The notes below the pieces were generated by a model that did not search any database, was not told the DNA's origin, and worked only from the letters and a program-made list of their open reading frames with translations. Below are positions 1-64,000 of a stretch of DNA of 64,000 bases, in pieces. The DNA is from Butyrivibrio sp. Its GTDB lineage: Bacteria > Bacillota > Clostridia > Lachnospirales > Lachnospiraceae. Where the stretch lies: positions 1 through 64,000 of the forward strand of contig SVFZ01000082.1 in NCBI GenBank assembly GCA_015056585.1. The letters run 5' to 3'. A program made the translations under genes and the position numbers. Position 1 is the first letter of the stretch. Every line of letters starts with the position of its first letter.

Positions 1-68
1 CCGTTTTCAGCGTTCCTGTATATAAAATGTTCTATGTATCCCTTTATCTGCTCAACTTCTTTTTCCAT
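1..68 (-). CDS. recD2: N-terminus of RecD2-like SF1B DNA helicase (truncated by window edge)
   Basis: Minus-strand translation from ATG at 68 gives MEKEVEQIKGYIEHFIYRNAENG, resembling RecD2 N-termini (GYIEHIIYRNEENGYTV); only 22 residues are visible. Confidence 0.55.
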   Translation of the reverse strand, partial: MEKEVEQIKGYIEHFIYRNAEN

Positions 69-92
69 GATTAGGATTATACCATAATAAAA

Positions 93-130
93 AGCGCATA
101 AATCTTAAGATTTCTTAAGAATTATGCGCT
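93..130 (-). terminator. Intrinsic terminator downstream of flgJ-like gene
   Basis: AGCGCATAAATCTTAAGA/TCTTAAGAATTATGCGCT 18-nt arms with one mismatch, followed on the minus strand by TTTTTATT. Confidence 0.85.
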
Positions 131-151
131 ATATAAGCAACTTATATGCGT

Positions 152-568
152 TTATTTATCAGTTTCGCTGCCTGCCTCGCTTGGCGCCTGCGGAATATCG
201 TAATTCCGTTTAAGATTTTCATATAACATCTGGGCAAAACCGTTGCTTTGATTCTCCACAGAATTTGCACAGATATCCTGAAGAGTTTCATTTCTGAAAT
301 ATTCCACCAGAGTATTTGTAGCATTATCACCTGTGTCAGGCTTTAGGGCATCTACCGATTTATACATTTCCTTGAAGATCTGCTCAAGAAAATATGACTC
401 AAAGCTCTTACAGGCTTCCATAAGTTCCTTGTCGGAAGTATTGTCATTCACTTTGGAAAGCTTGTCCCTGACAGCTGTCCCACTGGCAAATTTAGCCTCG
501 TTCGCCGCATATTCAGTTAAAGCGCTGGCACTGATACCTGTAAGATCCATACTAGCCATATATAGCAT
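152..568 (-). CDS. Rod-binding protein, FlgJ N-terminal-like
   Basis: ORF with ...ELMEACKSFESYFLEQIFKEMYKS..., typical of FlgJ rod-binding domains; adjacent to flgG/flgF. Confidence 0.8.
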   Translation of the reverse strand: MLYMASMDLTGISASALTEYAANEAKFASGTAVRDKLSKVNDNTSDKELMEACKSFESYFLEQIFKEMYKSVDALKPDTGDNATNTLVEYFRNETLQDICANSVENQSNGFAQMLYENLKRNYDIPQAPSEAGSETDK

Positions 569-606
569 CCCCCTGCTGATCGCTTTTTTATCACTTAATC
601 TTCAGA

Positions 607-1437
607 TTATCTCTTAAGTCCGTTGGCTGTCTGCATCATCTCGTCTGTTGTCTGAATAGCCGTTGAGTTCATTTCATAAGCTCTCTGCGCGACAATGAGG
701 TTTACCATCTCATTAGCCACATTTACGTTGGAGCCTTCAAGATATCCCTGAACTATCTCGCTTATCTTTATTCCTCCGCCGGCATTCTGAGCTTCATTGA
801 TCGGTTCACCACTGGCCGGAGTCTGCATCCACGCAGCGCTTCCTACTCTCTCAAGGCCTTCTCTGTTTCTGAACTGCCATAGTCCGATCTGTCTTCCCGT
901 ATCCTGCAGAACTCCCTGCTCGTTCGGATAATAGATCTTTCCGCTTCCGTCAATTGTTATTCTGCTTGCAACTGCATTTGCAACTGTAATATTCTGTCCA
1001 TTAATATCAAGAACCGGATTACCTTCTGCCGTAGTCAGAATAAGCGTATTCCCTCCGGTCTGCTGAAGTGCCCATGTAAAGTTTCCGTTTCTGGTATAGA
1101 GCTGAGTAGTTCCATCCGCATCCATGTAGCTAAAGAAGCCATCTCCGCTTATTGCCATCGCTGACGGATTGTCACTGCTTAAAAAAGATCCCTGTTTAAA
1201 GAGCTGATTGATCGAAGAAACTCTGGTTCCAAGGCCCACCTGGGAAGTAACTGCCTTGGGTGCTCCGTTGGCCGTAGTTGTAACGGTCTGGAGTTCCTGA
1301 TATAAAAGAGATTTAAACTGGGCTACCTGTCCCTTGTAGCCTGCAGTATTAACGTTTGCAAGATTGTTTGATATTGTATCAACGTTTGTCTGCTGGGCGT
1401 TCATTCCCGTTGCAGCTGACCATAAACTTCTAACCAT
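607..1437 (-). CDS. flgG: Flagellar hook-basal body protein, FlgG/FlhP type
   Basis: MVRSLWSAATGMNAQQTNVDTISNNLANVNTAGYKG and C-terminal NVANEMVNLIVAQRAYEMNSTAIQTTDEMMQTANGLKR. Confidence 0.92.
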   Translation of the reverse strand: MVRSLWSAATGMNAQQTNVDTISNNLANVNTAGYKGQVAQFKSLLYQELQTVTTTANGAPKAVTSQVGLGTRVSSINQLFKQGSFLSSDNPSAMAISGDGFFSYMDADGTTQLYTRNGNFTWALQQTGGNTLILTTAEGNPVLDINGQNITVANAVASRITIDGSGKIYYPNEQGVLQDTGRQIGLWQFRNREGLERVGSAAWMQTPASGEPINEAQNAGGGIKISEIVQGYLEGSNVNVANEMVNLIVAQRAYEMNSTAIQTTDEMMQTANGLKR

Positions 1438-1545
1438 AGAGTGTACCTCCCTCTAGGTCTTTTATCGACACAACAAAGGCACAAATTTATAAAAAAAATA
1501 TTAAAAAAACATATCATTCTCTTAAAGAGATTTATTATTCAAAGA

Positions 1546-2373
1546 TCAGAGTCTTCCAAGCTGATTAACAGCCACATCCAACGTATCGTCTATAGCCAGG
1601 ATCATCCTCTGGTTCGTATCGTAGTTTCTCTGAACCGCAATCATATTTACCATTTCATCAACTACAGACACATTTGACTGCTCCAAAAATCCCGGAGCTA
1701 TCCTGTAGCCTTCCGCAGCAACAGCTTCCGCGTCAACAGGGTAAAAGAAATTCTCCCCATAGTGCTCTAAGTTGTTGTAGGCAATCCTTCCATCAGGATA
1801 TACAGTCTTTTCAAAGTCAAAAACTCCAATTCTTGCTACCACTTCTCCGTCCTGAATAATATCTCCAAGGGTATTTACTGTGACGGGAAGATTTGGATTG
1901 AGCTCTATGTGACTGCCATCTTCCGAAAGTACAAAGTCACCGTCCTGAGTTACCAGCGCTCCGTCCACATTTAATGTAAAATCGCCGTCTCTGGTATACA
2001 TGATATTGGTCTGATTTGCCTCATCCCTCTGGATATTGACCGCCTTATTTGTATATTCAACACCAAAAAAGCCATATCCACCGATAGCGAAATCGAAGGT
2101 ATTCTGAGTTTCCTTCATTGGCCCTTCGCTCCAGTCGACATAGCCTTCTCCAATTTTTACACCTGGATTAATGATGCCCAATCCACGTGCTGTGTTTGGG
2201 GCATCAGTATAATCCTTTATTTTCAGCGCGAGATGATCCCTGAAGGACTGTGCTGTCGCGCCTTCTTTTTTATAACCGTTCGTATTGGCATTCGCAAGAT
2301 TGTTGGTGAGCACGTCCATACGATGTTGCTCGTTGATCATTCCTGTGTAAGCAGTGTAAAGACCTTTTACCAT
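1546..2373 (-). CDS. flgF: Flagellar hook-basal body protein, FlgF/FlhO type
   Basis: MVKGLYTAYTGMINEQHRMDVLTNNLANANTNGYKKEG; C-terminal VDEMVNMIAVQRNYDTNQR. Confidence 0.88.
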   Translation of the reverse strand: MVKGLYTAYTGMINEQHRMDVLTNNLANANTNGYKKEGATAQSFRDHLALKIKDYTDAPNTARGLGIINPGVKIGEGYVDWSEGPMKETQNTFDFAIGGYGFFGVEYTNKAVNIQRDEANQTNIMYTRDGDFTLNVDGALVTQDGDFVLSEDGSHIELNPNLPVTVNTLGDIIQDGEVVARIGVFDFEKTVYPDGRIAYNNLEHYGENFFYPVDAEAVAAEGYRIAPGFLEQSNVSVVDEMVNMIAVQRNYDTNQRMILAIDDTLDVAVNQLGRL

Positions 2374-2390
2374 CCAATTTTCCTCATACC

Positions 2391-2507
2391 GTTACTGTCG
2401 CACGCTCCAGTAACGAACTCGCGCATTCATTCCAATTCGACTACGTCGAAGAATGCGCTCACACCTGCATCATTTTCTCACGAAATGCGCAGCTAGATGC
2501 GCATTTC
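2391..2507. repeat. Three successive stem-loops in the mreB-flgF intergenic region
   Basis: GTTACTG..CAGTAAC (2391-2414); GCGCATTC..TTCGA..TCGAA..GAATGCGC (2421-2458); GAAATGCGCA-GCTAGA-TGCGCATTTC (2482-2507). Confidence 0.75.
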
Positions 2508-2520
2508 TGTAGCCAGTTTT

Positions 2521-3513
2521 TCAGTCCTCATGGAAGCCCATGATAAATTCCACATAACGGCCGGTTCCGATAGCAACTGCTGTCATTGGATCCTCAGCTG
2601 TCATTGTGTTGATACCTGTCTTGGAATAGATAAGATCTTCAAGTCCGCGAAGAAGTGCACCGCCTCCTGTAAGAACAATTCCTCTGTCAGCGATATCAGC
2701 TGCCAGTTCAGGTGGTGTATTCTCAAGTACGCTGTGAATAGCCTCGATGATCTGTGATGTAGGCTCTCTCAGCGCTTCTTCCGTCTCTTCGGATGATACT
2801 CTTACAGTCTTGGGAAGACCTGTCACAAGGTTTCTGCCTCTGACATCCATATAGTCATCCTCAGCTCGTGGATATGCCGATCCGATCTTGATCTTAATGT
2901 CCTCTGCAGTACGATCACCAATGAGAAGATTATGCTTCTTTCTCATGTAGCGAACTATTGCTTCATCGAAATCATCGCCTGCAACCTTGACAGATGTACT
3001 TACAACAGTGCCTCCGAGTGAAATAACAGCTATATCGGAAGTACCGCCTCCGATATCAACGATCATGTTTCCACAGGGCTTTGTAATGTCAATACCGGCA
3101 CCTATTGCTGCTGCTATTGGCTCCTCAATGGTTTTAACATCTCTTGCTCCGCAAAGTCTTGTAGCATCCTCAACAGCCTTCTTCTCAACTTCTGTAGCTC
3201 CACTTGGAACACAGACAGCTATGAAAGGCTTTCTGTGGATTCTGCGTCCGATAGCCTTTTTGATGAAATATCTCATCATCTGCTCTGTTATCTTGTAATT
3301 GGAGATAACACCCTGGCGAAGAGGTCTTACAGCAACGATGTTGCCCGGTGTACGGCCAAGCATCAAACGTGCATCCTCTCCAATAGCCTTGATTTCTTCA
3401 GTATCTCTGTCATAAGCCACAACTGATGGCTCTTTAAGTACTACGCCCTTGCCTCTGATATACACAAGAACTGAGGCTGTTCCTAAATCGATTCCAATAT
3501 CTGCGTACTGCAT
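2521..3513 (-). CDS. mreB: MreB/Mbl family rod shape-determining protein
   Basis: DIGIDLGTASVLVYIRGKGVVLKEPSVVA, MIVDIGGGTSDIAVISLGG; upstream of flgF/flgG as in the B. subtilis mbl-flhO-flhP arrangement. Confidence 0.93.
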   Translation of the reverse strand: MQYADIGIDLGTASVLVYIRGKGVVLKEPSVVAYDRDTEEIKAIGEDARLMLGRTPGNIVAVRPLRQGVISNYKITEQMMRYFIKKAIGRRIHRKPFIAVCVPSGATEVEKKAVEDATRLCGARDVKTIEEPIAAAIGAGIDITKPCGNMIVDIGGGTSDIAVISLGGTVVSTSVKVAGDDFDEAIVRYMRKKHNLLIGDRTAEDIKIKIGSAYPRAEDDYMDVRGRNLVTGLPKTVRVSSEETEEALREPTSQIIEAIHSVLENTPPELAADIADRGIVLTGGGALLRGLEDLIYSKTGINTMTAEDPMTAVAIGTGRYVEFIMGFHED

Positions 3514-3631
3514 ATTACTTAAGTACCCCTTTCAAAAAGCACATAATATTCTTAAACTATTGTATAGCAACATATACTCACAGTTATTGCCATTATAAAC
3601 CAAATCAAATGCCTTGAAAAGAGTCGCAAAA

Positions 3632-3674
3632 CCGATAAAAGGAAAATATAAGTTATTATCCTTTTTATTTATCG
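3632..3674 (-). terminator. Putative terminator downstream of uvrA
   Basis: CCGATAAAAGGA..TCCTTTTTATTTATCGG imperfect hairpin just after the uvrA stop. Confidence 0.55.
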
Positions 3675-3688
3675 GCAATTAACCGCTA

Positions 3689-6580
3689 TTACTTTAGCAT
3701 TTTCTTTATGTATGCACCGGTGTAGGACTTCTTACATTTTGCAACCTCTTCCGGCGTTCCTGCCACCACAACGGTTCCACCTTTTGAGCCGCCTTCCGGT
3801 CCCATGTCGATTATATAATCTCCGGTCTTGATAACATCCAGATTATGCTCGATGACCACTACAGTATTCCCCTGCTCGACCAGCTTGTGCATGATCTTTA
3901 CAAGTTTCTGCACATCTGCAAAATGAAGTCCGGTTGTCGGCTCATCGAGAATGTAAACCGTCTTACCTGTTCCCACCCTGCTAAGCTCGGTAGCAAGCTT
4001 GATCCTTTGTGCTTCGCCTCCCGAAAGCTCTGTGCTGGGCTGTCCAAGCTTTATATATCCCAGACCAACGTCATAGAGAGTCTGGATCTTGCGCTGGATA
4101 GCCTTGACGTTTTCAAAGAACTTAAGAGCCTCTTCAACTGTCATGTCAAGGACATCAAAAATGCTCTTTCCCTTGTACTTTACTTCAAGCGTCTCATGAT
4201 TGTAACGTTTTCCTCCGCACACTTCGCAGGGAACATACACATCCGGCAAAAAGTGCATCTCAATTTTGATAATTCCGTCTCCGCTGCAGGCTTCACACCT
4301 TCCGCCCTTTACATTAAACGAAAATCTGCCCTTCTTGTAGCCTCTCGCCTTAGCGTCGGGAGTACCTGCAAAAAGATCTCTTATCATATCAAAAACGCCT
4401 GTGTAGGTGGCGGGGTTGGATCTTGGAGTCCTTCCAATCGGAGACTGGTCGATGGCAATTACCTTATCCACCTGCTCAAGCCCCTCAATGGAAGTATGTT
4501 TTCCTGGGATACATCTTGCCCTGTTAAGTTCCTTTGCCAGACGCTTATAAAGAATTTCATTTACAAGTGAACTCTTACCGGAACCTGATACGCCTGTTAC
4601 TATCGTCATAATTCCCAAAGGTATATCAACATCTATATTTTTAAGGTTATTTTCCTTAGCGCCGATCACCTTAAGGAATCCGGTGGGCTTTCTGCGCTCC
4701 TTTGGCACTTCAATCTTTAGTTTGCCGGACAGATACTGCCCCGTAATCGACTCTTTTACCTGCATGATCTCTTCTGCAGTTCCGCAGGCCACGATCTTGC
4801 CCCCGTGAGATCCTGCGCCGGGACCAACATCCACAATGTAGTCAGCTTCCCTCATGGTATCCTCATCGTGCTCAACCACGATAAGTGTATTGCCGAGGTC
4901 CCTTAAGTTTTTGAGGGTGTTAAGAAGCTTGTCATTATCTCTCTGGTGAAGTCCGATACTTGGCTCATCCAGGATGTAGCATACTCCGCAAAGTCCCGAT
5001 CCTATCTGGGTGGCAAGCCTTATTCTCTGAGCCTCGCCTCCGGACAAAGTTCCTGTTGCTCTCGAAAGTGACAGATAATCCAGACCTACGTCAATAAGGA
5101 AACCGACTCTTGCCCTTATCTCTTTTAGCACCTGTGCACCAATGAGCTGTTGCTGTTCAGAAAGCGTCAGATTCTCCAGATAATCATGAAGCTCACCTAT
5201 TGACATTGAGGTGATCTCATAGATGTTCTTGTTATCTATCGTTACGGCGAGAGATTCTTTCTTCAGTCTCTGACCTTTACAAAGCTGGCATGGAGTAATC
5301 CTCATATACTCTTCATACTCGGCCTTGGCTGTTTCCGAGAAAGTCTCCTTGTATCTCTGCTCCACGTTTTTAATAAGGCCGTCAAACAGTATCGGATAAT
5401 CTCCAACACCCCTGCTGCCCTCATAGTGAACAGTAACAGTCTTGTCGGCTCCATAGATCAGCATATGTCTCACATTTTCAGGAAGGTCCTGATAAGGAGT
5501 ATCCATACTGAATTTATAAGCCTTGGCAAGTGCCTTCAGGGTCGCATTGCTAAAACTCCCCTCTTTGTTGCTGGACTGCCAGCCCATAACAACGATACAT
5601 CCCTGATTTAAGGATAAAGACTTGTCGGGGATCATCAGATCTTCATCAAATTCCATCTTGTAGCCCAGTCCAAAGCAGTCAGGGCATGCGCCAAAGGGGT
5701 TGTTGAAGGAGAAGCTTCTGGGTTCGATTTCAGGAACACTCACGCCGCAGTCAGGGCACGCAAAATTCTGGCTAAAACTGAGTTCATCCCCATCTACAAC
5801 ATCCACCATAAGAAGCCCGTCGGCAAGAGCGAGCGCACTCTCAACCGAGTCCGTAAGACGCCTTCTTAAATTCTCATTGTCATCATGCACCACAATTCTG
5901 TCCACGATGATTTCAATAGAGTGCTTGATATTCTTATCAAGCTTGATTTCTTCCGAAAGATCATACTGGCTTCCGTCGATTCTGGCTCTCACGTAGCCCG
6001 CTCTTTTTGCCCTGTCCAGAGTTTTCGCGTGTTCACCTTTTTTGCCCCTTACAACAGGCGCAAGGATCTGAAGCTTGGTACCCTCTCCCAGTGCCATGAT
6101 CTGGTCGCACATCTCATCCACAGTCTGTCTTCTGATCTCACGGCCACAGTTTGGACAGTGCGGAATACCGATTCTTGCGTAAAGAAGTCTGAAATGATCG
6201 TAAATTTCTGTCACAGTACCAACAGTAGATCTGGGATTCTTGTTGGTGGACTTCTGGTCTATGGAAATTGTAGGCGAAAGTCCCTCTATCCTCTCAACAT
6301 TCGGCTTGTCCATCTGGCCCAAGAACATTCTCGCGTAGGAAGAGAGCGATTCCATATACCTTCTCTGTCCCTCTGCAAAAATGGTGTCAAATGCCAGAGA
6401 TGACTTACCCGATCCGGAAAGTCCGGTAAATACCGTAAGCGTCTCCCTCGGTATCTTGACACTTACATTCTTAAGATTATGTTCATTAGCACCGCGAACA
6501 CGAATATAATCGTGAATATCAGAGGGCAATATCCTCTTGGTTGTGGTGTTTTTCTTTGTCATCTGTCTGTTATCAGCCAT
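3689..6580 (-). CDS. uvrA: Excinuclease ABC subunit A
   Basis: 963 aa, two ABC ATPase units ([18 protein letters not shown]), [12 protein letters not shown], CxxC zinc motifs. Confidence 0.98.
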
Positions 6581-6625
6581 TATGTATCTCTCCTAAATAT
6601 ACGCGCCTCTTATAGGCGACGGCAC

Positions 6626-8617
6626 TCACTTACCTTCAGTCAGGTCGTTAAGCACCTTTTTAAGCTCAACCATCTTATCTCTGAGCATAGCTGCAGTCTC
6701 AAAGTCAAGCTCTGTAGCCGCTCTCTTCATCTTCTTCTGAACCTGTCCGATGAGTTTCTCAAGTTCATCCTGATCCATTGATTCAGGTTCCTTCTCAAAT
6801 TGCACTTCTTCCTTGGCAATCTGCTTTGTTACAGCAATAAGATCTCTAACTGCCTTTTTTATGGTCTGCGGAGTAATTCCGTTTTCCTCGTTGTATTTTT
6901 CCTGAATGCTTCGACGTCTCTTAGTCTCATCAATGGCCTTTTTCATGGAATCAGTCATATTGTCAGCGTACATTATGACTCTTCCTTCGCTGTTTCTGGC
7001 AGCACGGCCTATAGTCTGAATAAGAGAAGTCTCTGAACGCAGAAATCCTTCCTTATCCGCATCAATAATAGCCACCAGGGAAATCTCGGGAATATCCAGT
7101 CCTTCTCTCAAAAGATTGATACCGACCAGAACATCAAAAACATCCAGTCTCATATCCCTGATTATCTCAGCTCTTTCCAGAGTATCTATATCTGAATGAA
7201 GGTACTTGACTCTGATACCGGATTCCGCCAGGTATTCAGTCAGATCCTCTGCCATTCTCTTGGTAAGCGTAGTGATAAGAACCTTATTCTTTTTATCTAT
7301 CTCTTTTCTGATCTCACCGATAAGATCATCAATCTGTCCTTCAACCGGCCTTACCGAAATTTCAGGATCCAAAAGACCTGTGGGCCTTATTACCTGCTCT
7401 GTTCTTAGAAGTTCATGCTCCTCCTCATATTTGCCGGGAGTTGCAGAACAAAACAGCATCTGATCGATATGTTCCTCAAATTCCTCAAAGTTTAATGGCC
7501 TGTTATCAAGTGCCGAAGGCAGTCTGAATCCATAATCTACCAGAGTAAGCTTTCTGGAACGGTCTCCGTGGTACATGGCACCTATCTGAGGTATTGTCAT
7601 GTGGGACTCGTCCACAATTATAAGGAAATCTCTGTCAAAGAAGTCTAAAAGCGTAAGCGGAGGCTCTCCGGGAGATGCAAAGTTAAGGTGTCTCGAATAG
7701 TTCTCAATCCCTGAGCAGAATCCCGTTTCGCGCATCATCTCCACATCAAAATTTGTGCGCTCGGAAATTCTTTGAGCTTCAATAAGACGGTCTTCTCCCT
7801 TGAAGAACTTTATCTGTTCCTCCAGCTCTTTTTCTATGTTGTCACAGGCCATATTGATCTTCTCCTGCGGAACAACATAGTGGGAAGCAGGGTAGATCAT
7901 GACATGGGTAAGCTCACTTCTTACTTTACCTGTAACAGGCTCCACTTCCGTGATCCTGTCTATCTCATCTCCAAAAAACTCAACTCTTATCAGATAATCG
8001 TCCGCATTGGCCGGGAATATCTCTACTGTATCGCCGCGTACTCTGAAGTTGCAGCGGTCCAGCTCAAGGTCATTTCTGTTGTACTGAATAGCCACAAGAT
8101 CTTTTATCAGATCGTCTCTGTCTTTCTGCATACCGGGGCGAAGCGATATGGACATCCCCTTAAATTCTTCAGGACTTCCCAGGCCATAAATACATGAAAC
8201 ACTGGCAACAACAATGACATCTTTCCTCTCAGCAAGGGATGCTGTGGCAGAAAGGCGAAGTTTATCAATCTCATCGTTGATGGATGAGTCCTTGGCAATA
8301 TATGTATCAGTCTGAGGAACGTATGCTTCAGGCTGATAATAATCATAATATGACACAAAATATTCCACAGCATTCTCAGGAAAGAACTCCTTGAACTCGC
8401 CATATAGCTGAGCCGCCAGAGTCTTGTTATGAGCTATCACAAGCGTGGGCTTATTGAGGGCAGCAATAACATTGGCCATGGTAAAGGTCTTTCCTGACCC
8501 TGTGACTCCCAGAAGTGTCTCAAACTGATTTCCGGCCTTAAAGCCTTCAACCAGATCCTGTATTGCCTTGGGCTGATCACCTGTAGGCTTATAATCCGAA
8601 TGAAGTACAAAATCCAT
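6626..8617 (-). CDS. uvrB: Excinuclease ABC subunit B
   Basis: [49 protein letters not shown]-terminal UVR domain. Confidence 0.98.
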
Positions 8618-8682
8618 ATAAGCAAAAACTCCCTAAAAGTTCTCTGCAGAACTTTTTGAAACACACCAAACATCATCAATAA

Positions 8683-8716
8683 AAAAATGGCATACTATGC
8701 GAAGTATACCATTTTT
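8683..8716. terminator. Hairpin terminator (probably bidirectional)
   Basis: AAAAATGGCATACT-ATGCGA-AGTATACCATTTTT, 14-nt arms with one mismatch. Confidence 0.75.
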
Positions 8717-8783
8717 GAATGCTTATGTCCATAATTTTAAGAACATTAGTTCGCATGTGAGTTTCCGGCCTCATACACTGCAA

Positions 8784-9023
8784 TTAGATATTAACAGAAT
8801 CATAGGTGTAGACCAAATCCTGCTCAATCACAAAATCGTCTTCAGAAGTATATTCGTTTTCTGTATAGTCGCCAAGAAGCCTTGTAGTGCACATTGCAGC
8901 TGTGGCACTTCCAACCTTTGGCTTAACCGGTTCCTCTTTTTCTGTCAAAAGATTTCCAATCCCCAGAATTACAATGACTGCCACAAAAATAGTCATAAAA
9001 GTATATCCAAATATGATCATCAA
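8784..9023 (-). CDS. Small membrane protein (79 aa), hypothetical
   Basis: N-terminal hydrophobic helix; start overlaps the stop of the kinase gene (ATGA), suggesting translational coupling. Confidence 0.6.
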   Translation of the reverse strand: MMIIFGYTFMTIFVAVIVILGIGNLLTEKEEPVKPKVGSATAAMCTTRLLGDYTENEYTSEDDFVIEQDLVYTYDSVNI

Positions 9024-10003
9024 TTACCTTCTCCTTCCTGTTCATCCAAAAATCTGTCCAATATCCATACCTTGGCGCTGTAAAAACGTTGCTGTACTGC
9101 CGGAAGCCTTTGTTCAAAGTCCGATGCAGCATAACTTTTTACTGAGTTCCAAAAGATCATTCCCACAGACAAAGCAAAGGATATTACAGCTGCGCTTACA
9201 GTAATTTTGACAGCTCCGAGTATCTTTTTCCTTTTTACAATCCTCGGATATGCCTTTAATGCCTCCTGTATCTCTTTGGCCGACCTGAATCTGTCATCTC
9301 TGTCAGGACGTATACACTTATCGATTATCTGCATAAACTCGTTTGATATCCCCGATACTCCGGATTGCCTGCAGCGCTTCACTGCATCACTATCTTTGGT
9401 ATCGATTCCTGCAATAAGCTGCAGAACAGTCATTCCAAAACAATAAATATCGGTTCTCGGATCAGTCTGTCCAAGATTTCCGTATTGTTCCGGTGCTGCA
9501 AATCCATAGGTTCCAAGATTTATTGTATCTGCCCTGTCATCCTTTCTGTAAAACCTGGCAGCGCCAAAATCAATCAGTGCCACATGCCCGTCAGGCTTAA
9601 GAACAATGTTTGCAGGCTTTAAGTCCCTGTATATCACAGGCATCCTTCGTCCATGCAAATATCTGAGGATTTCCGCCATTTCCAGCGCAATCCCCGCAGC
9701 TGTTTTTTCAGGTAATGCTCCTTTTTCCACCAGCACATTTTCAAGGCTGCTTCCCTCAAAGTATTGCAGCACAATTCCGTTTCTTATTCTTTCGTATATT
9801 TTCGGAACTGCCGGATGGTGCAGCGTACTAAGTATACAGGCTTCATTTTCAAAACTCTTTAAGCTGTGAAAATCTGCTTCGCCATCTGTAAGCTTTGCCA
9901 TCTTTAGCGTAACAGGCTCGTCTGTCCCGGATCTTTTTGCCAGAAACACCCTGCTGTTGCCACCACGGCCAAGTTCTTTTATAATTCTCAGATCATTTCC
10001 CAT
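9020..10003 (-). CDS. Eukaryotic-like Ser/Thr protein kinase with one C-terminal TM segment
   Basis: ELGRGGNSRVFLAKRS, VIYRDLKPANIVLKPDG, LIDFGAARF, GTYGFAAPEQYG; start taken at MGNDLRIIKE (track ORF starts at 10024). Confidence 0.92.
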   Translation of the reverse strand: MGNDLRIIKELGRGGNSRVFLAKRSGTDEPVTLKMAKLTDGEADFHSLKSFENEACILSTLHHPAVPKIYERIRNGIVLQYFEGSSLENVLVEKGALPEKTAAGIALEMAEILRYLHGRRMPVIYRDLKPANIVLKPDGHVALIDFGAARFYRKDDRADTINLGTYGFAAPEQYGNLGQTDPRTDIYCFGMTVLQLIAGIDTKDSDAVKRCRQSGVSGISNEFMQIIDKCIRPDRDDRFRSAKEIQEALKAYPRIVKRKKILGAVKITVSAAVISFALSVGMIFWNSVKSYAASDFEQRLPAVQQRFYSAKVWILDRFLDEQEGEGN

Positions 10004-10008
10004 AATGC

Positions 10009-10791
10009 TCAAAACTCCATACATGCAGCTGCAATACTGATGTTATCCTCTTCGTCTCTTCTTACCGCCAGTTCCGACAGTTTTTTACATTCCAAGAGCA
10101 TGTCTTCATCCGTCACACACATCTGCGGACAAAGCTTTAGCCTCATTTCTTCCGGAGTTATTGTTCTCCAGAATCCATCTGTACATGCAACAACTGTGGT
10201 GCTCTTGTCAAATGTACCGATTGTGGTCTCAGGAACCGGAGCTTTCACCATCCCTACGCACTGACTCAGCACATTTTTTTCAGCATCCTCCATGGCTTCC
10301 GATTCAGAAATTATCCCTTTATCCAGCTTTTCCTGAACAAGGCTCTGATCCTTTGTTACCTGAGAAATGCTTTTGCTGTTTATAAAATATATCCTGCTGT
10401 CACCAATGTTCAGACAAAGATATCGCTCGCCAATCTGAAGAAGGCACACAAGGGTTGTTCCAAGACTTAGCCCCTTATTCCTGCCATACCTTTTCAGGTC
10501 TGTATTTATTCGGATTATGAGGCGTCTTAAGGAGTTTTCAACCGCTTCCCACAGTTCTTTACCGGTCAGTGGAAGCATCAAAACAAGTTCCTCATGAAAC
10601 CACATTTCAAGGGCTCTTATGGCTTTACAGCTGGCCACTTCTCCCTTTGAAAGTCCTCCCATGCCGTCGCATACAGCAATCATTGTTATTCTTCCGTGGC
10701 TTTTTGTATTAGCCACCTTAACCAGCGCAGCATCTTGGTTGACCCTTCTTGTCTGTCCAACATCAGTATAAATACACGCTTTTACTTTCAT
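10009..10791 (-). CDS. PP2C-family Ser/Thr protein phosphatase
   Basis: DVGQTRRVNQDA, VCDGMGGLSKGEVAS, LNIGDSRIYF, DEEDNISIAA; start moved to MKVKACIYTD because the longer track ORF runs through a terminator hairpin (10867-10895). Confidence 0.9.
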   Translation of the reverse strand: MKVKACIYTDVGQTRRVNQDAALVKVANTKSHGRITMIAVCDGMGGLSKGEVASCKAIRALEMWFHEELVLMLPLTGKELWEAVENSLRRLIIRINTDLKRYGRNKGLSLGTTLVCLLQIGERYLCLNIGDSRIYFINSKSISQVTKDQSLVQEKLDKGIISESEAMEDAEKNVLSQCVGMVKAPVPETTIGTFDKSTTVVACTDGFWRTITPEEMRLKLCPQMCVTDEDMLLECKKLSELAVRRDEEDNISIAAACMEF

Positions 10792-10866
10792 TTTGGTAAA
10801 CCCTTTCATTGCAAAAAAATAAATACATGTCCTAATTGGAATTTCCGCTCGAAATGAGCAAAAAAA

Positions 10867-10895
10867 AGACTGTGCCAAGATTTTTAGCACAGTCT
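10867..10895 (-). terminator. Intrinsic terminator of S41 peptidase gene
   Basis: Perfect AGACTGTGC..GCACAGTCT stem followed on the minus strand by a T7 run. Confidence 0.85.
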
Positions 10896-10916
10896 CAGAT
10901 ATTACTATCAAATTAT

Positions 10917-12185
10917 TTATTTGTCAATAAGTTCTTTTATGACCTCAAGTCCTTTTTGAAGCTGAGTGTCAGTTTTGTCTTTTGCATATGCCTCTGCATC
11001 AAAATCAACGTCCACATCCGGCTCTATTCCTACTCCATGAATGTTGACCCCATTGGGAGTAAAATAACTGCTTACCGTAAGCTTTACCGCTGTTCCATCC
11101 CTTAAGTCAAATACTCTCTGGACAATTCCCTTTCCGTAAGTAGTCTTTCCAACCAGCTTTCCAAGGTTATAATCCTTTATGGCTCCTGCCAGTATCTCAG
11201 ATGCGCTTGCGGAATACTGATTAGTGAGCACGACTACAGGAATGTCTATCTCATTCTCGCCATCGCAGGTGTAATCTTCTCTGTTGCCGTCTCTGTCCTC
11301 GGTGTAAACGATAATTCCTTTTGGAAGGAGCTGTCTTGCAATATCGCACACAGTAGCAAGGCTTCCTCCGGGATTGGACCTTAAGTCTATTATCAGTCCT
11401 TCAATGTTCTGCGCTCTAAGCTCTGCCATGCCGTCAATGAACTGTGATGTGGTGATCTCATCAAACTCAGTGATCTTAAGGTAGCCAATGTTGTCATCGT
11501 AAACCTGTGTGCTGACTGTCGGAACCGTGATCTCTGCTCTTGTCACATCCACTTCCACATCATTTGCTTCTCCAGTTCTGATAAGAGTAAGATGCACCTG
11601 AGTTCCTGCTTCTCCCTTGATCATAGACACAACTTCTTCAAGAGTCATTCCCTGAGTTGAAGTTTTGTCTACTTCATAGATAATATCATCAATACAAAGA
11701 CCGGCCTCCTCTGCAGGGCTGCCCTCCATGACACCGGATATCCTGGCCAGATTAATACTGTTATCAAAGCTCACATAAGCTCCAATGCCAAAGTAGATAC
11801 CCTTTGTATCATTCATCATTTCTTCCAGTTCTTCGCTGGTATAGTATACAGAATAAGGATCCCCGAGAGAATCCATAAGTCCCCTGTAAAGGCCGTTAGC
11901 TTCTTCCTCTTTGCTTACATCAGTCTTGTAATAATATGTATCAATCACATCCTCCAGAGACTGAATTTTTGAAAGAGTTTCATCCGTCAAAATCTCGCTT
12001 TGTCCGGGCAAGTAGCCACTTGTAGCCTGATTAAGCACTTGCTGCTTGTAGATCAGGAAAAACACGCATCCGGAAACAGCCAGTATCGCCACAAGAAAAC
12101 CTATCAATATGCCACTGATAAAGCGCCTTGTAAGTTTCCCCTTGTTTGCTTTCTCAAGTTCCTCAAAATTGTTATTTATATCCAT
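10917..12185 (-). CDS. S41 family C-terminal processing peptidase with PDZ domain
   Basis: TM anchor; IDDIIYEVDKTSTQGMTLEEVVSMIKG PDZ; LRSNPGGSLATVCDIARQLLP, NQYSASASEILAGAIKD, GKTTYGKGIVQ. Confidence 0.93.
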   Translation of the reverse strand: MDINNNFEELEKANKGKLTRRFISGILIGFLVAILAVSGCVFFLIYKQQVLNQATSGYLPGQSEILTDETLSKIQSLEDVIDTYYYKTDVSKEEEANGLYRGLMDSLGDPYSVYYTSEELEEMMNDTKGIYFGIGAYVSFDNSINLARISGVMEGSPAEEAGLCIDDIIYEVDKTSTQGMTLEEVVSMIKGEAGTQVHLTLIRTGEANDVEVDVTRAEITVPTVSTQVYDDNIGYLKITEFDEITTSQFIDGMAELRAQNIEGLIIDLRSNPGGSLATVCDIARQLLPKGIIVYTEDRDGNREDYTCDGENEIDIPVVVLTNQYSASASEILAGAIKDYNLGKLVGKTTYGKGIVQRVFDLRDGTAVKLTVSSYFTPNGVNIHGVGIEPDVDVDFDAEAYAKDKTDTQLQKGLEVIKELIDK

Positions 12186-12264
12186 CCGTCAATTCCTCGT
12201 AAATGTCAGTTATTTGCCATTTAATTGCTCCGGTAACCGTAATTATTTTCACACACAGTACCGT

Positions 12265-13494
12265 TTATTTAAGATAGTTCCACGGACTTACGTAAGCACC
12301 GTTTAGCCTGACACCAAAGTGAAGATGATTTCCCGTTGATCTTCCTGTGGAGCCAACGGCTGCAATCTTGGTTCCGGCCGAAACATCCTGCCCCTTAGAT
12401 ACATAAAGCGCCGAACAGTGCATATAGATCGTGTAGAGACCATTTCCATGACTTATCATGATGTAATTTCCCATGGACCCTTCATAAGCCGCTACAACAA
12501 CCGTGCCTTCATAGGCTGCAAGTATAGCAGAACCAGCAGGTGCTGCAAGGTCTATACCGTTATGCATCTTCTCAACTCCCAGAGTCGGGTGCATCCTCAT
12601 CCCGAAGTTATCGGAAATTCTTGTATAATTCGGGCATGGCCATGTAAATACACCGCCGTCATACTTATATTTGCTGTATAAAGCTGCCTTGTCTGCAGCA
12701 ACTTCTTTTTCAAGAGCTGCAATTGCTGCATTTTCCGCTTTAATTTCTGCTTCATACTCCCTTATTGCGGCTTCCTTGTCATTGATATCAGCTTTTACAG
12801 AATTGAGTTCCGCACTTTTTGCCTGAAGAAGCTGTTCCAGATTATCCTGCTCCGCCTCTCTTGAAGCCTTGGCTTCGTCCAGAGTCTCTTTTTCCTCTTC
12901 AAGGGCCTGCTTGGTCAGTGAGATCAGCTGTGTTGTTGCAATGTACTCGTCGAGTTTGTCCCTGTCATATGAAGAAAGCCTTTCTATGTACTCGGCTTTA
13001 TTCAGCATATCCGCAAAGCTTCCTGACTCGAGAAGTAGTTCGAAGTATATCGTATCCCCACGCTCATACATGAACTTTATGCGCTTTTTCATGGCCTCAT
13101 ACTGTTCCTGCTGGATTCTTTCAGCCTCATGCAATTCCTGCGTGGTGGTCTCGATCTGGTTTTCTTTTTCAGTAATCTGATCATTTAATGTGTCAATCTT
13201 TTGCTGGATATCAGTAAGAGACGCATCTATCTGGGAGATGTAAGCATTCAGATTTGACTTGCTGGTCTCAAGCTGCTTTTTTACCTTCTCAAGGTCGGTC
13301 TTGGCATTTTTGAGGGAGTCACGTTCCTTCTTTGCGTTGGAAATCTGGTTTTCCTTCTCTTTGATGCTCTCTTCAGTAACTTCAGCCTTAACAACAATCC
13401 CCTTATCTCCCCAGAACGAAGAGACCATAAATACACATAAAATGAGACATATTATTCTTTTTGCTGCTTTTATTAACCTGCTGTTCAAATTCAA
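12265..13494 (-). CDS. EnvC-like murein hydrolase activator, coiled coil plus M23 domain
   Basis: Signal peptide, long coiled coil, C-terminal ISDNFGMRMHPTLGVEKMHNGIDLAAPAGSAILAA...GRSTGNHLHFGVRL; next to ftsX/ftsE. Confidence 0.9.
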   Translation of the reverse strand: MNLNSRLIKAAKRIICLILCVFMVSSFWGDKGIVVKAEVTEESIKEKENQISNAKKERDSLKNAKTDLEKVKKQLETSKSNLNAYISQIDASLTDIQQKIDTLNDQITEKENQIETTTQELHEAERIQQEQYEAMKKRIKFMYERGDTIYFELLLESGSFADMLNKAEYIERLSSYDRDKLDEYIATTQLISLTKQALEEEKETLDEAKASREAEQDNLEQLLQAKSAELNSVKADINDKEAAIREYEAEIKAENAAIAALEKEVAADKAALYSKYKYDGGVFTWPCPNYTRISDNFGMRMHPTLGVEKMHNGIDLAAPAGSAILAAYEGTVVVAAYEGSMGNYIMISHGNGLYTIYMHCSALYVSKGQDVSAGTKIAAVGSTGRSTGNHLHFGVRLNGAYVSPWNYLK

Positions 13495-13515
13495 ACCTTT
13501 GGAACTTCCTTTTCT

Positions 13516-14412
13516 TTACACATGAAGGTGCTTTCTTACAGTAGTAAAGCTTCCAAAGAAGCCGATACCGATACCTATTGCCAGTGATATAGGTATGAGC
13601 TTGTTATAAACAGTCTCCACCGGGAGAAAATTTAGCAACGAGCTTAACATAGTAAACTTTGATGCCACGTAAGAAATGGCATTTTTATAAACAAAAAACA
13701 CTATCACAAGCGGTATTATTGATCCGATGATTCCAATCAGAATACCCTCGACAACAAACGGCGCTCTGACAAAAAAGTCTGTGGCACCGATATATTTCAT
13801 GATATTTATTTCGTCCTTACGAACCTGTATACCCATGGTGACTGTATTGCTGATAAGGAATATCGAAACCAAAAGAAGGATCACAATAATTCCCGCTGAA
13901 ACATATGCTATCAGCTTGTTGAGGCCACTAAGGGTGTTGGCAGTGACTTCTGACCTGTTGACCTCTCTTACAACGCTTATGGATTCAGCATATGTAACCA
14001 GTGCTGTCTGCATTGAAACATCACTGAGATAAATCTGAAGGTTCGCAGAGTCAGCAAGCGGATTCTCTGTAAATCCGTCAGCATACTCCCCAAGATACTC
14101 CTCCTTAAATCCCTGCCAGGCTTCTTCAGCTGACACATAGACAATCTCTCTGACTTCTGTCCTGTTCTCGAGATCACTCTTAACAGCAAGGATCTGATCT
14201 TCAGTGGTTCCCTCATTGAAAAAAACCGTAACCGAAACGCCCTCTTCAGCAGTCTTGACCACATGCTGGAAGTTGGTAATTATTGAATAGAAAATCCCGA
14301 AAAGAAAAAGACATGCGCTGATAGTCGCTACAGATGCCAGCGTGTACCACTTATTTCTTCCCAGATTCTTAAAGCCCTGACCAATGGTGTAAAAGAAACT
14401 ATTAATCCTCAT
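13516..14412 (-). CDS. ftsX: Cell division protein FtsX
   Basis: Permease with MRINSFFYTIGQGFKNLGRNKWYTLASVATI...; overlaps ftsE. Confidence 0.95.
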   Translation of the reverse strand: MRINSFFYTIGQGFKNLGRNKWYTLASVATISACLFLFGIFYSIITNFQHVVKTAEEGVSVTVFFNEGTTEDQILAVKSDLENRTEVREIVYVSAEEAWQGFKEEYLGEYADGFTENPLADSANLQIYLSDVSMQTALVTYAESISVVREVNRSEVTANTLSGLNKLIAYVSAGIIVILLLVSIFLISNTVTMGIQVRKDEINIMKYIGATDFFVRAPFVVEGILIGIIGSIIPLVIVFFVYKNAISYVASKFTMLSSLLNFLPVETVYNKLIPISLAIGIGIGFFGSFTTVRKHLHV

Positions 14413-15142
14413 CGATGTACATTCCCTCTTCCTCGTCTTCTATAATGACGCCCTTCTTCATGGTAATAACTCGCTTTTTCATGGCATTAACGATCTCTCT
14501 GTTGTGAGTAACCACAATAACAGTAGTTCCGTTCTCATTAATCTGCTCCATGAGTTTCATGATTTCCCATGAATTATTCGGATCAAGGTTTCCTGTAGGC
14601 TCATCAGCCAAAAGAATTGCCGGCTTATTTACAAGTGCCCTGGCAAGCGCAACTCTCTGCTGCTCACCACCCGACAACTGACTTATTTTGTTTTTGTACT
14701 TGCCGGCCAAATTGACTGTAGCCAGTATTGACGGCACGTTTCTTTTGATGTCTCTGGTGGGAGTTTGAACGATTCTCTGGGCAAAAGCCACATTCTCGTA
14801 AACATTTCTATCTTTTAACAAACGGAAATCCTGGAATACTATTCCAAGGTTTCTTCTGAACTTCGGGATCTTGCTGTGCTTGATCCTGCGAAGATTGTAC
14901 CCCAGCACAGTTATGTCTCCATCTGTCGGTACCAGTTCTCTGAGCAAGAGCTTGATCAGAGTGGATTTTCCCGATCCGCTGTCTCCCACTATAAAAACAA
15001 ATTCACCCCTCTTGATATGAAGGGTGACTCCGTTTAATGCAGGTGCACCCGTAGAATAAGATTTTGTCACATTTTCAAGTGTGATAACCTCATCCTCCGG
15101 TATTTGCCTGCTTAATCTTTTTCTGCGATATCCTTTTTCCAT
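14402..15142 (-). CDS. ftsE: Cell division ATP-binding protein FtsE
   Basis: Walker A GDSGSGKSTLIKLLLRE, LSGGEQQRVALARALVNKP, LLADEPTGNLDP. Confidence 0.96.
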   Translation of the reverse strand: MEKGYRRKRLSRQIPEDEVITLENVTKSYSTGAPALNGVTLHIKRGEFVFIVGDSGSGKSTLIKLLLRELVPTDGDITVLGYNLRRIKHSKIPKFRRNLGIVFQDFRLLKDRNVYENVAFAQRIVQTPTRDIKRNVPSILATVNLAGKYKNKISQLSGGEQQRVALARALVNKPAILLADEPTGNLDPNNSWEIMKLMEQINENGTTVIVVTHNREIVNAMKKRVITMKKGVIIEDEEEGMYIDED

Positions 15143-15201
15143 AAAGCTCCCCTTGCTTTAACGTGATATGGACTTGTCTGAAACCTCCGTAAGGCTCTTT
15201 A

Positions 15202-16284
15202 TCACGTGAATTTTTCCATATATTTCATGTATCTGACAACCATAAGTGCAATCTTGAAAGTAATGGCATCGTCAAATACCCTAAGGTCAAGACCTGTGCT
15301 CTTCTGCAGCTTGTCCAGTCTATAAACCAAAGTATTCCTGTGGATAAAGAGCTGTCTCGATGTCTCAGAAACATTAAGGCTGTTTTCAAAGAACTTATCA
15401 ATGGTTATGAGGGTTTCCTGATCAAAGTCATCGGGGTTTCTGCCGCCGAATATCTCTTTAATAAACATCTTGCAGAGCGGAATCGGAAGCTGATAGATAA
15501 GACGTCCTATTCCAAGCTCACTGTAGCAGATGACCTTACGCTCATCAAAGAAGATCTTTCCGACATCCAGGGCCATCTTGGCTTCCTTGTAGGATCTACT
15601 CACTTCCTTGATTTCTCCGACTACTGTTCCGTATGCAACACGCACTCCGCTAAGGCCTTCTTTTTCCAAAGTAAGAAGCATTTCCTCCGCAGCCTTGGAT
15701 ATATCCGATGGTTTGTACATGTCGCTGACATCCTTAACAACAATAACATTGTCTTCATCAACTTCTGTAACAAAATCATTTCCGCTTCCGAAATGAGTTC
15801 TTGTAATCTCCAAAGCATTGTTGTCACGCCCGTTCATGGATTCGATTATCATGGCAACACGCTTGGAATCTGTCTGAATGTGAAGTTTCTTGGCTCTGCT
15901 GTATATATCAACCAAAAGAAGGTTATCCAAAAGCAGATTCTTTATAAAGTTGTCTTTATCGAATCTCTCCTTATATGCAACCAAAAGGCTCTGAATCTGA
16001 TATGCAATCATCTTGCCCAGCATATATGTATTCTCACCGCTTCCGGTGCAGATCAGAATATACTCAAGCTGCTGCTCATCATAAATCTTGAAATACTGGT
16101 GTCCCTGAATCTCCTGAGAATCAGCAGGTGACTCGACAAAATCTCTGGTTGCTGCAGCTACATTTCCAATATCGGAAGATGTAGATGCCACCTCCTTGCC
16201 GTCAACATCAAGGACGCACAGATCCACATGTGCAATAGTCTTAAGTCCATCAATAGTATTCTGAAGAATTTGATTTGATATCAT
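15202..16284 (-). CDS. PucR/CdaR-family transcriptional regulator
   Basis: C-terminal HTH LNVSETSRQLFIHRNTLVYRLDKLQKSTGLDLRVFDDAITFKIALMV; N-terminal sugar-diacid-recognition-like region. Confidence 0.85.
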   Translation of the reverse strand: MISNQILQNTIDGLKTIAHVDLCVLDVDGKEVASTSSDIGNVAAATRDFVESPADSQEIQGHQYFKIYDEQQLEYILICTGSGENTYMLGKMIAYQIQSLLVAYKERFDKDNFIKNLLLDNLLLVDIYSRAKKLHIQTDSKRVAMIIESMNGRDNNALEITRTHFGSGNDFVTEVDEDNVIVVKDVSDMYKPSDISKAAEEMLLTLEKEGLSGVRVAYGTVVGEIKEVSRSYKEAKMALDVGKIFFDERKVICYSELGIGRLIYQLPIPLCKMFIKEIFGGRNPDDFDQETLITIDKFFENSLNVSETSRQLFIHRNTLVYRLDKLQKSTGLDLRVFDDAITFKIALMVVRYMKYMEKFT

Positions 16285-16461
16285 ATATCCTCTTTCTGCA
16301 ACAAGAATAAGCTGCTAATATAAAGACTAATGACATTTTAATACAAATGTACAAATAAATCTATATCTACATGGGTGTTTTTTGTCTATTTTTCAAAATT
16401 CATCGTCAAAACCAACAAAAAGATGGGCCATTTTTTGTGTGTAAAATACTTTTTAACATAT

Positions 16462-16488
16462 TAAGATAGTTCAATAAATCGCCGATAG
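16462..16488 (+). promoter_or_regulatory. Putative sigma28/SigD-type promoter
   Basis: TAAG-N15-GCCGATAG; matches the TAAA-N15-GCCGATAT consensus at all but one base in each box. Confidence 0.75.
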
Positions 16489-16566
16489 ACTATGTAAGGA
16501 TGAAGTGTAAATGTGCGCAAGGTCTTGTATCCTGCCGTTTTACCGCAGTTGCACAGGAGGTGGAAT

Positions 16567-16755
16567 ATGGATATTCCCGCTTTATCAATGGCAATATCTC
16601 AGAACAAAATTCTAAACGAATTCGGCGTAGCGATGCTCTCAAAGAGTCTGGATACTATGGAGAGCGCTGGAGAAGCGCTAGTATCAACAATTGACTCAGC
16701 AGCAGAGTTATCCGTAAACCCAAATATTGGGGCGAATTTCGATATGAGAATCTGA
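16567..16755 (+). CDS. YjfB-family putative motility protein (62 aa)
   Basis: MDIPALSMAISQNKILNEFGVAMLSKSLDTMESAGEALVSTIDSAAELSVNPNIGANFDMRI; strong AGGAGG 5 nt upstream of ATG; track ORF start 16513 is too long. Confidence 0.85.
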   Translation: MDIPALSMAISQNKILNEFGVAMLSKSLDTMESAGEALVSTIDSAAELSVNPNIGANFDMRI

Positions 16756-16766
16756 GATCAGCAAAA

Positions 16767-16804
16767 GACACCCGCAGCGTTAAACGTTGCGGGTGTTATT
16801 ATTT
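16767..16804 (+). terminator. Intrinsic terminator of yjfB-like gene (may also serve the convergent CPBP gene)
   Basis: ACACCCGCAGCG-TTAAA-CGTTGCGGGTGT followed by TATTATTT. Confidence 0.85.
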
Positions 16805-17729
16805 AAACCAGTCTTATAGTGTAAACCATATATACTACTGATATCATCATAGCGATAACAAGAGGCAATGTGATCAGTTTGAATCCCTGCCTTCTTGAAT
16901 GCTTTAAATTTGTATAAAACTCAAGTCTCTGCTCGATCTTTGCAATCTTTTTTACTATAAAGAGCGCAATTGTGGTAAAAATGACCGCCATCACCAGAAG
17001 ATAGGCAATATAGATGGCATCCACCCAAAAGTCGCTCATTCCCTCAAGATAACTCTCAGCTATAGTAGAAGCATCCTCCAAAACATCTTTGTTGGCGTAC
17101 ATCATAACGACTTCCAGGGTATTGAAGAAAGCGTGGGCAATAAATGATGCCAGTACACTTCCGGTTGCCTCAACCAAAAGAGCAAGCATTATACCCATGA
17201 CAGTTCCGTAACCAAATTGATTGAAGTTCATGTGTATCATTCCGAACATCAGGGAAGAGAGAATAATCGATCCGATAATCCTTCCGGTTCTCTGATAGCT
17301 CTGAAGGATCACTCCCCTGAATACAATTTCCTCCACAAAAGGACCCAAAATGCCAATCGACAGTATCATGATCCACATCGGCATTCCAAGTAGCTGATCG
17401 GCAATTGATGTTACCGTATTTTCCACAAACAGCATGGAAATATAATTGACAAGAGAAACCAGAGGGAATAAAGCAATTACATACACCGGTATCAAAAGAG
17501 CAGAAGAAAGCTTTATCTTATGGAGAGGAATAAGTGTTGACAGTTTTTCTCCCGAATAAAGCACCGCTGCCAGGGCCGGAATAAGTACCACAAGTTCACT
17601 GAATACATTGTTCATCAGAATACTCAGCGCCGGTCCTCCAACCAGATACCACAGGGAAATAACAAGTACAAGTCCGATTGTAGCAAATGTCATGTATAAA
17701 TAAGTTCTGTTAGCTCTTCTGTAGTCCAT
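16803..17729 (-). CDS. CPBP family intramembrane metalloprotease
   Basis: Multi-TM; motifs GPFVEEIVFRGVILQSYQ and SFIAHAFFNTLE. Confidence 0.88.
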   Translation of the reverse strand: MDYRRANRTYLYMTFATIGLVLVISLWYLVGGPALSILMNNVFSELVVLIPALAAVLYSGEKLSTLIPLHKIKLSSALLIPVYVIALFPLVSLVNYISMLFVENTVTSIADQLLGMPMWIMILSIGILGPFVEEIVFRGVILQSYQRTGRIIGSIILSSLMFGMIHMNFNQFGYGTVMGIMLALLVEATGSVLASFIAHAFFNTLEVVMMYANKDVLEDASTIAESYLEGMSDFWVDAIYIAYLLVMAVIFTTIALFIVKKIAKIEQRLEFYTNLKHSRRQGFKLITLPLVIAMMISVVYMVYTIRLV

Positions 17730-17744
17730 GTAATGCTCCCTGTA

Positions 17745-18578
17745 TTATTTTTTCTCAATTGTATTTGTACCGATTGTGATGCGTCCTTCCTTCAAAAGGC
17801 GTCCAACGGCACGTTTGAATTCGTTCTTGCTCATGCAGGTCTTTTCCCTGATGAGCTCCGGTGATGCCTTGTCGGTAAATGGCAGTTTGCCACCGTTATC
17901 CTCAATCATCTTCATAAGCTTCTCAGCGTCGGCATCCATCTGAAGATAAGCCTTTTCCCTGAGGCTTAAGTTCAGCTTCCCATCTTCCTTAACAGAAATA
18001 ACTCTCGCATTTACGCTGTCACCGATCTTAATGTCTCCATATAGCTCTTTTTTTGCAATGAGTCCTGAATAGATGTCATCAACTGCCACAAATGCCCCGA
18101 AGTTATCACTCAGTTCATACACCGTTCCGATAACCTTATCATCCTTGGCATAAGGGCTGTCGCTTAAAAGATACGGATAGACATTCATGGTAACACACAG
18201 TCTGCCGCTTTTATCAACGTAAAGGGCGCACAGAACCTCTTCGCCGGCCTTGACTTTTCTTGTCTGTTCCCTAAATGGCAAAAGAACATCTTTTTCAAGT
18301 CCCCAGTCCATAAATGCGCCTATTTTTCCGGTTTCCTTGACTTTAAGCATCCTCACATCACCAAGCATTATCTTTGGTGTGTTCGTTGTTGCTATCAGCC
18401 TGTCACTGGAATCCTTATATATAAAAACTTCAATCTTTGTGCCTACATTTGCATCCTTCGGAACCTGCTTTGCAGGCAAAAGGACTTTTTCCTCATCCCC
18501 CTGCTCCTGTGCCAGGTACACACCGAAATCCACCTTTTTAATTACAACAAGTTCCTGTTTCTCTCCTAATTTGATCAT
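17745..18578 (-). CDS. cvfB: S1-like RNA-binding protein, CvfB/YitL family
   Basis: Repeated S1-like units and C-terminal winged helix; MIKLGEKQELVVIKKVDFGVYLAQ... Confidence 0.85.
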   Translation of the reverse strand: MIKLGEKQELVVIKKVDFGVYLAQEQGDEEKVLLPAKQVPKDANVGTKIEVFIYKDSSDRLIATTNTPKIMLGDVRMLKVKETGKIGAFMDWGLEKDVLLPFREQTRKVKAGEEVLCALYVDKSGRLCVTMNVYPYLLSDSPYAKDDKVIGTVYELSDNFGAFVAVDDIYSGLIAKKELYGDIKIGDSVNARVISVKEDGKLNLSLREKAYLQMDADAEKLMKMIEDNGGKLPFTDKASPELIREKTCMSKNEFKRAVGRLLKEGRITIGTNTIEKK

Positions 18579-18579
18579 G

Positions 18580-19326
18580 TTATCTCTCCGTGCCGGAACA
18601 GTCTGTCTTTATTTCTACAACACATACCACTCCGCCATTATCATCGTTAAGGCTTACCGTATATATCTTATTATCGCCTAAATTGTTCACAATAACAATC
18701 GGATGCAAAATATCGGACAAAAATGCCTGTTTCTTGTACTCTGCTCTCAAGGATACAACCTTCGCATCTTTTTCATGCAAAAGCCCTATCGCCATCCTTA
18801 TGTACTGCCCGTTGTTCACATGGTTGTTGGTGTCCAGATGGTGTTCCCTCACTTCGATGTCATGGGCAGTATATCTCTCACCATCCGTTGGGATAGCAAT
18901 CTTCCTGTCAAGGTACTCCATCGGAAGCTTTTCTTCCAGCGGATAAGCTTCAATAATTTCCGGTGTAACTTTACAGGGAACTCCTTTGTTAAAGTCAAAC
19001 AAAGTCCATATTGAATTTGCTACAGCCAGTCTCTCTCCTTCTTCTGTATCCATAAAGAAATTTCTAAGACCGAGAGGACCACGAAGCATATAAGGAACTG
19101 TTCCGATAGTGACTTTTTCGCACAGCTTCGGAAGCCTCTTTATCTCAATCTGCCAGGCATTTAACACCCAGGCAATCCCTCTTTCCTTTAAATATTCCAT
19201 GGTGGCAGGCCCATCTTCAGTCTGAAAAGTTGAACAGTCCTGAAAATAGTTTATCAGCGATTCTATTGTTAAAACCGCGTTCTTATCCACTTCGCTGTAT
19301 CGTATTCTGGATCCGAATGTATACAT
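18580..19326 (-). CDS. Acyl-ACP thioesterase
   Basis: IRYSEVDKNAVLTIESLINYFQDCSTFQTE (hotdog), second unit DIEVREHHLDTNNHVNNGQYIRMA. Confidence 0.88.
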   Translation of the reverse strand: MYTFGSRIRYSEVDKNAVLTIESLINYFQDCSTFQTEDGPATMEYLKERGIAWVLNAWQIEIKRLPKLCEKVTIGTVPYMLRGPLGLRNFFMDTEEGERLAVANSIWTLFDFNKGVPCKVTPEIIEAYPLEEKLPMEYLDRKIAIPTDGERYTAHDIEVREHHLDTNNHVNNGQYIRMAIGLLHEKDAKVVSLRAEYKKQAFLSDILHPIVIVNNLGDNKIYTVSLNDDNGGVVCVVEIKTDCSGTER

Positions 19327-19404
19327 GTTAATACCTCATAGCAAAACCATAACACCCAAAAGCATCACAAAGGAGTATCAGAAAATGTTCTGATAAATTA
19401 AAAA

Positions 19405-19428
19405 AACGAGATTGTTTCCAATCTCGTT
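19405..19428 (-). terminator. Terminator downstream of tRNA-Gln
   Basis: Perfect AACGAGATTG-GAAA-CAATCTCGTT stem then T-run on the minus strand. Confidence 0.9.
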
Positions 19429-19432
19429 AAAG

Positions 19433-19505
19433 CTGGGCTAGTAGGATTCGAACCTACGTAATGACGGAGTCAGAGTCCGTTGCCTTACCGCTTGGCGATA
19501 GCCCA
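19433..19505 (-). tRNA. tRNA-Gln (anticodon CTG), no encoded CCA
   Basis: TGGGCTA..TAGCCCA acceptor, ACGGA-CTCTGAC-TCCGT anticodon arm, GTAGG-TTCGAAT-CCTAC T arm. Confidence 0.96.
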
Positions 19506-19599
19506 TCGACAAGAAATGATTATACGTGACCTCTACATAAAAAGCAAGTACTTTTTTAAAAATTTTATAATAAAATTTTCAGTTTTCAAACAGCAGGTC

Positions 19600-19638
19600 C
19601 GCAAGCGCCTTTACAGCGCGAATCAAAAGGCGCTTGCG
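19600..19638. repeat. Strong stem-loop between glutamine synthetase and tRNA-Gln
   Basis: Perfect 13-bp CGCAAGCGCCTTT/AAAGGCGCTTGCG, 13-nt loop. Confidence 0.8.
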
Positions 19639-19690
19639 ACACAGCTGATTATTCTAAAAGTTTCCGGAGACAACAGCGTAAATTTTCTAT

Positions 19691-21802
19691 TTAGCCTTCA
19701 AATAAAAGATCTGCGTATGTAGGGAAAGGCCAGTCCTCTTTAGCTACAAGCATCTCGAGGGCATCTGCAGGAGCCCTGAGATCGTCCATTACAGGGCGAA
19801 CCTTATCCTTGTAGAAAAATGCTCTCTTTCTCTGATCTTCAATATCTGAAGCTTTTGCCTCAAGTGTCTTAAGCTTATCAAGCGCTCCCTTCATCTTTCC
19901 AAGATGCATCTGGATCTCTTTAAGCTCAGCCACTTCCACAGATGCATCCACGCCTGTCTGAGTAATGGCATTTACATCTGCAGCAAGTCTTCCTGCATAC
20001 TTCATAACAGCAGGAATTATCTGCTTTGAAGCCATATCGATCATTGTAAGCGCCTCGATGTTAATTGTCTTGGCATAATTTTCAAAAATGATCTCTTTTC
20101 TGGACTCAAGCTCTGACTTGGTGTATACGCCGAAGTTCTCAAAAAGATTAATAGCTTTCCTGGTAGTCAATACGTCAGCAGCTTCAATTGTGGACTTGAT
20201 ATTCGGAAGCCCGCGTCTCTTAGCTTCAGCTACCCATTCATCAGAATATCCGTCCCCATTGAAGATGATCCTCTGATGATCCGTGAGGTATTTCTTGATC
20301 ATGTCATGAACTGCCATGTCAAAATCATCTGCTTTCTCAAGCTGATCGGCAGCCTCGCAGAAAGCCTCCGCAACAATGGTATTAAGTGTAGTGTTGGAGC
20401 TTGCCATGGAATCTGAAGATCCAACCATTCTGAACTCGAACTTATTTCCGGTAAATGCAAAAGGTGAAGTACGGTTTCTGTCAGTAGCATCTTTCTCAAA
20501 CTGAGGAAGTGTTGACACGCCGGTCTTGATCTTACCACCTCTCTTGCTTGATTTTGCGACACCGGTCTCGATGAGCTGTTTCACAACATCCTCAAGCTGT
20601 TCTCCAAGGAAAATAGAGATTATTGCGGGAGGCGCCTCATTTGCGCCAAGTCTGTGATCATTGCCCACATCAGCAGCACTCTGACGAAGAAGGTCTGCAT
20701 GTGTGTCAACAGCCTTAATTACACAAGCAAGCACAAAGAGGAACTGTATGTTTTTATTAGGTGTATCGCCCGGATCAAGGAGGTTAACACCATCATCTGT
20801 ACAAAGGGACCAGTTGTCATGCTTACCTGAACCGTTTACACCGGCAAAGGGCTTCTCATGAAGAAGGCATCTCATATGATGATGCTCAGCCACGCGCTTC
20901 ATGGTCTCCATAATGATCTGATTGTGATCTACAGCAATATTTGCAGTCTCATAGACAGGCGCAAGTTCATGCTGTCCGGGAGCCACTTCGTTGTGCTGAG
21001 TCTTGTCAGGCACACCAAGCTTCCAAAGCTCCACATTGAGGTCCTTCATGAATTCTCCGACTCTTTCACGGATAACGCCGAAGTAATGATCCTCCATCTC
21101 CTGTCCTTTAGGAGGCATCGCACCAAAAAGAGTTCTTCCGGTAAAGATAAGATCCTCACGCTTCATGGACTTATCCCAGTCCACCAAAAAGTACTCCTGC
21201 TCAGGGCCTACAGATACGTTGACTCTGGTGGCAGTTGTATTTCCAAAAAGTTTCACAATTCTGAGAGCCTGCTTGTTGATAGCTTCCATTGATCTAAGAA
21301 GCGGAGTCTTTTTATCAAGCGCCTCTCCTGTATATGAACAAAAAGCAGTAGGTATGCAAAGTGTCACACCTGCACCCGACTCTTTAAGAAAAGCCGGTGA
21401 AGTGATATCCCAGGCTGTATATCCTCTGGCTTCAAAAGTAGCTCTAAGTCCGCCTGATGGGAAAGATGACGCATCAGGTTCACCCTTTATAAGCTCCTTA
21501 CCTGAAAATGAAGTAAGCATTCTGCCATCTTTTTCAGCGCTTCCAACAAAAGAATCATGTTTTTCAGCCGTAATCCCTGTAAGAGGCTGGAACCAGTGAG
21601 TGTAATGGGTTGCGCCGTTCTCAACAGCCCATTCTTTCATGGCATTCGCTACAACATCAGCAGATTCCTTGGAAAGTTCTCCGCCATGCTCAGTAACATT
21701 AACGACCTCCTTATAAACATTCTTAGGAAGTCTCTCCCTCATCTTGGCAAGTGTAAAGACATTCTGCCCAAAAATCTCTTCTACGTTCACCTTATCGTAC
21801 AT
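19691..21802 (-). CDS. glnN: Type III glutamine synthetase
   Basis: 703 aa [57 protein letters not shown]. Confidence 0.95.
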
Positions 21803-21871
21803 GTTTACTGCCTTTCATTTTTTATTTACGATTCATATTACAACATCTTGAATAAAACGCAAAGTAAATTT

Positions 21872-23101
21872 TTATGATTCGGCCTTTATTCGAAGGATAT
21901 CATACTTCTCCGGTTTTTGTGACAGATCTGCATATATTATCTGTTTGGAATGCGGACAGGACTCCACAGGCGTACCATCTTCCGCGTACATAGCGTTAAC
22001 TTTGGCTTCAACATCTGTTCCGTCCGGTTTCATGATCTCTATCACATCTCCGACAGAAAACTTGTTTCTCTGCTCGAATTTCGCATAACCTCTGTTATCA
22101 AGTTCATCCACTATTCCCAGATAAATATACTCATTTACATAGGTGTTGTTATCGTAAATCTGAGCTTCTTCACTTGGTTTTCCAAAATAAAAGCCCGTGG
22201 TAAACTGACGGTAAGTACACCTTGAAATCTGGTCCAGATACCATGGCATATTTGCTCTGTATTTTTCTTCCGATTCAAAATAATCGTCAATAGCTTTTCT
22301 GTAGGTTCTTGCAACGGTAGCAACATAGAGGGCCGTCTTCATTCTTCCCTCTATCTTGCAGCTGTCAACACCTGCATCCACCAGTTCCGGAATATGTTCA
22401 ATCATGCAGAGATCTTTAGAGTTAAAGATATAAGTTCCCCTGTCGTTTTCATACACAGGAAGGTATTCCCCGGGTCTTTTCTCCTCCACAACAGCGTACT
22501 TCCATCTGCAAGGATGGGTACATGCGCCCTTGTTGGCATCTCTTCCGGTAAAATAGTTGGATAAAAGGCATCTCCCGGAATAGGAAATGCACATTGCCCC
22601 ATGAATAAAACATTCCATCTCAAGATCATCCGGTATTTTGGAAGTAATCTCTTTTATCTCATTTAAAGACAGCTCCCTGGCAGCAACCACTCTTTTTGCC
22701 CCGAGGTCATGCCAAAAGTTATAGGTTTCATAGTTTGTATTATTTGCCTGAGTGGAGACATGGATATCTATTTCAGGACATATCCTTCTTGCTTTCATAA
22801 AAATGCCCGGATCCGCAATTATAAGGGCGTCAGGCTTTAAGTCCTTGAGCTCGTAAAGGTACTTTTCCACACCGTCAAGGTCGTAATTATGGGCAAGTAT
22901 GTTCACGGTAACATGTACTTTGACACCGTGAGCATGGGCAAATTCAATTCCTTCCTTCATCTCTTCCGGGCTGAAGTTCTTTGCTTTTGCTCTAAGTCCG
23001 AAAGCGTCTCCACCGATGTAAACCGCATCAGCGCCAAACATAACAGCTGTTTTTAATACTTCAAGACTGCTTGCAGGTATAAGTAACTCAGGTTTTTTCA
23101 T
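21872..23101 (-). CDS. Peptidase U32 family protein
   Basis: MKKPELLIPASSLEVLKTAVMFGADAVYIGG, ECFIHGAMCISYSGRCLLSNYFTGRDANKGACTHPCRW; start at MKKPELL supported by GGAGAATTATTATG. Confidence 0.94.
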   Translation of the reverse strand: MKKPELLIPASSLEVLKTAVMFGADAVYIGGDAFGLRAKAKNFSPEEMKEGIEFAHAHGVKVHVTVNILAHNYDLDGVEKYLYELKDLKPDALIIADPGIFMKARRICPEIDIHVSTQANNTNYETYNFWHDLGAKRVVAARELSLNEIKEITSKIPDDLEMECFIHGAMCISYSGRCLLSNYFTGRDANKGACTHPCRWKYAVVEEKRPGEYLPVYENDRGTYIFNSKDLCMIEHIPELVDAGVDSCKIEGRMKTALYVATVARTYRKAIDDYFESEEKYRANMPWYLDQISRCTYRQFTTGFYFGKPSEEAQIYDNNTYVNEYIYLGIVDELDNRGYAKFEQRNKFSVGDVIEIMKPDGTDVEAKVNAMYAEDGTPVESCPHSKQIIYADLSQKPEKYDILRIKAES

Positions 23102-23178
23102 AATAATTCTCCACATTTCAAAACAAAAATCAGGTTTCAAATAATTAACATGCGTGTTTTTATAAAGTCAATATTATC

Positions 23179-23820
23179 CTACAATTTTAAAGACAGCGCC
23201 ATTCCATCTCCCACTGTAAGGATAACTGTATTTAGCGCATCGTTATGTTTAAGTTCGTACAGATACTCGCGCATTCTTGCATGTATTGTTCTGTCTCTTC
23301 TGGTTACAGCAAATCTCGACTCTATCACATCTCCATCCTGAAGGACATTGTCAGACACAAGAAGACCACCTTTATTAAGTATCCTCAAGCAATCAGGCAA
23401 AAAATTAATATACTGTCCCTTTGCTGCATCCATAAAAATAAAATCATACCCCGGAGAAAGCGTTTTTAAGATTTCTGTCGCATCACCTTCCAGGAGTGTG
23501 ATTTTATTATCTGGGTCATACTTATTAAAATTGTCTCGGGCAATGGGAATACGCTTTTCAAACTTCTCTATGGTAGTTATCCTGGTATCCGGATTGCTGT
23601 AATATCCCATAAGTAGGGCAGAAAAGCCTATGGCACATCCCACCTCAAGGATATTCTTGGGTTTATTCATGGAAAGAAGAAACTTGAGCAGTGCCTGTGT
23701 GTCCTTGCGGATAATAGGCACCTCCCCTGCCTTAGCTTCTCTCTCAAGTTCATCCAAAAATTCTGCATTTCCCCTATCAAGTGAATTGATAAAGGCTGTT
23801 ATTCTATCCTGTTCTATCAC
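23179..23820 (-). CDS. O-methyltransferase (YrrM-like)
   Basis: ILEVGCAIGFSALLMG, TTIEKFEKRIPIARDNF, YDFIFMDAAKGQYINFL. Confidence 0.93.
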   Translation of the reverse strand: MIEQDRITAFINSLDRGNAEFLDELEREAKAGEVPIIRKDTQALLKFLLSMNKPKNILEVGCAIGFSALLMGYYSNPDTRITTIEKFEKRIPIARDNFNKYDPDNKITLLEGDATEILKTLSPGYDFIFMDAAKGQYINFLPDCLRILNKGGLLVSDNVLQDGDVIESRFAVTRRDRTIHARMREYLYELKHNDALNTVILTVGDGMALSLKL

Positions 23821-24245
23821 TGTCCTGCTTCCTCTGAAGAATCTCCGTTCTCATCTGTCATAGAAGGTGCTGCCATGATACGAATCATCTCCTCGGGTGT
23901 CATTGAAGTACTCAGTTCGTATGTACCGGCCGCCTCAAGTTCATGATAATCAGAAAACATCTCCTGCAAAACAAAAAGATTCTTGTCCGTGATAAGTCCT
24001 GCGTTTGCCAGTTTCTCTGCAATCTTCTTGCCGGTGTCACTGTCTGTAATAGTTACAGAAACCGTTCTCCCGGTTCCCGAAGATACAGGAACCTGATTAA
24101 ATATGCGATAGCCGTAATTATATGCTACCTTTGAATACTTGCTGATGAGCATTACAGCTATAACCACAAACACAACTTTTACAGCTGTGTCCAGTATGCT
24201 CAACACTACTTTTCTGGCATTCATTTTCAGATCTCCAAACCGCAA
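23817..24245 (-). CDS. MltG/YceG-like membrane protein lacking the catalytic domain
   Basis: N-terminal TM then VSVTITDSDTGKKIAEKLANAGLITDKNLFVLQEMF..LEAAGTYELSTSMTPEEMIRIM, LysM-like subdomain only; 142 aa. Confidence 0.75.
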   Translation of the reverse strand: MRFGDLKMNARKVVLSILDTAVKVVFVVIAVMLISKYSKVAYNYGYRIFNQVPVSSGTGRTVSVTITDSDTGKKIAEKLANAGLITDKNLFVLQEMFSDYHELEAAGTYELSTSMTPEEMIRIMAAPSMTDENGDSSEEAGQ

Positions 24246-24246
24246 A

Positions 24247-25926
24247 TCAGAAGTTAGTATCCATTATGATCGGCATGATCATAGGTCTTCTCTTTGTCTT
24301 TTTCCAAATATAATCACTAAGAGTATCTTTCACTATGCTCTTAAGCTTGCCCCAGTCAGTGATACCTTTATCCAGTGCCTCGGTTACCTCATCAAGCACA
24401 AGGTCTGTAGCATCATCGATAAGCTTGTCTGACTCTCTTACGTAAACAAATCCTCTGGAAACAATACTTGGCCCTGATACAAGCTGGTTGCTGCCCTTTT
24501 CAAGTCCAAATACAACTATTACAATACCATCTTCTGCCAGATGTTGTCTATCTCTTAGGACGACATTTCCAACGTCTCCTACTCCAAGTCCGTCAACAAG
24601 GATAGCCCCTACAGGCACTTTTCCTTTAACTTTGGCACTTTCTTCATCCATCTCCAGAATTTCCCCGGAGTGAAGAATGAATATATTTTCCTTGGCTATT
24701 CCAAGGTCACCTGCAATCTTGGCCTGAGCCTTGAGATGTCTGTACTCACCGTGGACAGGGACAGAATATTTAGGCTTAACAAGTGTATAGATAAGCTTAA
24801 TGTCCTCCTGACAGGCATGTCCTGACACATGTACATCCTGGAAGATGACATCTGCGCCCTTAAGCTGAAGCTCATTTATGATGTTTGTGACAGCCTTCTC
24901 ATTACCGGGTATCGGATGTGATGAAAAGATTACCGTATCGCCGGGGCCAATTGAAATTTTTCTGTGCTGTCCGTTTGCCATTCTGCTAAGGGCAGCCATG
25001 CTCTCTCCCTGGCTTCCCGTAGTAATTATAACAGTCTTGTTTTCAGGATAATTCTTTATATTATCGATATCTACAAGGGTGTTATCGGGTATCTTTATAC
25101 ATTCAAGTTTCTGCGCAATATCAATAATGCTGACCATGCTGCGGCCTTCCACCACAACTTTTCTGCCGCATTTGTGGGCAGTGTTGATGATCTGCTGAAC
25201 TCTGTCAACATTTGACGCAAAGGTTGCGACTATGATCCTGTTGTTTTCATGTTCCTCAAAAAGAGAATCAAGAGCTCGTCCAACTGTCTTTTCAGACGCC
25301 GTAAATCCGGGTCTCTCAGCATTTGTAGAATCACACATAAGCGCCAAAACGCCTTTTTTACCAATCTCAGCAAAACGCTGAAGATCTATGGGATCTCCAA
25401 AGACAGGTGTGTAATCAACTTTAAAGTCTCCGGTATGAACAACAATTCCTGCAGGCGAATAAATTGCCAGTGCAGCTGCGTCAACGATAGAATGGTTGGT
25501 CCTTATAAATTCCACTCTGAACTGACCAAGGTTGATGGACTGTCCGAACTTAACCACCTTTCTTCTGGTTGTTTTTAACAGATTATGTTCCTCAAGCTTG
25601 TGCTCAATTATACCCATTGTAAGTCTTGTAGCATAAACAGGAACATTCAGTTCATGCAGAACATAGGGAAGTGCACCTATATGGTCCTCATGACCGTGAG
25701 TGATGACAAAGCCCTTTACCTTGTCGATATTGTCCTGAAGATATGTTATATCGGGAATTACCAGGTCAATACCCAGCATCTCGTCTTCAGGGAAAGACAG
25801 ACCGCAGTCCACCACAATAATACTGTCTTCATATCTGAAGGCAGTGATATTCATTCCAATCTGCTCAAGACCTCCCAATGGAATAATCTGCAGCTTGGAT
25901 GCATTTTCAATTTTCTTTTTACTCAA
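24247..25926 (-). CDS. rnj: Ribonuclease J
   Basis: Metallo-beta-lactamase GHEDHIGALPYVL, NHSIVDAAALAI, C-terminal KTKRRPMIMPIIM. Confidence 0.96.
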   Translation of the reverse strand: MSKKKIENASKLQIIPLGGLEQIGMNITAFRYEDSIIVVDCGLSFPEDEMLGIDLVIPDITYLQDNIDKVKGFVITHGHEDHIGALPYVLHELNVPVYATRLTMGIIEHKLEEHNLLKTTRRKVVKFGQSINLGQFRVEFIRTNHSIVDAAALAIYSPAGIVVHTGDFKVDYTPVFGDPIDLQRFAEIGKKGVLALMCDSTNAERPGFTASEKTVGRALDSLFEEHENNRIIVATFASNVDRVQQIINTAHKCGRKVVVEGRSMVSIIDIAQKLECIKIPDNTLVDIDNIKNYPENKTVIITTGSQGESMAALSRMANGQHRKISIGPGDTVIFSSHPIPGNEKAVTNIINELQLKGADVIFQDVHVSGHACQEDIKLIYTLVKPKYSVPVHGEYRHLKAQAKIAGDLGIAKENIFILHSGEILEMDEESAKVKGKVPVGAILVDGLGVGDVGNVVLRDRQHLAEDGIVIVVFGLEKGSNQLVSGPSIVSRGFVYVRESDKLIDDATDLVLDEVTEALDKGITDWGKLKSIVKDTLSDYIWKKTKRRPMIMPIIMDTNF

Positions 25927-26029
25927 ATTATTTCCTCCATAATAGTCTTACGGACATATAGAAAAAGTATCTGTAAAGCTTATGTGCAGGCACATACAGC
26001 CCCAACCTGTATATACCAAACGCACTTAT

Positions 26030-26293
26030 TCAGATATCAAGGTCTATATCATCCTCTTTTAACAGCTTGCGAAAAACACCTGCAACAGCTTCCAGTTCCA
26101 GGTCATCATCCACAATCACATAAACTGCTTCTTCATCTTTGATATCGGAATCATCACGCAAAATAAGCGCTTCTCCGTCACCATCTTCTTCATCTGTAAC
26201 GAGAAGGTAAGTCTTGGCACCTATTACAGTCTGTTCAAGACAGTAAAACTCAACTTCCTCTTCTCCGTCAGGACTAAAAACTATTTTTTCCAA
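26030..26293 (-). CDS. DUF1292 family protein (YrzB-like)
   Basis: MEKIVFSPDGEEEVEFYCLEQTVIGAKTYLLVTDEEDGDGEALILRDD; between ruvX and rnj. Confidence 0.88.
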   Translation of the reverse strand: MEKIVFSPDGEEEVEFYCLEQTVIGAKTYLLVTDEEDGDGEALILRDDSDIKDEEAVYVIVDDDLELEAVAGVFRKLLKEDDIDLDI

Positions 26294-26317
26294 ATTTGTA
26301 CTCCATTTTCTGATATT

Positions 26318-26746
26318 TCAGGTTTTATCCTTATTGTTGTCCAGATAGTCCTGAAGGATTATCTGTGCTGCTATCATATCAACATATTCCTTGCGGTCAC
26401 GCCCTTTAATGCCAGCTTCATCCATTATCTCGTCAGCCTCAACCGTAGTAAGGCGCTCATCCCACATTACAACAGGTACTCCCGTACGTCTTTCGATTTT
26501 ATCCTTAAATTCCAGGCACAACTGTGAGCGCTCAGATGGGGTCTGATCCATGTTGAGGGGAAGTCCTAAAACTATTTTCTCCACCCCAAATTCCTGAATG
26601 AGCTCCTCAATGCGCGCTAAAGTTCTTCTTAGTTTATTTTCCTCTTTTCTACGGATAATCTCTCTGGCCTGAGCAGTAAGCAAAAGCTCGTCGGAGAGAG
26701 CCACTCCCACTGTCTTTGATCCGTAGTCCAGGCCCATAATTCGCAT
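26318..26746 (-). CDS. ruvX: Holliday junction resolvase-like RuvX/YqgF
   Basis: [55 protein letters not shown]; start at MRIMGLD from GGAG-N6-ATG. Confidence 0.94.
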
Positions 26747-26763
26747 GCTGTACTCCATATTAT

Positions 26764-26812
26764 TGATATACGGGATGCTCCGCTGCGCTCTCACCCCTCT
26801 ATATCACTCACT
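26764..26812. repeat. Short intergenic element bounded by TGATATA/TATATCA between ireB and ruvX
   Basis: TGATATACGGG...CCCCTCTATATCACTCA; shares blocks with 34645-34812. Confidence 0.5.
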
Positions 26813-27098
26813 TGCGTGACCAGTTATTGCTCTTAATATACTCTGTGAGCATTTCCTCTACCAATTCATCACGTTCCACCTTCATGATAAGGCTTCTTGC
26901 GCCCTGATGGCTGGTAATATAAGTCGGGTCTCCGGACATGATATATCCGACAATCTGATTGACCGGATTGTACCCTTTCTCCAAAAGTGCATCATATACC
27001 ACAGAAAGAACCTTTTTTACTCCGGTCTCTGAATCCACTTCAACTTTAAAGTATTGTGTGTTTCCTAAATTCTGATCTGCCATAGTATCTTTCTCCAA
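26808..27098 (-). CDS. ireB: IreB family regulatory phosphoprotein (UPF0297)
   Basis: VVYDALLEKGYNPVNQIVGYIMSGDPTYITSHQGARSLIMKVERDELVEEML. Confidence 0.95.
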   Translation of the reverse strand: MEKDTMADQNLGNTQYFKVEVDSETGVKKVLSVVYDALLEKGYNPVNQIVGYIMSGDPTYITSHQGARSLIMKVERDELVEEMLTEYIKSNNWSRK

Positions 27099-27183
27099 TC
27101 TTTATTATTGTTAAAAGTGCTACAAATCACTTATCAAAATAACGTTTTTTATGCCGATATATGTTAATTTTACACTACTCATT

Positions 27184-28545
27184 TCAAATAAGCAATGTAT
27201 CTGAATTCAGAAAGCCTTTGATCTGTTCGGTGGTTATTTGCCCTGATACAGCATTTTTAAAGCGTTCGTCTTCCTCACAAACAGCAATTCTGACATATCT
27301 GTCAGTGTGGCCGATCATATAATTCTTGCCCTTGATCTCCTCCATATCCTCCCAGAGAATATCGACTTTTTCACCGATAAATAAATTACGGTAAATTTCT
27401 GACTGCTTCTTTGTAAGTGCTATGAGCACCTCACTTCGAAGAGTCTTTTCCCTGTCTGTGAGCTGTTCCTTCATTCCCGCTGCAACTGTGCCTTTTCGTG
27501 GAGAATACTTGAACACATGCATCTCATAAAAACTTATGTCCTCGACAAATTTACGGCACTCTTCAAACTCCTCCTCGGTTTCTCCCGGGAAGCCCACTAT
27601 TACATCAGTGGTTATGGCCGGTCTGTCAAACGCTTCTCGTAAAAGCCGTACACTTTCTCTGAACTCATCAGCTGTATAATGTCTGTTCATGCGCTTTAGA
27701 ACAGAGTCACAGCCACTTTGCAGTGAAAGATGAAAGTGCGGACAGAGTTTATCTATTGCCGCAAGCCTTCTGGTATTCTCAGGAGTAATTATCCTGGGTT
27801 CCAAAGATCCCAGTCTTATTCTTTCAATTCCGGACAGCTCCCCGATGCTCTCGACAAGATCAATCAAGGAAGCTCTGCTTTTGTCAACACCGTATGAACT
27901 GATATGAATGCCGGTAAGAACCACTTCTTTGCAACCCTTAACAATAAGCCCCTTTATTTCTTCAAGGATCTCCTTCTGATCTCTGCTGCGCACCCTTCCT
28001 CTGGCATATGGTATAACGCAGTAAGAGCAGAACTGATTGCACCCATCCTGTATCTTGATGTATGCCCTTGTGTGCTCAGGAAGGTCTGAAAGCATCATTT
28101 CTTCAAAGACATCAGTCTTGTTGATATCAATAACAGAACTTCCGCCCAGGGTTTTATCATTATCGCTTCTCGCCATGATAAATGTATTTAGTATTTCAAC
28201 AATCTCAGACTTTTTATTGTTTCCTACAGCCAGATCTATGCACTCGTCCTTTTTTACTCCTTCTATTCCGGTTTCAACATAGCAGCCGACAGCAACAACT
28301 ATCGCCTCCGGATTCTCTTTTTTGGCTTTATGAAGCATCTGTCTGGACTTTCTGTCAGCAATGTTGGTAACTGTACAGGTGTTGATTATGTAGATGTCTG
28401 CTTTTTCATTGAATGGAACGATCTCTGCGCCGGCTTCCTTAAGCTTTTGTCCCATTACATCCATTTCATAGCTATTTACTTTACACCCAAGGTTGTGCAT
28501 AGCAACCTTATAACCCCTAACGCTATTTTGCATATTGTTCATCAT
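27184..28545 (-). CDS. mtaB: tRNA threonylcarbamoyladenosine methylthiotransferase MtaB
   Basis: NLGCKVNSYEMD, radical-SAM CNQFCSYCVIPYARG, TRAM domain. Confidence 0.94.
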   Translation of the reverse strand: MMNNMQNSVRGYKVAMHNLGCKVNSYEMDVMGQKLKEAGAEIVPFNEKADIYIINTCTVTNIADRKSRQMLHKAKKENPEAIVVAVGCYVETGIEGVKKDECIDLAVGNNKKSEIVEILNTFIMARSDNDKTLGGSSVIDINKTDVFEEMMLSDLPEHTRAYIKIQDGCNQFCSYCVIPYARGRVRSRDQKEILEEIKGLIVKGCKEVVLTGIHISSYGVDKSRASLIDLVESIGELSGIERIRLGSLEPRIITPENTRRLAAIDKLCPHFHLSLQSGCDSVLKRMNRHYTADEFRESVRLLREAFDRPAITTDVIVGFPGETEEEFEECRKFVEDISFYEMHVFKYSPRKGTVAAGMKEQLTDREKTLRSEVLIALTKKQSEIYRNLFIGEKVDILWEDMEEIKGKNYMIGHTDRYVRIAVCEEDERFKNAVSGQITTEQIKGFLNSDTLLI

Positions 28546-28602
28546 ATTTACTAATCTTTCTAAATAATATAAAAAACTCGTTATCTTTTCATTGCCAAGT
28601 CA

Positions 28603-28631
28603 TTGACTTTTGCCTTTTAGACAGTTACTAT
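28603..28631 (+). promoter_or_regulatory. Putative sigmaA promoter of HPr-like gene
   Basis: TTGACT-N17-TACTAT upstream of AAGGAGG. Confidence 0.6.
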
Positions 28632-28658
28632 TAATTAAAAGAAGGAGGTATTTGCTCA

Positions 28659-28889
28659 ATGAAGACCGTTAAAATTTCTCTTAATTCAATCGATAAGGTA
28701 AAATCTTTCGTAAACGATATTACGAAGTTCGATTATGACTTCGACCTTGTTTCAGGAAGATACGTTATCGATGCTAAGTCTATCATGGGTATTTTTTCAT
28801 TGGATCTTTCAAAGCCAATCGATCTCAACATCCATGCTGAAGACGGCGCAGATGAGGTTCTCGATGTTCTGAAGCCTTACATGATCTGA
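28659..28889 (+). CDS. HPr-like protein lacking the canonical active-site His motif
   Basis: GRYVIDAKSIMGIFSLDLSKPIDLNI matches HPr fold; N-terminal LNSIDKVKSFVNDI lacks GxHARPA. Confidence 0.8.
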   Translation: MKTVKISLNSIDKVKSFVNDITKFDYDFDLVSGRYVIDAKSIMGIFSLDLSKPIDLNIHAEDGADEVLDVLKPYMI

Positions 28890-28924
28890 TCTTAAATGGT
28901 CAGATCCATCCAAATGATTATTAT

Positions 28925-28962
28925 AGACCATCTTAAACCAATAGATTTAAGATGGTCTTTTT
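28925..28962 (+). terminator. Intrinsic terminator of HPr-like gene
   Basis: Perfect AGACCATCTTAAA..TTTAAGATGGTCT followed by TTTT. Confidence 0.9.
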
Positions 28963-28972
28963 ACATGCACAA

Positions 28973-30175
28973 TTATTTCTCAATCTCTATGATCTCATCA
29001 GTATCAAGTGCAGTCTGAACAAGTTCATCTATCTTTTCAAGCAAATTCTCTTCATGTTTTCTGATTATATCTGCTCTCGGCTTTGTTACAGGATGCTTTG
29101 CTACAAAAATAGTACAGCAATCCTCATACGGAAGAATTGATGTTTCATAAGCATCAATCTTCACTGATATATCTACGATGTCCTGCTTGTCAAATGCTAT
29201 AAGCGGCCTGTAAACCGGCATATCCGTAACAACTTCACCTGTGCACATCAGACTCTGCATAGTCTGTGAAGCCACCTGTCCAATACTTTCGCCGGTAATA
29301 AGTCCCATGCATCCGTTATCCGCCGCAATCTTATCGGCAATTCTCATCATATATCTGCGCATGATGATCGTAAGTTCATCATGTGGACATTTCTCATAGA
29401 TGTACATCTGGATATCCGTAAAGTTTATAACATGAAGCCTTACCTTTCCGGTAAATCTTGCAATTACTCCCGCCAGATCCACAACCTTCTGCTTAGCCTT
29501 CTCGCTGGTATATGGCGGAGCATTGAAATAAACGGCTTCTATATCAACACCTCTTTTTGCCACCATGTATCCGGCCACCGGAGAGTCAATTCCTCCTGAC
29601 AAAAGAAGCATTGCCTTTCCTGCAGTACCGATTGGCATTCCGCCCGGTCCCGGAATGACCTCGGAAAAGATATTCAGTTTTTCTCTTATCTCAACGTTAA
29701 GAAGAATCTCAGGATCATGAACGTCAACCTTCATTTCCTTGTAGGCATCAAGAATCCTTGCGCCCAGTTCGGCAGCCATCTCCATTGAATCCAACGGATA
29801 GCGCTTATCAACCCTGCGCACCTTAACCTTAAAGGTCTTGTTCTTATCAGGATATACGCCGTCAATAAAATCCAAAACTGCCTTTGTCACACCATCAAGA
29901 TCCGGAAGCCTGTTTTCTCCGTCTCTTTTTATGGTAACGGCAGGACAGATGCCTGTTACACCAAATACAGTTTTTAACTGATCCACAGTTTCATTGAAGT
30001 CAAAGTTTTCCGCTTCAATATACACTCTTCCGGCAACTTTGGATATCTCAAAGCTTCCGTCGCACTTAGACAGAACGCGTTTTATCTGCCTTACAAGAGC
30101 ATCTTCAAACACATATCTGTTCTTACCCTTAACTCCGATTTCTGCGTATTTGATAATAAAAGCATGGTACTGCAT
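28973..30175 (-). CDS. thiI: tRNA 4-thiouridine synthase ThiI
   Basis: THUMP region then LLLSGGIDSPVAGYMVAKRG PP-loop. Confidence 0.95.
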   Translation of the reverse strand: MQYHAFIIKYAEIGVKGKNRYVFEDALVRQIKRVLSKCDGSFEISKVAGRVYIEAENFDFNETVDQLKTVFGVTGICPAVTIKRDGENRLPDLDGVTKAVLDFIDGVYPDKNKTFKVKVRRVDKRYPLDSMEMAAELGARILDAYKEMKVDVHDPEILLNVEIREKLNIFSEVIPGPGGMPIGTAGKAMLLLSGGIDSPVAGYMVAKRGVDIEAVYFNAPPYTSEKAKQKVVDLAGVIARFTGKVRLHVINFTDIQMYIYEKCPHDELTIIMRRYMMRIADKIAADNGCMGLITGESIGQVASQTMQSLMCTGEVVTDMPVYRPLIAFDKQDIVDISVKIDAYETSILPYEDCCTIFVAKHPVTKPRADIIRKHEENLLEKIDELVQTALDTDEIIEIEK

Positions 30176-30216
30176 AATTAGTCCTTCCTAATCTTTTTTG
30201 ATCTGTGTCGTCTATA

Positions 30217-31374
30217 TTAGTGTCGGTAAAACTTTCTCATGGTCCCTACCTGAGAGCAGAGTGTATCAAGGAAATAATCAATTTCCTCTTTTGTGGTCAG
30301 CATCGACAGACTTATCCTGATTGTGGATTCCAAGAGGCTCTTATCAAGTCCGATTGCCTGTAATGTATCGGAAATATGCGGATTGTTGGAAGTGCAGGCA
30401 CTACCGGCCGACACATATATTCCTTTACTGCTGAGCATGTTAAGAACAGTCTCGGCTGCAAGCCCTTTTATGGAAAGAGATACAATATGAGGCGCTCCCT
30501 TTTCGCACTCCGGCCCGTTTATCCTTATGTCCGTCAACCTCTCCTTGAGAGATGAAACAAGGTATTTCTTAAGCTCATACATCTCTTTGATATGAGCATC
30601 AAAATTCTCGTAACATTTCTCTGCCGCAAGAGCCATGCCTGCAATACCCGGCACATTCTCTGTTCCTGATCTCATGCCCTTTTGCTGACCTCCGCCATAG
30701 CAGATAGGCGTAATCTTCGTACCTTTTCTGATATAAAGAAAGCCAACACCCTTAGGCCCATGAATCTTATGGCTGCTGACGGACAAAAGATCTATGTTCA
30801 TTGTCCTTGGTCTGATCAATACTTTTCCATACGCCTGAACAGCATCCACATGAAAAACAATGTCTTTGTTGATGCTCTTTATAAGCTTGCCTGCTTCCTC
30901 TATAGGCTCTATGGCTCCTATTTCATTATTTACAAACATCATGGATACAAGGATCGTATCTTCTCTGATGGCAGACTTAAGTGTATCGATATCCACAACG
31001 CCATCATTTCCAACCGGAAGATATGTTACTTCAAAGCCTTCGTTCTCAAGATGCATGGTAGCTTCCAGGATGGCAGGATGTTCGATAGCAGTTGTTATAA
31101 TATGTTTACCACGCCATGCATTTGCTTTGGCAACTCCCAGAATAGACATATTGTCCGATTCAGTTCCTCCGGAAGTAAAAATGATCTCCTGCGGATCCAC
31201 CTTAAGCGTGGAACTTATGATATCCCTTGCCATGGCAAGTCTGTTTGCGGATATCACTCCCATATGATGCACGCTGGATGCATTTCCATATTCTGTTGTC
31301 ATTACCTTTGCAACAAGTTCTGCTACTTCATCAAAAGCCCTTGTTGTAGCTGAATTATCTAAATATGCTTCCAT
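30217..31374 (-). CDS. Cysteine desulfurase (NifS/IscS-like)
   Basis: YLDNSATTRAFDEV, SVSSHKIHGPKGVGFLYIRKG, SAGSACTS. Confidence 0.94.
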   Translation of the reverse strand: MEAYLDNSATTRAFDEVAELVAKVMTTEYGNASSVHHMGVISANRLAMARDIISSTLKVDPQEIIFTSGGTESDNMSILGVAKANAWRGKHIITTAIEHPAILEATMHLENEGFEVTYLPVGNDGVVDIDTLKSAIREDTILVSMMFVNNEIGAIEPIEEAGKLIKSINKDIVFHVDAVQAYGKVLIRPRTMNIDLLSVSSHKIHGPKGVGFLYIRKGTKITPICYGGGQQKGMRSGTENVPGIAGMALAAEKCYENFDAHIKEMYELKKYLVSSLKERLTDIRINGPECEKGAPHIVSLSIKGLAAETVLNMLSSKGIYVSAGSACTSNNPHISDTLQAIGLDKSLLESTIRISLSMLTTKEEIDYFLDTLCSQVGTMRKFYRH

Positions 31375-32127
31375 TTAACTCTCCAAGTGATACATCAGCC
31401 ATGATATTATTGTGAAACCGGCTGTCTCTGTTCGTAGTATTCTCTTTCCCAATGTAATCGGTTTTATGTCATTTTCCCGGCACAAAGCTATCTCTTCTTC
31501 AGAGAATCCCCCTTCGGGTCCTATAAAAACAGCAATGTTATGTCCCGGTTTAATATTATCGATTATCTCTTTCGTAGCCTCAATTCCTTTGGCATTTTCA
31601 TAGGGAATCAGCTTAACTTCCATGCCTAAGGCAAAATCTATTGCCTGCTTCATTGTCATCGGCATAGCAACTTCAGGTATTATAGCACGCTTACTCTGCT
31701 TTGCTGCAGCCTCAGCAATAGCCTGCCATCTCTTTTGCTTGGACAAAGCCTTTTTTTCATCCAGCTTTACCACGCATCTTTTTGTGGACATGGGGATTAT
31801 CTCATAAGCCCCCAGTTCTACAGCCTTCTGAATGATTAGTTCCATCTTGTCTACCTTGGGAAGAGCCTGGAACAAATATATCTTTGAAGGCAGTTCGTTG
31901 CCTGCTTCTTCTATAAAGCACAGATTTCCGATAACAGAAGAGTCTGTTATTTCTTCTATCTCATAAAAGATTTCCTTCCCGCTGTCATCATCCCTTATGC
32001 TGACTGAAAACTGTTCACCAATATGCATCCTAAGTACATTGGCGATGTGATTGAAATCTCCGCCTGTTATCTCAACTTTTTTAAAATCAGGTGTTATTTG
32101 TGAGCTATCAACAAAAAAATGATACAT
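31375..32127 (-). CDS. rsmE: 16S rRNA m3U1498 methyltransferase RsmE
   Basis: MYHFFVDSSQI, FIGPEGGFSEEEIALC, LGKRILRTETAGF; ATG overlaps prmA TGA (TGATG). Confidence 0.94.
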   Translation of the reverse strand: MYHFFVDSSQITPDFKKVEITGGDFNHIANVLRMHIGEQFSVSIRDDDSGKEIFYEIEEITDSSVIGNLCFIEEAGNELPSKIYLFQALPKVDKMELIIQKAVELGAYEIIPMSTKRCVVKLDEKKALSKQKRWQAIAEAAAKQSKRAIIPEVAMPMTMKQAIDFALGMEVKLIPYENAKGIEATKEIIDNIKPGHNIAVFIGPEGGFSEEEIALCRENDIKPITLGKRILRTETAGFTIISWLMYHLES

Positions 32128-33164
32128 CAGTTTTTCCTCGAAGTAATCGAAACCCAATCACCCTGATGGTGAATCTCAAGTATTTCAAGCCCGGCATCAA
32201 GATGCGCCTTTTTTACCTCTTCTTCCTTGGTGTTTATAATACCAGATGTTATATAAACTCCTCCGGACTTAAGCTGATTTAATATTACAGGTGTAAGCGG
32301 TACTAAGACGTTTGCAAGGATATTTGCCACTACAATATCATACTTGTTATATCCCACTTTATCCTGTATTTCTTTATCATCAATAATATTGCCTATCATC
32401 ATATCGAACTTGTCAGATGGAATATTATTATTCTCCATGTTCTCTTTTACCGCCGGAACAGCGCACTTATCAAGGTCAGTACCCACAGCATGCTTTGCTC
32501 CGAACATAAGGGCAAGAATTGAAAGAACACCGCTGCCTGTTCCTACATCCAAAAGCTCCGTATCGGAAGTTACATATTTTTTGAGCATTCTGATGCAAAG
32601 CTGTGTGGTCTCATGCATTCCGGTTCCAAAGGCTGTACCAGGATCTATGTGAAGAACCATTTCAGCTTTCTTTATATCCTCGTCACTCTCTTTTTCCCAG
32701 GATGGGATAACAAGTATATCATCAATGTAGAACTTGTGGAAATACTGTTTCCAGTTGTTGATCCAGTCTATATCCTCAGTTACATCAATAGAGATCGTAC
32801 CATCTCCAATATCAGAAAAACTCCTGAGTTCATCAAGTTTTTCTTTGATCGCCTCTTTCATCTGTTCAGGGGTTCTCTTCTCCTTAACATACTCACCCTC
32901 GTCGTTTGCAACTTCCACAGTAAGCATATTATCATCATCTATTTCCACAAAGAAGTTAAGATAAGCAACTCCGCTCTCAATCCCGTTCTCTTTTTCCTCA
33001 GGCTCAAGCTCAGGTGCATCAATAAACATTTGCTCCTTATCTGCGGCAGAAAGAGGTGCATTATCTTCTATCTGTGCTCCCTCAAGACCGATATCCTCCA
33101 GATAGCTGATAATGATATCCTCAGACTCTTCATTTGTACGAACTCTAAATCTCATCCACTTCAT
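32127..33164 (-). CDS. prmA: Ribosomal protein L11 methyltransferase
   Basis: IDPGTAFGTGMHETTQLCIRML, LLDVGTGSGVLSILA; start chosen at MKWMRFRVRT. Confidence 0.93.
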   Translation of the reverse strand: MKWMRFRVRTNEESEDIIISYLEDIGLEGAQIEDNAPLSAADKEQMFIDAPELEPEEKENGIESGVAYLNFFVEIDDDNMLTVEVANDEGEYVKEKRTPEQMKEAIKEKLDELRSFSDIGDGTISIDVTEDIDWINNWKQYFHKFYIDDILVIPSWEKESDEDIKKAEMVLHIDPGTAFGTGMHETTQLCIRMLKKYVTSDTELLDVGTGSGVLSILALMFGAKHAVGTDLDKCAVPAVKENMENNNIPSDKFDMMIGNIIDDKEIQDKVGYNKYDIVVANILANVLVPLTPVILNQLKSGGVYITSGIINTKEEEVKKAHLDAGLEILEIHHQGDWVSITSRKN

Positions 33165-33252
33165 ATCTTGTACCCCGTATAAAAATATCCATTCATTAGT
33201 ATACAATAAATCCAGCTATGGAAGTATAGCATAATGCAAGGTCTTTGTATAT

Positions 33253-33439
33253 ATTCGCCGCTGTTGAATTTACAAAAATACGCAGTTCTTGGACGAGTAG
33301 GATGATTTACAAAATAAAAAAATCGCGGGGTGCTGACTGTTTTGAACAACGCTGAAAGGAAGCACCCCCACGATTTTGAATTTTAGTAAATCACCACGGA
33401 GACGAAAACAAGTATTTCTGTAAATCAACTGCCGCGAAT
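33253..33439. repeat. Nested ~187 bp inverted-repeat element (MITE/REP-like) between dnaJ and prmA
   Basis: Outer arms ATTCGCCGCTGTTGAATTTACAAAAATAC/GTATTTCTGTAAATCAACTGCCGCGAAT; inner arms GATTTACAAAAT..AAAATCGCGGGGTGCT/AGCACCCCCACGATTTT..ATTTTAGTAAATC. Confidence 0.7.
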
Positions 33440-33448
33440 TTAAATATA

Positions 33449-34624
33449 TTACTTGAAGAAGCCTTTCTTCTTTTTGCCGCCGCCATCATTTGGTCCCTTA
33501 TTACCGCCACCCAGTACTCTGTCAGCAGCTCCTAAAGAATCTCCGGTCTTCTCATCAAACTCCTTAAGCAGATCCTTGGCATCCTTGGAAAGCTTCTCAG
33601 GAATCTGAACAACAAGTGTCACATAGTGATCACCTCTGGTATCTTTATCTCTCAGAGAAGGAACACCTTTACCGCGAAGTCTGACTCTTGTATCAGTCTG
33701 TGTTCCGGCCTTGACATCATATGCTACTTTTCCGTCTACAGTATCTATAATGACTGTTCCGCCTAAAGCTGCTATAGCAAATGACATCGGAACAACTGAA
33801 TAGATATCATAGCCCTCTCGCTGGAAGATAGGATGATCTGAAACTATAACCTCTACCAAAAGGTCTCCTCTTGGTCCGCCGTTAGTTCCCGGTTCACCCT
33901 TATCACGTATTCTTACGCTCTGCCCATTATCAATTCCTGCAGGAATTGTAACTTTAATCTTCTTCCTGCTGGCAATATATCCTGTTCCGTGGCAGTCTGC
34001 GCACTTTTCCTTGATAACCTTACCTGTTCCGCCACATTCAGGACAAGTCTGAACATTACGAACAGTACCAAAGAATGACTGCTGAGTATAAACAATCTGA
34101 CCTTTTCCGCCGCACTTGGTACAAGTCTGCGCTGAAGTTCCGGGCTTGGCTCCTGTTCCATGGCAGGTTGGGCATGGATCTTTTATCGTAAGTTCAAGTT
34201 CTTTCTCACAGCCAAATACAGCCTCGAGGAACGTAATTCTTACACTGGCTCTGATATTAGCTCCCTTTGAAGGGCCAGATCTTGCACCACCTCTGGATCT
34301 TCCGCCTCCAAAGAAATCTCCGAAAATGTCTCCGAAAATATCTCCGAAGTCAGCACCATTAAAGTCAAAGCCGCCAAATCCACCGGCGCCTCCATCGAAT
34401 GCAGCATGGCCAAACTGATCATACTGTCTCTTCTTCTCAGGGTCGCTAAGAACTGCGTAAGCTTCTGAAGCCTCTTTGAACTTATCAGCTGCATTCTGAT
34501 CCCCGGGATTCATATCCGGATGATATTTCTTAGCTAAAGCTCTGTATGCTTTTTTTATTTCTTCCTCAGTGGCGCTTTTGCTTACACCAAGGACCTCATA
34601 GTAGTCGCGTTTCTGTTCTGCCAT
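33449..34624 (-). CDS. dnaJ: Molecular chaperone DnaJ
   Basis: [35 protein letters not shown]-rich, four CxxCxGxG repeats. Confidence 0.98.
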
Positions 34625-34644
34625 AGATATTCCTCATGTTCTCC

Positions 34645-34812
34645 GTGATATACGCCTTGCTCCGCTATCGCTCCCGCAACGCTACAGACATTCAGAAATC
34701 GATCCGCTCATTCTTCGCGTATCTTTTTTCCTCATGTCTGTTCGGTCTTCATGGTCATAGGCTGCATTGTGTAAACACAGCAGCCTATGACTTTGAATCC
34801 CTATATCACTCA
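34645..34812. repeat. Palindromic intergenic element between dnaK and dnaJ bounded by GTGATATA/TATATCAC
   Basis: 8-bp perfect terminal inverted repeat; internal TCATAGGCTGC/GCAGCCTATGA hairpin (34755-34790). Confidence 0.55.
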
Positions 34813-36711
<1,899 letters not shown>

Positions 36712-36774
36712 TTATCTGTTATTACTGTAATCTACTCTATTACTATATGGATTGCTGCGAATAAAAAAGCAATC

Positions 36775-37482
36775 TCACTGTGAAACAGCAACCATGCTAT
36801 GTCTAAGCACGTTGTCGTGGAACATATATCCCTTTTGAAGTTCCTGTGCAACTATTCCTGATTCGTATTCCTTACTCTCAACCTGCATTACTGCGTTGTG
36901 AAGATTAGGATCGAACTCTTTTCCCACAGCTTCAATCGGGGTTACTCCAAGATCCTCAACTTCTTTTAAAAGCTGTTTGTAAATCTTGTTCATGCCGTCT
37001 GCAAAAGCTCCGTCCTTTTCAGCTTCCGGAACTGCTGCAAGTCCTCTTTCAAAATTGTCTATAACAGGAAGAAGTTTTGCTAAAACATTGCTCTGGCCCT
37101 GTTCAAACATCTGAGCCTTTTCCTTTTCTGTTCTCTTCCTGAAGTTCTCGAACTCAGCCATCTGTCTCATTACTCTGTCGTTGAGTTCGTCAACTTTTTC
37201 TTTAAGGGGATCTTTCTTGTCTTTCTTGCCGAAAATTCCCTTTTTCTTAGGAGCTTCTTCTCCTTCTGCAGGAGCTTCACTGTCGGAAGTCTCTGCATTC
37301 TCAGAAGCAGCATTTTCTTCCTCAGCCTTCTCCTTTGCTTTTTCATCAGCTTTTTCGCCCTCGGTCTGCTCCTGCTCCTTAGCTTTATCGGCAGCCTCCT
37401 GCTCAAGCTCTTCCATTATGTTCTCAAGGACCTCTTTGTCCTTCTCACTGACTTTCTTTTTTTCCTTGTTTGTACTACTCAA
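36775..37482 (-). CDS. grpE: Nucleotide exchange factor GrpE with acidic N-terminal extension
   Basis: FENFRKRTEKEKAQMFEQG...EFDPNLHNAVMQVES...GYMFHDNVLRHSMVAVSQ. Confidence 0.95.
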   Translation of the reverse strand: MSSTNKEKKKVSEKDKEVLENIMEELEQEAADKAKEQEQTEGEKADEKAKEKAEEENAASENAETSDSEAPAEGEEAPKKKGIFGKKDKKDPLKEKVDELNDRVMRQMAEFENFRKRTEKEKAQMFEQGQSNVLAKLLPVIDNFERGLAAVPEAEKDGAFADGMNKIYKQLLKEVEDLGVTPIEAVGKEFDPNLHNAVMQVESKEYESGIVAQELQKGYMFHDNVLRHSMVAVSQ

Positions 37483-37539
37483 AACTATTGCCTCCTAATT
37501 GGAAATTACATATATATCAAGCCTGCGTATCAAAACGCG

Positions 37540-38571
37540 CTAATTCTTCTTGTAAAGATCATCAAGCGCATGCCTCATATTCTTCAGAGTACTGATTACC
37601 TTGTCATAATCCATTCTCTTGGGTCCTATGATGCCTACCGTACCCTTCATTCCGTCGCCAAGCTCGTAAGTTGCTGTTACAACGCTGCAATCCTTCATGG
37701 CCTGGACAGGTGTCTCATTGCCGATATAGACCTGAATTCCTGTCTCCTCTCCATCTGCTGAAAGTGTATCCTCAACTATGCTGGAAAGATCTTTTGTGTC
37801 CTCAAAGGTACTGATCAGCTCGCTTGCCTTGGCAGAATCTGTAAGCTCCGGGTACTTGAAAATATTCATTGTACCACTGGTATAAATCTGCAGATCATCG
37901 TCTGCCGTAATAGACTCTGCTGCCGCATCTATCACATTCCCTATGATTTCGCTGTGGATGCCTGCCTCCTGCTTGACCGCTGCAATAAGTCCAAGATTGA
38001 TATCTTCAACTGCAAGACCGTCAAGTCTGGTATTCATCAGAATATTAAGTTTAAGCATCGTAGCGTCATCCAGAACTTCTTCCACAGGGATTATTTTATT
38101 CTTGATAACGTTTCCTTCTATAACTATAGTTGCCAGAAGATGTTCATCATCAACCTTGGATATCTGAATGAACTTAAGCTTGTTCTTCCGAAGCTGCGGA
38201 GCAGAGATCATGGTTGCATAATTGGTATCAACTGCCAGTGTCTTGGCAACCTGCTTGAGAAGGTTCTCAAGTTTCTCCTCCTTGTCAAGGAGCATCTCCT
38301 TCATGTTCTCAAGCTTCTCTTCCTTGTCCCTTAGCATCTCATCAACATATACCCTGTATCCCTGATCTGAAGGAATACGTCCTGCTGATGTATGTGGCTG
38401 GATAATTAGCCCCATCTCTTCAAGATCTGCCATTTCATTTCTGATAGTGGCGGAACTAAGGTTAATTTCCGGATCCTTGGAAATCGTACGACTTCCTACA
38501 GGTTCTCCCGTTTCCAGATAATTCTTAACTATAGCATGAAGAATTTTTCTTTTTCTTTCATCTAATTCCAT
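37540..38571 (-). CDS. hrcA: Heat-inducible transcription repressor HrcA
   Basis: LDERKRKILHAIVKNYLETGEPVGSRTI...LSSATIRNEMADLEEMGLI. Confidence 0.97.
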   Translation of the reverse strand: MELDERKRKILHAIVKNYLETGEPVGSRTISKDPEINLSSATIRNEMADLEEMGLIIQPHTSAGRIPSDQGYRVYVDEMLRDKEEKLENMKEMLLDKEEKLENLLKQVAKTLAVDTNYATMISAPQLRKNKLKFIQISKVDDEHLLATIVIEGNVIKNKIIPVEEVLDDATMLKLNILMNTRLDGLAVEDINLGLIAAVKQEAGIHSEIIGNVIDAAAESITADDDLQIYTSGTMNIFKYPELTDSAKASELISTFEDTKDLSSIVEDTLSADGEETGIQVYIGNETPVQAMKDCSVVTATYELGDGMKGTVGIIGPKRMDYDKVISTLKNMRHALDDLYKKN

Positions 38572-38630
38572 GTTGCCCTTCCTCTGTATTCACCGGTTTA
38601 AATTCATTGGAATGGTACTTTTTTGGAGTG

Positions 38631-38657
38631 TTAGCACTCGACTGTATCGAGTGCTAA
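38631..38657 (-). promoter_or_regulatory. CIRCE operator (HrcA binding site)
   Basis: Perfect TTAGCACTC-N9-GAGTGCTAA upstream of hrcA. Confidence 0.97.
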
Positions 38658-38672
38658 CATCTTCTGTATCAT

Positions 38673-38701
38673 AAAATAACACTCATGAATGACCTTGTCA
38701 A
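38673..38701 (-). promoter_or_regulatory. Putative sigmaA promoter of hrcA operon
   Basis: Minus strand TTGACA-N17-TATTTT just upstream of CIRCE. Confidence 0.65.
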
Positions 38702-38735
38702 CCATGCAATTGTAAAATATCTATGAAACAATAAA

Positions 38736-38759
38736 GGAGCCCGCAAATATGCGGGCTCC
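38736..38759 (-). terminator. Intrinsic terminator of cohesin-like gene
   Basis: GGAGCCCGCA-TATT-TGCGGGCTCC followed by TTTATTG on the minus strand. Confidence 0.9.
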
Positions 38760-38789
38760 CGTCGATTATGATTTAAAAGATATTTGGAA

Positions 38790-39596
38790 TCAGCCAAACC
38801 ATCCAAAGAACTTTCTTATTGTGCCTGATACAGGCTCTGAAGGCTCAGAAACAATTCTTTCATTACCAACCTTCTGATAAGAAGCTACCTTATAATAGTA
38901 CTTGGTATTGTTCTTTACATAAAGATCAAGGTTAAATGTTAAAGTAGTCTCCCAAAGTTCCTTGTAATTGTCGTCTGTCCCTTCGCTACGGTATAAAATG
39001 TAACCGTCTGCGTTAGGATCACCCTTCCAGCTAAGGTTGAAGGAAATGAGTCCCTGACCAAGTCTAAGCCTTGTAGGAGTCTTAGGAAGCGGTCTTCCGA
39101 CATTAACAGTATCCTCTAATGTCACATCTGAAATAACACTTTGGTCTTCATTATTAATACCAAATATTGTTGTCTTTACAGTTGTGTTCAGATTCTTTGC
39201 AGCACTTACCTTAAAGTTCATGGTAAGCACTCTTCCGCTTACACTCTTTGGCCTGTCATTGACAAATGCATATGCGATTCCTGTGCTATCGCCATTGCTG
39301 TAGTTTCTGTTGATATCAAACTCGCTAAAATGAAACCCTTCAGATTCACTTACAAGTGTGAGCACTTCCGGATCATATTCTACTGCAATTCTGCCGTCTG
39401 TCGCTTTTACCTTATCAAGACTGAGCTTATAGGTTACCTTCTGGTTCTTTCCGGTTCCTGATACAGTAACTGTTGTATGAGCAGGTGCATTATCTGCTGC
39501 TAAGGCCTTTGGCGCCGGTGCTGCGACAAAAAGGGCAAGCGCTGTCAATCCGAGAACGAATGCTCTTTTCATATTCTTAATCATCATTCTCTCCTC
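38790..39596 (-). CDS. Secreted cohesin-like / fibronectin type III protein
   Basis: Signal peptide (MKRAFVLGLTALALFVAAPAPKALA); GRIAVEYDPEVLTLVSESEG...GRVLTMNFKVSAAKN cohesin-like; FN3 ADGYILYRSEGTDDNYKELWETT; start approximate, overlaps subtilase stop. Confidence 0.7.
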   Translation of the reverse strand, partial: EERMMIKNMKRAFVLGLTALALFVAAPAPKALAADNAPAHTTVTVSGTGKNQKVTYKLSLDKVKATDGRIAVEYDPEVLTLVSESEGFHFSEFDINRNYSNGDSTGIAYAFVNDRPKSVSGRVLTMNFKVSAAKNLNTTVKTTIFGINNEDQSVISDVTLEDTVNVGRPLPKTPTRLRLGQGLISFNLSWKGDPNADGYILYRSEGTDDNYKELWETTLTFNLDLYVKNNTKYYYKVASYQKVGNERIVSEPSEPVSGTIRKFFGWFG

Positions 39597-42500
39597 CTGA
39601 TACGTCTTCTGCTGGTGCATCAGAAGATGCCTCCCGGCCGGCTTCTGAATTATCTGCACTGCTGTCATTTGCAGCTTCGTCTTCTGATCCCGCTTCAGAG
39701 CTTGCTTCTGATGCAGCTTCTGAAGCTTCTGCTGCTGTCTCGTCCTGAGACTTCTTATCTTCTTTAACTTCTTCTGTTGCTTCTTTTACTTCCTCTGTTA
39801 CTTCTTCAGTAGCAGCATCCTTTTCAGCTTCTACAGCTTCCACTGAGCTCTTTTCTGCTGAAGCATCTTCTGCAGTTTCGTCAGATTCTTTTTTCTCATC
39901 ATCCTTTACTGCACTCTTTTTATCATCCTTCAAAACGCTCTTCTTATCATCTTTTACAGCCTGCTCTTCATCGGCTCCGGTCTTGCTGTTTGAAGGTCTG
40001 CCGACAACAGTAACATTTACCTGAGCTGAAAGGTTGTTGCCCTTCTTATCGGTAGCAAGTGTAGTAACAGTAATAACTGCCGTTCCTTCCTTCTTACCAA
40101 GAACAGTTCCGGACTGTGAAACTGCAGCAACATCAGGATCTGAAGACTCCCAAGCTACAGCATCATAGCCTTCTGCAAGCCACTTAGGAGATACAGTAGC
40201 CTTGATCTGTGCTGTTCTTCCAACTGTAACTTCAAGTTCCTGCTTATCAACTGTTATATCAGTAACAAACTTAGTATCAGCATGTCCTGTGTTGTTGAAG
40301 CGATATACTGAAGCATTTCCTGCATAGTCGAATACTTCTACATAGAATACATCCTCAGGAGCATCAATTGTTACAACAGCATCCTGATCCTTTGTCTCCT
40401 GGTTAACAGCATATCTTCCAAGGATAGTGCTCTTATCGTTAGCAATTACAAGTACTGCAGCTGTGTATCTGTTGTCGTATACTGTGATGTCATATTTGCC
40501 TTCTGCTGCCTTTGCTGCATCTGCGATAACCGGCTTAGTGTTATCAATAGCCATAGGTGTTGTGAGATACAGGCCCTTACCATCAAGAGTCTTTGGATCT
40601 TCTACATTATCGTAATAGCTTGGAACTGCCTCAAGTGTGATCTCTACTTCAGTTCCATCCTCAAGAGGATTGCCCTTGGCATCTGTTCCTGCCCAGTTAA
40701 GATCCTGCCACTGAATGTAGTTTTTCCACTGTCCTTCATATACGAAGGAAGCGTAGTTCTCATATTCAACGTTCTCAAAGTATACCTCACCGGTATTCTT
40801 ATCTGAAATTGTTATGATTACTCTGTTAGCATTTCTGATAAGTGAATAGTACTGTGATCCGAGTACTGTGCCATTCAAAGAACTGATGGCATTTCTGTCC
40901 TCAATATACTTTGCATCATCTGCAAACAGGTTTGGAATGAAATAGTTCTCATTTGCTGAACCCATAGGATAAACTGAGAGGAAGTTAGTCTCACTAAGTC
41001 CTACATAAGTCTGTCCATCGTAGTTCGGGTCATGTACATACTGCATGAAGTCAAACGGCTCATACATTGAAGAATCCATCCAGCTTCCGTAGAATGCAAG
41101 GAAAGGAATTGAAAGATCAACATTACCCTTTGCATAAATGAATCCATCTACATACATACCGTTTTCGAAGCCTGAGAGATAATTTCTGTCGTCTTCTGAA
41201 AGGTTTACATTAACATCAATTGTTGTAACGTCATTTACTCTTACAACTGTAAGTCCAAGGTTGGCAACATCTGCTGCTCCCCTTATCTGCTTGCCAAAAA
41301 GATATACATCCTTTGTATTAACAACTCCGTCCTTGTTAAGATCGAAGTATTCATCATGCTCGTCAACAATAGGAAGCTCAACTGAGCCGTTCACTGCTGA
41401 AAGGAACTGGCTTCTGTCGCTGAGATCTACTGCGCCGTCGTTGTTAAGGTCATAAACAAGTGCTGTATCACTTGCAGAAAGAGATACTGAAGGATTGAGC
41501 TGATGAGATGTTCCGTAGAAATACTTAAATCCATCCTGCTCATAGAGCTGTTCTGTTAATACTGAAGAATCAAGAACAAAGAACTGCTCTTTATCTGTAA
41601 GGTTGTGGATATCAAATGAGAAGCTGTAATTACCTGATCTTGAAGGATCATCTCCCAGTGTGATCTTAACCTTACCGTCGTTTCCTTCCTTGCCGCCTAC
41701 AAGAATATAAGCAGGAGATGTTACTGCATTATAAACATTTGCAAGGCCAGCGCCCTGTGATCTTGGTGAATACTCAAGTCCCTCAGGATCATTGTCCTCA
41801 CGAAGGGGAATAGCTGTACTCATCAAAAGAGTCTGTGCAAGAGTTCTTACAGAGAGACCTTCTTTATTTGCAAGGTCATTCTCGCGGATGTACTGCTCAA
41901 CAAGCGCACTCTGTCCTGCAATTGAAGGAGCTGCCATGGAAGTACCCGATTCAACACCGTAAGTGCCATTGTTAAGTGTTGAGTAGATGTTTCCACCCGG
42001 GGCTGTGATTTCAGGCTTAAGGTCAAGAGTTCCGGGAACACCGTAAGATGAGAATGTGCTCATTGTATATCCGTCAGGAACATCTGTCTTAAGACCAACC
42101 TTGGCAGAAACAGTAACTGTACCTTCATATGTTGTCTCTGAAGTCTGCTCAGCACCTGCAAGAATGCTCTGAGCATCAGCTAAGGTAATTGATACACATG
42201 GAATCGTTGCTGTACTGTCAGCAAGAAGCATTCCGATTGTACCGGGCTGGTTATTGTAAACAACGCAAGCTACTGCTCCGGCAGCTTCAGCATTCTGGTG
42301 CTTTTCAACGAATGTGATAGATCCACGTGATACCATAACGATCTTGCCCTGAACATCAACACCTTCGTAATCATCGGCAAGTCCAAGACCGTCTATAAGT
42401 ACGAAAGGATACTGTGTTCCGTTGCCGTCTGCTGAAGTATCAAGTGTCTTGAACAGATCTGCATGGCTCTCGCTTCCATCTGAATAGAAGATTTTCTTTC

Positions 42501-44178
42501 CATCCTCTGTTTCGAAGCAGTTACCTGCAATACCGCTGTTTACTGCACTGGCTACTGTAAGTGCATTACGATATGATCCCGGTGAACCAACTGTATCCTG
42601 GTTAACGTCAGCACTTAAGTTAACACCATATGTTGATTCATCAGACCAGCGTCCTGAGTTACCTGCAGAAATAGATACAACTGTGCTTGTTCCCTGAAGC
42701 TTATCAAACACATCATTGATATATGTCTCAGAATCTGATGAGTATCCTGCTGCAGATGAGCCAAGACTTAAGTTAACAACATCGCACTTAAGGAGGATCG
42801 CGTCCTCAATAGCTGCCATGTAGTCATCACTGTAAGCGCCGCCGCCCTTACCGAATACCTTCATTGTAAGGAGCTGAGCATCAGGAGCGATACCTACTAC
42901 TCCTGTCTCCTGTCTTGAAAATCCGCTTTCTGCTGCGCTGTTAGGAACATAGTAGTTGGCTGTTGCAATACCTGATACGTGTGTACCATGGTCGCCCTGG
43001 TCATCATTGTCGTGAGTTATTTCAAGATCCTTGTCTACATAGTTAAATGCAAAAGGAATCTTTTCATTAAGATAAAGCTGATCAGCAGATACCCCGCCAT
43101 TTACCTGTGCAACATTAAGATTCGGCAAAACTGAAGCAATTTCCTCTGCCGTAAGAAGATTATAGTCTGATACAGACTTTCCTGCTGCCTGTGCAGTCTC
43201 ATTCAAATGAGCATCAAAAGCTGCTGCATCGAATGATGGATGGTCTGAATCGATACCTGTATCAATAACAGCTATTCTTGTTCCTGCTCCTGTATAACCG
43301 TTAGCCCATGTAGAATAACTGCCTACCATATCTCCGGAAGTAATTGTCATCGGCTCAGCTGTTTCCTGAGGAACATATTTCTGAGCAACATAAACAGCTG
43401 CAACTCCGTCGACATTAACGATATTGTCGATGTCCTTATAAGCAACATCAGCAGATACCGCATTTGTGATGATTGAAAGATTATAATTAACATCAAGCTG
43501 CTGACCGTCAAGAGCTTCTGCTGAAATCTTTTCAACTGTCTCTTCCTGCTCTGCAATGATATTCTCAGACAGATTCATAGCAGCGCTGTTATCAGCAAGG
43601 TTCTCTGTATCGTAACCCTGATCAAGGACACTGTCGCCCTCCATTACGATGATGACACGAGTCTGCTCGTCAGGATCCTTCTCCTCGATCGGGACATCAG
43701 TTTCCAGAGCATCTACAGCAGTAACGGGCGCCTCAAGTCCCTCTTCCTGCGGATCTACTTCTTCAAACAAAGGAAGATTTTCTTCTGTTTTCTCTTCTGA
43801 AGTTTCCTCAGAGCTCTCTTCAGTTTTTTCTACTGATGCTGTTTCCTTCTCCTCTGACTGTACTTCCTCCTGAAGTTGTTCCGGATGCGTCTCTTTATCA
43901 GCCGCATTTTCCTCTTCCGCTTTTTCACTGACTACTTCTGATTTACCGCTCTTATTTTCTGTCTCTTTGACAGATTCATCTGCTTTTTCAGAAACTTTAT
44001 CTTCAGTTGTTTCCTTGGTAGCTTCAGCAGTTTCTTTTGTTTCAGCTTCTTCTACATTAGCAGAAAGATTTGCAGTACTATCCCCGGCAGTTGCCGCAGC
44101 AGTGATTGATGGTGAAAGAGCCAGTGTGGCACTTAAGATCACTGCGAGAGCCTTCGCGGAACCCACATTTCTTTTCAT
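39577..44178 (-). CDS. Secreted S8 subtilisin-like protease with PA, dockerin-like and Ig-like (BIG2-type) domains
   Basis: Catalytic motifs IAVIDTGIDSDHPSF, HGTHVSGIA, SGTSMAAPSIAGQ; dockerin-like YDLNNDGAVDLSDRSQFL...YFDLNKDGVVNTKDVYLFGKQI; BIG2-like VTVGRTAQIKATVSP; acidic N- and C-terminal low-complexity regions. Confidence 0.93.
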   Translation of the reverse strand: MKRNVGSAKALAVILSATLALSPSITAAATAGDSTANLSANVEEAETKETAEATKETTEDKVSEKADESVKETENKSGKSEVVSEKAEEENAADKETHPEQLQEEVQSEEKETASVEKTEESSEETSEEKTEENLPLFEEVDPQEEGLEAPVTAVDALETDVPIEEKDPDEQTRVIIVMEGDSVLDQGYDTENLADNSAAMNLSENIIAEQEETVEKISAEALDGQQLDVNYNLSIITNAVSADVAYKDIDNIVNVDGVAAVYVAQKYVPQETAEPMTITSGDMVGSYSTWANGYTGAGTRIAVIDTGIDSDHPSFDAAAFDAHLNETAQAAGKSVSDYNLLTAEEIASVLPNLNVAQVNGGVSADQLYLNEKIPFAFNYVDKDLEITHDNDDQGDHGTHVSGIATANYYVPNSAAESGFSRQETGVVGIAPDAQLLTMKVFGKGGGAYSDDYMAAIEDAILLKCDVVNLSLGSSAAGYSSDSETYINDVFDKLQGTSTVVSISAGNSGRWSDESTYGVNLSADVNQDTVGSPGSYRNALTVASAVNSGIAGNCFETEDGKKIFYSDGSESHADLFKTLDTSADGNGTQYPFVLIDGLGLADDYEGVDVQGKIVMVSRGSITFVEKHQNAEAAGAVACVVYNNQPGTIGMLLADSTATIPCVSITLADAQSILAGAEQTSETTYEGTVTVSAKVGLKTDVPDGYTMSTFSSYGVPGTLDLKPEITAPGGNIYSTLNNGTYGVESGTSMAAPSIAGQSALVEQYIRENDLANKEGLSVRTLAQTLLMSTAIPLREDNDPEGLEYSPRSQGAGLANVYNAVTSPAYILVGGKEGNDGKVKITLGDDPSRSGNYSFSFDIHNLTDKEQFFVLDSSVLTEQLYEQDGFKYFYGTSHQLNPSVSLSASDTALVYDLNNDGAVDLSDRSQFLSAVNGSVELPIVDEHDEYFDLNKDGVVNTKDVYLFGKQIRGAADVANLGLTVVRVNDVTTIDVNVNLSEDDRNYLSGFENGMYVDGFIYAKGNVDLSIPFLAFYGSWMDSSMYEPFDFMQYVHDPNYDGQTYVGLSETNFLSVYPMGSANENYFIPNLFADDAKYIEDRNAISSLNGTVLGSQYYSLIRNANRVIITISDKNTGEVYFENVEYENYASFVYEGQWKNYIQWQDLNWAGTDAKGNPLEDGTEVEITLEAVPSYYDNVEDPKTLDGKGLYLTTPMAIDNTKPVIADAAKAAEGKYDITVYDNRYTAAVLVIANDKSTILGRYAVNQETKDQDAVVTIDAPEDVFYVEVFDYAGNASVYRFNNTGHADTKFVTDITVDKQELEVTVGRTAQIKATVSPKWLAEGYDAVAWESSDPDVAAVSQSGTVLGKKEGTAVITVTTLATDKKGNNLSAQVNVTVVGRPSNSKTGADEEQAVKDDKKSVLKDDKKSAVKDDEKKESDETAEDASAEKSSVEAVEAEKDAATEEVTEEVKEATEEVKEDKKSQDETAAEASEAASEASSEAGSEDEAANDSSADNSEAGREASSDAPAEDVSGGENDD

Positions 44179-44437
44179 ACACTTTTCCCTCCGTAAAATA
44201 TTTATGATTAAAGGTCTTGCTCACCTTAGATCATCACAGTTTAGCTGATTCCCCAAATTATCAGACAAAACTTACGTCATTTAAAGCGTTGTTTTGTTAG
44301 CACTTTTATGTATTAAAGCAAATAGAGTAAAAAAAAGACTAAATTTATGCAAACGCTGTACTCTTAGTTTACGTTTGACATTAATTTTAGTCAAGAAAAA
44401 ATTAAGAAAATATAAACAGAATATAAAGAAAATATAA

Positions 44438-44474
44438 AACTCCGGAATCAGCGTATTTACTGAGTTCCGGAGTT
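44438..44474 (-). terminator. Terminator downstream of Lys/Ala-rich gene
   Basis: AACTCCGGAATCAG..CTGAGTTCCGGAGTT, then TTTATATTTTC on the minus strand. Confidence 0.85.
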
Positions 44475-44546
44475 CTTAATCACTTGTCATGGCATATCTT
44501 TGCGACAATACAAATTGATTATCGCCAGCGATAGCATTTCATCATA

Positions 44547-45020
44547 TTATAAAGCGTAGTTTCCAAGTTCCTTATCATTTACAACAAAGTAAACTGTATT
44601 CTCTTCAGGCTTTACGTAGATATCCAGCTTCTTGATATCAGCAGGATTCTTGCCCATATCATACTGACATACATTCTGTGCGTTCTCAATGAGAGTGTCG
44701 AATGTAACATTCTTATCAGCATACTGAAGAACAATGTTAGTCTTGATCTCAGCTGTAGCTGCCTTAGCAGGAGCTTTCTTGGCTGCAGGTTTCTTAGCTG
44801 CAGGTGCTGTCTTCTTTGCTGCCGGCTTCTTAGCTTCAGCCTTCTTCTCTGTTGTTGCGGCCTTCTTTACAGCAGGTTTCTTTGCTGCTGGAGCTGTTGC
44901 TTTCTTTACAGCGGGCTTATTTGCTGCCGGCTTAGATGTTTCCTTAGCAGCAGTTGTTGCTACAGGAGTCTTGATTGCTGCAACAGACTTAGCTGCTTCT
45001 GTCTTCTTTGTCTCTGGCAT
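44547..45020 (-). CDS. Lys/Ala/Pro-rich protein with DUF6465-like C-terminal domain
   Basis: PAAKKTAPAAKKPAAKKAPAKAA histone H1-like tail then IVLQYADKNVTFDTLIENAQNV...YVKPEENTVYFVVNDKELG. Confidence 0.75.
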   Translation of the reverse strand: MPETKKTEAAKSVAAIKTPVATTAAKETSKPAANKPAVKKATAPAAKKPAVKKAATTEKKAEAKKPAAKKTAPAAKKPAAKKAPAKAATAEIKTNIVLQYADKNVTFDTLIENAQNVCQYDMGKNPADIKKLDIYVKPEENTVYFVVNDKELGNYAL

Positions 45021-45116
45021 TTGTTTTCTCCTCCTCAAATTGCACTTAAATTGTTCAACTCGTTAAAACAATAAAGTCGTTTACGAAATAGAGTTTACTC
45101 CCTTTAAAGCGCATTG

Positions 45117-45950
45117 TCAACGCATTCCAAAGTAAATTAATACAACCAATCCAAGAATAATGCGGTATACACCGAATACCTTAAAGTCATGCTTGCGTAT
45201 ATAGCCCATCAGGAAGCGTATCACCACGATAGATACAGCAAATGCAACCACTGTGCCAACAAGAAGAATCATAAACTCACTTCCTGTCATGCTTCCATCA
45301 AACTTAAGAACCTTAAGAAGGCTTGCTCCAGCCATTACAGGAATCGCAAGGTAGAAAGTGTACTCAGCAGCTACAGTTCTGGCAACTCCGATTAAAAGAG
45401 CTCCGACTATCGTAGCGCCCGATCTTGAAGTACCGGGAAATATTGCAGCCAATACCTGGAAGAATCCAATATATAATGCTGTCTTATATGTGATCTCAGA
45501 TATGGAGTTAACCTTAAACTCTTTTCCCTTTTTAGATGTCTCTATGGCAATAAATGCGATACCAAATACTATAAGTGCGATAGCTACGCATGGCCCGTTG
45601 TAAAAGAGCCTGTCAAACACATCATCAAACAAAACACCAATTATAGCAGCCGGAACGCAGGAAATAAGTATTTTTACCCAAAGGAGCCATACGTCTTTTC
45701 TGTTAACTCTGTGCTCAGCTCTTGCTTCTTTTGAGAAATCAAAAGGAAATATCTTATCCCAGAAAAGAATCACAACTGCAAGGATCGCTCCCAACTGAAT
45801 AACTACAAGGAACAGATTCCAGAACTCCTCACTGACATTCATCTTCACAAATTCATCAAGAAGGATCATGTGTCCCGTCGAACTTACAGGAAGCCACTCA
45901 GTTATGCCTTCCACAATACCAAACAAAATTGCCTTTAATAAATCTAACAT
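45117..45950 (-). CDS. uppP: Undecaprenyl-diphosphatase UppP/BacA
   Basis: GIVEGITEWLPVSSTGHMIL, FPGTSRSGATIVGALLIGV. Confidence 0.96.
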   Translation of the reverse strand: MLDLLKAILFGIVEGITEWLPVSSTGHMILLDEFVKMNVSEEFWNLFLVVIQLGAILAVVILFWDKIFPFDFSKEARAEHRVNRKDVWLLWVKILISCVPAAIIGVLFDDVFDRLFYNGPCVAIALIVFGIAFIAIETSKKGKEFKVNSISEITYKTALYIGFFQVLAAIFPGTSRSGATIVGALLIGVARTVAAEYTFYLAIPVMAGASLLKVLKFDGSMTGSEFMILLVGTVVAFAVSIVVIRFLMGYIRKHDFKVFGVYRIILGLVVLIYFGMR

Positions 45951-45976
45951 TTTCAAACCTCTTTTCAAAAAATATC

Positions 45977-47176
45977 TTAAGTATTATAACCTCTGTATAC
46001 TTCGTTTACAAACTGTTTTAGCCTTACCATAGCCCTTTCAACCTTCTCAGTGTCTATGCAGTAAGCCATTCTGAAAAATCCCGGTGCTCCGAATCCGTCA
46101 GTGGGCACAAAGATAAGATCGTAGTTCTTGGCTTTTTTGCAGAACTCGATTGAACTCTCTTCCAGCGCCTTAGGCATAATATAGAAAGTTCCGCCGGGCT
46201 TTACAACTGTGAATCCAAGGTCCTTAAGTGTGTCGTAGATAATATTCATGTTTGTTTCATATACAGAAAGATCTGCTGTCATGCCACAGACCTTAGCAAC
46301 AGCCTGCTGTATGATGGATGGCGGACAGTTATGCCCTGTTCCTCTTGAAATCTGTCCACACATTGGAACGATATAATCCGCTCCCTCGCAGGCAGGATTA
46401 ACAGCCACATAGCCAATTCTCTCTCCGGGAAGTGACAATGATTTGGAAAAAGAATAGCAGCTGAGCGTGTTGTCATAAAACTTTGAAACATAAGGAGAAT
46501 CAGCGCCCTTAAATACTATTTCTCTGTATGGCTCATCAGACAACAGGAAAATAGTATGTCCGTATTCAGCAGACTTTTCCTTAAGTATAGTAGAAAGTCT
46601 CTCAAGTGTAGCAGTTGAATATGCTACTCCTGAAGGATTATTAGGTGTATTTATGAGAACAGCCATTACATTTGGGTTCAGCATTTCCAGGAATCTGTCA
46701 AAATTGATCTGGAAATTTGTTGTATCAGCAGGAACCACAGACAGCTTAACTCCTGCTCCTTTAACATAGGGGCCGTACTCAGGGAAATATGGTGCAAAAG
46801 TAATGAGTTCATCTCCGGGCTTAGTAACAGCTCTGAGCGCATGAGAGATAGCGCCTGCTGCCCCTGTTGTCGGGAAAATATGCTCAGGTTTGTAGTTCAT
46901 TCCAAAGCGCCCATTCAAAGACTTTGCTATTTCCTCTTTATATAAAGGATTACCAAGGCTTGGTGTATAACCGTGAAGCGTCATTGTGTCCTCTTCCTGA
47001 AGGAGTCTTATCATTTCATCTGTAAACTCCTTGGGAACTGCAACACTTGGGTTTCCCAGGCTAAAGTCAAAGACATTTTCGTATCCGATCTCTTTTCCCC
47101 TTGCTGTAGCATACTCAGACAATTCTCTGATAACCGACTTGGCGCCAAGCATACTCTTATAACTCTCGTTGATCAT
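45977..47176 (-). CDS. Pyridoxal phosphate-dependent aminotransferase (class I/II)
   Basis: INTPNNPSGVAYS, SYSFSKSLSLPGERIGY. Confidence 0.92.
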   Translation of the reverse strand: MINESYKSMLGAKSVIRELSEYATARGKEIGYENVFDFSLGNPSVAVPKEFTDEMIRLLQEEDTMTLHGYTPSLGNPLYKEEIAKSLNGRFGMNYKPEHIFPTTGAAGAISHALRAVTKPGDELITFAPYFPEYGPYVKGAGVKLSVVPADTTNFQINFDRFLEMLNPNVMAVLINTPNNPSGVAYSTATLERLSTILKEKSAEYGHTIFLLSDEPYREIVFKGADSPYVSKFYDNTLSCYSFSKSLSLPGERIGYVAVNPACEGADYIVPMCGQISRGTGHNCPPSIIQQAVAKVCGMTADLSVYETNMNIIYDTLKDLGFTVVKPGGTFYIMPKALEESSIEFCKKAKNYDLIFVPTDGFGAPGFFRMAYCIDTEKVERAMVRLKQFVNEVYRGYNT

Positions 47177-47289
47177 ATCTATCCTCCGGCAAATTCATTT
47201 CACTTACATGCTTTAAAGCATTAAATTGACGTTTTCACAAATTATATCACGGATGGCACACTTTACAAACATTATTTTAAGTACGGGTT

Positions 47290-48651
47290 TCATTCATTGA
47301 ACTTGCGAAGTTCCGTATAAGCCATAGGCACTGCGATAAGCAGCGCTAAAACATCTGCACATGGCTGTGCAATCTCAACTCCTGTAATTCCAAAAAGCTG
47401 TGGAAGGATCAGTATAAGCGGAATAAAGCAGATTCCATTTCTTGCAGATGCAGTGATCGAAGCTTTCACTCCCTTTCCTATCGACTGGAGCATCATATTG
47501 CTGATAACGATGGCTCCTGAAAGGGGAAGTGTTATTGCCTGAAACTTAAGCGCAGCAACTCCCACAGTAACAGCAGCCGGGTCCTTTGAGAAAAAGGCTA
47601 TAATATTCGGTGCGAAGATATAGCAGACCACACCTATGGCAACAAGGAATATTGTTGAATACTTTACGCAAAAATTGAAGCCCTCTTTTACCCTCTTCTT
47701 AAGACCTGCTCCGTAGTTAAATGAGCATACGGGCTGATATCCCTGACCGAATCCGATGAGTGCAGATGCCATCATCATCATAACTCTTCCTGCCACGCTC
47801 ATTCCTGCGATAGCAGCGTCAGAGCCGATGCTTCCTGCCGTATAGTTCAGGATAAGGGTTGAAATAGCTGCCAGTCCCTGTCTGAACAGAGACGGCGCCC
47901 CTCCGTTTACAATCTCTTTTATGTAGTGAACATTTATGTGAACATTCGAAAAAGAGAGTTTGATATTCTCTCCCTTCATTGTACCTATCAGGAGAACACA
48001 GAAGCTCGTAAACTGTCCCATGACGGTTGCGATTGCCGCGCCCCTTACTCCCATGTGAAATACAAGGATAAGCAGCGGATCAAGAACCATATTCATTAGC
48101 GCTCCGCACATAAGGCCAATCATAGCCACATAGGCGCTTCCCTGAAATCTGAGCTGGTTGTTTATAACAAACTGGGCCATCATAAAAGGAGCTCCAAAAA
48201 GAATGATCCTCATATACTGCCCTGTAAATTCAAGAGTCATAGAAGTTGCACCGGCTCCGAGGAATCCCGATATGGGTCCTGCAAAAATATTTCCGATCAC
48301 CGCAAAAACAACTCCAAGGATGAGTGCCATCGCAAAACCTGTTGATGCCATCTCATTTGCCTCTTTGTGGTTGCCCGCTCCCAGCATCCTTGAAAGGTAA
48401 TTCCCCGAACCGTGACCGCAGAAAAAACCTGTTGCCTGTATCAGCGCCATTACGGTAAATACAAGTCCTACAGCGGCTGTCGCTGAAGTGTTCACCGTCG
48501 GATCATCAGACACTCTGGCCACAAAGAATGTATCCGCTGTATTATAGATTGCCGTAACCATCATACTGATTATGGTTGGCACCGCCAAAGTCAAGATCAG
48601 TTTTGGCACCGGCGTCTTTGTCATATATTCTCTTCTGTTTTTTGCTGCCAT
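47290..48651 (-). CDS. MATE family efflux transporter
   Basis: MTKTPVPKLILTLAVPTIISMMVTAIYNTADTFFVARVSD; 12 hydrophobic segments. Confidence 0.93.
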   Translation of the reverse strand: MAAKNRREYMTKTPVPKLILTLAVPTIISMMVTAIYNTADTFFVARVSDDPTVNTSATAAVGLVFTVMALIQATGFFCGHGSGNYLSRMLGAGNHKEANEMASTGFAMALILGVVFAVIGNIFAGPISGFLGAGATSMTLEFTGQYMRIILFGAPFMMAQFVINNQLRFQGSAYVAMIGLMCGALMNMVLDPLLILVFHMGVRGAAIATVMGQFTSFCVLLIGTMKGENIKLSFSNVHINVHYIKEIVNGGAPSLFRQGLAAISTLILNYTAGSIGSDAAIAGMSVAGRVMMMMASALIGFGQGYQPVCSFNYGAGLKKRVKEGFNFCVKYSTIFLVAIGVVCYIFAPNIIAFFSKDPAAVTVGVAALKFQAITLPLSGAIVISNMMLQSIGKGVKASITASARNGICFIPLILILPQLFGITGVEIAQPCADVLALLIAVPMAYTELRKFNE

Positions 48652-48666
48652 TATTCTATTTCTTCC

Positions 48667-51468
48667 TTATATCTTTATTTCAGCCCTGCTGCCGCCACTT
48701 TTTTCCTTGGTGACTACAATCTGCCTGTCTATCTTACTCTTTAATTCCGCTACATGCGAAATGATGCCGACAAGGCGGTTTCCTTCTGTAAGTCCCGCCA
48801 AAGCATTATATGCAAGCTCCAGTGCATCTGAATCCAGCGTTCCAAAGCCCTCATCCACAAACATGGTATCAATCTGTATGCCACCTGCTAAGGACTGTAT
48901 CTCGTCTGAGAGCCCAAGTGCCAGTGAAAGAGCTGCCATAAAAGACTCGCCACCTGATAACGTTCTGACACTTCGCTGCGTTCCATTGTAGTGGTCGATG
49001 ACGCCAAGGTCAAGACCGCTCTGTCCTTTATTATTTGCAGCAGTCTCCATGCGCTTTAACTCATACTGGGCATCTGACATTTTCATGAACCTTAAGTTTG
49101 CTCTGGCAATGATCCTGTCAAAGTACGTGGTCTGTATATAGGTTTCCAGCATGATCTTCTCTTTTCCGGACAATTTTCCGCTTGCTGTATCCGAAAGAGC
49201 AGCCACCATCGATAGCCTTTTTTCTGCCTCCGACAGTTCTTTCTGCTTCTTCTCAATTCCTGCCTTGGCTGTTTCATTCGCCTCTATCCTGGAATTAGCC
49301 CCGGTGTATAGTAAATTTTGCTCAGCGCGGGCTGCTTCCAGTTCATTTTTCTTTTCCAGTTCCGGATCAAGGTTCACTGCATCGGATTTATCCATCGTCT
49401 CCTGAAGTCCCTTAATTCTGCCCCTTATCTGGTTGACGTGCTCTATATAGGCCTTCATTGCTGAATCTGCTTTGTCAAAAGAGCTCTGGATCTCAGCAGC
49501 TTTCTTTTTCAGCTCCAGCATTTTTTCCTCTGCCTGTCTTTGACCCTCAAAAGTAAAGCTGTCCTTAAGAAGTTCCATTTGCCTCTGCAAAGCCTCAAGC
49601 GCAGAGGTGTCTCCCGCAAGCTTCTCTTTCATGGCAGCTCCGTTTTCTTTTGTTTTATTAAGTTCATCGGAAAATCCCGGAAGATCCCGCTCTATTTCAG
49701 CCTTTCTTTTAAGCCGGCGCTCCTCTTCTTTTATCTGAACCTGCAATCTTTCAATAGAATCACTAACTTTTATAAGCTCATCTTCTATGGTCCCGATCAA
49801 TTTTTCGAGCTGTGCTTCTCTTCCCTCCTCAGTTCCGGGTGCTTTGGCGTCGGACAAGCCAAGTTTGTTGCACAGTTCATGCACATTCTTGAGATTTGTG
49901 TCAAAAGAGCTGCCAAGTTCGCCACATTTCCTACTGGCAGTTTCTGCATTATCCCTTGCTTTATCAGCTTCAGCCTTTGCTTCCTTAAGTTCGGCATCCG
50001 TAGGTACTTCCGCAGCCTGACCGGCAGGAGACGGGTGCAGGAGCGATCCGCAGACAGGACATGGCTTTCCCTCTTCAAGGGTAGCTGCCAGTACACCGGC
50101 CTGTCCGTCGCGATACAGCTTGAAGAGATGTTCATACCGGGAGTTCTTCTCCCTGTATTTAAGGTCAAGCTCCATGTAGTTTTTTCTTGCCCTGTCCAGA
50201 TTTCTTTCTTCCTTTTTAAGTAAAGCCGCCTTCTCTTTGATATCCAGAAAGCTCTCTTTCCTGTCACTTAAATTCTTTTCTTCGGAAAGCAGTTTCTCCT
50301 TGCCAATACCTACATCCTTGTACAGTTCCAGCTCCTTTTGCAGCTTCTTTTGCATTTCCAGGATTTCCTGTTCCTTAGCTAAAGAGGCACTTATCTCTTT
50401 ATTTGTGTTTTGAATAGCAGCAGATAGTTTTTTTGCTCCGGCAGATGCTTCATCATATTCCTTGTATCTTGGAAGTTCAGCCTCAATCCTGGCAAACTGC
50501 TTTTGATATTCTTCCTTTCCGGCAAGAGCTTTTGTAGCTTCGGTTAACCTTTCATCCAGCTCCTGCTGCCGTAACAGCTCCTTTTTCAGATCATCTTCCG
50601 CCTCTTTAAGGTCTGATGCGGCTTTCTCCAGCTGCTTCGCCTTTCCGATATTCTGATTGACCGCCTCCAGCTCTTTTTCCAAAGCTTCTATCTGCCCGGT
50701 CGCCTTTTCTCTGATGGCTGTGTCCTCCGAAATAAGCTTATCTATTAACTCAAGGACGTCCTCCACAAAAAGCTCACCGGATTTGGCCTTGTCAGCCTCA
50801 ATGATCAGCGGATTTGTCTCACTGCACTTTATTCCGGAAATGTACTGATTGGCACTTTTTTTGGCATCCTCACACAGTCCATAGCTCTTTCTCCGCTCTT
50901 CTTCAAGTCTTGATTGCAAAATCTGAAAATACTGTGTTCTGAACAGTTTTCTGAATATTTCCTGCCTTTCCTTGGTATCAGCCAGGAGCAGTTTTTGAAA
51001 ATCACCCTGTGCAAGCATTGCAATCTGCGAAAACTGATCTCTGTCAATACCAAGAAGCTCCACCACTGCATTATTGACGTCCCTTACCTTAGTTATAACC
51101 TTCCCATCGGGCATGTGCAGCTCAGCATTTGGAAGCTCTTTTTTCTCACCGTCTCCACGCTTTGCAGGACGCATATATTCCGGATTTCGCTTTATATAGT
51201 ACTCCTTGCCCGCATGGAAAAAAGTAAGTTCCACAAAGGTGGGAGTTTCCGGCGCAGCGTACTTTGATCGCAGCATTGAAGCTTCCCTGCTGCCTCCGCT
51301 TGCCTCTCCATACAGTGCAAAGCAGATTGCATCAAAAATAGTGGTCTTTCCTGCTCCGGTATCTCCGGTTATCAGGTAAAGCCCCTTTTCCCCAAAATCA
51401 CCCATATTTAAGCTTATTTCTCCGGCATACGGGCCGAAGCCTGACATCGTTATTTTTATTGGTCTCAT
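48667..51468 (-). CDS. sbcC: Exonuclease SbcC
   Basis: ITGDTGAGKTTIFDAICFALYGEASG, CPVCGSLLHP zinc hook, LSGGESFMAALSLALGLSDEIQ. Confidence 0.95.
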   Translation of the reverse strand: MRPIKITMSGFGPYAGEISLNMGDFGEKGLYLITGDTGAGKTTIFDAICFALYGEASGGSREASMLRSKYAAPETPTFVELTFFHAGKEYYIKRNPEYMRPAKRGDGEKKELPNAELHMPDGKVITKVRDVNNAVVELLGIDRDQFSQIAMLAQGDFQKLLLADTKERQEIFRKLFRTQYFQILQSRLEEERRKSYGLCEDAKKSANQYISGIKCSETNPLIIEADKAKSGELFVEDVLELIDKLISEDTAIREKATGQIEALEKELEAVNQNIGKAKQLEKAASDLKEAEDDLKKELLRQQELDERLTEATKALAGKEEYQKQFARIEAELPRYKEYDEASAGAKKLSAAIQNTNKEISASLAKEQEILEMQKKLQKELELYKDVGIGKEKLLSEEKNLSDRKESFLDIKEKAALLKKEERNLDRARKNYMELDLKYREKNSRYEHLFKLYRDGQAGVLAATLEEGKPCPVCGSLLHPSPAGQAAEVPTDAELKEAKAEADKARDNAETASRKCGELGSSFDTNLKNVHELCNKLGLSDAKAPGTEEGREAQLEKLIGTIEDELIKVSDSIERLQVQIKEEERRLKRKAEIERDLPGFSDELNKTKENGAAMKEKLAGDTSALEALQRQMELLKDSFTFEGQRQAEEKMLELKKKAAEIQSSFDKADSAMKAYIEHVNQIRGRIKGLQETMDKSDAVNLDPELEKKNELEAARAEQNLLYTGANSRIEANETAKAGIEKKQKELSEAEKRLSMVAALSDTASGKLSGKEKIMLETYIQTTYFDRIIARANLRFMKMSDAQYELKRMETAANNKGQSGLDLGVIDHYNGTQRSVRTLSGGESFMAALSLALGLSDEIQSLAGGIQIDTMFVDEGFGTLDSDALELAYNALAGLTEGNRLVGIISHVAELKSKIDRQIVVTKEKSGGSRAEIKI

Positions 51469-51535
51469 ATGTATTCCATCCCCGGATTTGGTGCTTTTTA
51501 AATCACTGCTTCAAAATTATTCGGATCAGAGGTTT

Positions 51536-52678
51536 TTAGTTCCAGATATTTTCGATGAGCCCCTGCACCAGCTCTTTTTGCTCATCGCTCATCTTCCGGT
51601 TGTTTTGCATCTCATAAAATTCTTCAAACAATTCAATCGGAGACTTTCTGTCAACATCCACAGCCGTATCCACAATTTTGTTTTCCCTGGTGCGCTTGTT
51701 GTCATAGGTAAGCCTCATAAGATTCGGGTAAATTATACGAAGCTTGCTTATCGCATCCGGTATATCTTCCTCATCAGTTAATACCGCATGTATGTAATCT
51801 TCCGTGTTTGTGCCCTCGTAGGATTTTTTATCTGTAAGTTCCTCATAGGTTCCCTTTATCTGCCTCATATCCTTCATGGGCACAAGGGGAATCTTTTCTA
51901 TTTCTACTTTACCTTTCTCTTTGAGCTCGATGACTGTCACCGACTTGTGATGATCTTTTTCGGAAAAAGAGTATTTGAGAGGCGTTCCGCTGTATCTTAC
52001 AGTCTCTCTGTAAACGAACTGAGGCCCGTGGATATGTCCCAATGCCACATAATCAAAGTCGTCAAAAGCAGATGCATCAACATTATCAAGACCACCTATT
52101 GTTATCTCCTCAGACTCACAGCGGCTTGCACCTGTTACAAACTGATGCGCTATCAGAATGTTCCGCTTTGACCTGTCAATTTCAGCTCCGTTTTCCAACG
52201 CCACTCTCACTGCATCCGTGTAATCCTGAATATCCGCATCAGGATAAAAAGCACGCACATGAGCAGGCTTCACAAACGGAAGCATATATATATTCACATC
52301 TCCGCAGTCTTTTGAGTATTCATCAGAAAACAAATAACGGGAAAGCTCCCCTCGATAGACAGGAGACAAGTGGATTCCGGCCATATCGACGATTCTGGAA
52401 TGCTCCGCAAAACGCACTGCCGAATCATGGTTTCCGCTTATGGCATAGACCTGAAGGTGCCTTTCTGCCAGCAGGTTCAAGAATTCATCCCACAGTTCCA
52501 CCGCCTCCTCGGAAGGCACTGACTTATCGTAAATATCGCCTGCGATTATCACGCCCTCAGGCTTTATTTCATCTATCATATTTATGATCTTTAAAAGGAT
52601 ATATTTTTGATCCTCTATCATGGAAAACTCGTTGACTCTTTTCCCAAGATGAAGGTCAGATAAATGAATCAGCTTCAT
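51536..52678 (-). CDS. sbcD: Exonuclease SbcD
   Basis: MKLIHLSDLHLGKRVNEFSM, AGDIYDKSVPSEEAVELW, ISGNHDSAVR, ALGHIHGPQ. Confidence 0.95.
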   Translation of the reverse strand: MKLIHLSDLHLGKRVNEFSMIEDQKYILLKIINMIDEIKPEGVIIAGDIYDKSVPSEEAVELWDEFLNLLAERHLQVYAISGNHDSAVRFAEHSRIVDMAGIHLSPVYRGELSRYLFSDEYSKDCGDVNIYMLPFVKPAHVRAFYPDADIQDYTDAVRVALENGAEIDRSKRNILIAHQFVTGASRCESEEITIGGLDNVDASAFDDFDYVALGHIHGPQFVYRETVRYSGTPLKYSFSEKDHHKSVTVIELKEKGKVEIEKIPLVPMKDMRQIKGTYEELTDKKSYEGTNTEDYIHAVLTDEEDIPDAISKLRIIYPNLMRLTYDNKRTRENKIVDTAVDVDRKSPIELFEEFYEMQNNRKMSDEQKELVQGLIENIWN

Positions 52679-52737
52679 GAATTTCCCCCATCAAAACAAA
52701 ACTACTAAGCTCTATTCTACACTGATACCCCATGAGT

Positions 52738-52765
52738 TTGCTACACCATTCTTCTTATGCTATGA
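52738..52765 (+). promoter_or_regulatory. Putative sigmaA promoter of DUF4430-ECF pair
   Basis: TTGCTA-N17-TATGAT upstream of a ~100-nt leader. Confidence 0.55.
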
Positions 52766-52869
52766 TATTCAGGGTTTGTTTGACCCTTAGATAATGTTCT
52801 TATGGATCCGAACAAGTTTTGGACCTCTGAGATATTATTCATAAAATCAATTTTACAATGGAGGAAATT

Positions 52870-53283
52870 ATGAAAAACAACACTAAAAAAATCGTGATCG
52901 GAGTCGTATGTCTCGTTGTTCTTGTGGCTCTTTTTGCAGTTATCTGGACAAAGTTCGGTGCAAAGCCCACAGCAGGAGACAAGCACATCACACTTGAAGT
53001 CGTTGGCAGCGATGGTGCAACAACAGATTATACTCTCGACACAGATGCAGAGTTTCTGCGTCAGGCAATGGATGAGCTTGGAGATCAGGGCTTCTCATAT
53101 GAAGGAACTGACAGCGATTATGGCATCATGATTTCATCTATCAACGGGGTAACCGCTGATTATGCAACTGACGGCGCTTACTGGTCACTTTATGTAAATG
53201 ATGAGTATGGCATGTACGGTGCAGATGCACAGCCTGTAACAGATGGAGACAAATATACTTGGAAATATGAACTTGCACAATAA
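52870..53283 (+). CDS. DUF4430-type membrane-anchored protein
   Basis: N-terminal TM; ITLEVVGSDGATTDYTLDTDAEFLRQAMDELG...GAYWSLYVNDEYGMYGADAQPVTDGDKYTWKYE. Confidence 0.85.
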   Translation: MKNNTKKIVIGVVCLVVLVALFAVIWTKFGAKPTAGDKHITLEVVGSDGATTDYTLDTDAEFLRQAMDELGDQGFSYEGTDSDYGIMISSINGVTADYATDGAYWSLYVNDEYGMYGADAQPVTDGDKYTWKYELAQ

Positions 53284-53812
53284 TAGCCCACGTATAGAAA
53301 TTAAAGATATCGCACAGATAGGTCTGATGGTGGCCGTAATAGAAGTATGCAAAGCTGCACTTGCTTTCCTTCCCAACATTGAACTTACAAGCTTTTGGAT
53401 CATAATGTTCACTTTGTTTTTCGGATGGAAAATAGTGGCAGTTGTCCCTGTATTTATCCTGATAGAGGGAGCTATCTACGGTATGAATCTCTGGTGGATC
53501 ATGTACCTCTATATCTGGCCTCTTTTAGTCCTTATCGCATGGCTCCTTAAGAAAAACGATTCTGCCATTTTCTGGGCTGTTATATCAGGTACCTTCGGAC
53601 TATGCTTCGGTGCTCTTTGCTCGATTCCTTATATCGTGATCGGATGGTCATCAGGTGGCTTTATAAGCGGTCTCAGATCAGGCTTTGTCTGGTGGGTGGC
53701 AGGTATTCCATGGGATTTCATTCACTGCGGCGGGAACTTTGTCTTAATGCTTGTGCTCTACAGACCTATACGATCTGCCATGAATAAAATACAGGCAGCA
53801 ACAATGAATTGA
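53267..53812 (+). CDS. ECF transporter S component
   Basis: Six-TM-like protein, IAQIGLMVAVIEVCKAALAFLP...GIPWDFIHCGGNFVLMLVLYRPI; start overlaps DUF4430 gene end. Confidence 0.85.
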   Translation: MNLHNNSPRIEIKDIAQIGLMVAVIEVCKAALAFLPNIELTSFWIIMFTLFFGWKIVAVVPVFILIEGAIYGMNLWWIMYLYIWPLLVLIAWLLKKNDSAIFWAVISGTFGLCFGALCSIPYIVIGWSSGGFISGLRSGFVWWVAGIPWDFIHCGGNFVLMLVLYRPIRSAMNKIQAATMN

Positions 53813-53834
53813 ACAAAAATATCGATTAAAAACC

Positions 53835-53896
53835 AAACACAGTACTATAAATTCATGATCAACGTGATAAAATGAATTTCAGTACTGTGTTTTTTT
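53835..53896 (+). terminator. Long hairpin terminator after ECF gene
   Basis: AAACACAGTACT..AAATTCAT..ATGAATTT..AGTACTGTGTTTTTTT. Confidence 0.88.
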
Positions 53897-53915
53897 GATT
53901 AAAGAGGACAATCAT

Positions 53916-55082
53916 ATGCGTGACAAACAAAAGCTTATACAGGAAGCAATGGACAGAGCTGTTGAAGCCAAAGAAGTTGCAGGAGTAAACCTTCTTGTAA
54001 CTATAGACGGCAAAGAAACCTTCTATGCTCAGAGTGGATACGCCGATATAGCGGGTCAAAAAACAATGGACCGTGATACCATTGTCCATCTGTATTCCCA
54101 GTCAAAACCCATAACTGCAACAGCTACAATGCTTCTTATGCAGGATGGACTGATCGATTTAAATGAACCCGTTTCCAGCTTTATCCCCAGTTTTAGCAAA
54201 CAGACCTATATCCTTGACGGAGAAGTAAAAAAGCTTCCCTCTGATAAGCCTGTTCGCATAAATGACCTTCTGAATATGACCTCCGGCCTCGTCTATCCCG
54301 GTATTACCACCGAGGCAGAAAGCTCTACTACGGTTCTTTTTCTTGAGGCCACAAGACGACTTGATACCGATGACCAGATGACAACTCTTGAATTTGCTGA
54401 AAAGATCGGAAAGTTTCCTCTTCAGTTCATTCCGGGAAGTTCATTTCAGTACGGCACCAGTGCTGATGTTTTGGGCGCTGTTATAGAAAAGGTTTCGGGG
54501 CAGAAATTTGGCGAATTTCTTAAAGAACGCCTCTTTAATCCCCTTGAAATGAAGGATACCGGGTTCTATGTCCCTGAGGAAAAGAGATCCCGTCTTTCTA
54601 AAGTTTATGAGCTTCATAAGGGCCAGCTGCGTGAGTACCATGAAAATCACCTTATCATAAGAAATGACGGCGGAGAAAATGCCTTTGAATCCGGTGGGGC
54701 AGGTCTTTTCTCTACTCTTGATGATTACACTCATTTCGGACAGATGCTTTTAAGCAATGGTACTTATAAGGGAAAAGAGATCATGACTCCGGCTGCAGTG
54801 CGTTTTATGACCAATGCAGGACTTATGGATGAACCTCAGCGTGCCTTTCAAAAATGGAACGGTCTTGAAGGCTATACCTACGGAAACCTGATGCGCATTA
54901 TGACCGATCCCGATAAGGCGATCCTTATCGGCAACAAAGGCGAATATGGATGGGACGGATGGCTTGGTGCGTACTTCATGAACGATCCTTCAAGCAAGAC
55001 CACTATCATCATGTTTACTCAGATGCGTGACTATGGGACCGGATATCTGACAAGAAAACTTCGGAACATTATAATGTCCTGA
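53916..55082 (+). CDS. Serine hydrolase, beta-lactamase class C family
   Basis: LYSQSKPITATATMLLMQDG (SxxK), YGTS (YxN-like), GENAFESGGAGLFSTLDDYTHFGQML. Confidence 0.9.
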   Translation: MRDKQKLIQEAMDRAVEAKEVAGVNLLVTIDGKETFYAQSGYADIAGQKTMDRDTIVHLYSQSKPITATATMLLMQDGLIDLNEPVSSFIPSFSKQTYILDGEVKKLPSDKPVRINDLLNMTSGLVYPGITTEAESSTTVLFLEATRRLDTDDQMTTLEFAEKIGKFPLQFIPGSSFQYGTSADVLGAVIEKVSGQKFGEFLKERLFNPLEMKDTGFYVPEEKRSRLSKVYELHKGQLREYHENHLIIRNDGGENAFESGGAGLFSTLDDYTHFGQMLLSNGTYKGKEIMTPAAVRFMTNAGLMDEPQRAFQKWNGLEGYTYGNLMRIMTDPDKAILIGNKGEYGWDGWLGAYFMNDPSSKTTIIMFTQMRDYGTGYLTRKLRNIIMS

Positions 55083-55188
55083 GTCTTTCATAAATCACTT
55101 TAATGTGGTAATGTGATAAATATGAAATTTTGAAAATAGATATATTCAGTAATGTATCAAATCATTATAAGGATAGGAGAATACAACA

Positions 55189-56466
55189 ATGAGCACTAAA
55201 GGAATTGGAACAAGATGTGTACAGGCAGGATATACTCCGGGAAACGGCGAGCCCCGTCAGGTCCCCATTATCCAGTCAACGACATTTAAATATGATACAA
55301 GCGAGGATATGGGTAAGCTCTTCGATCTCGAAGCCTCAGGATATTTTTATACCAGACTCCAGAATCCCACAAACGACTATGTTGCTGCCAAGATAGCTGC
55401 TCTTGAAGGCGGAAGCGCTGCAATGCTTACTTCCTCAGGTCAGGCTGCTAACTTTTTTGCTCTGTTCAATGTGTGTGAGTGCGGAAGTCACATCGTAGCT
55501 TCCTCATCCATCTACGGCGGAACATTTAATCTTATCGCTGTAACCATGGCAAAAATGGGAATTGAAGTAACTTTCGTTTCACCTGATGCAGACGACGCTG
55601 AACTTGATGCAGCATTTAAGGACAATACAAGGGCAATGTTTGGAGAAACAATTGCAAACCCTGCTCTCACTGTTTTGGATATCGAAAAATTCGCAAATGC
55701 AGCTCACAGACACGGTGTTCCTCTTATAGTTGACAACACTTTCCCTACGCCTGTAAACTGCAGACCTATTGAGTGGGGCGCTGACATTGTCACTCACTCA
55801 ACTACCAAATACATGGATGGCCACGGTGCCGGTGTGGGCGGATGTATCGTAGATTCCGGAAAGTTTGACTGGATGGCTCACGCAGATAAGTTCCCGGGTC
55901 TGTGCAAACCTGACGACTCATATCATGGCATTACCTATGCAGAGAAGTTTGGAAAAGAGGGTGCGTTTATCACTAAGTGTACCGCACAGCTCATGCGCGA
56001 CTTTGGAAGTATCCAGTCTCCTCAGAATGCATTCATCCTTAACCTGGGCCTTGAGTCACTTCATGTGCGCATGCCAAAGCATGTAGAAAACGGCCTTGCT
56101 GTTGCCAAATTCCTTGAACAGCAGCCTGAAGTTGTAAAGGTTAATTACCCCGGTCTTGAATCGGATAAGTACCATAAGCTTGCTGAAAAGTATCTTCCAA
56201 ACGGCGGATGCGGTGTTGTATCCTTCGAACTTAAGGGTGGGAGAGCTGCTGCCGAGAGCTTTATGAAGAAGCTCAAGCTGGCTGCTATAGAAACCCATGT
56301 TGCAGACGCCCGCACATGCTGCCTTAACCCTGCTACTTCTACTCACAGACAGCTCACCGACGAGCAGCTTGAAGCAGCCGGAATTCCTGCCGGACTTGTA
56401 AGAATGTCCTGCGGTCTTGAAGATAAAGAAGATCTTATCGCTGATATTGCACAGGCTCTCAAATAA
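55189..56466 (+). CDS. metY: O-acetylhomoserine aminocarboxypropyltransferase-like PLP enzyme
   Basis: GYFYTRLQNPTNDYVAAKIAALEGG, IVDNTFPTPVNCRPIEWGADIVTHSTTKYMDGHG. Confidence 0.88.
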   Translation: MSTKGIGTRCVQAGYTPGNGEPRQVPIIQSTTFKYDTSEDMGKLFDLEASGYFYTRLQNPTNDYVAAKIAALEGGSAAMLTSSGQAANFFALFNVCECGSHIVASSSIYGGTFNLIAVTMAKMGIEVTFVSPDADDAELDAAFKDNTRAMFGETIANPALTVLDIEKFANAAHRHGVPLIVDNTFPTPVNCRPIEWGADIVTHSTTKYMDGHGAGVGGCIVDSGKFDWMAHADKFPGLCKPDDSYHGITYAEKFGKEGAFITKCTAQLMRDFGSIQSPQNAFILNLGLESLHVRMPKHVENGLAVAKFLEQQPEVVKVNYPGLESDKYHKLAEKYLPNGGCGVVSFELKGGRAAAESFMKKLKLAAIETHVADARTCCLNPATSTHRQLTDEQLEAAGIPAGLVRMSCGLEDKEDLIADIAQALK

Positions 56467-56513
56467 TCAACATGATTCTTATTATTCAATAATACATTTT
56501 TTTAGCCATGCAA

Positions 56514-56551
56514 AAAGGCTTCGCACAGATTTGTAATCCGGCGAAGCCTTT
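56514..56551. terminator. Bidirectional terminator between convergent genes
   Basis: Perfect AAAGGCTTCGC..GCGAAGCCTTT. Confidence 0.88.
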
Positions 56552-56564
56552 TATATTACGTTTT

Positions 56565-57464
56565 TTAATCCAAAGTGCTGTAGAAGGAGTCTATGTTCTC
56601 AGTTGGAAGCGCGATCTTTTCCCAACCGTAATCCTGGAATCCGGTTATGGATAAATTATTTGCAGCTGCGTAATTGGATATAATCTGGGCTCTTACTTCC
56701 TCTCTTGCCTTATTATCTGACGAAGCCTTAATGAAAGCATCATACTTATCACCGAAGATCTCTTTGGCTGTTGAGTCATAATCTGATCCGTCTGCCACCT
56801 GATCAAAACCTGTTATCTCATAGCCGTTATCTCCCATCTTGTAGTGTATGCATCCCGGATGACTTCCGCCGGAAACAGTCATAAGTGTATCTCCGGATAA
56901 AGTATAATTGTAAACCTCAAAATTGCCGTAAAGGAGCATATCATCTTTATTGCTGTCATCTTCAGCCACAATGATAGGACATGGAATGCAAACATCTCCC
57001 GGCAGATACTGTTTGCCGAAATTATCGATGATATATTTGTATAATTCATAGTAGAACTGCTCAGGGCCCGGATATTCATAAGCGGGTAAAGAGCTTTTCT
57101 TTCCCTTTATCGCATTTTCTGCTGAAAAACCCTCCGAGCTGACCTCTGAAAACAGAGAATCTGATGATGTCTGTGTCTCTTCTTCCTTTTTCACGTCCTC
57201 TGCCTTAGCCTCCTGTGCATTCTCACTCTCATTTTGTTTATCTTCTGTCTTCTCTTCTACTACAGCTGTATCGGCTTCCGCATCGGAAGATGCGTCATCC
57301 TGCGCCTTTACATTTAAATCATCAGAACCGGCTTGTGCTGTGTCAGAACTATCTACAGCAGCAGCTTCATTTGGTTCTGCACTGCTTCCACAACCAACTG
57401 CCAACAAAGCCGCAGATAATGTCAGTGCAGCCACAATTCCAAACTGTCTTTTCCATTTCCTCAT
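56565..57464 (-). CDS. Lipoprotein with acidic low-complexity linker, unknown function
   Basis: Lipobox LAVGCGSS, Glu/Asp/Ser-rich linker, conserved-looking C-terminal domain. Confidence 0.8.
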   Translation of the reverse strand: MRKWKRQFGIVAALTLSAALLAVGCGSSAEPNEAAAVDSSDTAQAGSDDLNVKAQDDASSDAEADTAVVEEKTEDKQNESENAQEAKAEDVKKEEETQTSSDSLFSEVSSEGFSAENAIKGKKSSLPAYEYPGPEQFYYELYKYIIDNFGKQYLPGDVCIPCPIIVAEDDSNKDDMLLYGNFEVYNYTLSGDTLMTVSGGSHPGCIHYKMGDNGYEITGFDQVADGSDYDSTAKEIFGDKYDAFIKASSDNKAREEVRAQIISNYAAANNLSITGFQDYGWEKIALPTENIDSFYSTLD

Positions 57465-57566
57465 AATATTCCTCCTCGCAAAAAAATTCTGATCTTTGCC
57501 AATTACCTTTTCTTACATGTCTGTCCGTTCATTAGCGTATTTATGGTGTTTTTTCCATTATAATAC

Positions 57567-57596
57567 AAAATGCCCGCCGTAAACAGCGAGCATTTT
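57567..57596 (-). terminator. Putative terminator of SGNH hydrolase gene
   Basis: AAAATGCcCGC..GCGaGCATTTT hairpin. Confidence 0.6.
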
Positions 57597-57604
57597 AGTA
57601 TCCT

Positions 57605-59344
57605 TTATTCTACTATACCAAATCCAAGAATAGTAAACTTCTTATCTTCCATTCCCTTCATCATTCGAATCTCAATCACATGTGACTTTGCTGCCTTTTC
57701 ATTAAACACAATTACAGCATTGCAATGTGTCCAGCCAACTTTCAAAGGATCTGCTTCCATTACCTTTTTACCGTCCACAAGTACTTCTGCAGTGCCATAT
57801 TCAGGCTTATCAGAATCCTTAAACAAAAGAAGAAGTTTGCTGCAGGAAAGCTGCATCGTAAAGGAGCCTTTTCCCTTAGAGTTCTCATCATGTGCCCAGT
57901 TAAACGGAAATTCCGGAACGGGGGTAATCTCTGAATCCATCTCAACCATCTGAAGCTGCTTATCTGTGCTGTCAAAAGAGCCTTCATCCAGCATAGTAAT
58001 CTTATATTTTTTCTTCAGCTTGTTATATTCATTCTTGTCCAAGAGCTCTACTTTCTCAAAATCATTGCCTATTACAGGCTTTGTCTTGGAGAGCTGCTTC
58101 TCCTCAAGCTCATGGTATCCGTGATTAGCATTCACTTCATCCATAAGATTTATCAGGCAATCTGACATGATCTTATGACCAAGATTACTTGGATGATAAA
58201 CGTCATAGAAAAACTGATTCTTGGAAATTACTCTTCCATCCTCCGGAAGAAGACTAAACTGCGGAGTTACAGCGTCCATTACACTGACCATCGGCAGATA
58301 ATACTGTACTCCAACAGGTCCAAGTCTGTCCTGCAAATTCCAGTCAAAGGAGAATACTGCAAACAGAAGAACTACTGCAGGTTTCCAGGGAAGACTGAAG
58401 GCTTTCCTCACAAGACTTTCATAGCATACGCCCTTTGTCTCATCACCCTCGTCATTTACTGCAAATTCTATGACAATAAGATCCGGCTGTTTGGTTCCTT
58501 CCCTTAATACATCTCTCTCAAACCTGACCATTCCGAGCTCGGAAGGAGTTCCGCCAACACCCGCTTTTATAAGTTCTACTTTTCCGCCCTTACAGTACTT
58601 CTCTTTAAAAGACTGAGCAAAAAGTCTCGGATAACATTTCTCATGGATTGGTATAGCTCCTGCTCCCTGAGTAATAGAGCCTCCGATAAATCCGACAGTT
58701 ACGTCCTCACCCTGCGCTGCCTTCTCAATGATCCTCTCAAGTCTCTGAGTGTTGCCAAGCTGCATAATGCTTCGCTTTATCATGTCCTTGTAGTTCTTGG
58801 AGCCAAAATCAACCATAGACTCTATTGGCTGCTCGGGTGCTGTAAAGCCATCATTTAAATAAAATCTTACATCGGCAAGTGCCTGTATTCCAGGCTTATC
58901 GAACTCAAATCTTATCTGGCCCGGCTCAAAATCTGTGTCCGTCCAATCAACATTCTTTAGCTCGATCACCCTCTCCATTCCGTCAATCTCAAATTCATCT
59001 GTTATTTCTGTAGAAGGATCTCCCGGATTCTTACCGTACATCTGAAAAACAAACTTTACTTTTTCATCAGGTATTCTTCCTGATACGCTGACCCCAATGC
59101 TGTGAACCATCTCCTTAAAGCCTTCTGTTGTCTTAAGAAGATCAAGCATATGTTGATCTGATATATTTCCAGAGAGTCTGGCCGCATTGATCAGTCTCCC
59201 ATCATTTTCGTATATAAACTGTATTCCTTTTCCATTCTGTGCCGGGGCCCCATAAATCTCTTTTCCCTGCATAATAAAGAAGAATGGCTTTTTCTTGGTT
59301 GGGTCCTTTGGTGCCTTAGGCCCATTTTTCTCTGCTACCCTCAT
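57605..59344 (-). CDS. SGNH/GDSL hydrolase family protein
   Basis: VGFIGGSITQGAG (block I), VEFAVNDEGD (block III-like), DVYHPSNLGHKIM (block V). Confidence 0.88.
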   Translation of the reverse strand: MRVAEKNGPKAPKDPTKKKPFFFIMQGKEIYGAPAQNGKGIQFIYENDGRLINAARLSGNISDQHMLDLLKTTEGFKEMVHSIGVSVSGRIPDEKVKFVFQMYGKNPGDPSTEITDEFEIDGMERVIELKNVDWTDTDFEPGQIRFEFDKPGIQALADVRFYLNDGFTAPEQPIESMVDFGSKNYKDMIKRSIMQLGNTQRLERIIEKAAQGEDVTVGFIGGSITQGAGAIPIHEKCYPRLFAQSFKEKYCKGGKVELIKAGVGGTPSELGMVRFERDVLREGTKQPDLIVIEFAVNDEGDETKGVCYESLVRKAFSLPWKPAVVLLFAVFSFDWNLQDRLGPVGVQYYLPMVSVMDAVTPQFSLLPEDGRVISKNQFFYDVYHPSNLGHKIMSDCLINLMDEVNANHGYHELEEKQLSKTKPVIGNDFEKVELLDKNEYNKLKKKYKITMLDEGSFDSTDKQLQMVEMDSEITPVPEFPFNWAHDENSKGKGSFTMQLSCSKLLLLFKDSDKPEYGTAEVLVDGKKVMEADPLKVGWTHCNAVIVFNEKAAKSHVIEIRMMKGMEDKKFTILGFGIVE

Positions 59345-59405
59345 TTCAACACCTTTTCACTACCATATAATTTCATGGTTCTATAAAATCTACCTAAATT
59401 AAAAC

Positions 59406-59421
59406 TTGTTTATATAAACAA
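59406..59421. promoter_or_regulatory. 16-bp perfect palindrome TTGTTTATATAAACAA upstream of SGNH hydrolase gene
   Basis: Self-complementary sequence ~60 bp upstream of the ATG. Confidence 0.45.
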
Positions 59422-59436
59422 AAGTCAATAAAAATG

Positions 59437-59464
59437 GCGGTGCCATTATTAAAACGACACCGCC
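59437..59464 (-). terminator. Terminator downstream of substrate-binding protein gene
   Basis: GGCGGTG..CACCGCC hairpin then ATTTTTATTG on the minus strand. Confidence 0.8.
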
Positions 59465-59479
59465 CAATAAGTCTGTCAA

Positions 59480-60985
59480 TTATTTGTTTGCATCGTCAAC
59501 ATATGCTTTCCATGTATCACGGATTGCTTCAACCTGCTCAGATACTACACAGCCAGGTGCAATGTTCCATACAAAATCCTGACCAAGGTTAAGGTTAGGT
59601 ACCATTCCGTGGTAAGCAACTGTTCCCTTTTCTGTCATCATCTGGATTGTCTCATCAACTGCTCTCTCGTCGAACTTACCGTTTCTAGCTGTTGAAAGGT
59701 ATCCATTGTAATCAACATACTCAGCTGCCGGAGGATTTGTGTAGAGGTTCCAAGCAAATGCGATCTTCCAAGCCTTGTCAGCATCGTAGCAAGCTGGTAT
59801 AGCTGCTGGGTTGTTTGACCAAACGTTGATGTAGTCGTTCATCTTAGGTCCCTTAGGGAACATAACGAATCCAACTTCATCCTGCATGTCATCAAGGAAG
59901 TTACCAGGTGTTCCTGCGTACTCATCTTCTACAAGGAATGCAGCCTGTCCGTTAAGGAACTGCTCTTTGTAGTAATCCCACTCAGCACCCTCTGGGTTAG
60001 CAACTTCTGCATCATATTTGTTGAACATGTCAACTGTCCACTCAAGAGCCTCAAGTGTCTCAGGTGACTCAAGGTTGTATACGAATTTTCCGCTTGCATC
60101 CTTGTCGATGTAAGAACCGCCGTTTGAGAAGACAGCCTGTGTTGTCATAACACCTTCGTTAAGTGTAAGACCATAGATATCGATTGTACCATCGTTATCC
60201 TTATCCTGCTGAACCTTGCTCATAAGCTCGTCGAACTTATCCCATGTCCATGTTCCATCTGCCTGCATATCATAGAGTGACTCAGGATCGATACCAGCAT
60301 CTGAAAGAATTCTCTTGTTGAAGTATACACCTGTACGAGCCTCTGAGAAGCCAGCGAACATAGCGTAGATTGAATCTCCCTTTGAATACTGCTTGTGAAG
60401 AAGGTTTCTCTGGAACTTAACATCATTGAAGTCAAGGCAATCAAGTGTAGCAAGGTCATACATAAGGCCGTTAGCCATAGCAGATGTGATAGCTGGATCA
60501 TCACGAAGGATGAATACATAGTTCTCATCGCCACCTGTTGTAGCATAGTCTACGAAATCTGTAGGTGTTGAACCCCAGTCTGAAATAGCCTGCTCTTTGA
60601 TTGTGAAGTTGTATGTCTCCTGGATCCAATCTCTGTAATCCTTAAGAGCTTCCTCGTACTCGTTCTGTGGCTCTGTTGGATCACCTGACCACCAGTTACG
60701 GATGATGATATCCATTCCACCGAGGTCGATTGGGTTGCCATCTGCGTCTGTGATTACCTGATATGGATCATACTCGTCAGATGCTTCTTCTTCAGCAGGA
60801 GCTGATTCCTCTGTTGTAGCTTCTGCTGTTTCTGTAGTAGCTTCAGCTGTTTCTGTTGTTGTCTCAGCTGGCTGCTGTGTGTCTGTTGATGCTGGAGCTT
60901 CAGAAGCGCCGCATCCTGCCATGCTTGTGAGCATAGCTGCTGCTGCAATAGCAGCTGTCGCTTTTGTTGTTAGAGACTTTCTCAT
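59480..60985 (-). CDS. ABC transporter extracellular (sugar) substrate-binding lipoprotein
   Basis: Lipobox SMAGCGAS, TETAEATTETAEATTE linker, SBP family 1-like body. Confidence 0.92.
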   Translation of the reverse strand: MRKSLTTKATAAIAAAAMLTSMAGCGASEAPASTDTQQPAETTTETAEATTETAEATTEESAPAEEEASDEYDPYQVITDADGNPIDLGGMDIIIRNWWSGDPTEPQNEYEEALKDYRDWIQETYNFTIKEQAISDWGSTPTDFVDYATTGGDENYVFILRDDPAITSAMANGLMYDLATLDCLDFNDVKFQRNLLHKQYSKGDSIYAMFAGFSEARTGVYFNKRILSDAGIDPESLYDMQADGTWTWDKFDELMSKVQQDKDNDGTIDIYGLTLNEGVMTTQAVFSNGGSYIDKDASGKFVYNLESPETLEALEWTVDMFNKYDAEVANPEGAEWDYYKEQFLNGQAAFLVEDEYAGTPGNFLDDMQDEVGFVMFPKGPKMNDYINVWSNNPAAIPACYDADKAWKIAFAWNLYTNPPAAEYVDYNGYLSTARNGKFDERAVDETIQMMTEKGTVAYHGMVPNLNLGQDFVWNIAPGCVVSEQVEAIRDTWKAYVDDANK

Positions 60986-61110
60986 ACTCTAAATCCTCCT
61001 TTTGGATGTATCCCCCCTAAGGGATATTTAAAAACATATATATTTATTATATGTCTTTTTACACTATTTCGATAACCAATTGTTGCTTTGAATAGTCAAA
61101 TATTGCTATT

Positions 61111-62121
61111 TTACATCTTTATTCCTGTTGATGAGATACTTTCTACGAAAGATCTCTGAGCAAACAGATAAAGTACTATCAGAGGAACAATGATCATCAA
61201 TGTTCCTGTTGCAAGAATACAGTTTGAATAAGCAACTGAAATTGTTGTTTTAACTCCGTTTATTCTCTGAATGTATGCACCAAGGCTGTCGACAATTCTT
61301 GAAAGTGCGGTACTTACAAGCTTTGTGTTGCCAAGGAACATTCTGGAATAGAATCCGTCTGTCCACTGCCATACAAATGAGAAAAGGAAGCAAGATGTGA
61401 TAATAGGTGTTGCCTGTGGAAGCATGATTCTGATAAATGTCTTAAGTGTTCCACATCCGTCAACGTATGCAGCTTCTTCAAGGTCGCCGGGGATGTTACG
61501 GAAATACTGACGGATCATGTAGATATATAGTCCGTTCTTAAGTCCCATGCACCCTGCACTCATCAGGTAATAAGGGAGCTTACTACCACGGAGATTTATA
61601 GAATTTCCGGTTATGAGTTTGAAGATTCCCAACACATCAAAATATCTGAAGTGAAGGTGAAGTGAGCTGGCAATTGTCTGTGGCGGAATAAGGATTACAA
61701 GGATAACCATTGCAAACCAGAACTTCTTAAGTGGGAACTCAAATCTTGCGAATCCATATCCTACAAGAGTACATACTGCAATCTGCAGAGCTGCAATTGT
61801 AAGTGAAACAATGATTGAGTTAAACACCGCCTGCTTGTAGCTCATAAGCTCAGCTGCAAGTCTGTAGTTTCCTGTAGTAAAATGCTCAGGAATTGATACA
61901 ACGATCGGATTATACAAATCCTTTTCTGTCATAAAGCTGACAGAAATCTTATTGAAGATTGGCTGAAGTATCAAAAAGCACATTCCGAAAAGGAGAATGA
62001 ATCTTACGATACTAACTGCCTTTTCCATTATTACTTTCTGCAGGAGATAGCCGCCGGAGAGTTTGTTTCTTTCCCAAAACGTAAGCTTTTTGTATCCTGC
62101 ACTATTCTCCATATTAGTCAT
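61111..62121 (-). CDS. Carbohydrate ABC transporter permease (MalG-type)
   Basis: EAAYVDGCGTLKTFIRIMLPQATPII EAA loop; MSYKQAVFNSIIVSLTIA. Confidence 0.93.
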   Translation of the reverse strand: MTNMENSAGYKKLTFWERNKLSGGYLLQKVIMEKAVSIVRFILLFGMCFLILQPIFNKISVSFMTEKDLYNPIVVSIPEHFTTGNYRLAAELMSYKQAVFNSIIVSLTIAALQIAVCTLVGYGFARFEFPLKKFWFAMVILVILIPPQTIASSLHLHFRYFDVLGIFKLITGNSINLRGSKLPYYLMSAGCMGLKNGLYIYMIRQYFRNIPGDLEEAAYVDGCGTLKTFIRIMLPQATPIITSCFLFSFVWQWTDGFYSRMFLGNTKLVSTALSRIVDSLGAYIQRINGVKTTISVAYSNCILATGTLMIIVPLIVLYLFAQRSFVESISSTGIKM

Positions 62122-63022
62122 AGTAATAAACCCTCTTTGAAATGAAAAATGATGTTACACCTACAAAAGCAAGTACCAGTAAGAAGTAAATCCAGGACAT
62201 TGCTGATGCATTACCGTACTGCTGCTGATCGATCATAACCTTCTGGATCTTCTCGATAACTGAGTTATCTGATCTCATACAGAAATCGACTACTGTGTAG
62301 ATCCAGTTTACAAGGAACAGTGAGCTGATCATTGGGAATGTGATCTTCCAAAGACTCTCCCACTTTGTACAACCTTCGATGTCAGCTGCTTCATACATAC
62401 TTGATGAAATAGTCTGAAGACCTGACAGGAAGATGATGATCTGAATACCTGAAGCAAGTGCTACATCATAGATATTATCAATTACTTCGAAGACCTTCTC
62501 ATACGCTCTTACACCGACACCGGCAGTTCTGAGGATTTCCTCCAGGGCAGCTGTTACGCTGATTCCTGATGTTGACTGCTCGATTGTCTGAGCCAGTGTA
62601 TCCATAAGCTGGTTGTTAGACTCAAGTCCAACGATAACACCTGATGAAAGGATAACCGGAAGGAAGAAGATTGCTCTTACCAGCGCTCTTCCCTTGAACT
62701 TCTGATTAAGTATCAGCGCCACGAAGAAACTGAATACTATGATAGCAAGTGAATATACCATCATTCTGGTCATTTCCTCCCAGAGTAGTCTGTTATATTC
62801 AGGATCTACTCTGAAAGCAAAAATGTAGTTTGTAATTCCATTAAGAGTCTTTGTAACGTTTCCTGCCGCAAGATTTACCTCACAGAAGCTCATGTAACAG
62901 GACTCAAAAAGTGGCTTGACCATAAAGACCAAAAAACCGATTATGAACGGAGATATGAAAAGATATCCCGATATTGCCTTACGCTTTTGCAGCCCGGCTA
63001 ATTTATTTTTCTGCTTACTCAT
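62114..63022 (-). CDS. Carbohydrate ABC transporter permease (MalF-type)
   Basis: YLFISPFIIGFLVFMVKPLFESCYMSF; EAADIEGCTKWESLWKITFPMISSL. Confidence 0.93.
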   Translation of the reverse strand: MSKQKNKLAGLQKRKAISGYLFISPFIIGFLVFMVKPLFESCYMSFCEVNLAAGNVTKTLNGITNYIFAFRVDPEYNRLLWEEMTRMMVYSLAIIVFSFFVALILNQKFKGRALVRAIFFLPVILSSGVIVGLESNNQLMDTLAQTIEQSTSGISVTAALEEILRTAGVGVRAYEKVFEVIDNIYDVALASGIQIIIFLSGLQTISSSMYEAADIEGCTKWESLWKITFPMISSLFLVNWIYTVVDFCMRSDNSVIEKIQKVMIDQQQYGNASAMSWIYFLLVLAFVGVTSFFISKRVYYYD

Positions 63023-63036
63023 GATTACTGCCTCTC

Positions 63037-64000
63037 TTATCTTGTTACAACATAGTCTCTTGCTGGAACCTTAACGCCCTCAGCGTTGTAGTCGCTGTAT
63101 CCGTAGTTTACGTAAACCTTTGTTCCGTCTGCATATTCTGTGCAGGATACATCTGCTGTAAGGTTCTTGTGTCCAACCATTTCCTGGTTGAAAGTATGTC
63201 CAAGTTCGTTGTTGTATCTTGTGTATATTTCTGCGATGTTGTCTTTTACAGCATCGAAATATGCACCGTAGTACTGAGTATAAAGAGTCTTCTGAGTTGC
63301 AAAAGAACTCTCTTTCATCAGCTCGAAGCAAAGACCTGCTCCGTATTCTGCTGAATAAAGGACTTCGTTTTCCATATTTCCACAGGTATTGATTGCTTTT
63401 CCTGTGTAGTCAACTCTTCCATGTACAGCAAGCTGATAGAATGGGATACACTCATCAATGATAGTGTATTCTGATCCTCGAAGATCCATATTTGTAACCA
63501 TCTGACAGAATGGAACTGCATAATCGTTACCCATATTTATCATAAGAGGTGTTCCGTTGTTGTTATATCCTTCAAGCTGTTCAACCTGTGCATTGAGAAC
63601 CGCTTCTCTTGAGTAGTTTTTCTTTCTGTAGAAATCTGATGAAAGATCCATACCCAAATCCTGGAAAGATGCGCCTGCATTGTACTTCTGTGAGGCCTTT
63701 ACAAGATTGTCCGAATATTTCTTGGCTAAATCAGTATGAAGTAAGAAATAGTTGTTATCGGAATTCTCTCTCTGTCCATATGTTACATTACTGTAGTTGT
63801 AAAGCTCAGCTCTTTCCTTACTGATGAACTTAGCTGCATCTCTGTAAGAGAAGAATCCATCCAGAAGATTGCTGTCGTATGCATACTGTGTTACGCCATC
63901 CAGGTAAACCTTGTTACCGCCTTGCTCTGCGTTGTTTATAAGATTCTGAAGATCTTTCTTGCTTCCAAGAGCTGAAATAGTCTTGGTTTTTGAAAGTACC
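63037..64000 (-). CDS. DUF5696-like protein, C-terminal part (runs off window)
   Basis: Frame is open from 63037 to the window edge by hand translation (no stops); the track ORF start at 63657 is an internal Met. ...MINMGNDYAVPFCQMVTNMDLRGSEYTIIDECIPFYQLAVHG... Confidence 0.7.
   Translation of the reverse strand, partial: VLSKTKTISALGSKKDLQNLINNAEQGGNKVYLDGVTQYAYDSNLLDGFFSYRDAAKFISKERAELYNYSNVTYGQRENSDNNYFLLHTDLAKKYSDNLVKASQKYNAGASFQDLGMDLSSDFYRKKNYSREAVLNAQVEQLEGYNNNGTPLMINMGNDYAVPFCQMVTNMDLRGSEYTIIDECIPFYQLAVHGRVDYTGKAINTCGNMENEVLYSAEYGAGLCFELMKESSFATQKTLYTQYYGAYFDAVKDNIAEIYTRYNNELGHTFNQEMVGHKNLTADVSCTEYADGTKVYVNYGYSDYNAEGVKVPARDYVVTR

Follow-up and report, generated by a model that had tools for sequence, protein, structure and literature searches.

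Protease gene and its overlapping neighbor

The window is a 64,000-nt stretch of Butyrivibrio sp. DNA (contig SVFZ01000082.1, positions 1 to 64,000). Two overlapping genes on its minus strand encode a large secreted protease and a small secreted cohesin-FN3 protein. The protease gene has the following features.

39577..44178, minus strand: secreted S8 cell-envelope-type protease with nested dockerin (ORF, 1533 aa; Pfam S8, PA, Dockerin_1, and Big_2)
41746..43290, minus strand: Peptidase_S8 domain, residues 297 to 811 (Pfam, 160.3 bits)
42163..42408, minus strand: PA insert inside Peptidase_S8, residues 591 to 672 (Pfam, 63.1 bits)
40054..40266, minus strand: Big_2 Ig-like domain, residues 1305 to 1375 (Pfam, 41.3 bits)
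39580..40050, minus strand: acidic low-complexity C-terminal tail (sequence and hydropathy)

The catalytic motifs AVIDTGID (D306), GDHGTHVSG (H397), and GTSMAAP (S747) are all present in the sequence. The closest solved structures are those of streptococcal C5a peptidases and SpyCEP, with best matches at an E value of 4e-52. With its S8 triad, PA insert, Fn3_5 domain, and C5a-peptidase-like fold, the protein has the domain architecture and fold of cell-envelope proteinases. It scores 225.8 bits against the LPXTG-anchored subfamily NF040553 of NCBIfam, which is under the cut-off of 1400. A search of its C terminus by sequence and hydropathy found no LPXTG motif, SLH domain, or transmembrane (TM) segment, and the original prediction was correct that neither protein of the window carries an LPXTG or SLH anchor.

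The features of the second gene are as follows.

38790..39587, minus strand: secreted cohesin-FN3 protein, 265 aa, with signal peptide (ORF; start supported by orthologues)
39099..39464, minus strand: cohesin domain (Pfam Cohesin; fold match to 2w1n)
38826..39041 (approximate limits), minus strand: FN3 domain (profile match to FN3 structures, E value of 6e-9; strands of the model)
38793..38816, minus strand: short hydrophobic C-terminal tail, RKFFGWFG (alignment)
39593..39598, minus strand: AGGAGG, the Shine-Dalgarno sequence for cohesin translation, within the final codons of the protease (..GGENDD) (sequence)
38735..38760, minus strand: intrinsic terminator with an 11-bp stem that closes the two-gene unit (sequence)

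The encoded protein consists of a cohesin and an FN3 domain only and is noncatalytic. The match to Pfam Cohesin (PF00963) is borderline, at 24.0 bits on the ORF and 25.9 bits in the genome scan against a cut-off of 24.1. The predicted structure is all-beta, with a mean pLDDT of 82, and its top match among 350,542 PDB chains is the cohesin-FN3 double module of Clostridium perfringens (2w1n; E value of 1.2e-7). The hinge between the two domains keeps whole-chain TM-scores for this match low, and tandem FN3 structures match the protein too. The RKFFGWFG tail recurs in a KKFFGLFG-like form in the Butyrivibrio and Pseudobutyrivibrio cohesin-FN3 orthologues. The Pfam and FN3 matches bear out the earlier description of the neighbor as a secreted, cohesin-like protein with an FN3 domain.

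AGGAGG lies five bases ahead of the ATG at 39587, and the protease stop codon is at 39577 to 39579, so that the two genes overlap by 11 nt. The cohesin gene does start inside the last codons of the protease, as had been proposed. Its listed ORF start at 39668, which would give a 92-nt overlap, is an artifact, because AGGAGG at 39593 to 39598 points to the ATG at 39587; the relatives also favor this start, since the orthologues begin MMIKN.KRAF at the matching position. Many Butyrivibrio and Pseudobutyrivibrio orthologues share the layout in which the Shine-Dalgarno sequence lies in the last protease codons. The conserved C terminus of the protease, GGENDD (39580 to 39598), coincides with this Shine-Dalgarno sequence. 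The conservation of GGENDD may therefore be due to signals for translation and not to what the protein does. Directly past the terminator, a CIRCE-like inverted repeat (TTAGCACTC...GAGTGCTAA) occupies positions 38631 to 38657, upstream of hrcA-grpE-dnaK.

Nested dockerin

The dockerin and the domain that hosts it are located as follows.

40999..41676 (approximate limits), minus strand: Fn3_5-like beta-sandwich hosting the nested dockerin (alignment, relative L082, AlphaFold2 model)
41296..41454, minus strand: dockerin type I module, residues 909 to 961 (Pfam Dockerin_1)
41416..41451, minus strand: calcium loop 1, DLNNDGAVDLSD (sequence)
41308..41343, minus strand: calcium loop 2, DLNKDGVVNTKD, with T955 invariant (sequence; conservation)

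Dockerin_1 (PF00404) scores 23.4 bits on the protease and 29.3 bits in the genome-wide scan (cut-off, 22.9), and orthologues of the protease score up to 42 bits. The module has two intact, duplicated calcium loops whose starts are 36 residues apart, followed by helices in the AlphaFold2 model. Dockerin_1 above its cut-off and both loops intact agree with the earlier report of type I dockerin-like EF-hand repeats in mid-protease; with the cohesin results, matches and folds are present on both sides of the pair.

The first half of the Fn3_5 domain precedes the dockerin, and the conserved second half, FENGMYVDGFIY, follows it; the FENGMYVDGFIY half aligns to the fn3_5 domain of C5a peptidases. 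In the relative L082, Pfam detects fn3_5 with the dockerin between its halves. The AlphaFold2 model of the protease (pTM 0.78) places the dockerin helices at a pLDDT of about 88 to 95, with sandwich strands on both flanks. The alignment and the model indicate that the dockerin is an insertion within one beta-sandwich domain, which refines the earlier "mid-protein" placement.

The calcium-loop positions D910, D921, D946, and D957 are invariant across 39 split-system proteases, those whose cohesin is encoded by a separate gene. Repeat 2 is more constrained than repeat 1 in these proteins, with T955 invariant and V958 nearly invariant, and this stronger constraint suggests that the dockerin has a single binding face. 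Through an EF-hand-like stretch, PDB entries 8x39 and 8x3a ("Serine protease", a solved chain of 151 aa) match the region of the dockerin. They may be a solved piece of a dockerin-bearing protease, but the alignment register differed between queries.

Co-occurrence within the genome and in Butyrivibrio

A whole-genome Pfam scan found a single dockerin and a single cohesin over the cut-offs, and these are in the two adjacent genes described here. The source genome has no dockerin-bearing glycoside hydrolase. A cellulosome is ruled out, because the genome lacks a scaffoldin and has only this one cohesin and one dockerin.

We found the protease in 15 of 61 Butyrivibrio genomes, and in all 15 a cohesin gene overlaps or abuts the protease gene. 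No match to a cohesin without the protease was found among the 61 genomes. The proposed check on conservation of the gene pair in related genomes thus shows strict co-occurrence. The hypergeometric probability of this pattern is 1.4e-14 on the assumption of independent genomes, which these are not. The pair lies in at least five gene neighborhoods across Butyrivibrio, grouped as follows.

hrcA-grpE-dnaK side: the window, G213, G218, G262, G263, and G281
GDP-sugar genes: G208 and G274
Further neighborhoods: G204, G215/G232, and G224

The pair therefore moves as a unit, and this diversity of neighborhoods is, in our reading, a stronger point than the co-occurrence probability. In one genome (G213, locus L093), both genes are intact, yet the dockerin and the cohesin each fall under Pfam detection, as if the two had drifted jointly.

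Split and fused forms in other genomes

The nested region was scanned once over the genomes of 84,980 species, which yielded 79 loci. A cohesin gene lies directly downstream in 41 of these (split loci), which belong to Butyrivibrio, Pseudobutyrivibrio, other Lachnospiraceae, and a few further Clostridia. In another 17, mainly from Oscillospiraceae and related MAGs, the cohesin is fused in the same polypeptide; 15 fusions were found by a custom profile, with the cohesin near the C terminus, and two by Pfam (L209 and L216). Thirteen of the 79 loci are truncated and one is at a contig end. Among the remaining 65 assessable loci, a cohesin is present in 58 and marginal in three (L204, L207, and L223), and four proteases (L191, L198, L199, and L210) have no detectable cohesin, neighboring or fused.

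Because split partners formed the training set of the custom cohesin profile, its matches to them are partly by construction; the fused cases lie outside that set. In a Pfam check of 25 split-type loci, the adjacent-frame cohesin was independently detected in 21. At L195, the order seen by Pfam is protease part, fused cohesin, and three SLH domains. As a control, we used 13 Fn3_5 subtilases without a dockerin from seven genera, and none has an adjacent or fused cohesin, one of the 13 loci (L253) being a short contig with little flank.

A second subtilase occurs in genus G130 (L256:1370-9125). Its dockerin halves are inserted in the S8 catalytic domain, with the calcium loops about 70 aa apart, and a cohesin-FIVAR-TM gene lies downstream. 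The pairing recurs here with the dockerin inserted at another site.

In a mirror-tree comparison, cohesin distances track dockerin distances, with a partial r of 0.58 after correction for S8 distance. The two flanking Fn3_5 segments do likewise (partial r of 0.61 and 0.51). The correlation is therefore not dockerin-specific, and we rejected it as specific evidence of binding.

Many other Lachnospiraceae genera (L083, L084, L085, L086, L088, L128, and L129) carry a different, tail-to-head dockerin/cohesin pair. A protein with a strong C-terminal dockerin and a Cadherin-like domain has a cohesin-Cadherin-like protein immediately after it, and the dockerin protein of L084 also has an SH3 domain and a glucosaminidase-like match. 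This pair is more widespread than the protease-cohesin pair.

Anchors and the function of the pair

None of the split-system proteases carries a C-terminal anchor or TM segment. Sortase-type TGD-TM tails are present on 12 split partners (L173, L175 to L182, L190, L219, and L082). The cohesin partner of L148 has choline-binding repeats (PF19127, 97.9 bits), and other split partners end in FN3. The C-terminal module of the partner is interchangeable: FN3, choline-binding, FIVAR-TM, TM, or none. The fused proteins terminate in SLH (L195) or sortase-type tails. A recognizable anchor is absent from the partner in the window, from most Butyrivibrio and Pseudobutyrivibrio partners, and from L186 to L189. 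In Butyrivibrio, choline-binding repeats are believed to attach enzymes to the wall (PMC2914790). B. proteoclasticus is reported to have cell-bound subtilisin activity (PMC2914790).

We suggest that the two proteins probably form a dedicated cohesin-dockerin pair, separate from any cellulosome, through which a cell-envelope protease is held on a subunit that acts as receptor or anchor. In this scenario, a dockerin that binds calcium would project as a loop from the Fn3_5 domain of the secreted S8 protease. Outside the cell, the cotranslated cohesin protein would form a 1:1 complex with this dockerin and hold the protease on a noncatalytic subunit. Where that subunit is anchored, a noncovalent, calcium-dependent lock would retain the protease at the surface. 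In other lineages, the socket and the anchor are fused directly to the protease. This sequence-based reading supports the original proposal of a two-component extracellular protease complex; counterpoints are the window Pfam scores, which are close to the cut-offs, the partners without a recognizable anchor, and the few nested-dockerin proteases in which no cohesin was detected.

Recognizable partner tails are cell-surface anchors in most lineages that have them, so the usual role would be surface retention. The cis fusions and the anchored partners go further than the original proposal and indicate that, in most cases, the cohesin protein serves as an anchor or receptor subunit. On the simplest reading, the cohesin goes with the anchor, the dockerin goes with the enzyme, and the lock would join both. 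Anchoring is least certain in the window itself, where the partner ends in FN3 and a short hydrophobic tail; an anchor function of FN3 and RKFFGWFG is suggested by their position only.

A second explanation is that the cohesin acts as a clasp and not as a tether, closing on the dockerin and bracing the protease after self-cleavage or linker nicking so that activity is kept. The trans form would then be a gene-split version of the cis form. The 17 relatives that hold dockerin and cohesin in one chain with their own SLH or sortase-type anchor favor this explanation, because a chain that is already anchored does not need tethering. SpyCEP, one of the nearest structural relatives of the protease, is autoprocessed to fragments that remain associated, and the domain that hosts the dockerin adjoins the catalytic domain. 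However, a pure clasp needs neither the sortase-type tails of at least 12 split partners nor the choline-binding repeats of another, and the cis pairs could bind between molecules as well. We consider the clasp possible, at clearly less than even odds.

The cohesin protein may instead be a folding chaperone, an inhibitor, or a substrate adaptor, which would bind the dockerin transiently or present substrate through FN3. The translational overlap fits a stoichiometric partner of this kind, and the interchangeable C-terminal module also favors this explanation. However, the anchors on many partners imply a permanent surface role, and Pfam found no inhibitor or chaperone domain on the cohesin protein, which makes this explanation unlikely.

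It is very improbable that the insert is only a calcium-stabilized surface loop and the neighbor a generic secreted beta-sandwich, with no mutual binding: EF-hand pairs may be purely structural, the window scores are near the cut-offs, and four insert-bearing proteases lack a detected cohesin, but the genus-wide exclusive co-occurrence (15 genomes with both, 0 with one), the repeated cis fusion across loci, the 0 of 13 cohesins beside dockerin-free Fn3_5 subtilases, and the second G130 protease with its own downstream cohesin-FIVAR partner all speak against it.

In the fused forms, docking would have to serve a nontethering role, because the protease is already covalently anchored; this counts against the preferred reading of a lock between enzyme and anchor subunit. 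More boldly, the loci may represent an undescribed "plug and socket" family of surface proteases, in which the dockerin sits in Fn3_5, the private cohesin is either separate and anchored or fused, the two forms have interconverted, and the fused form makes an intramolecular or head-to-tail clasp. We give this bolder reading slightly less than an even chance of being right.

Comparison with known systems

Cell-envelope proteinases such as ScpA/ScpB, SpyCEP, and the lactocepins share the S8-PA-Fn3_5 architecture and are anchored by their own LPXTG motif; to our knowledge, none has a dockerin. In the proteases described here, the place of the built-in anchor would be taken by the insert together with a receptor on another protein.

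The nearest precedent is found in the non-cellulosomal complexes of C. perfringens (X82 cohesins and FIVAR-dockerin; NagJ cohesin-FN3, 2w1n), for which pairwise cohesin-dockerin binding is described (PMC12997984). As in that species, the genes of the window encode a single cohesin and a single dockerin on separate secreted proteins without a scaffoldin, and the G130 partner also has FIVAR modules. However, the C. perfringens partners are both glycoside hydrolases, whereas here a protease is paired with a noncatalytic protein, the dockerin is in mid-protease, and every pair is private, encoded side by side, and in some cases fused.

Cellulosomes, amylosomes, and mucinolysomes likewise use type I dockerin and cohesin modules with calcium loops and signal peptides, and mucinolysomes include peptidases that bear a dockerin (PMC12997984). 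Unlike these assemblies, the source genome has no multicohesin scaffoldin to go with its one cohesin and one dockerin. ScaO-type scaffoldins of Acetivibrio and C. alkalicellulosi have an S8-peptidase-like domain and a C-terminal Coh-Doc (PMC11557425). They resemble the present system in bringing S8-like, FN3, cohesin, and dockerin modules together in one protein. They differ in that they occur in cellulosome-forming species, where the Coh-Doc is thought to join the scaffold (PMC11557425). The dockerin of the present proteases instead lies within Fn3_5, and their cohesin is either distal in the chain or encoded by another gene.

Among 5.39 million open-access papers, only one mentions dockerin, cohesin, and subtilase together, and its subject is the ScaO-type scaffoldins (PMC11557425); the combination of cell envelope proteinase and dockerin was not found. 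A genome paper states that a Butyrivibrio strain lacks cohesins as well as polysaccharide enzymes that bear a dockerin (PMC2914790). In the Hungate survey, Clostridiales are grouped by how many dockerins and cohesins they have, and one of each is not among the groups (PMC6118326). Judged against the open-access literature, the nested plug, the dedicated neighbor, and the alternation of split and fused forms appear to be new, whereas pairwise binding has its precedent in C. perfringens.

Implications

Cohesin and dockerin are among the tightest protein pairs known and are regarded mainly as the glue of cellulosomes. Here, a single protease would have them as a lock of its own, in bacteria without cellulosomes. 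If the fused form does work as a clasp, this would be a use of cohesin and dockerin not known from cellulosomes. Studies of binding specificity and protein engineering could draw on dozens of pairs from these loci, matched by nature and either split or fused. The loci also offer a testable account of how a large protease may be kept on the cells of some rumen and gut Clostridia without a built-in anchor.
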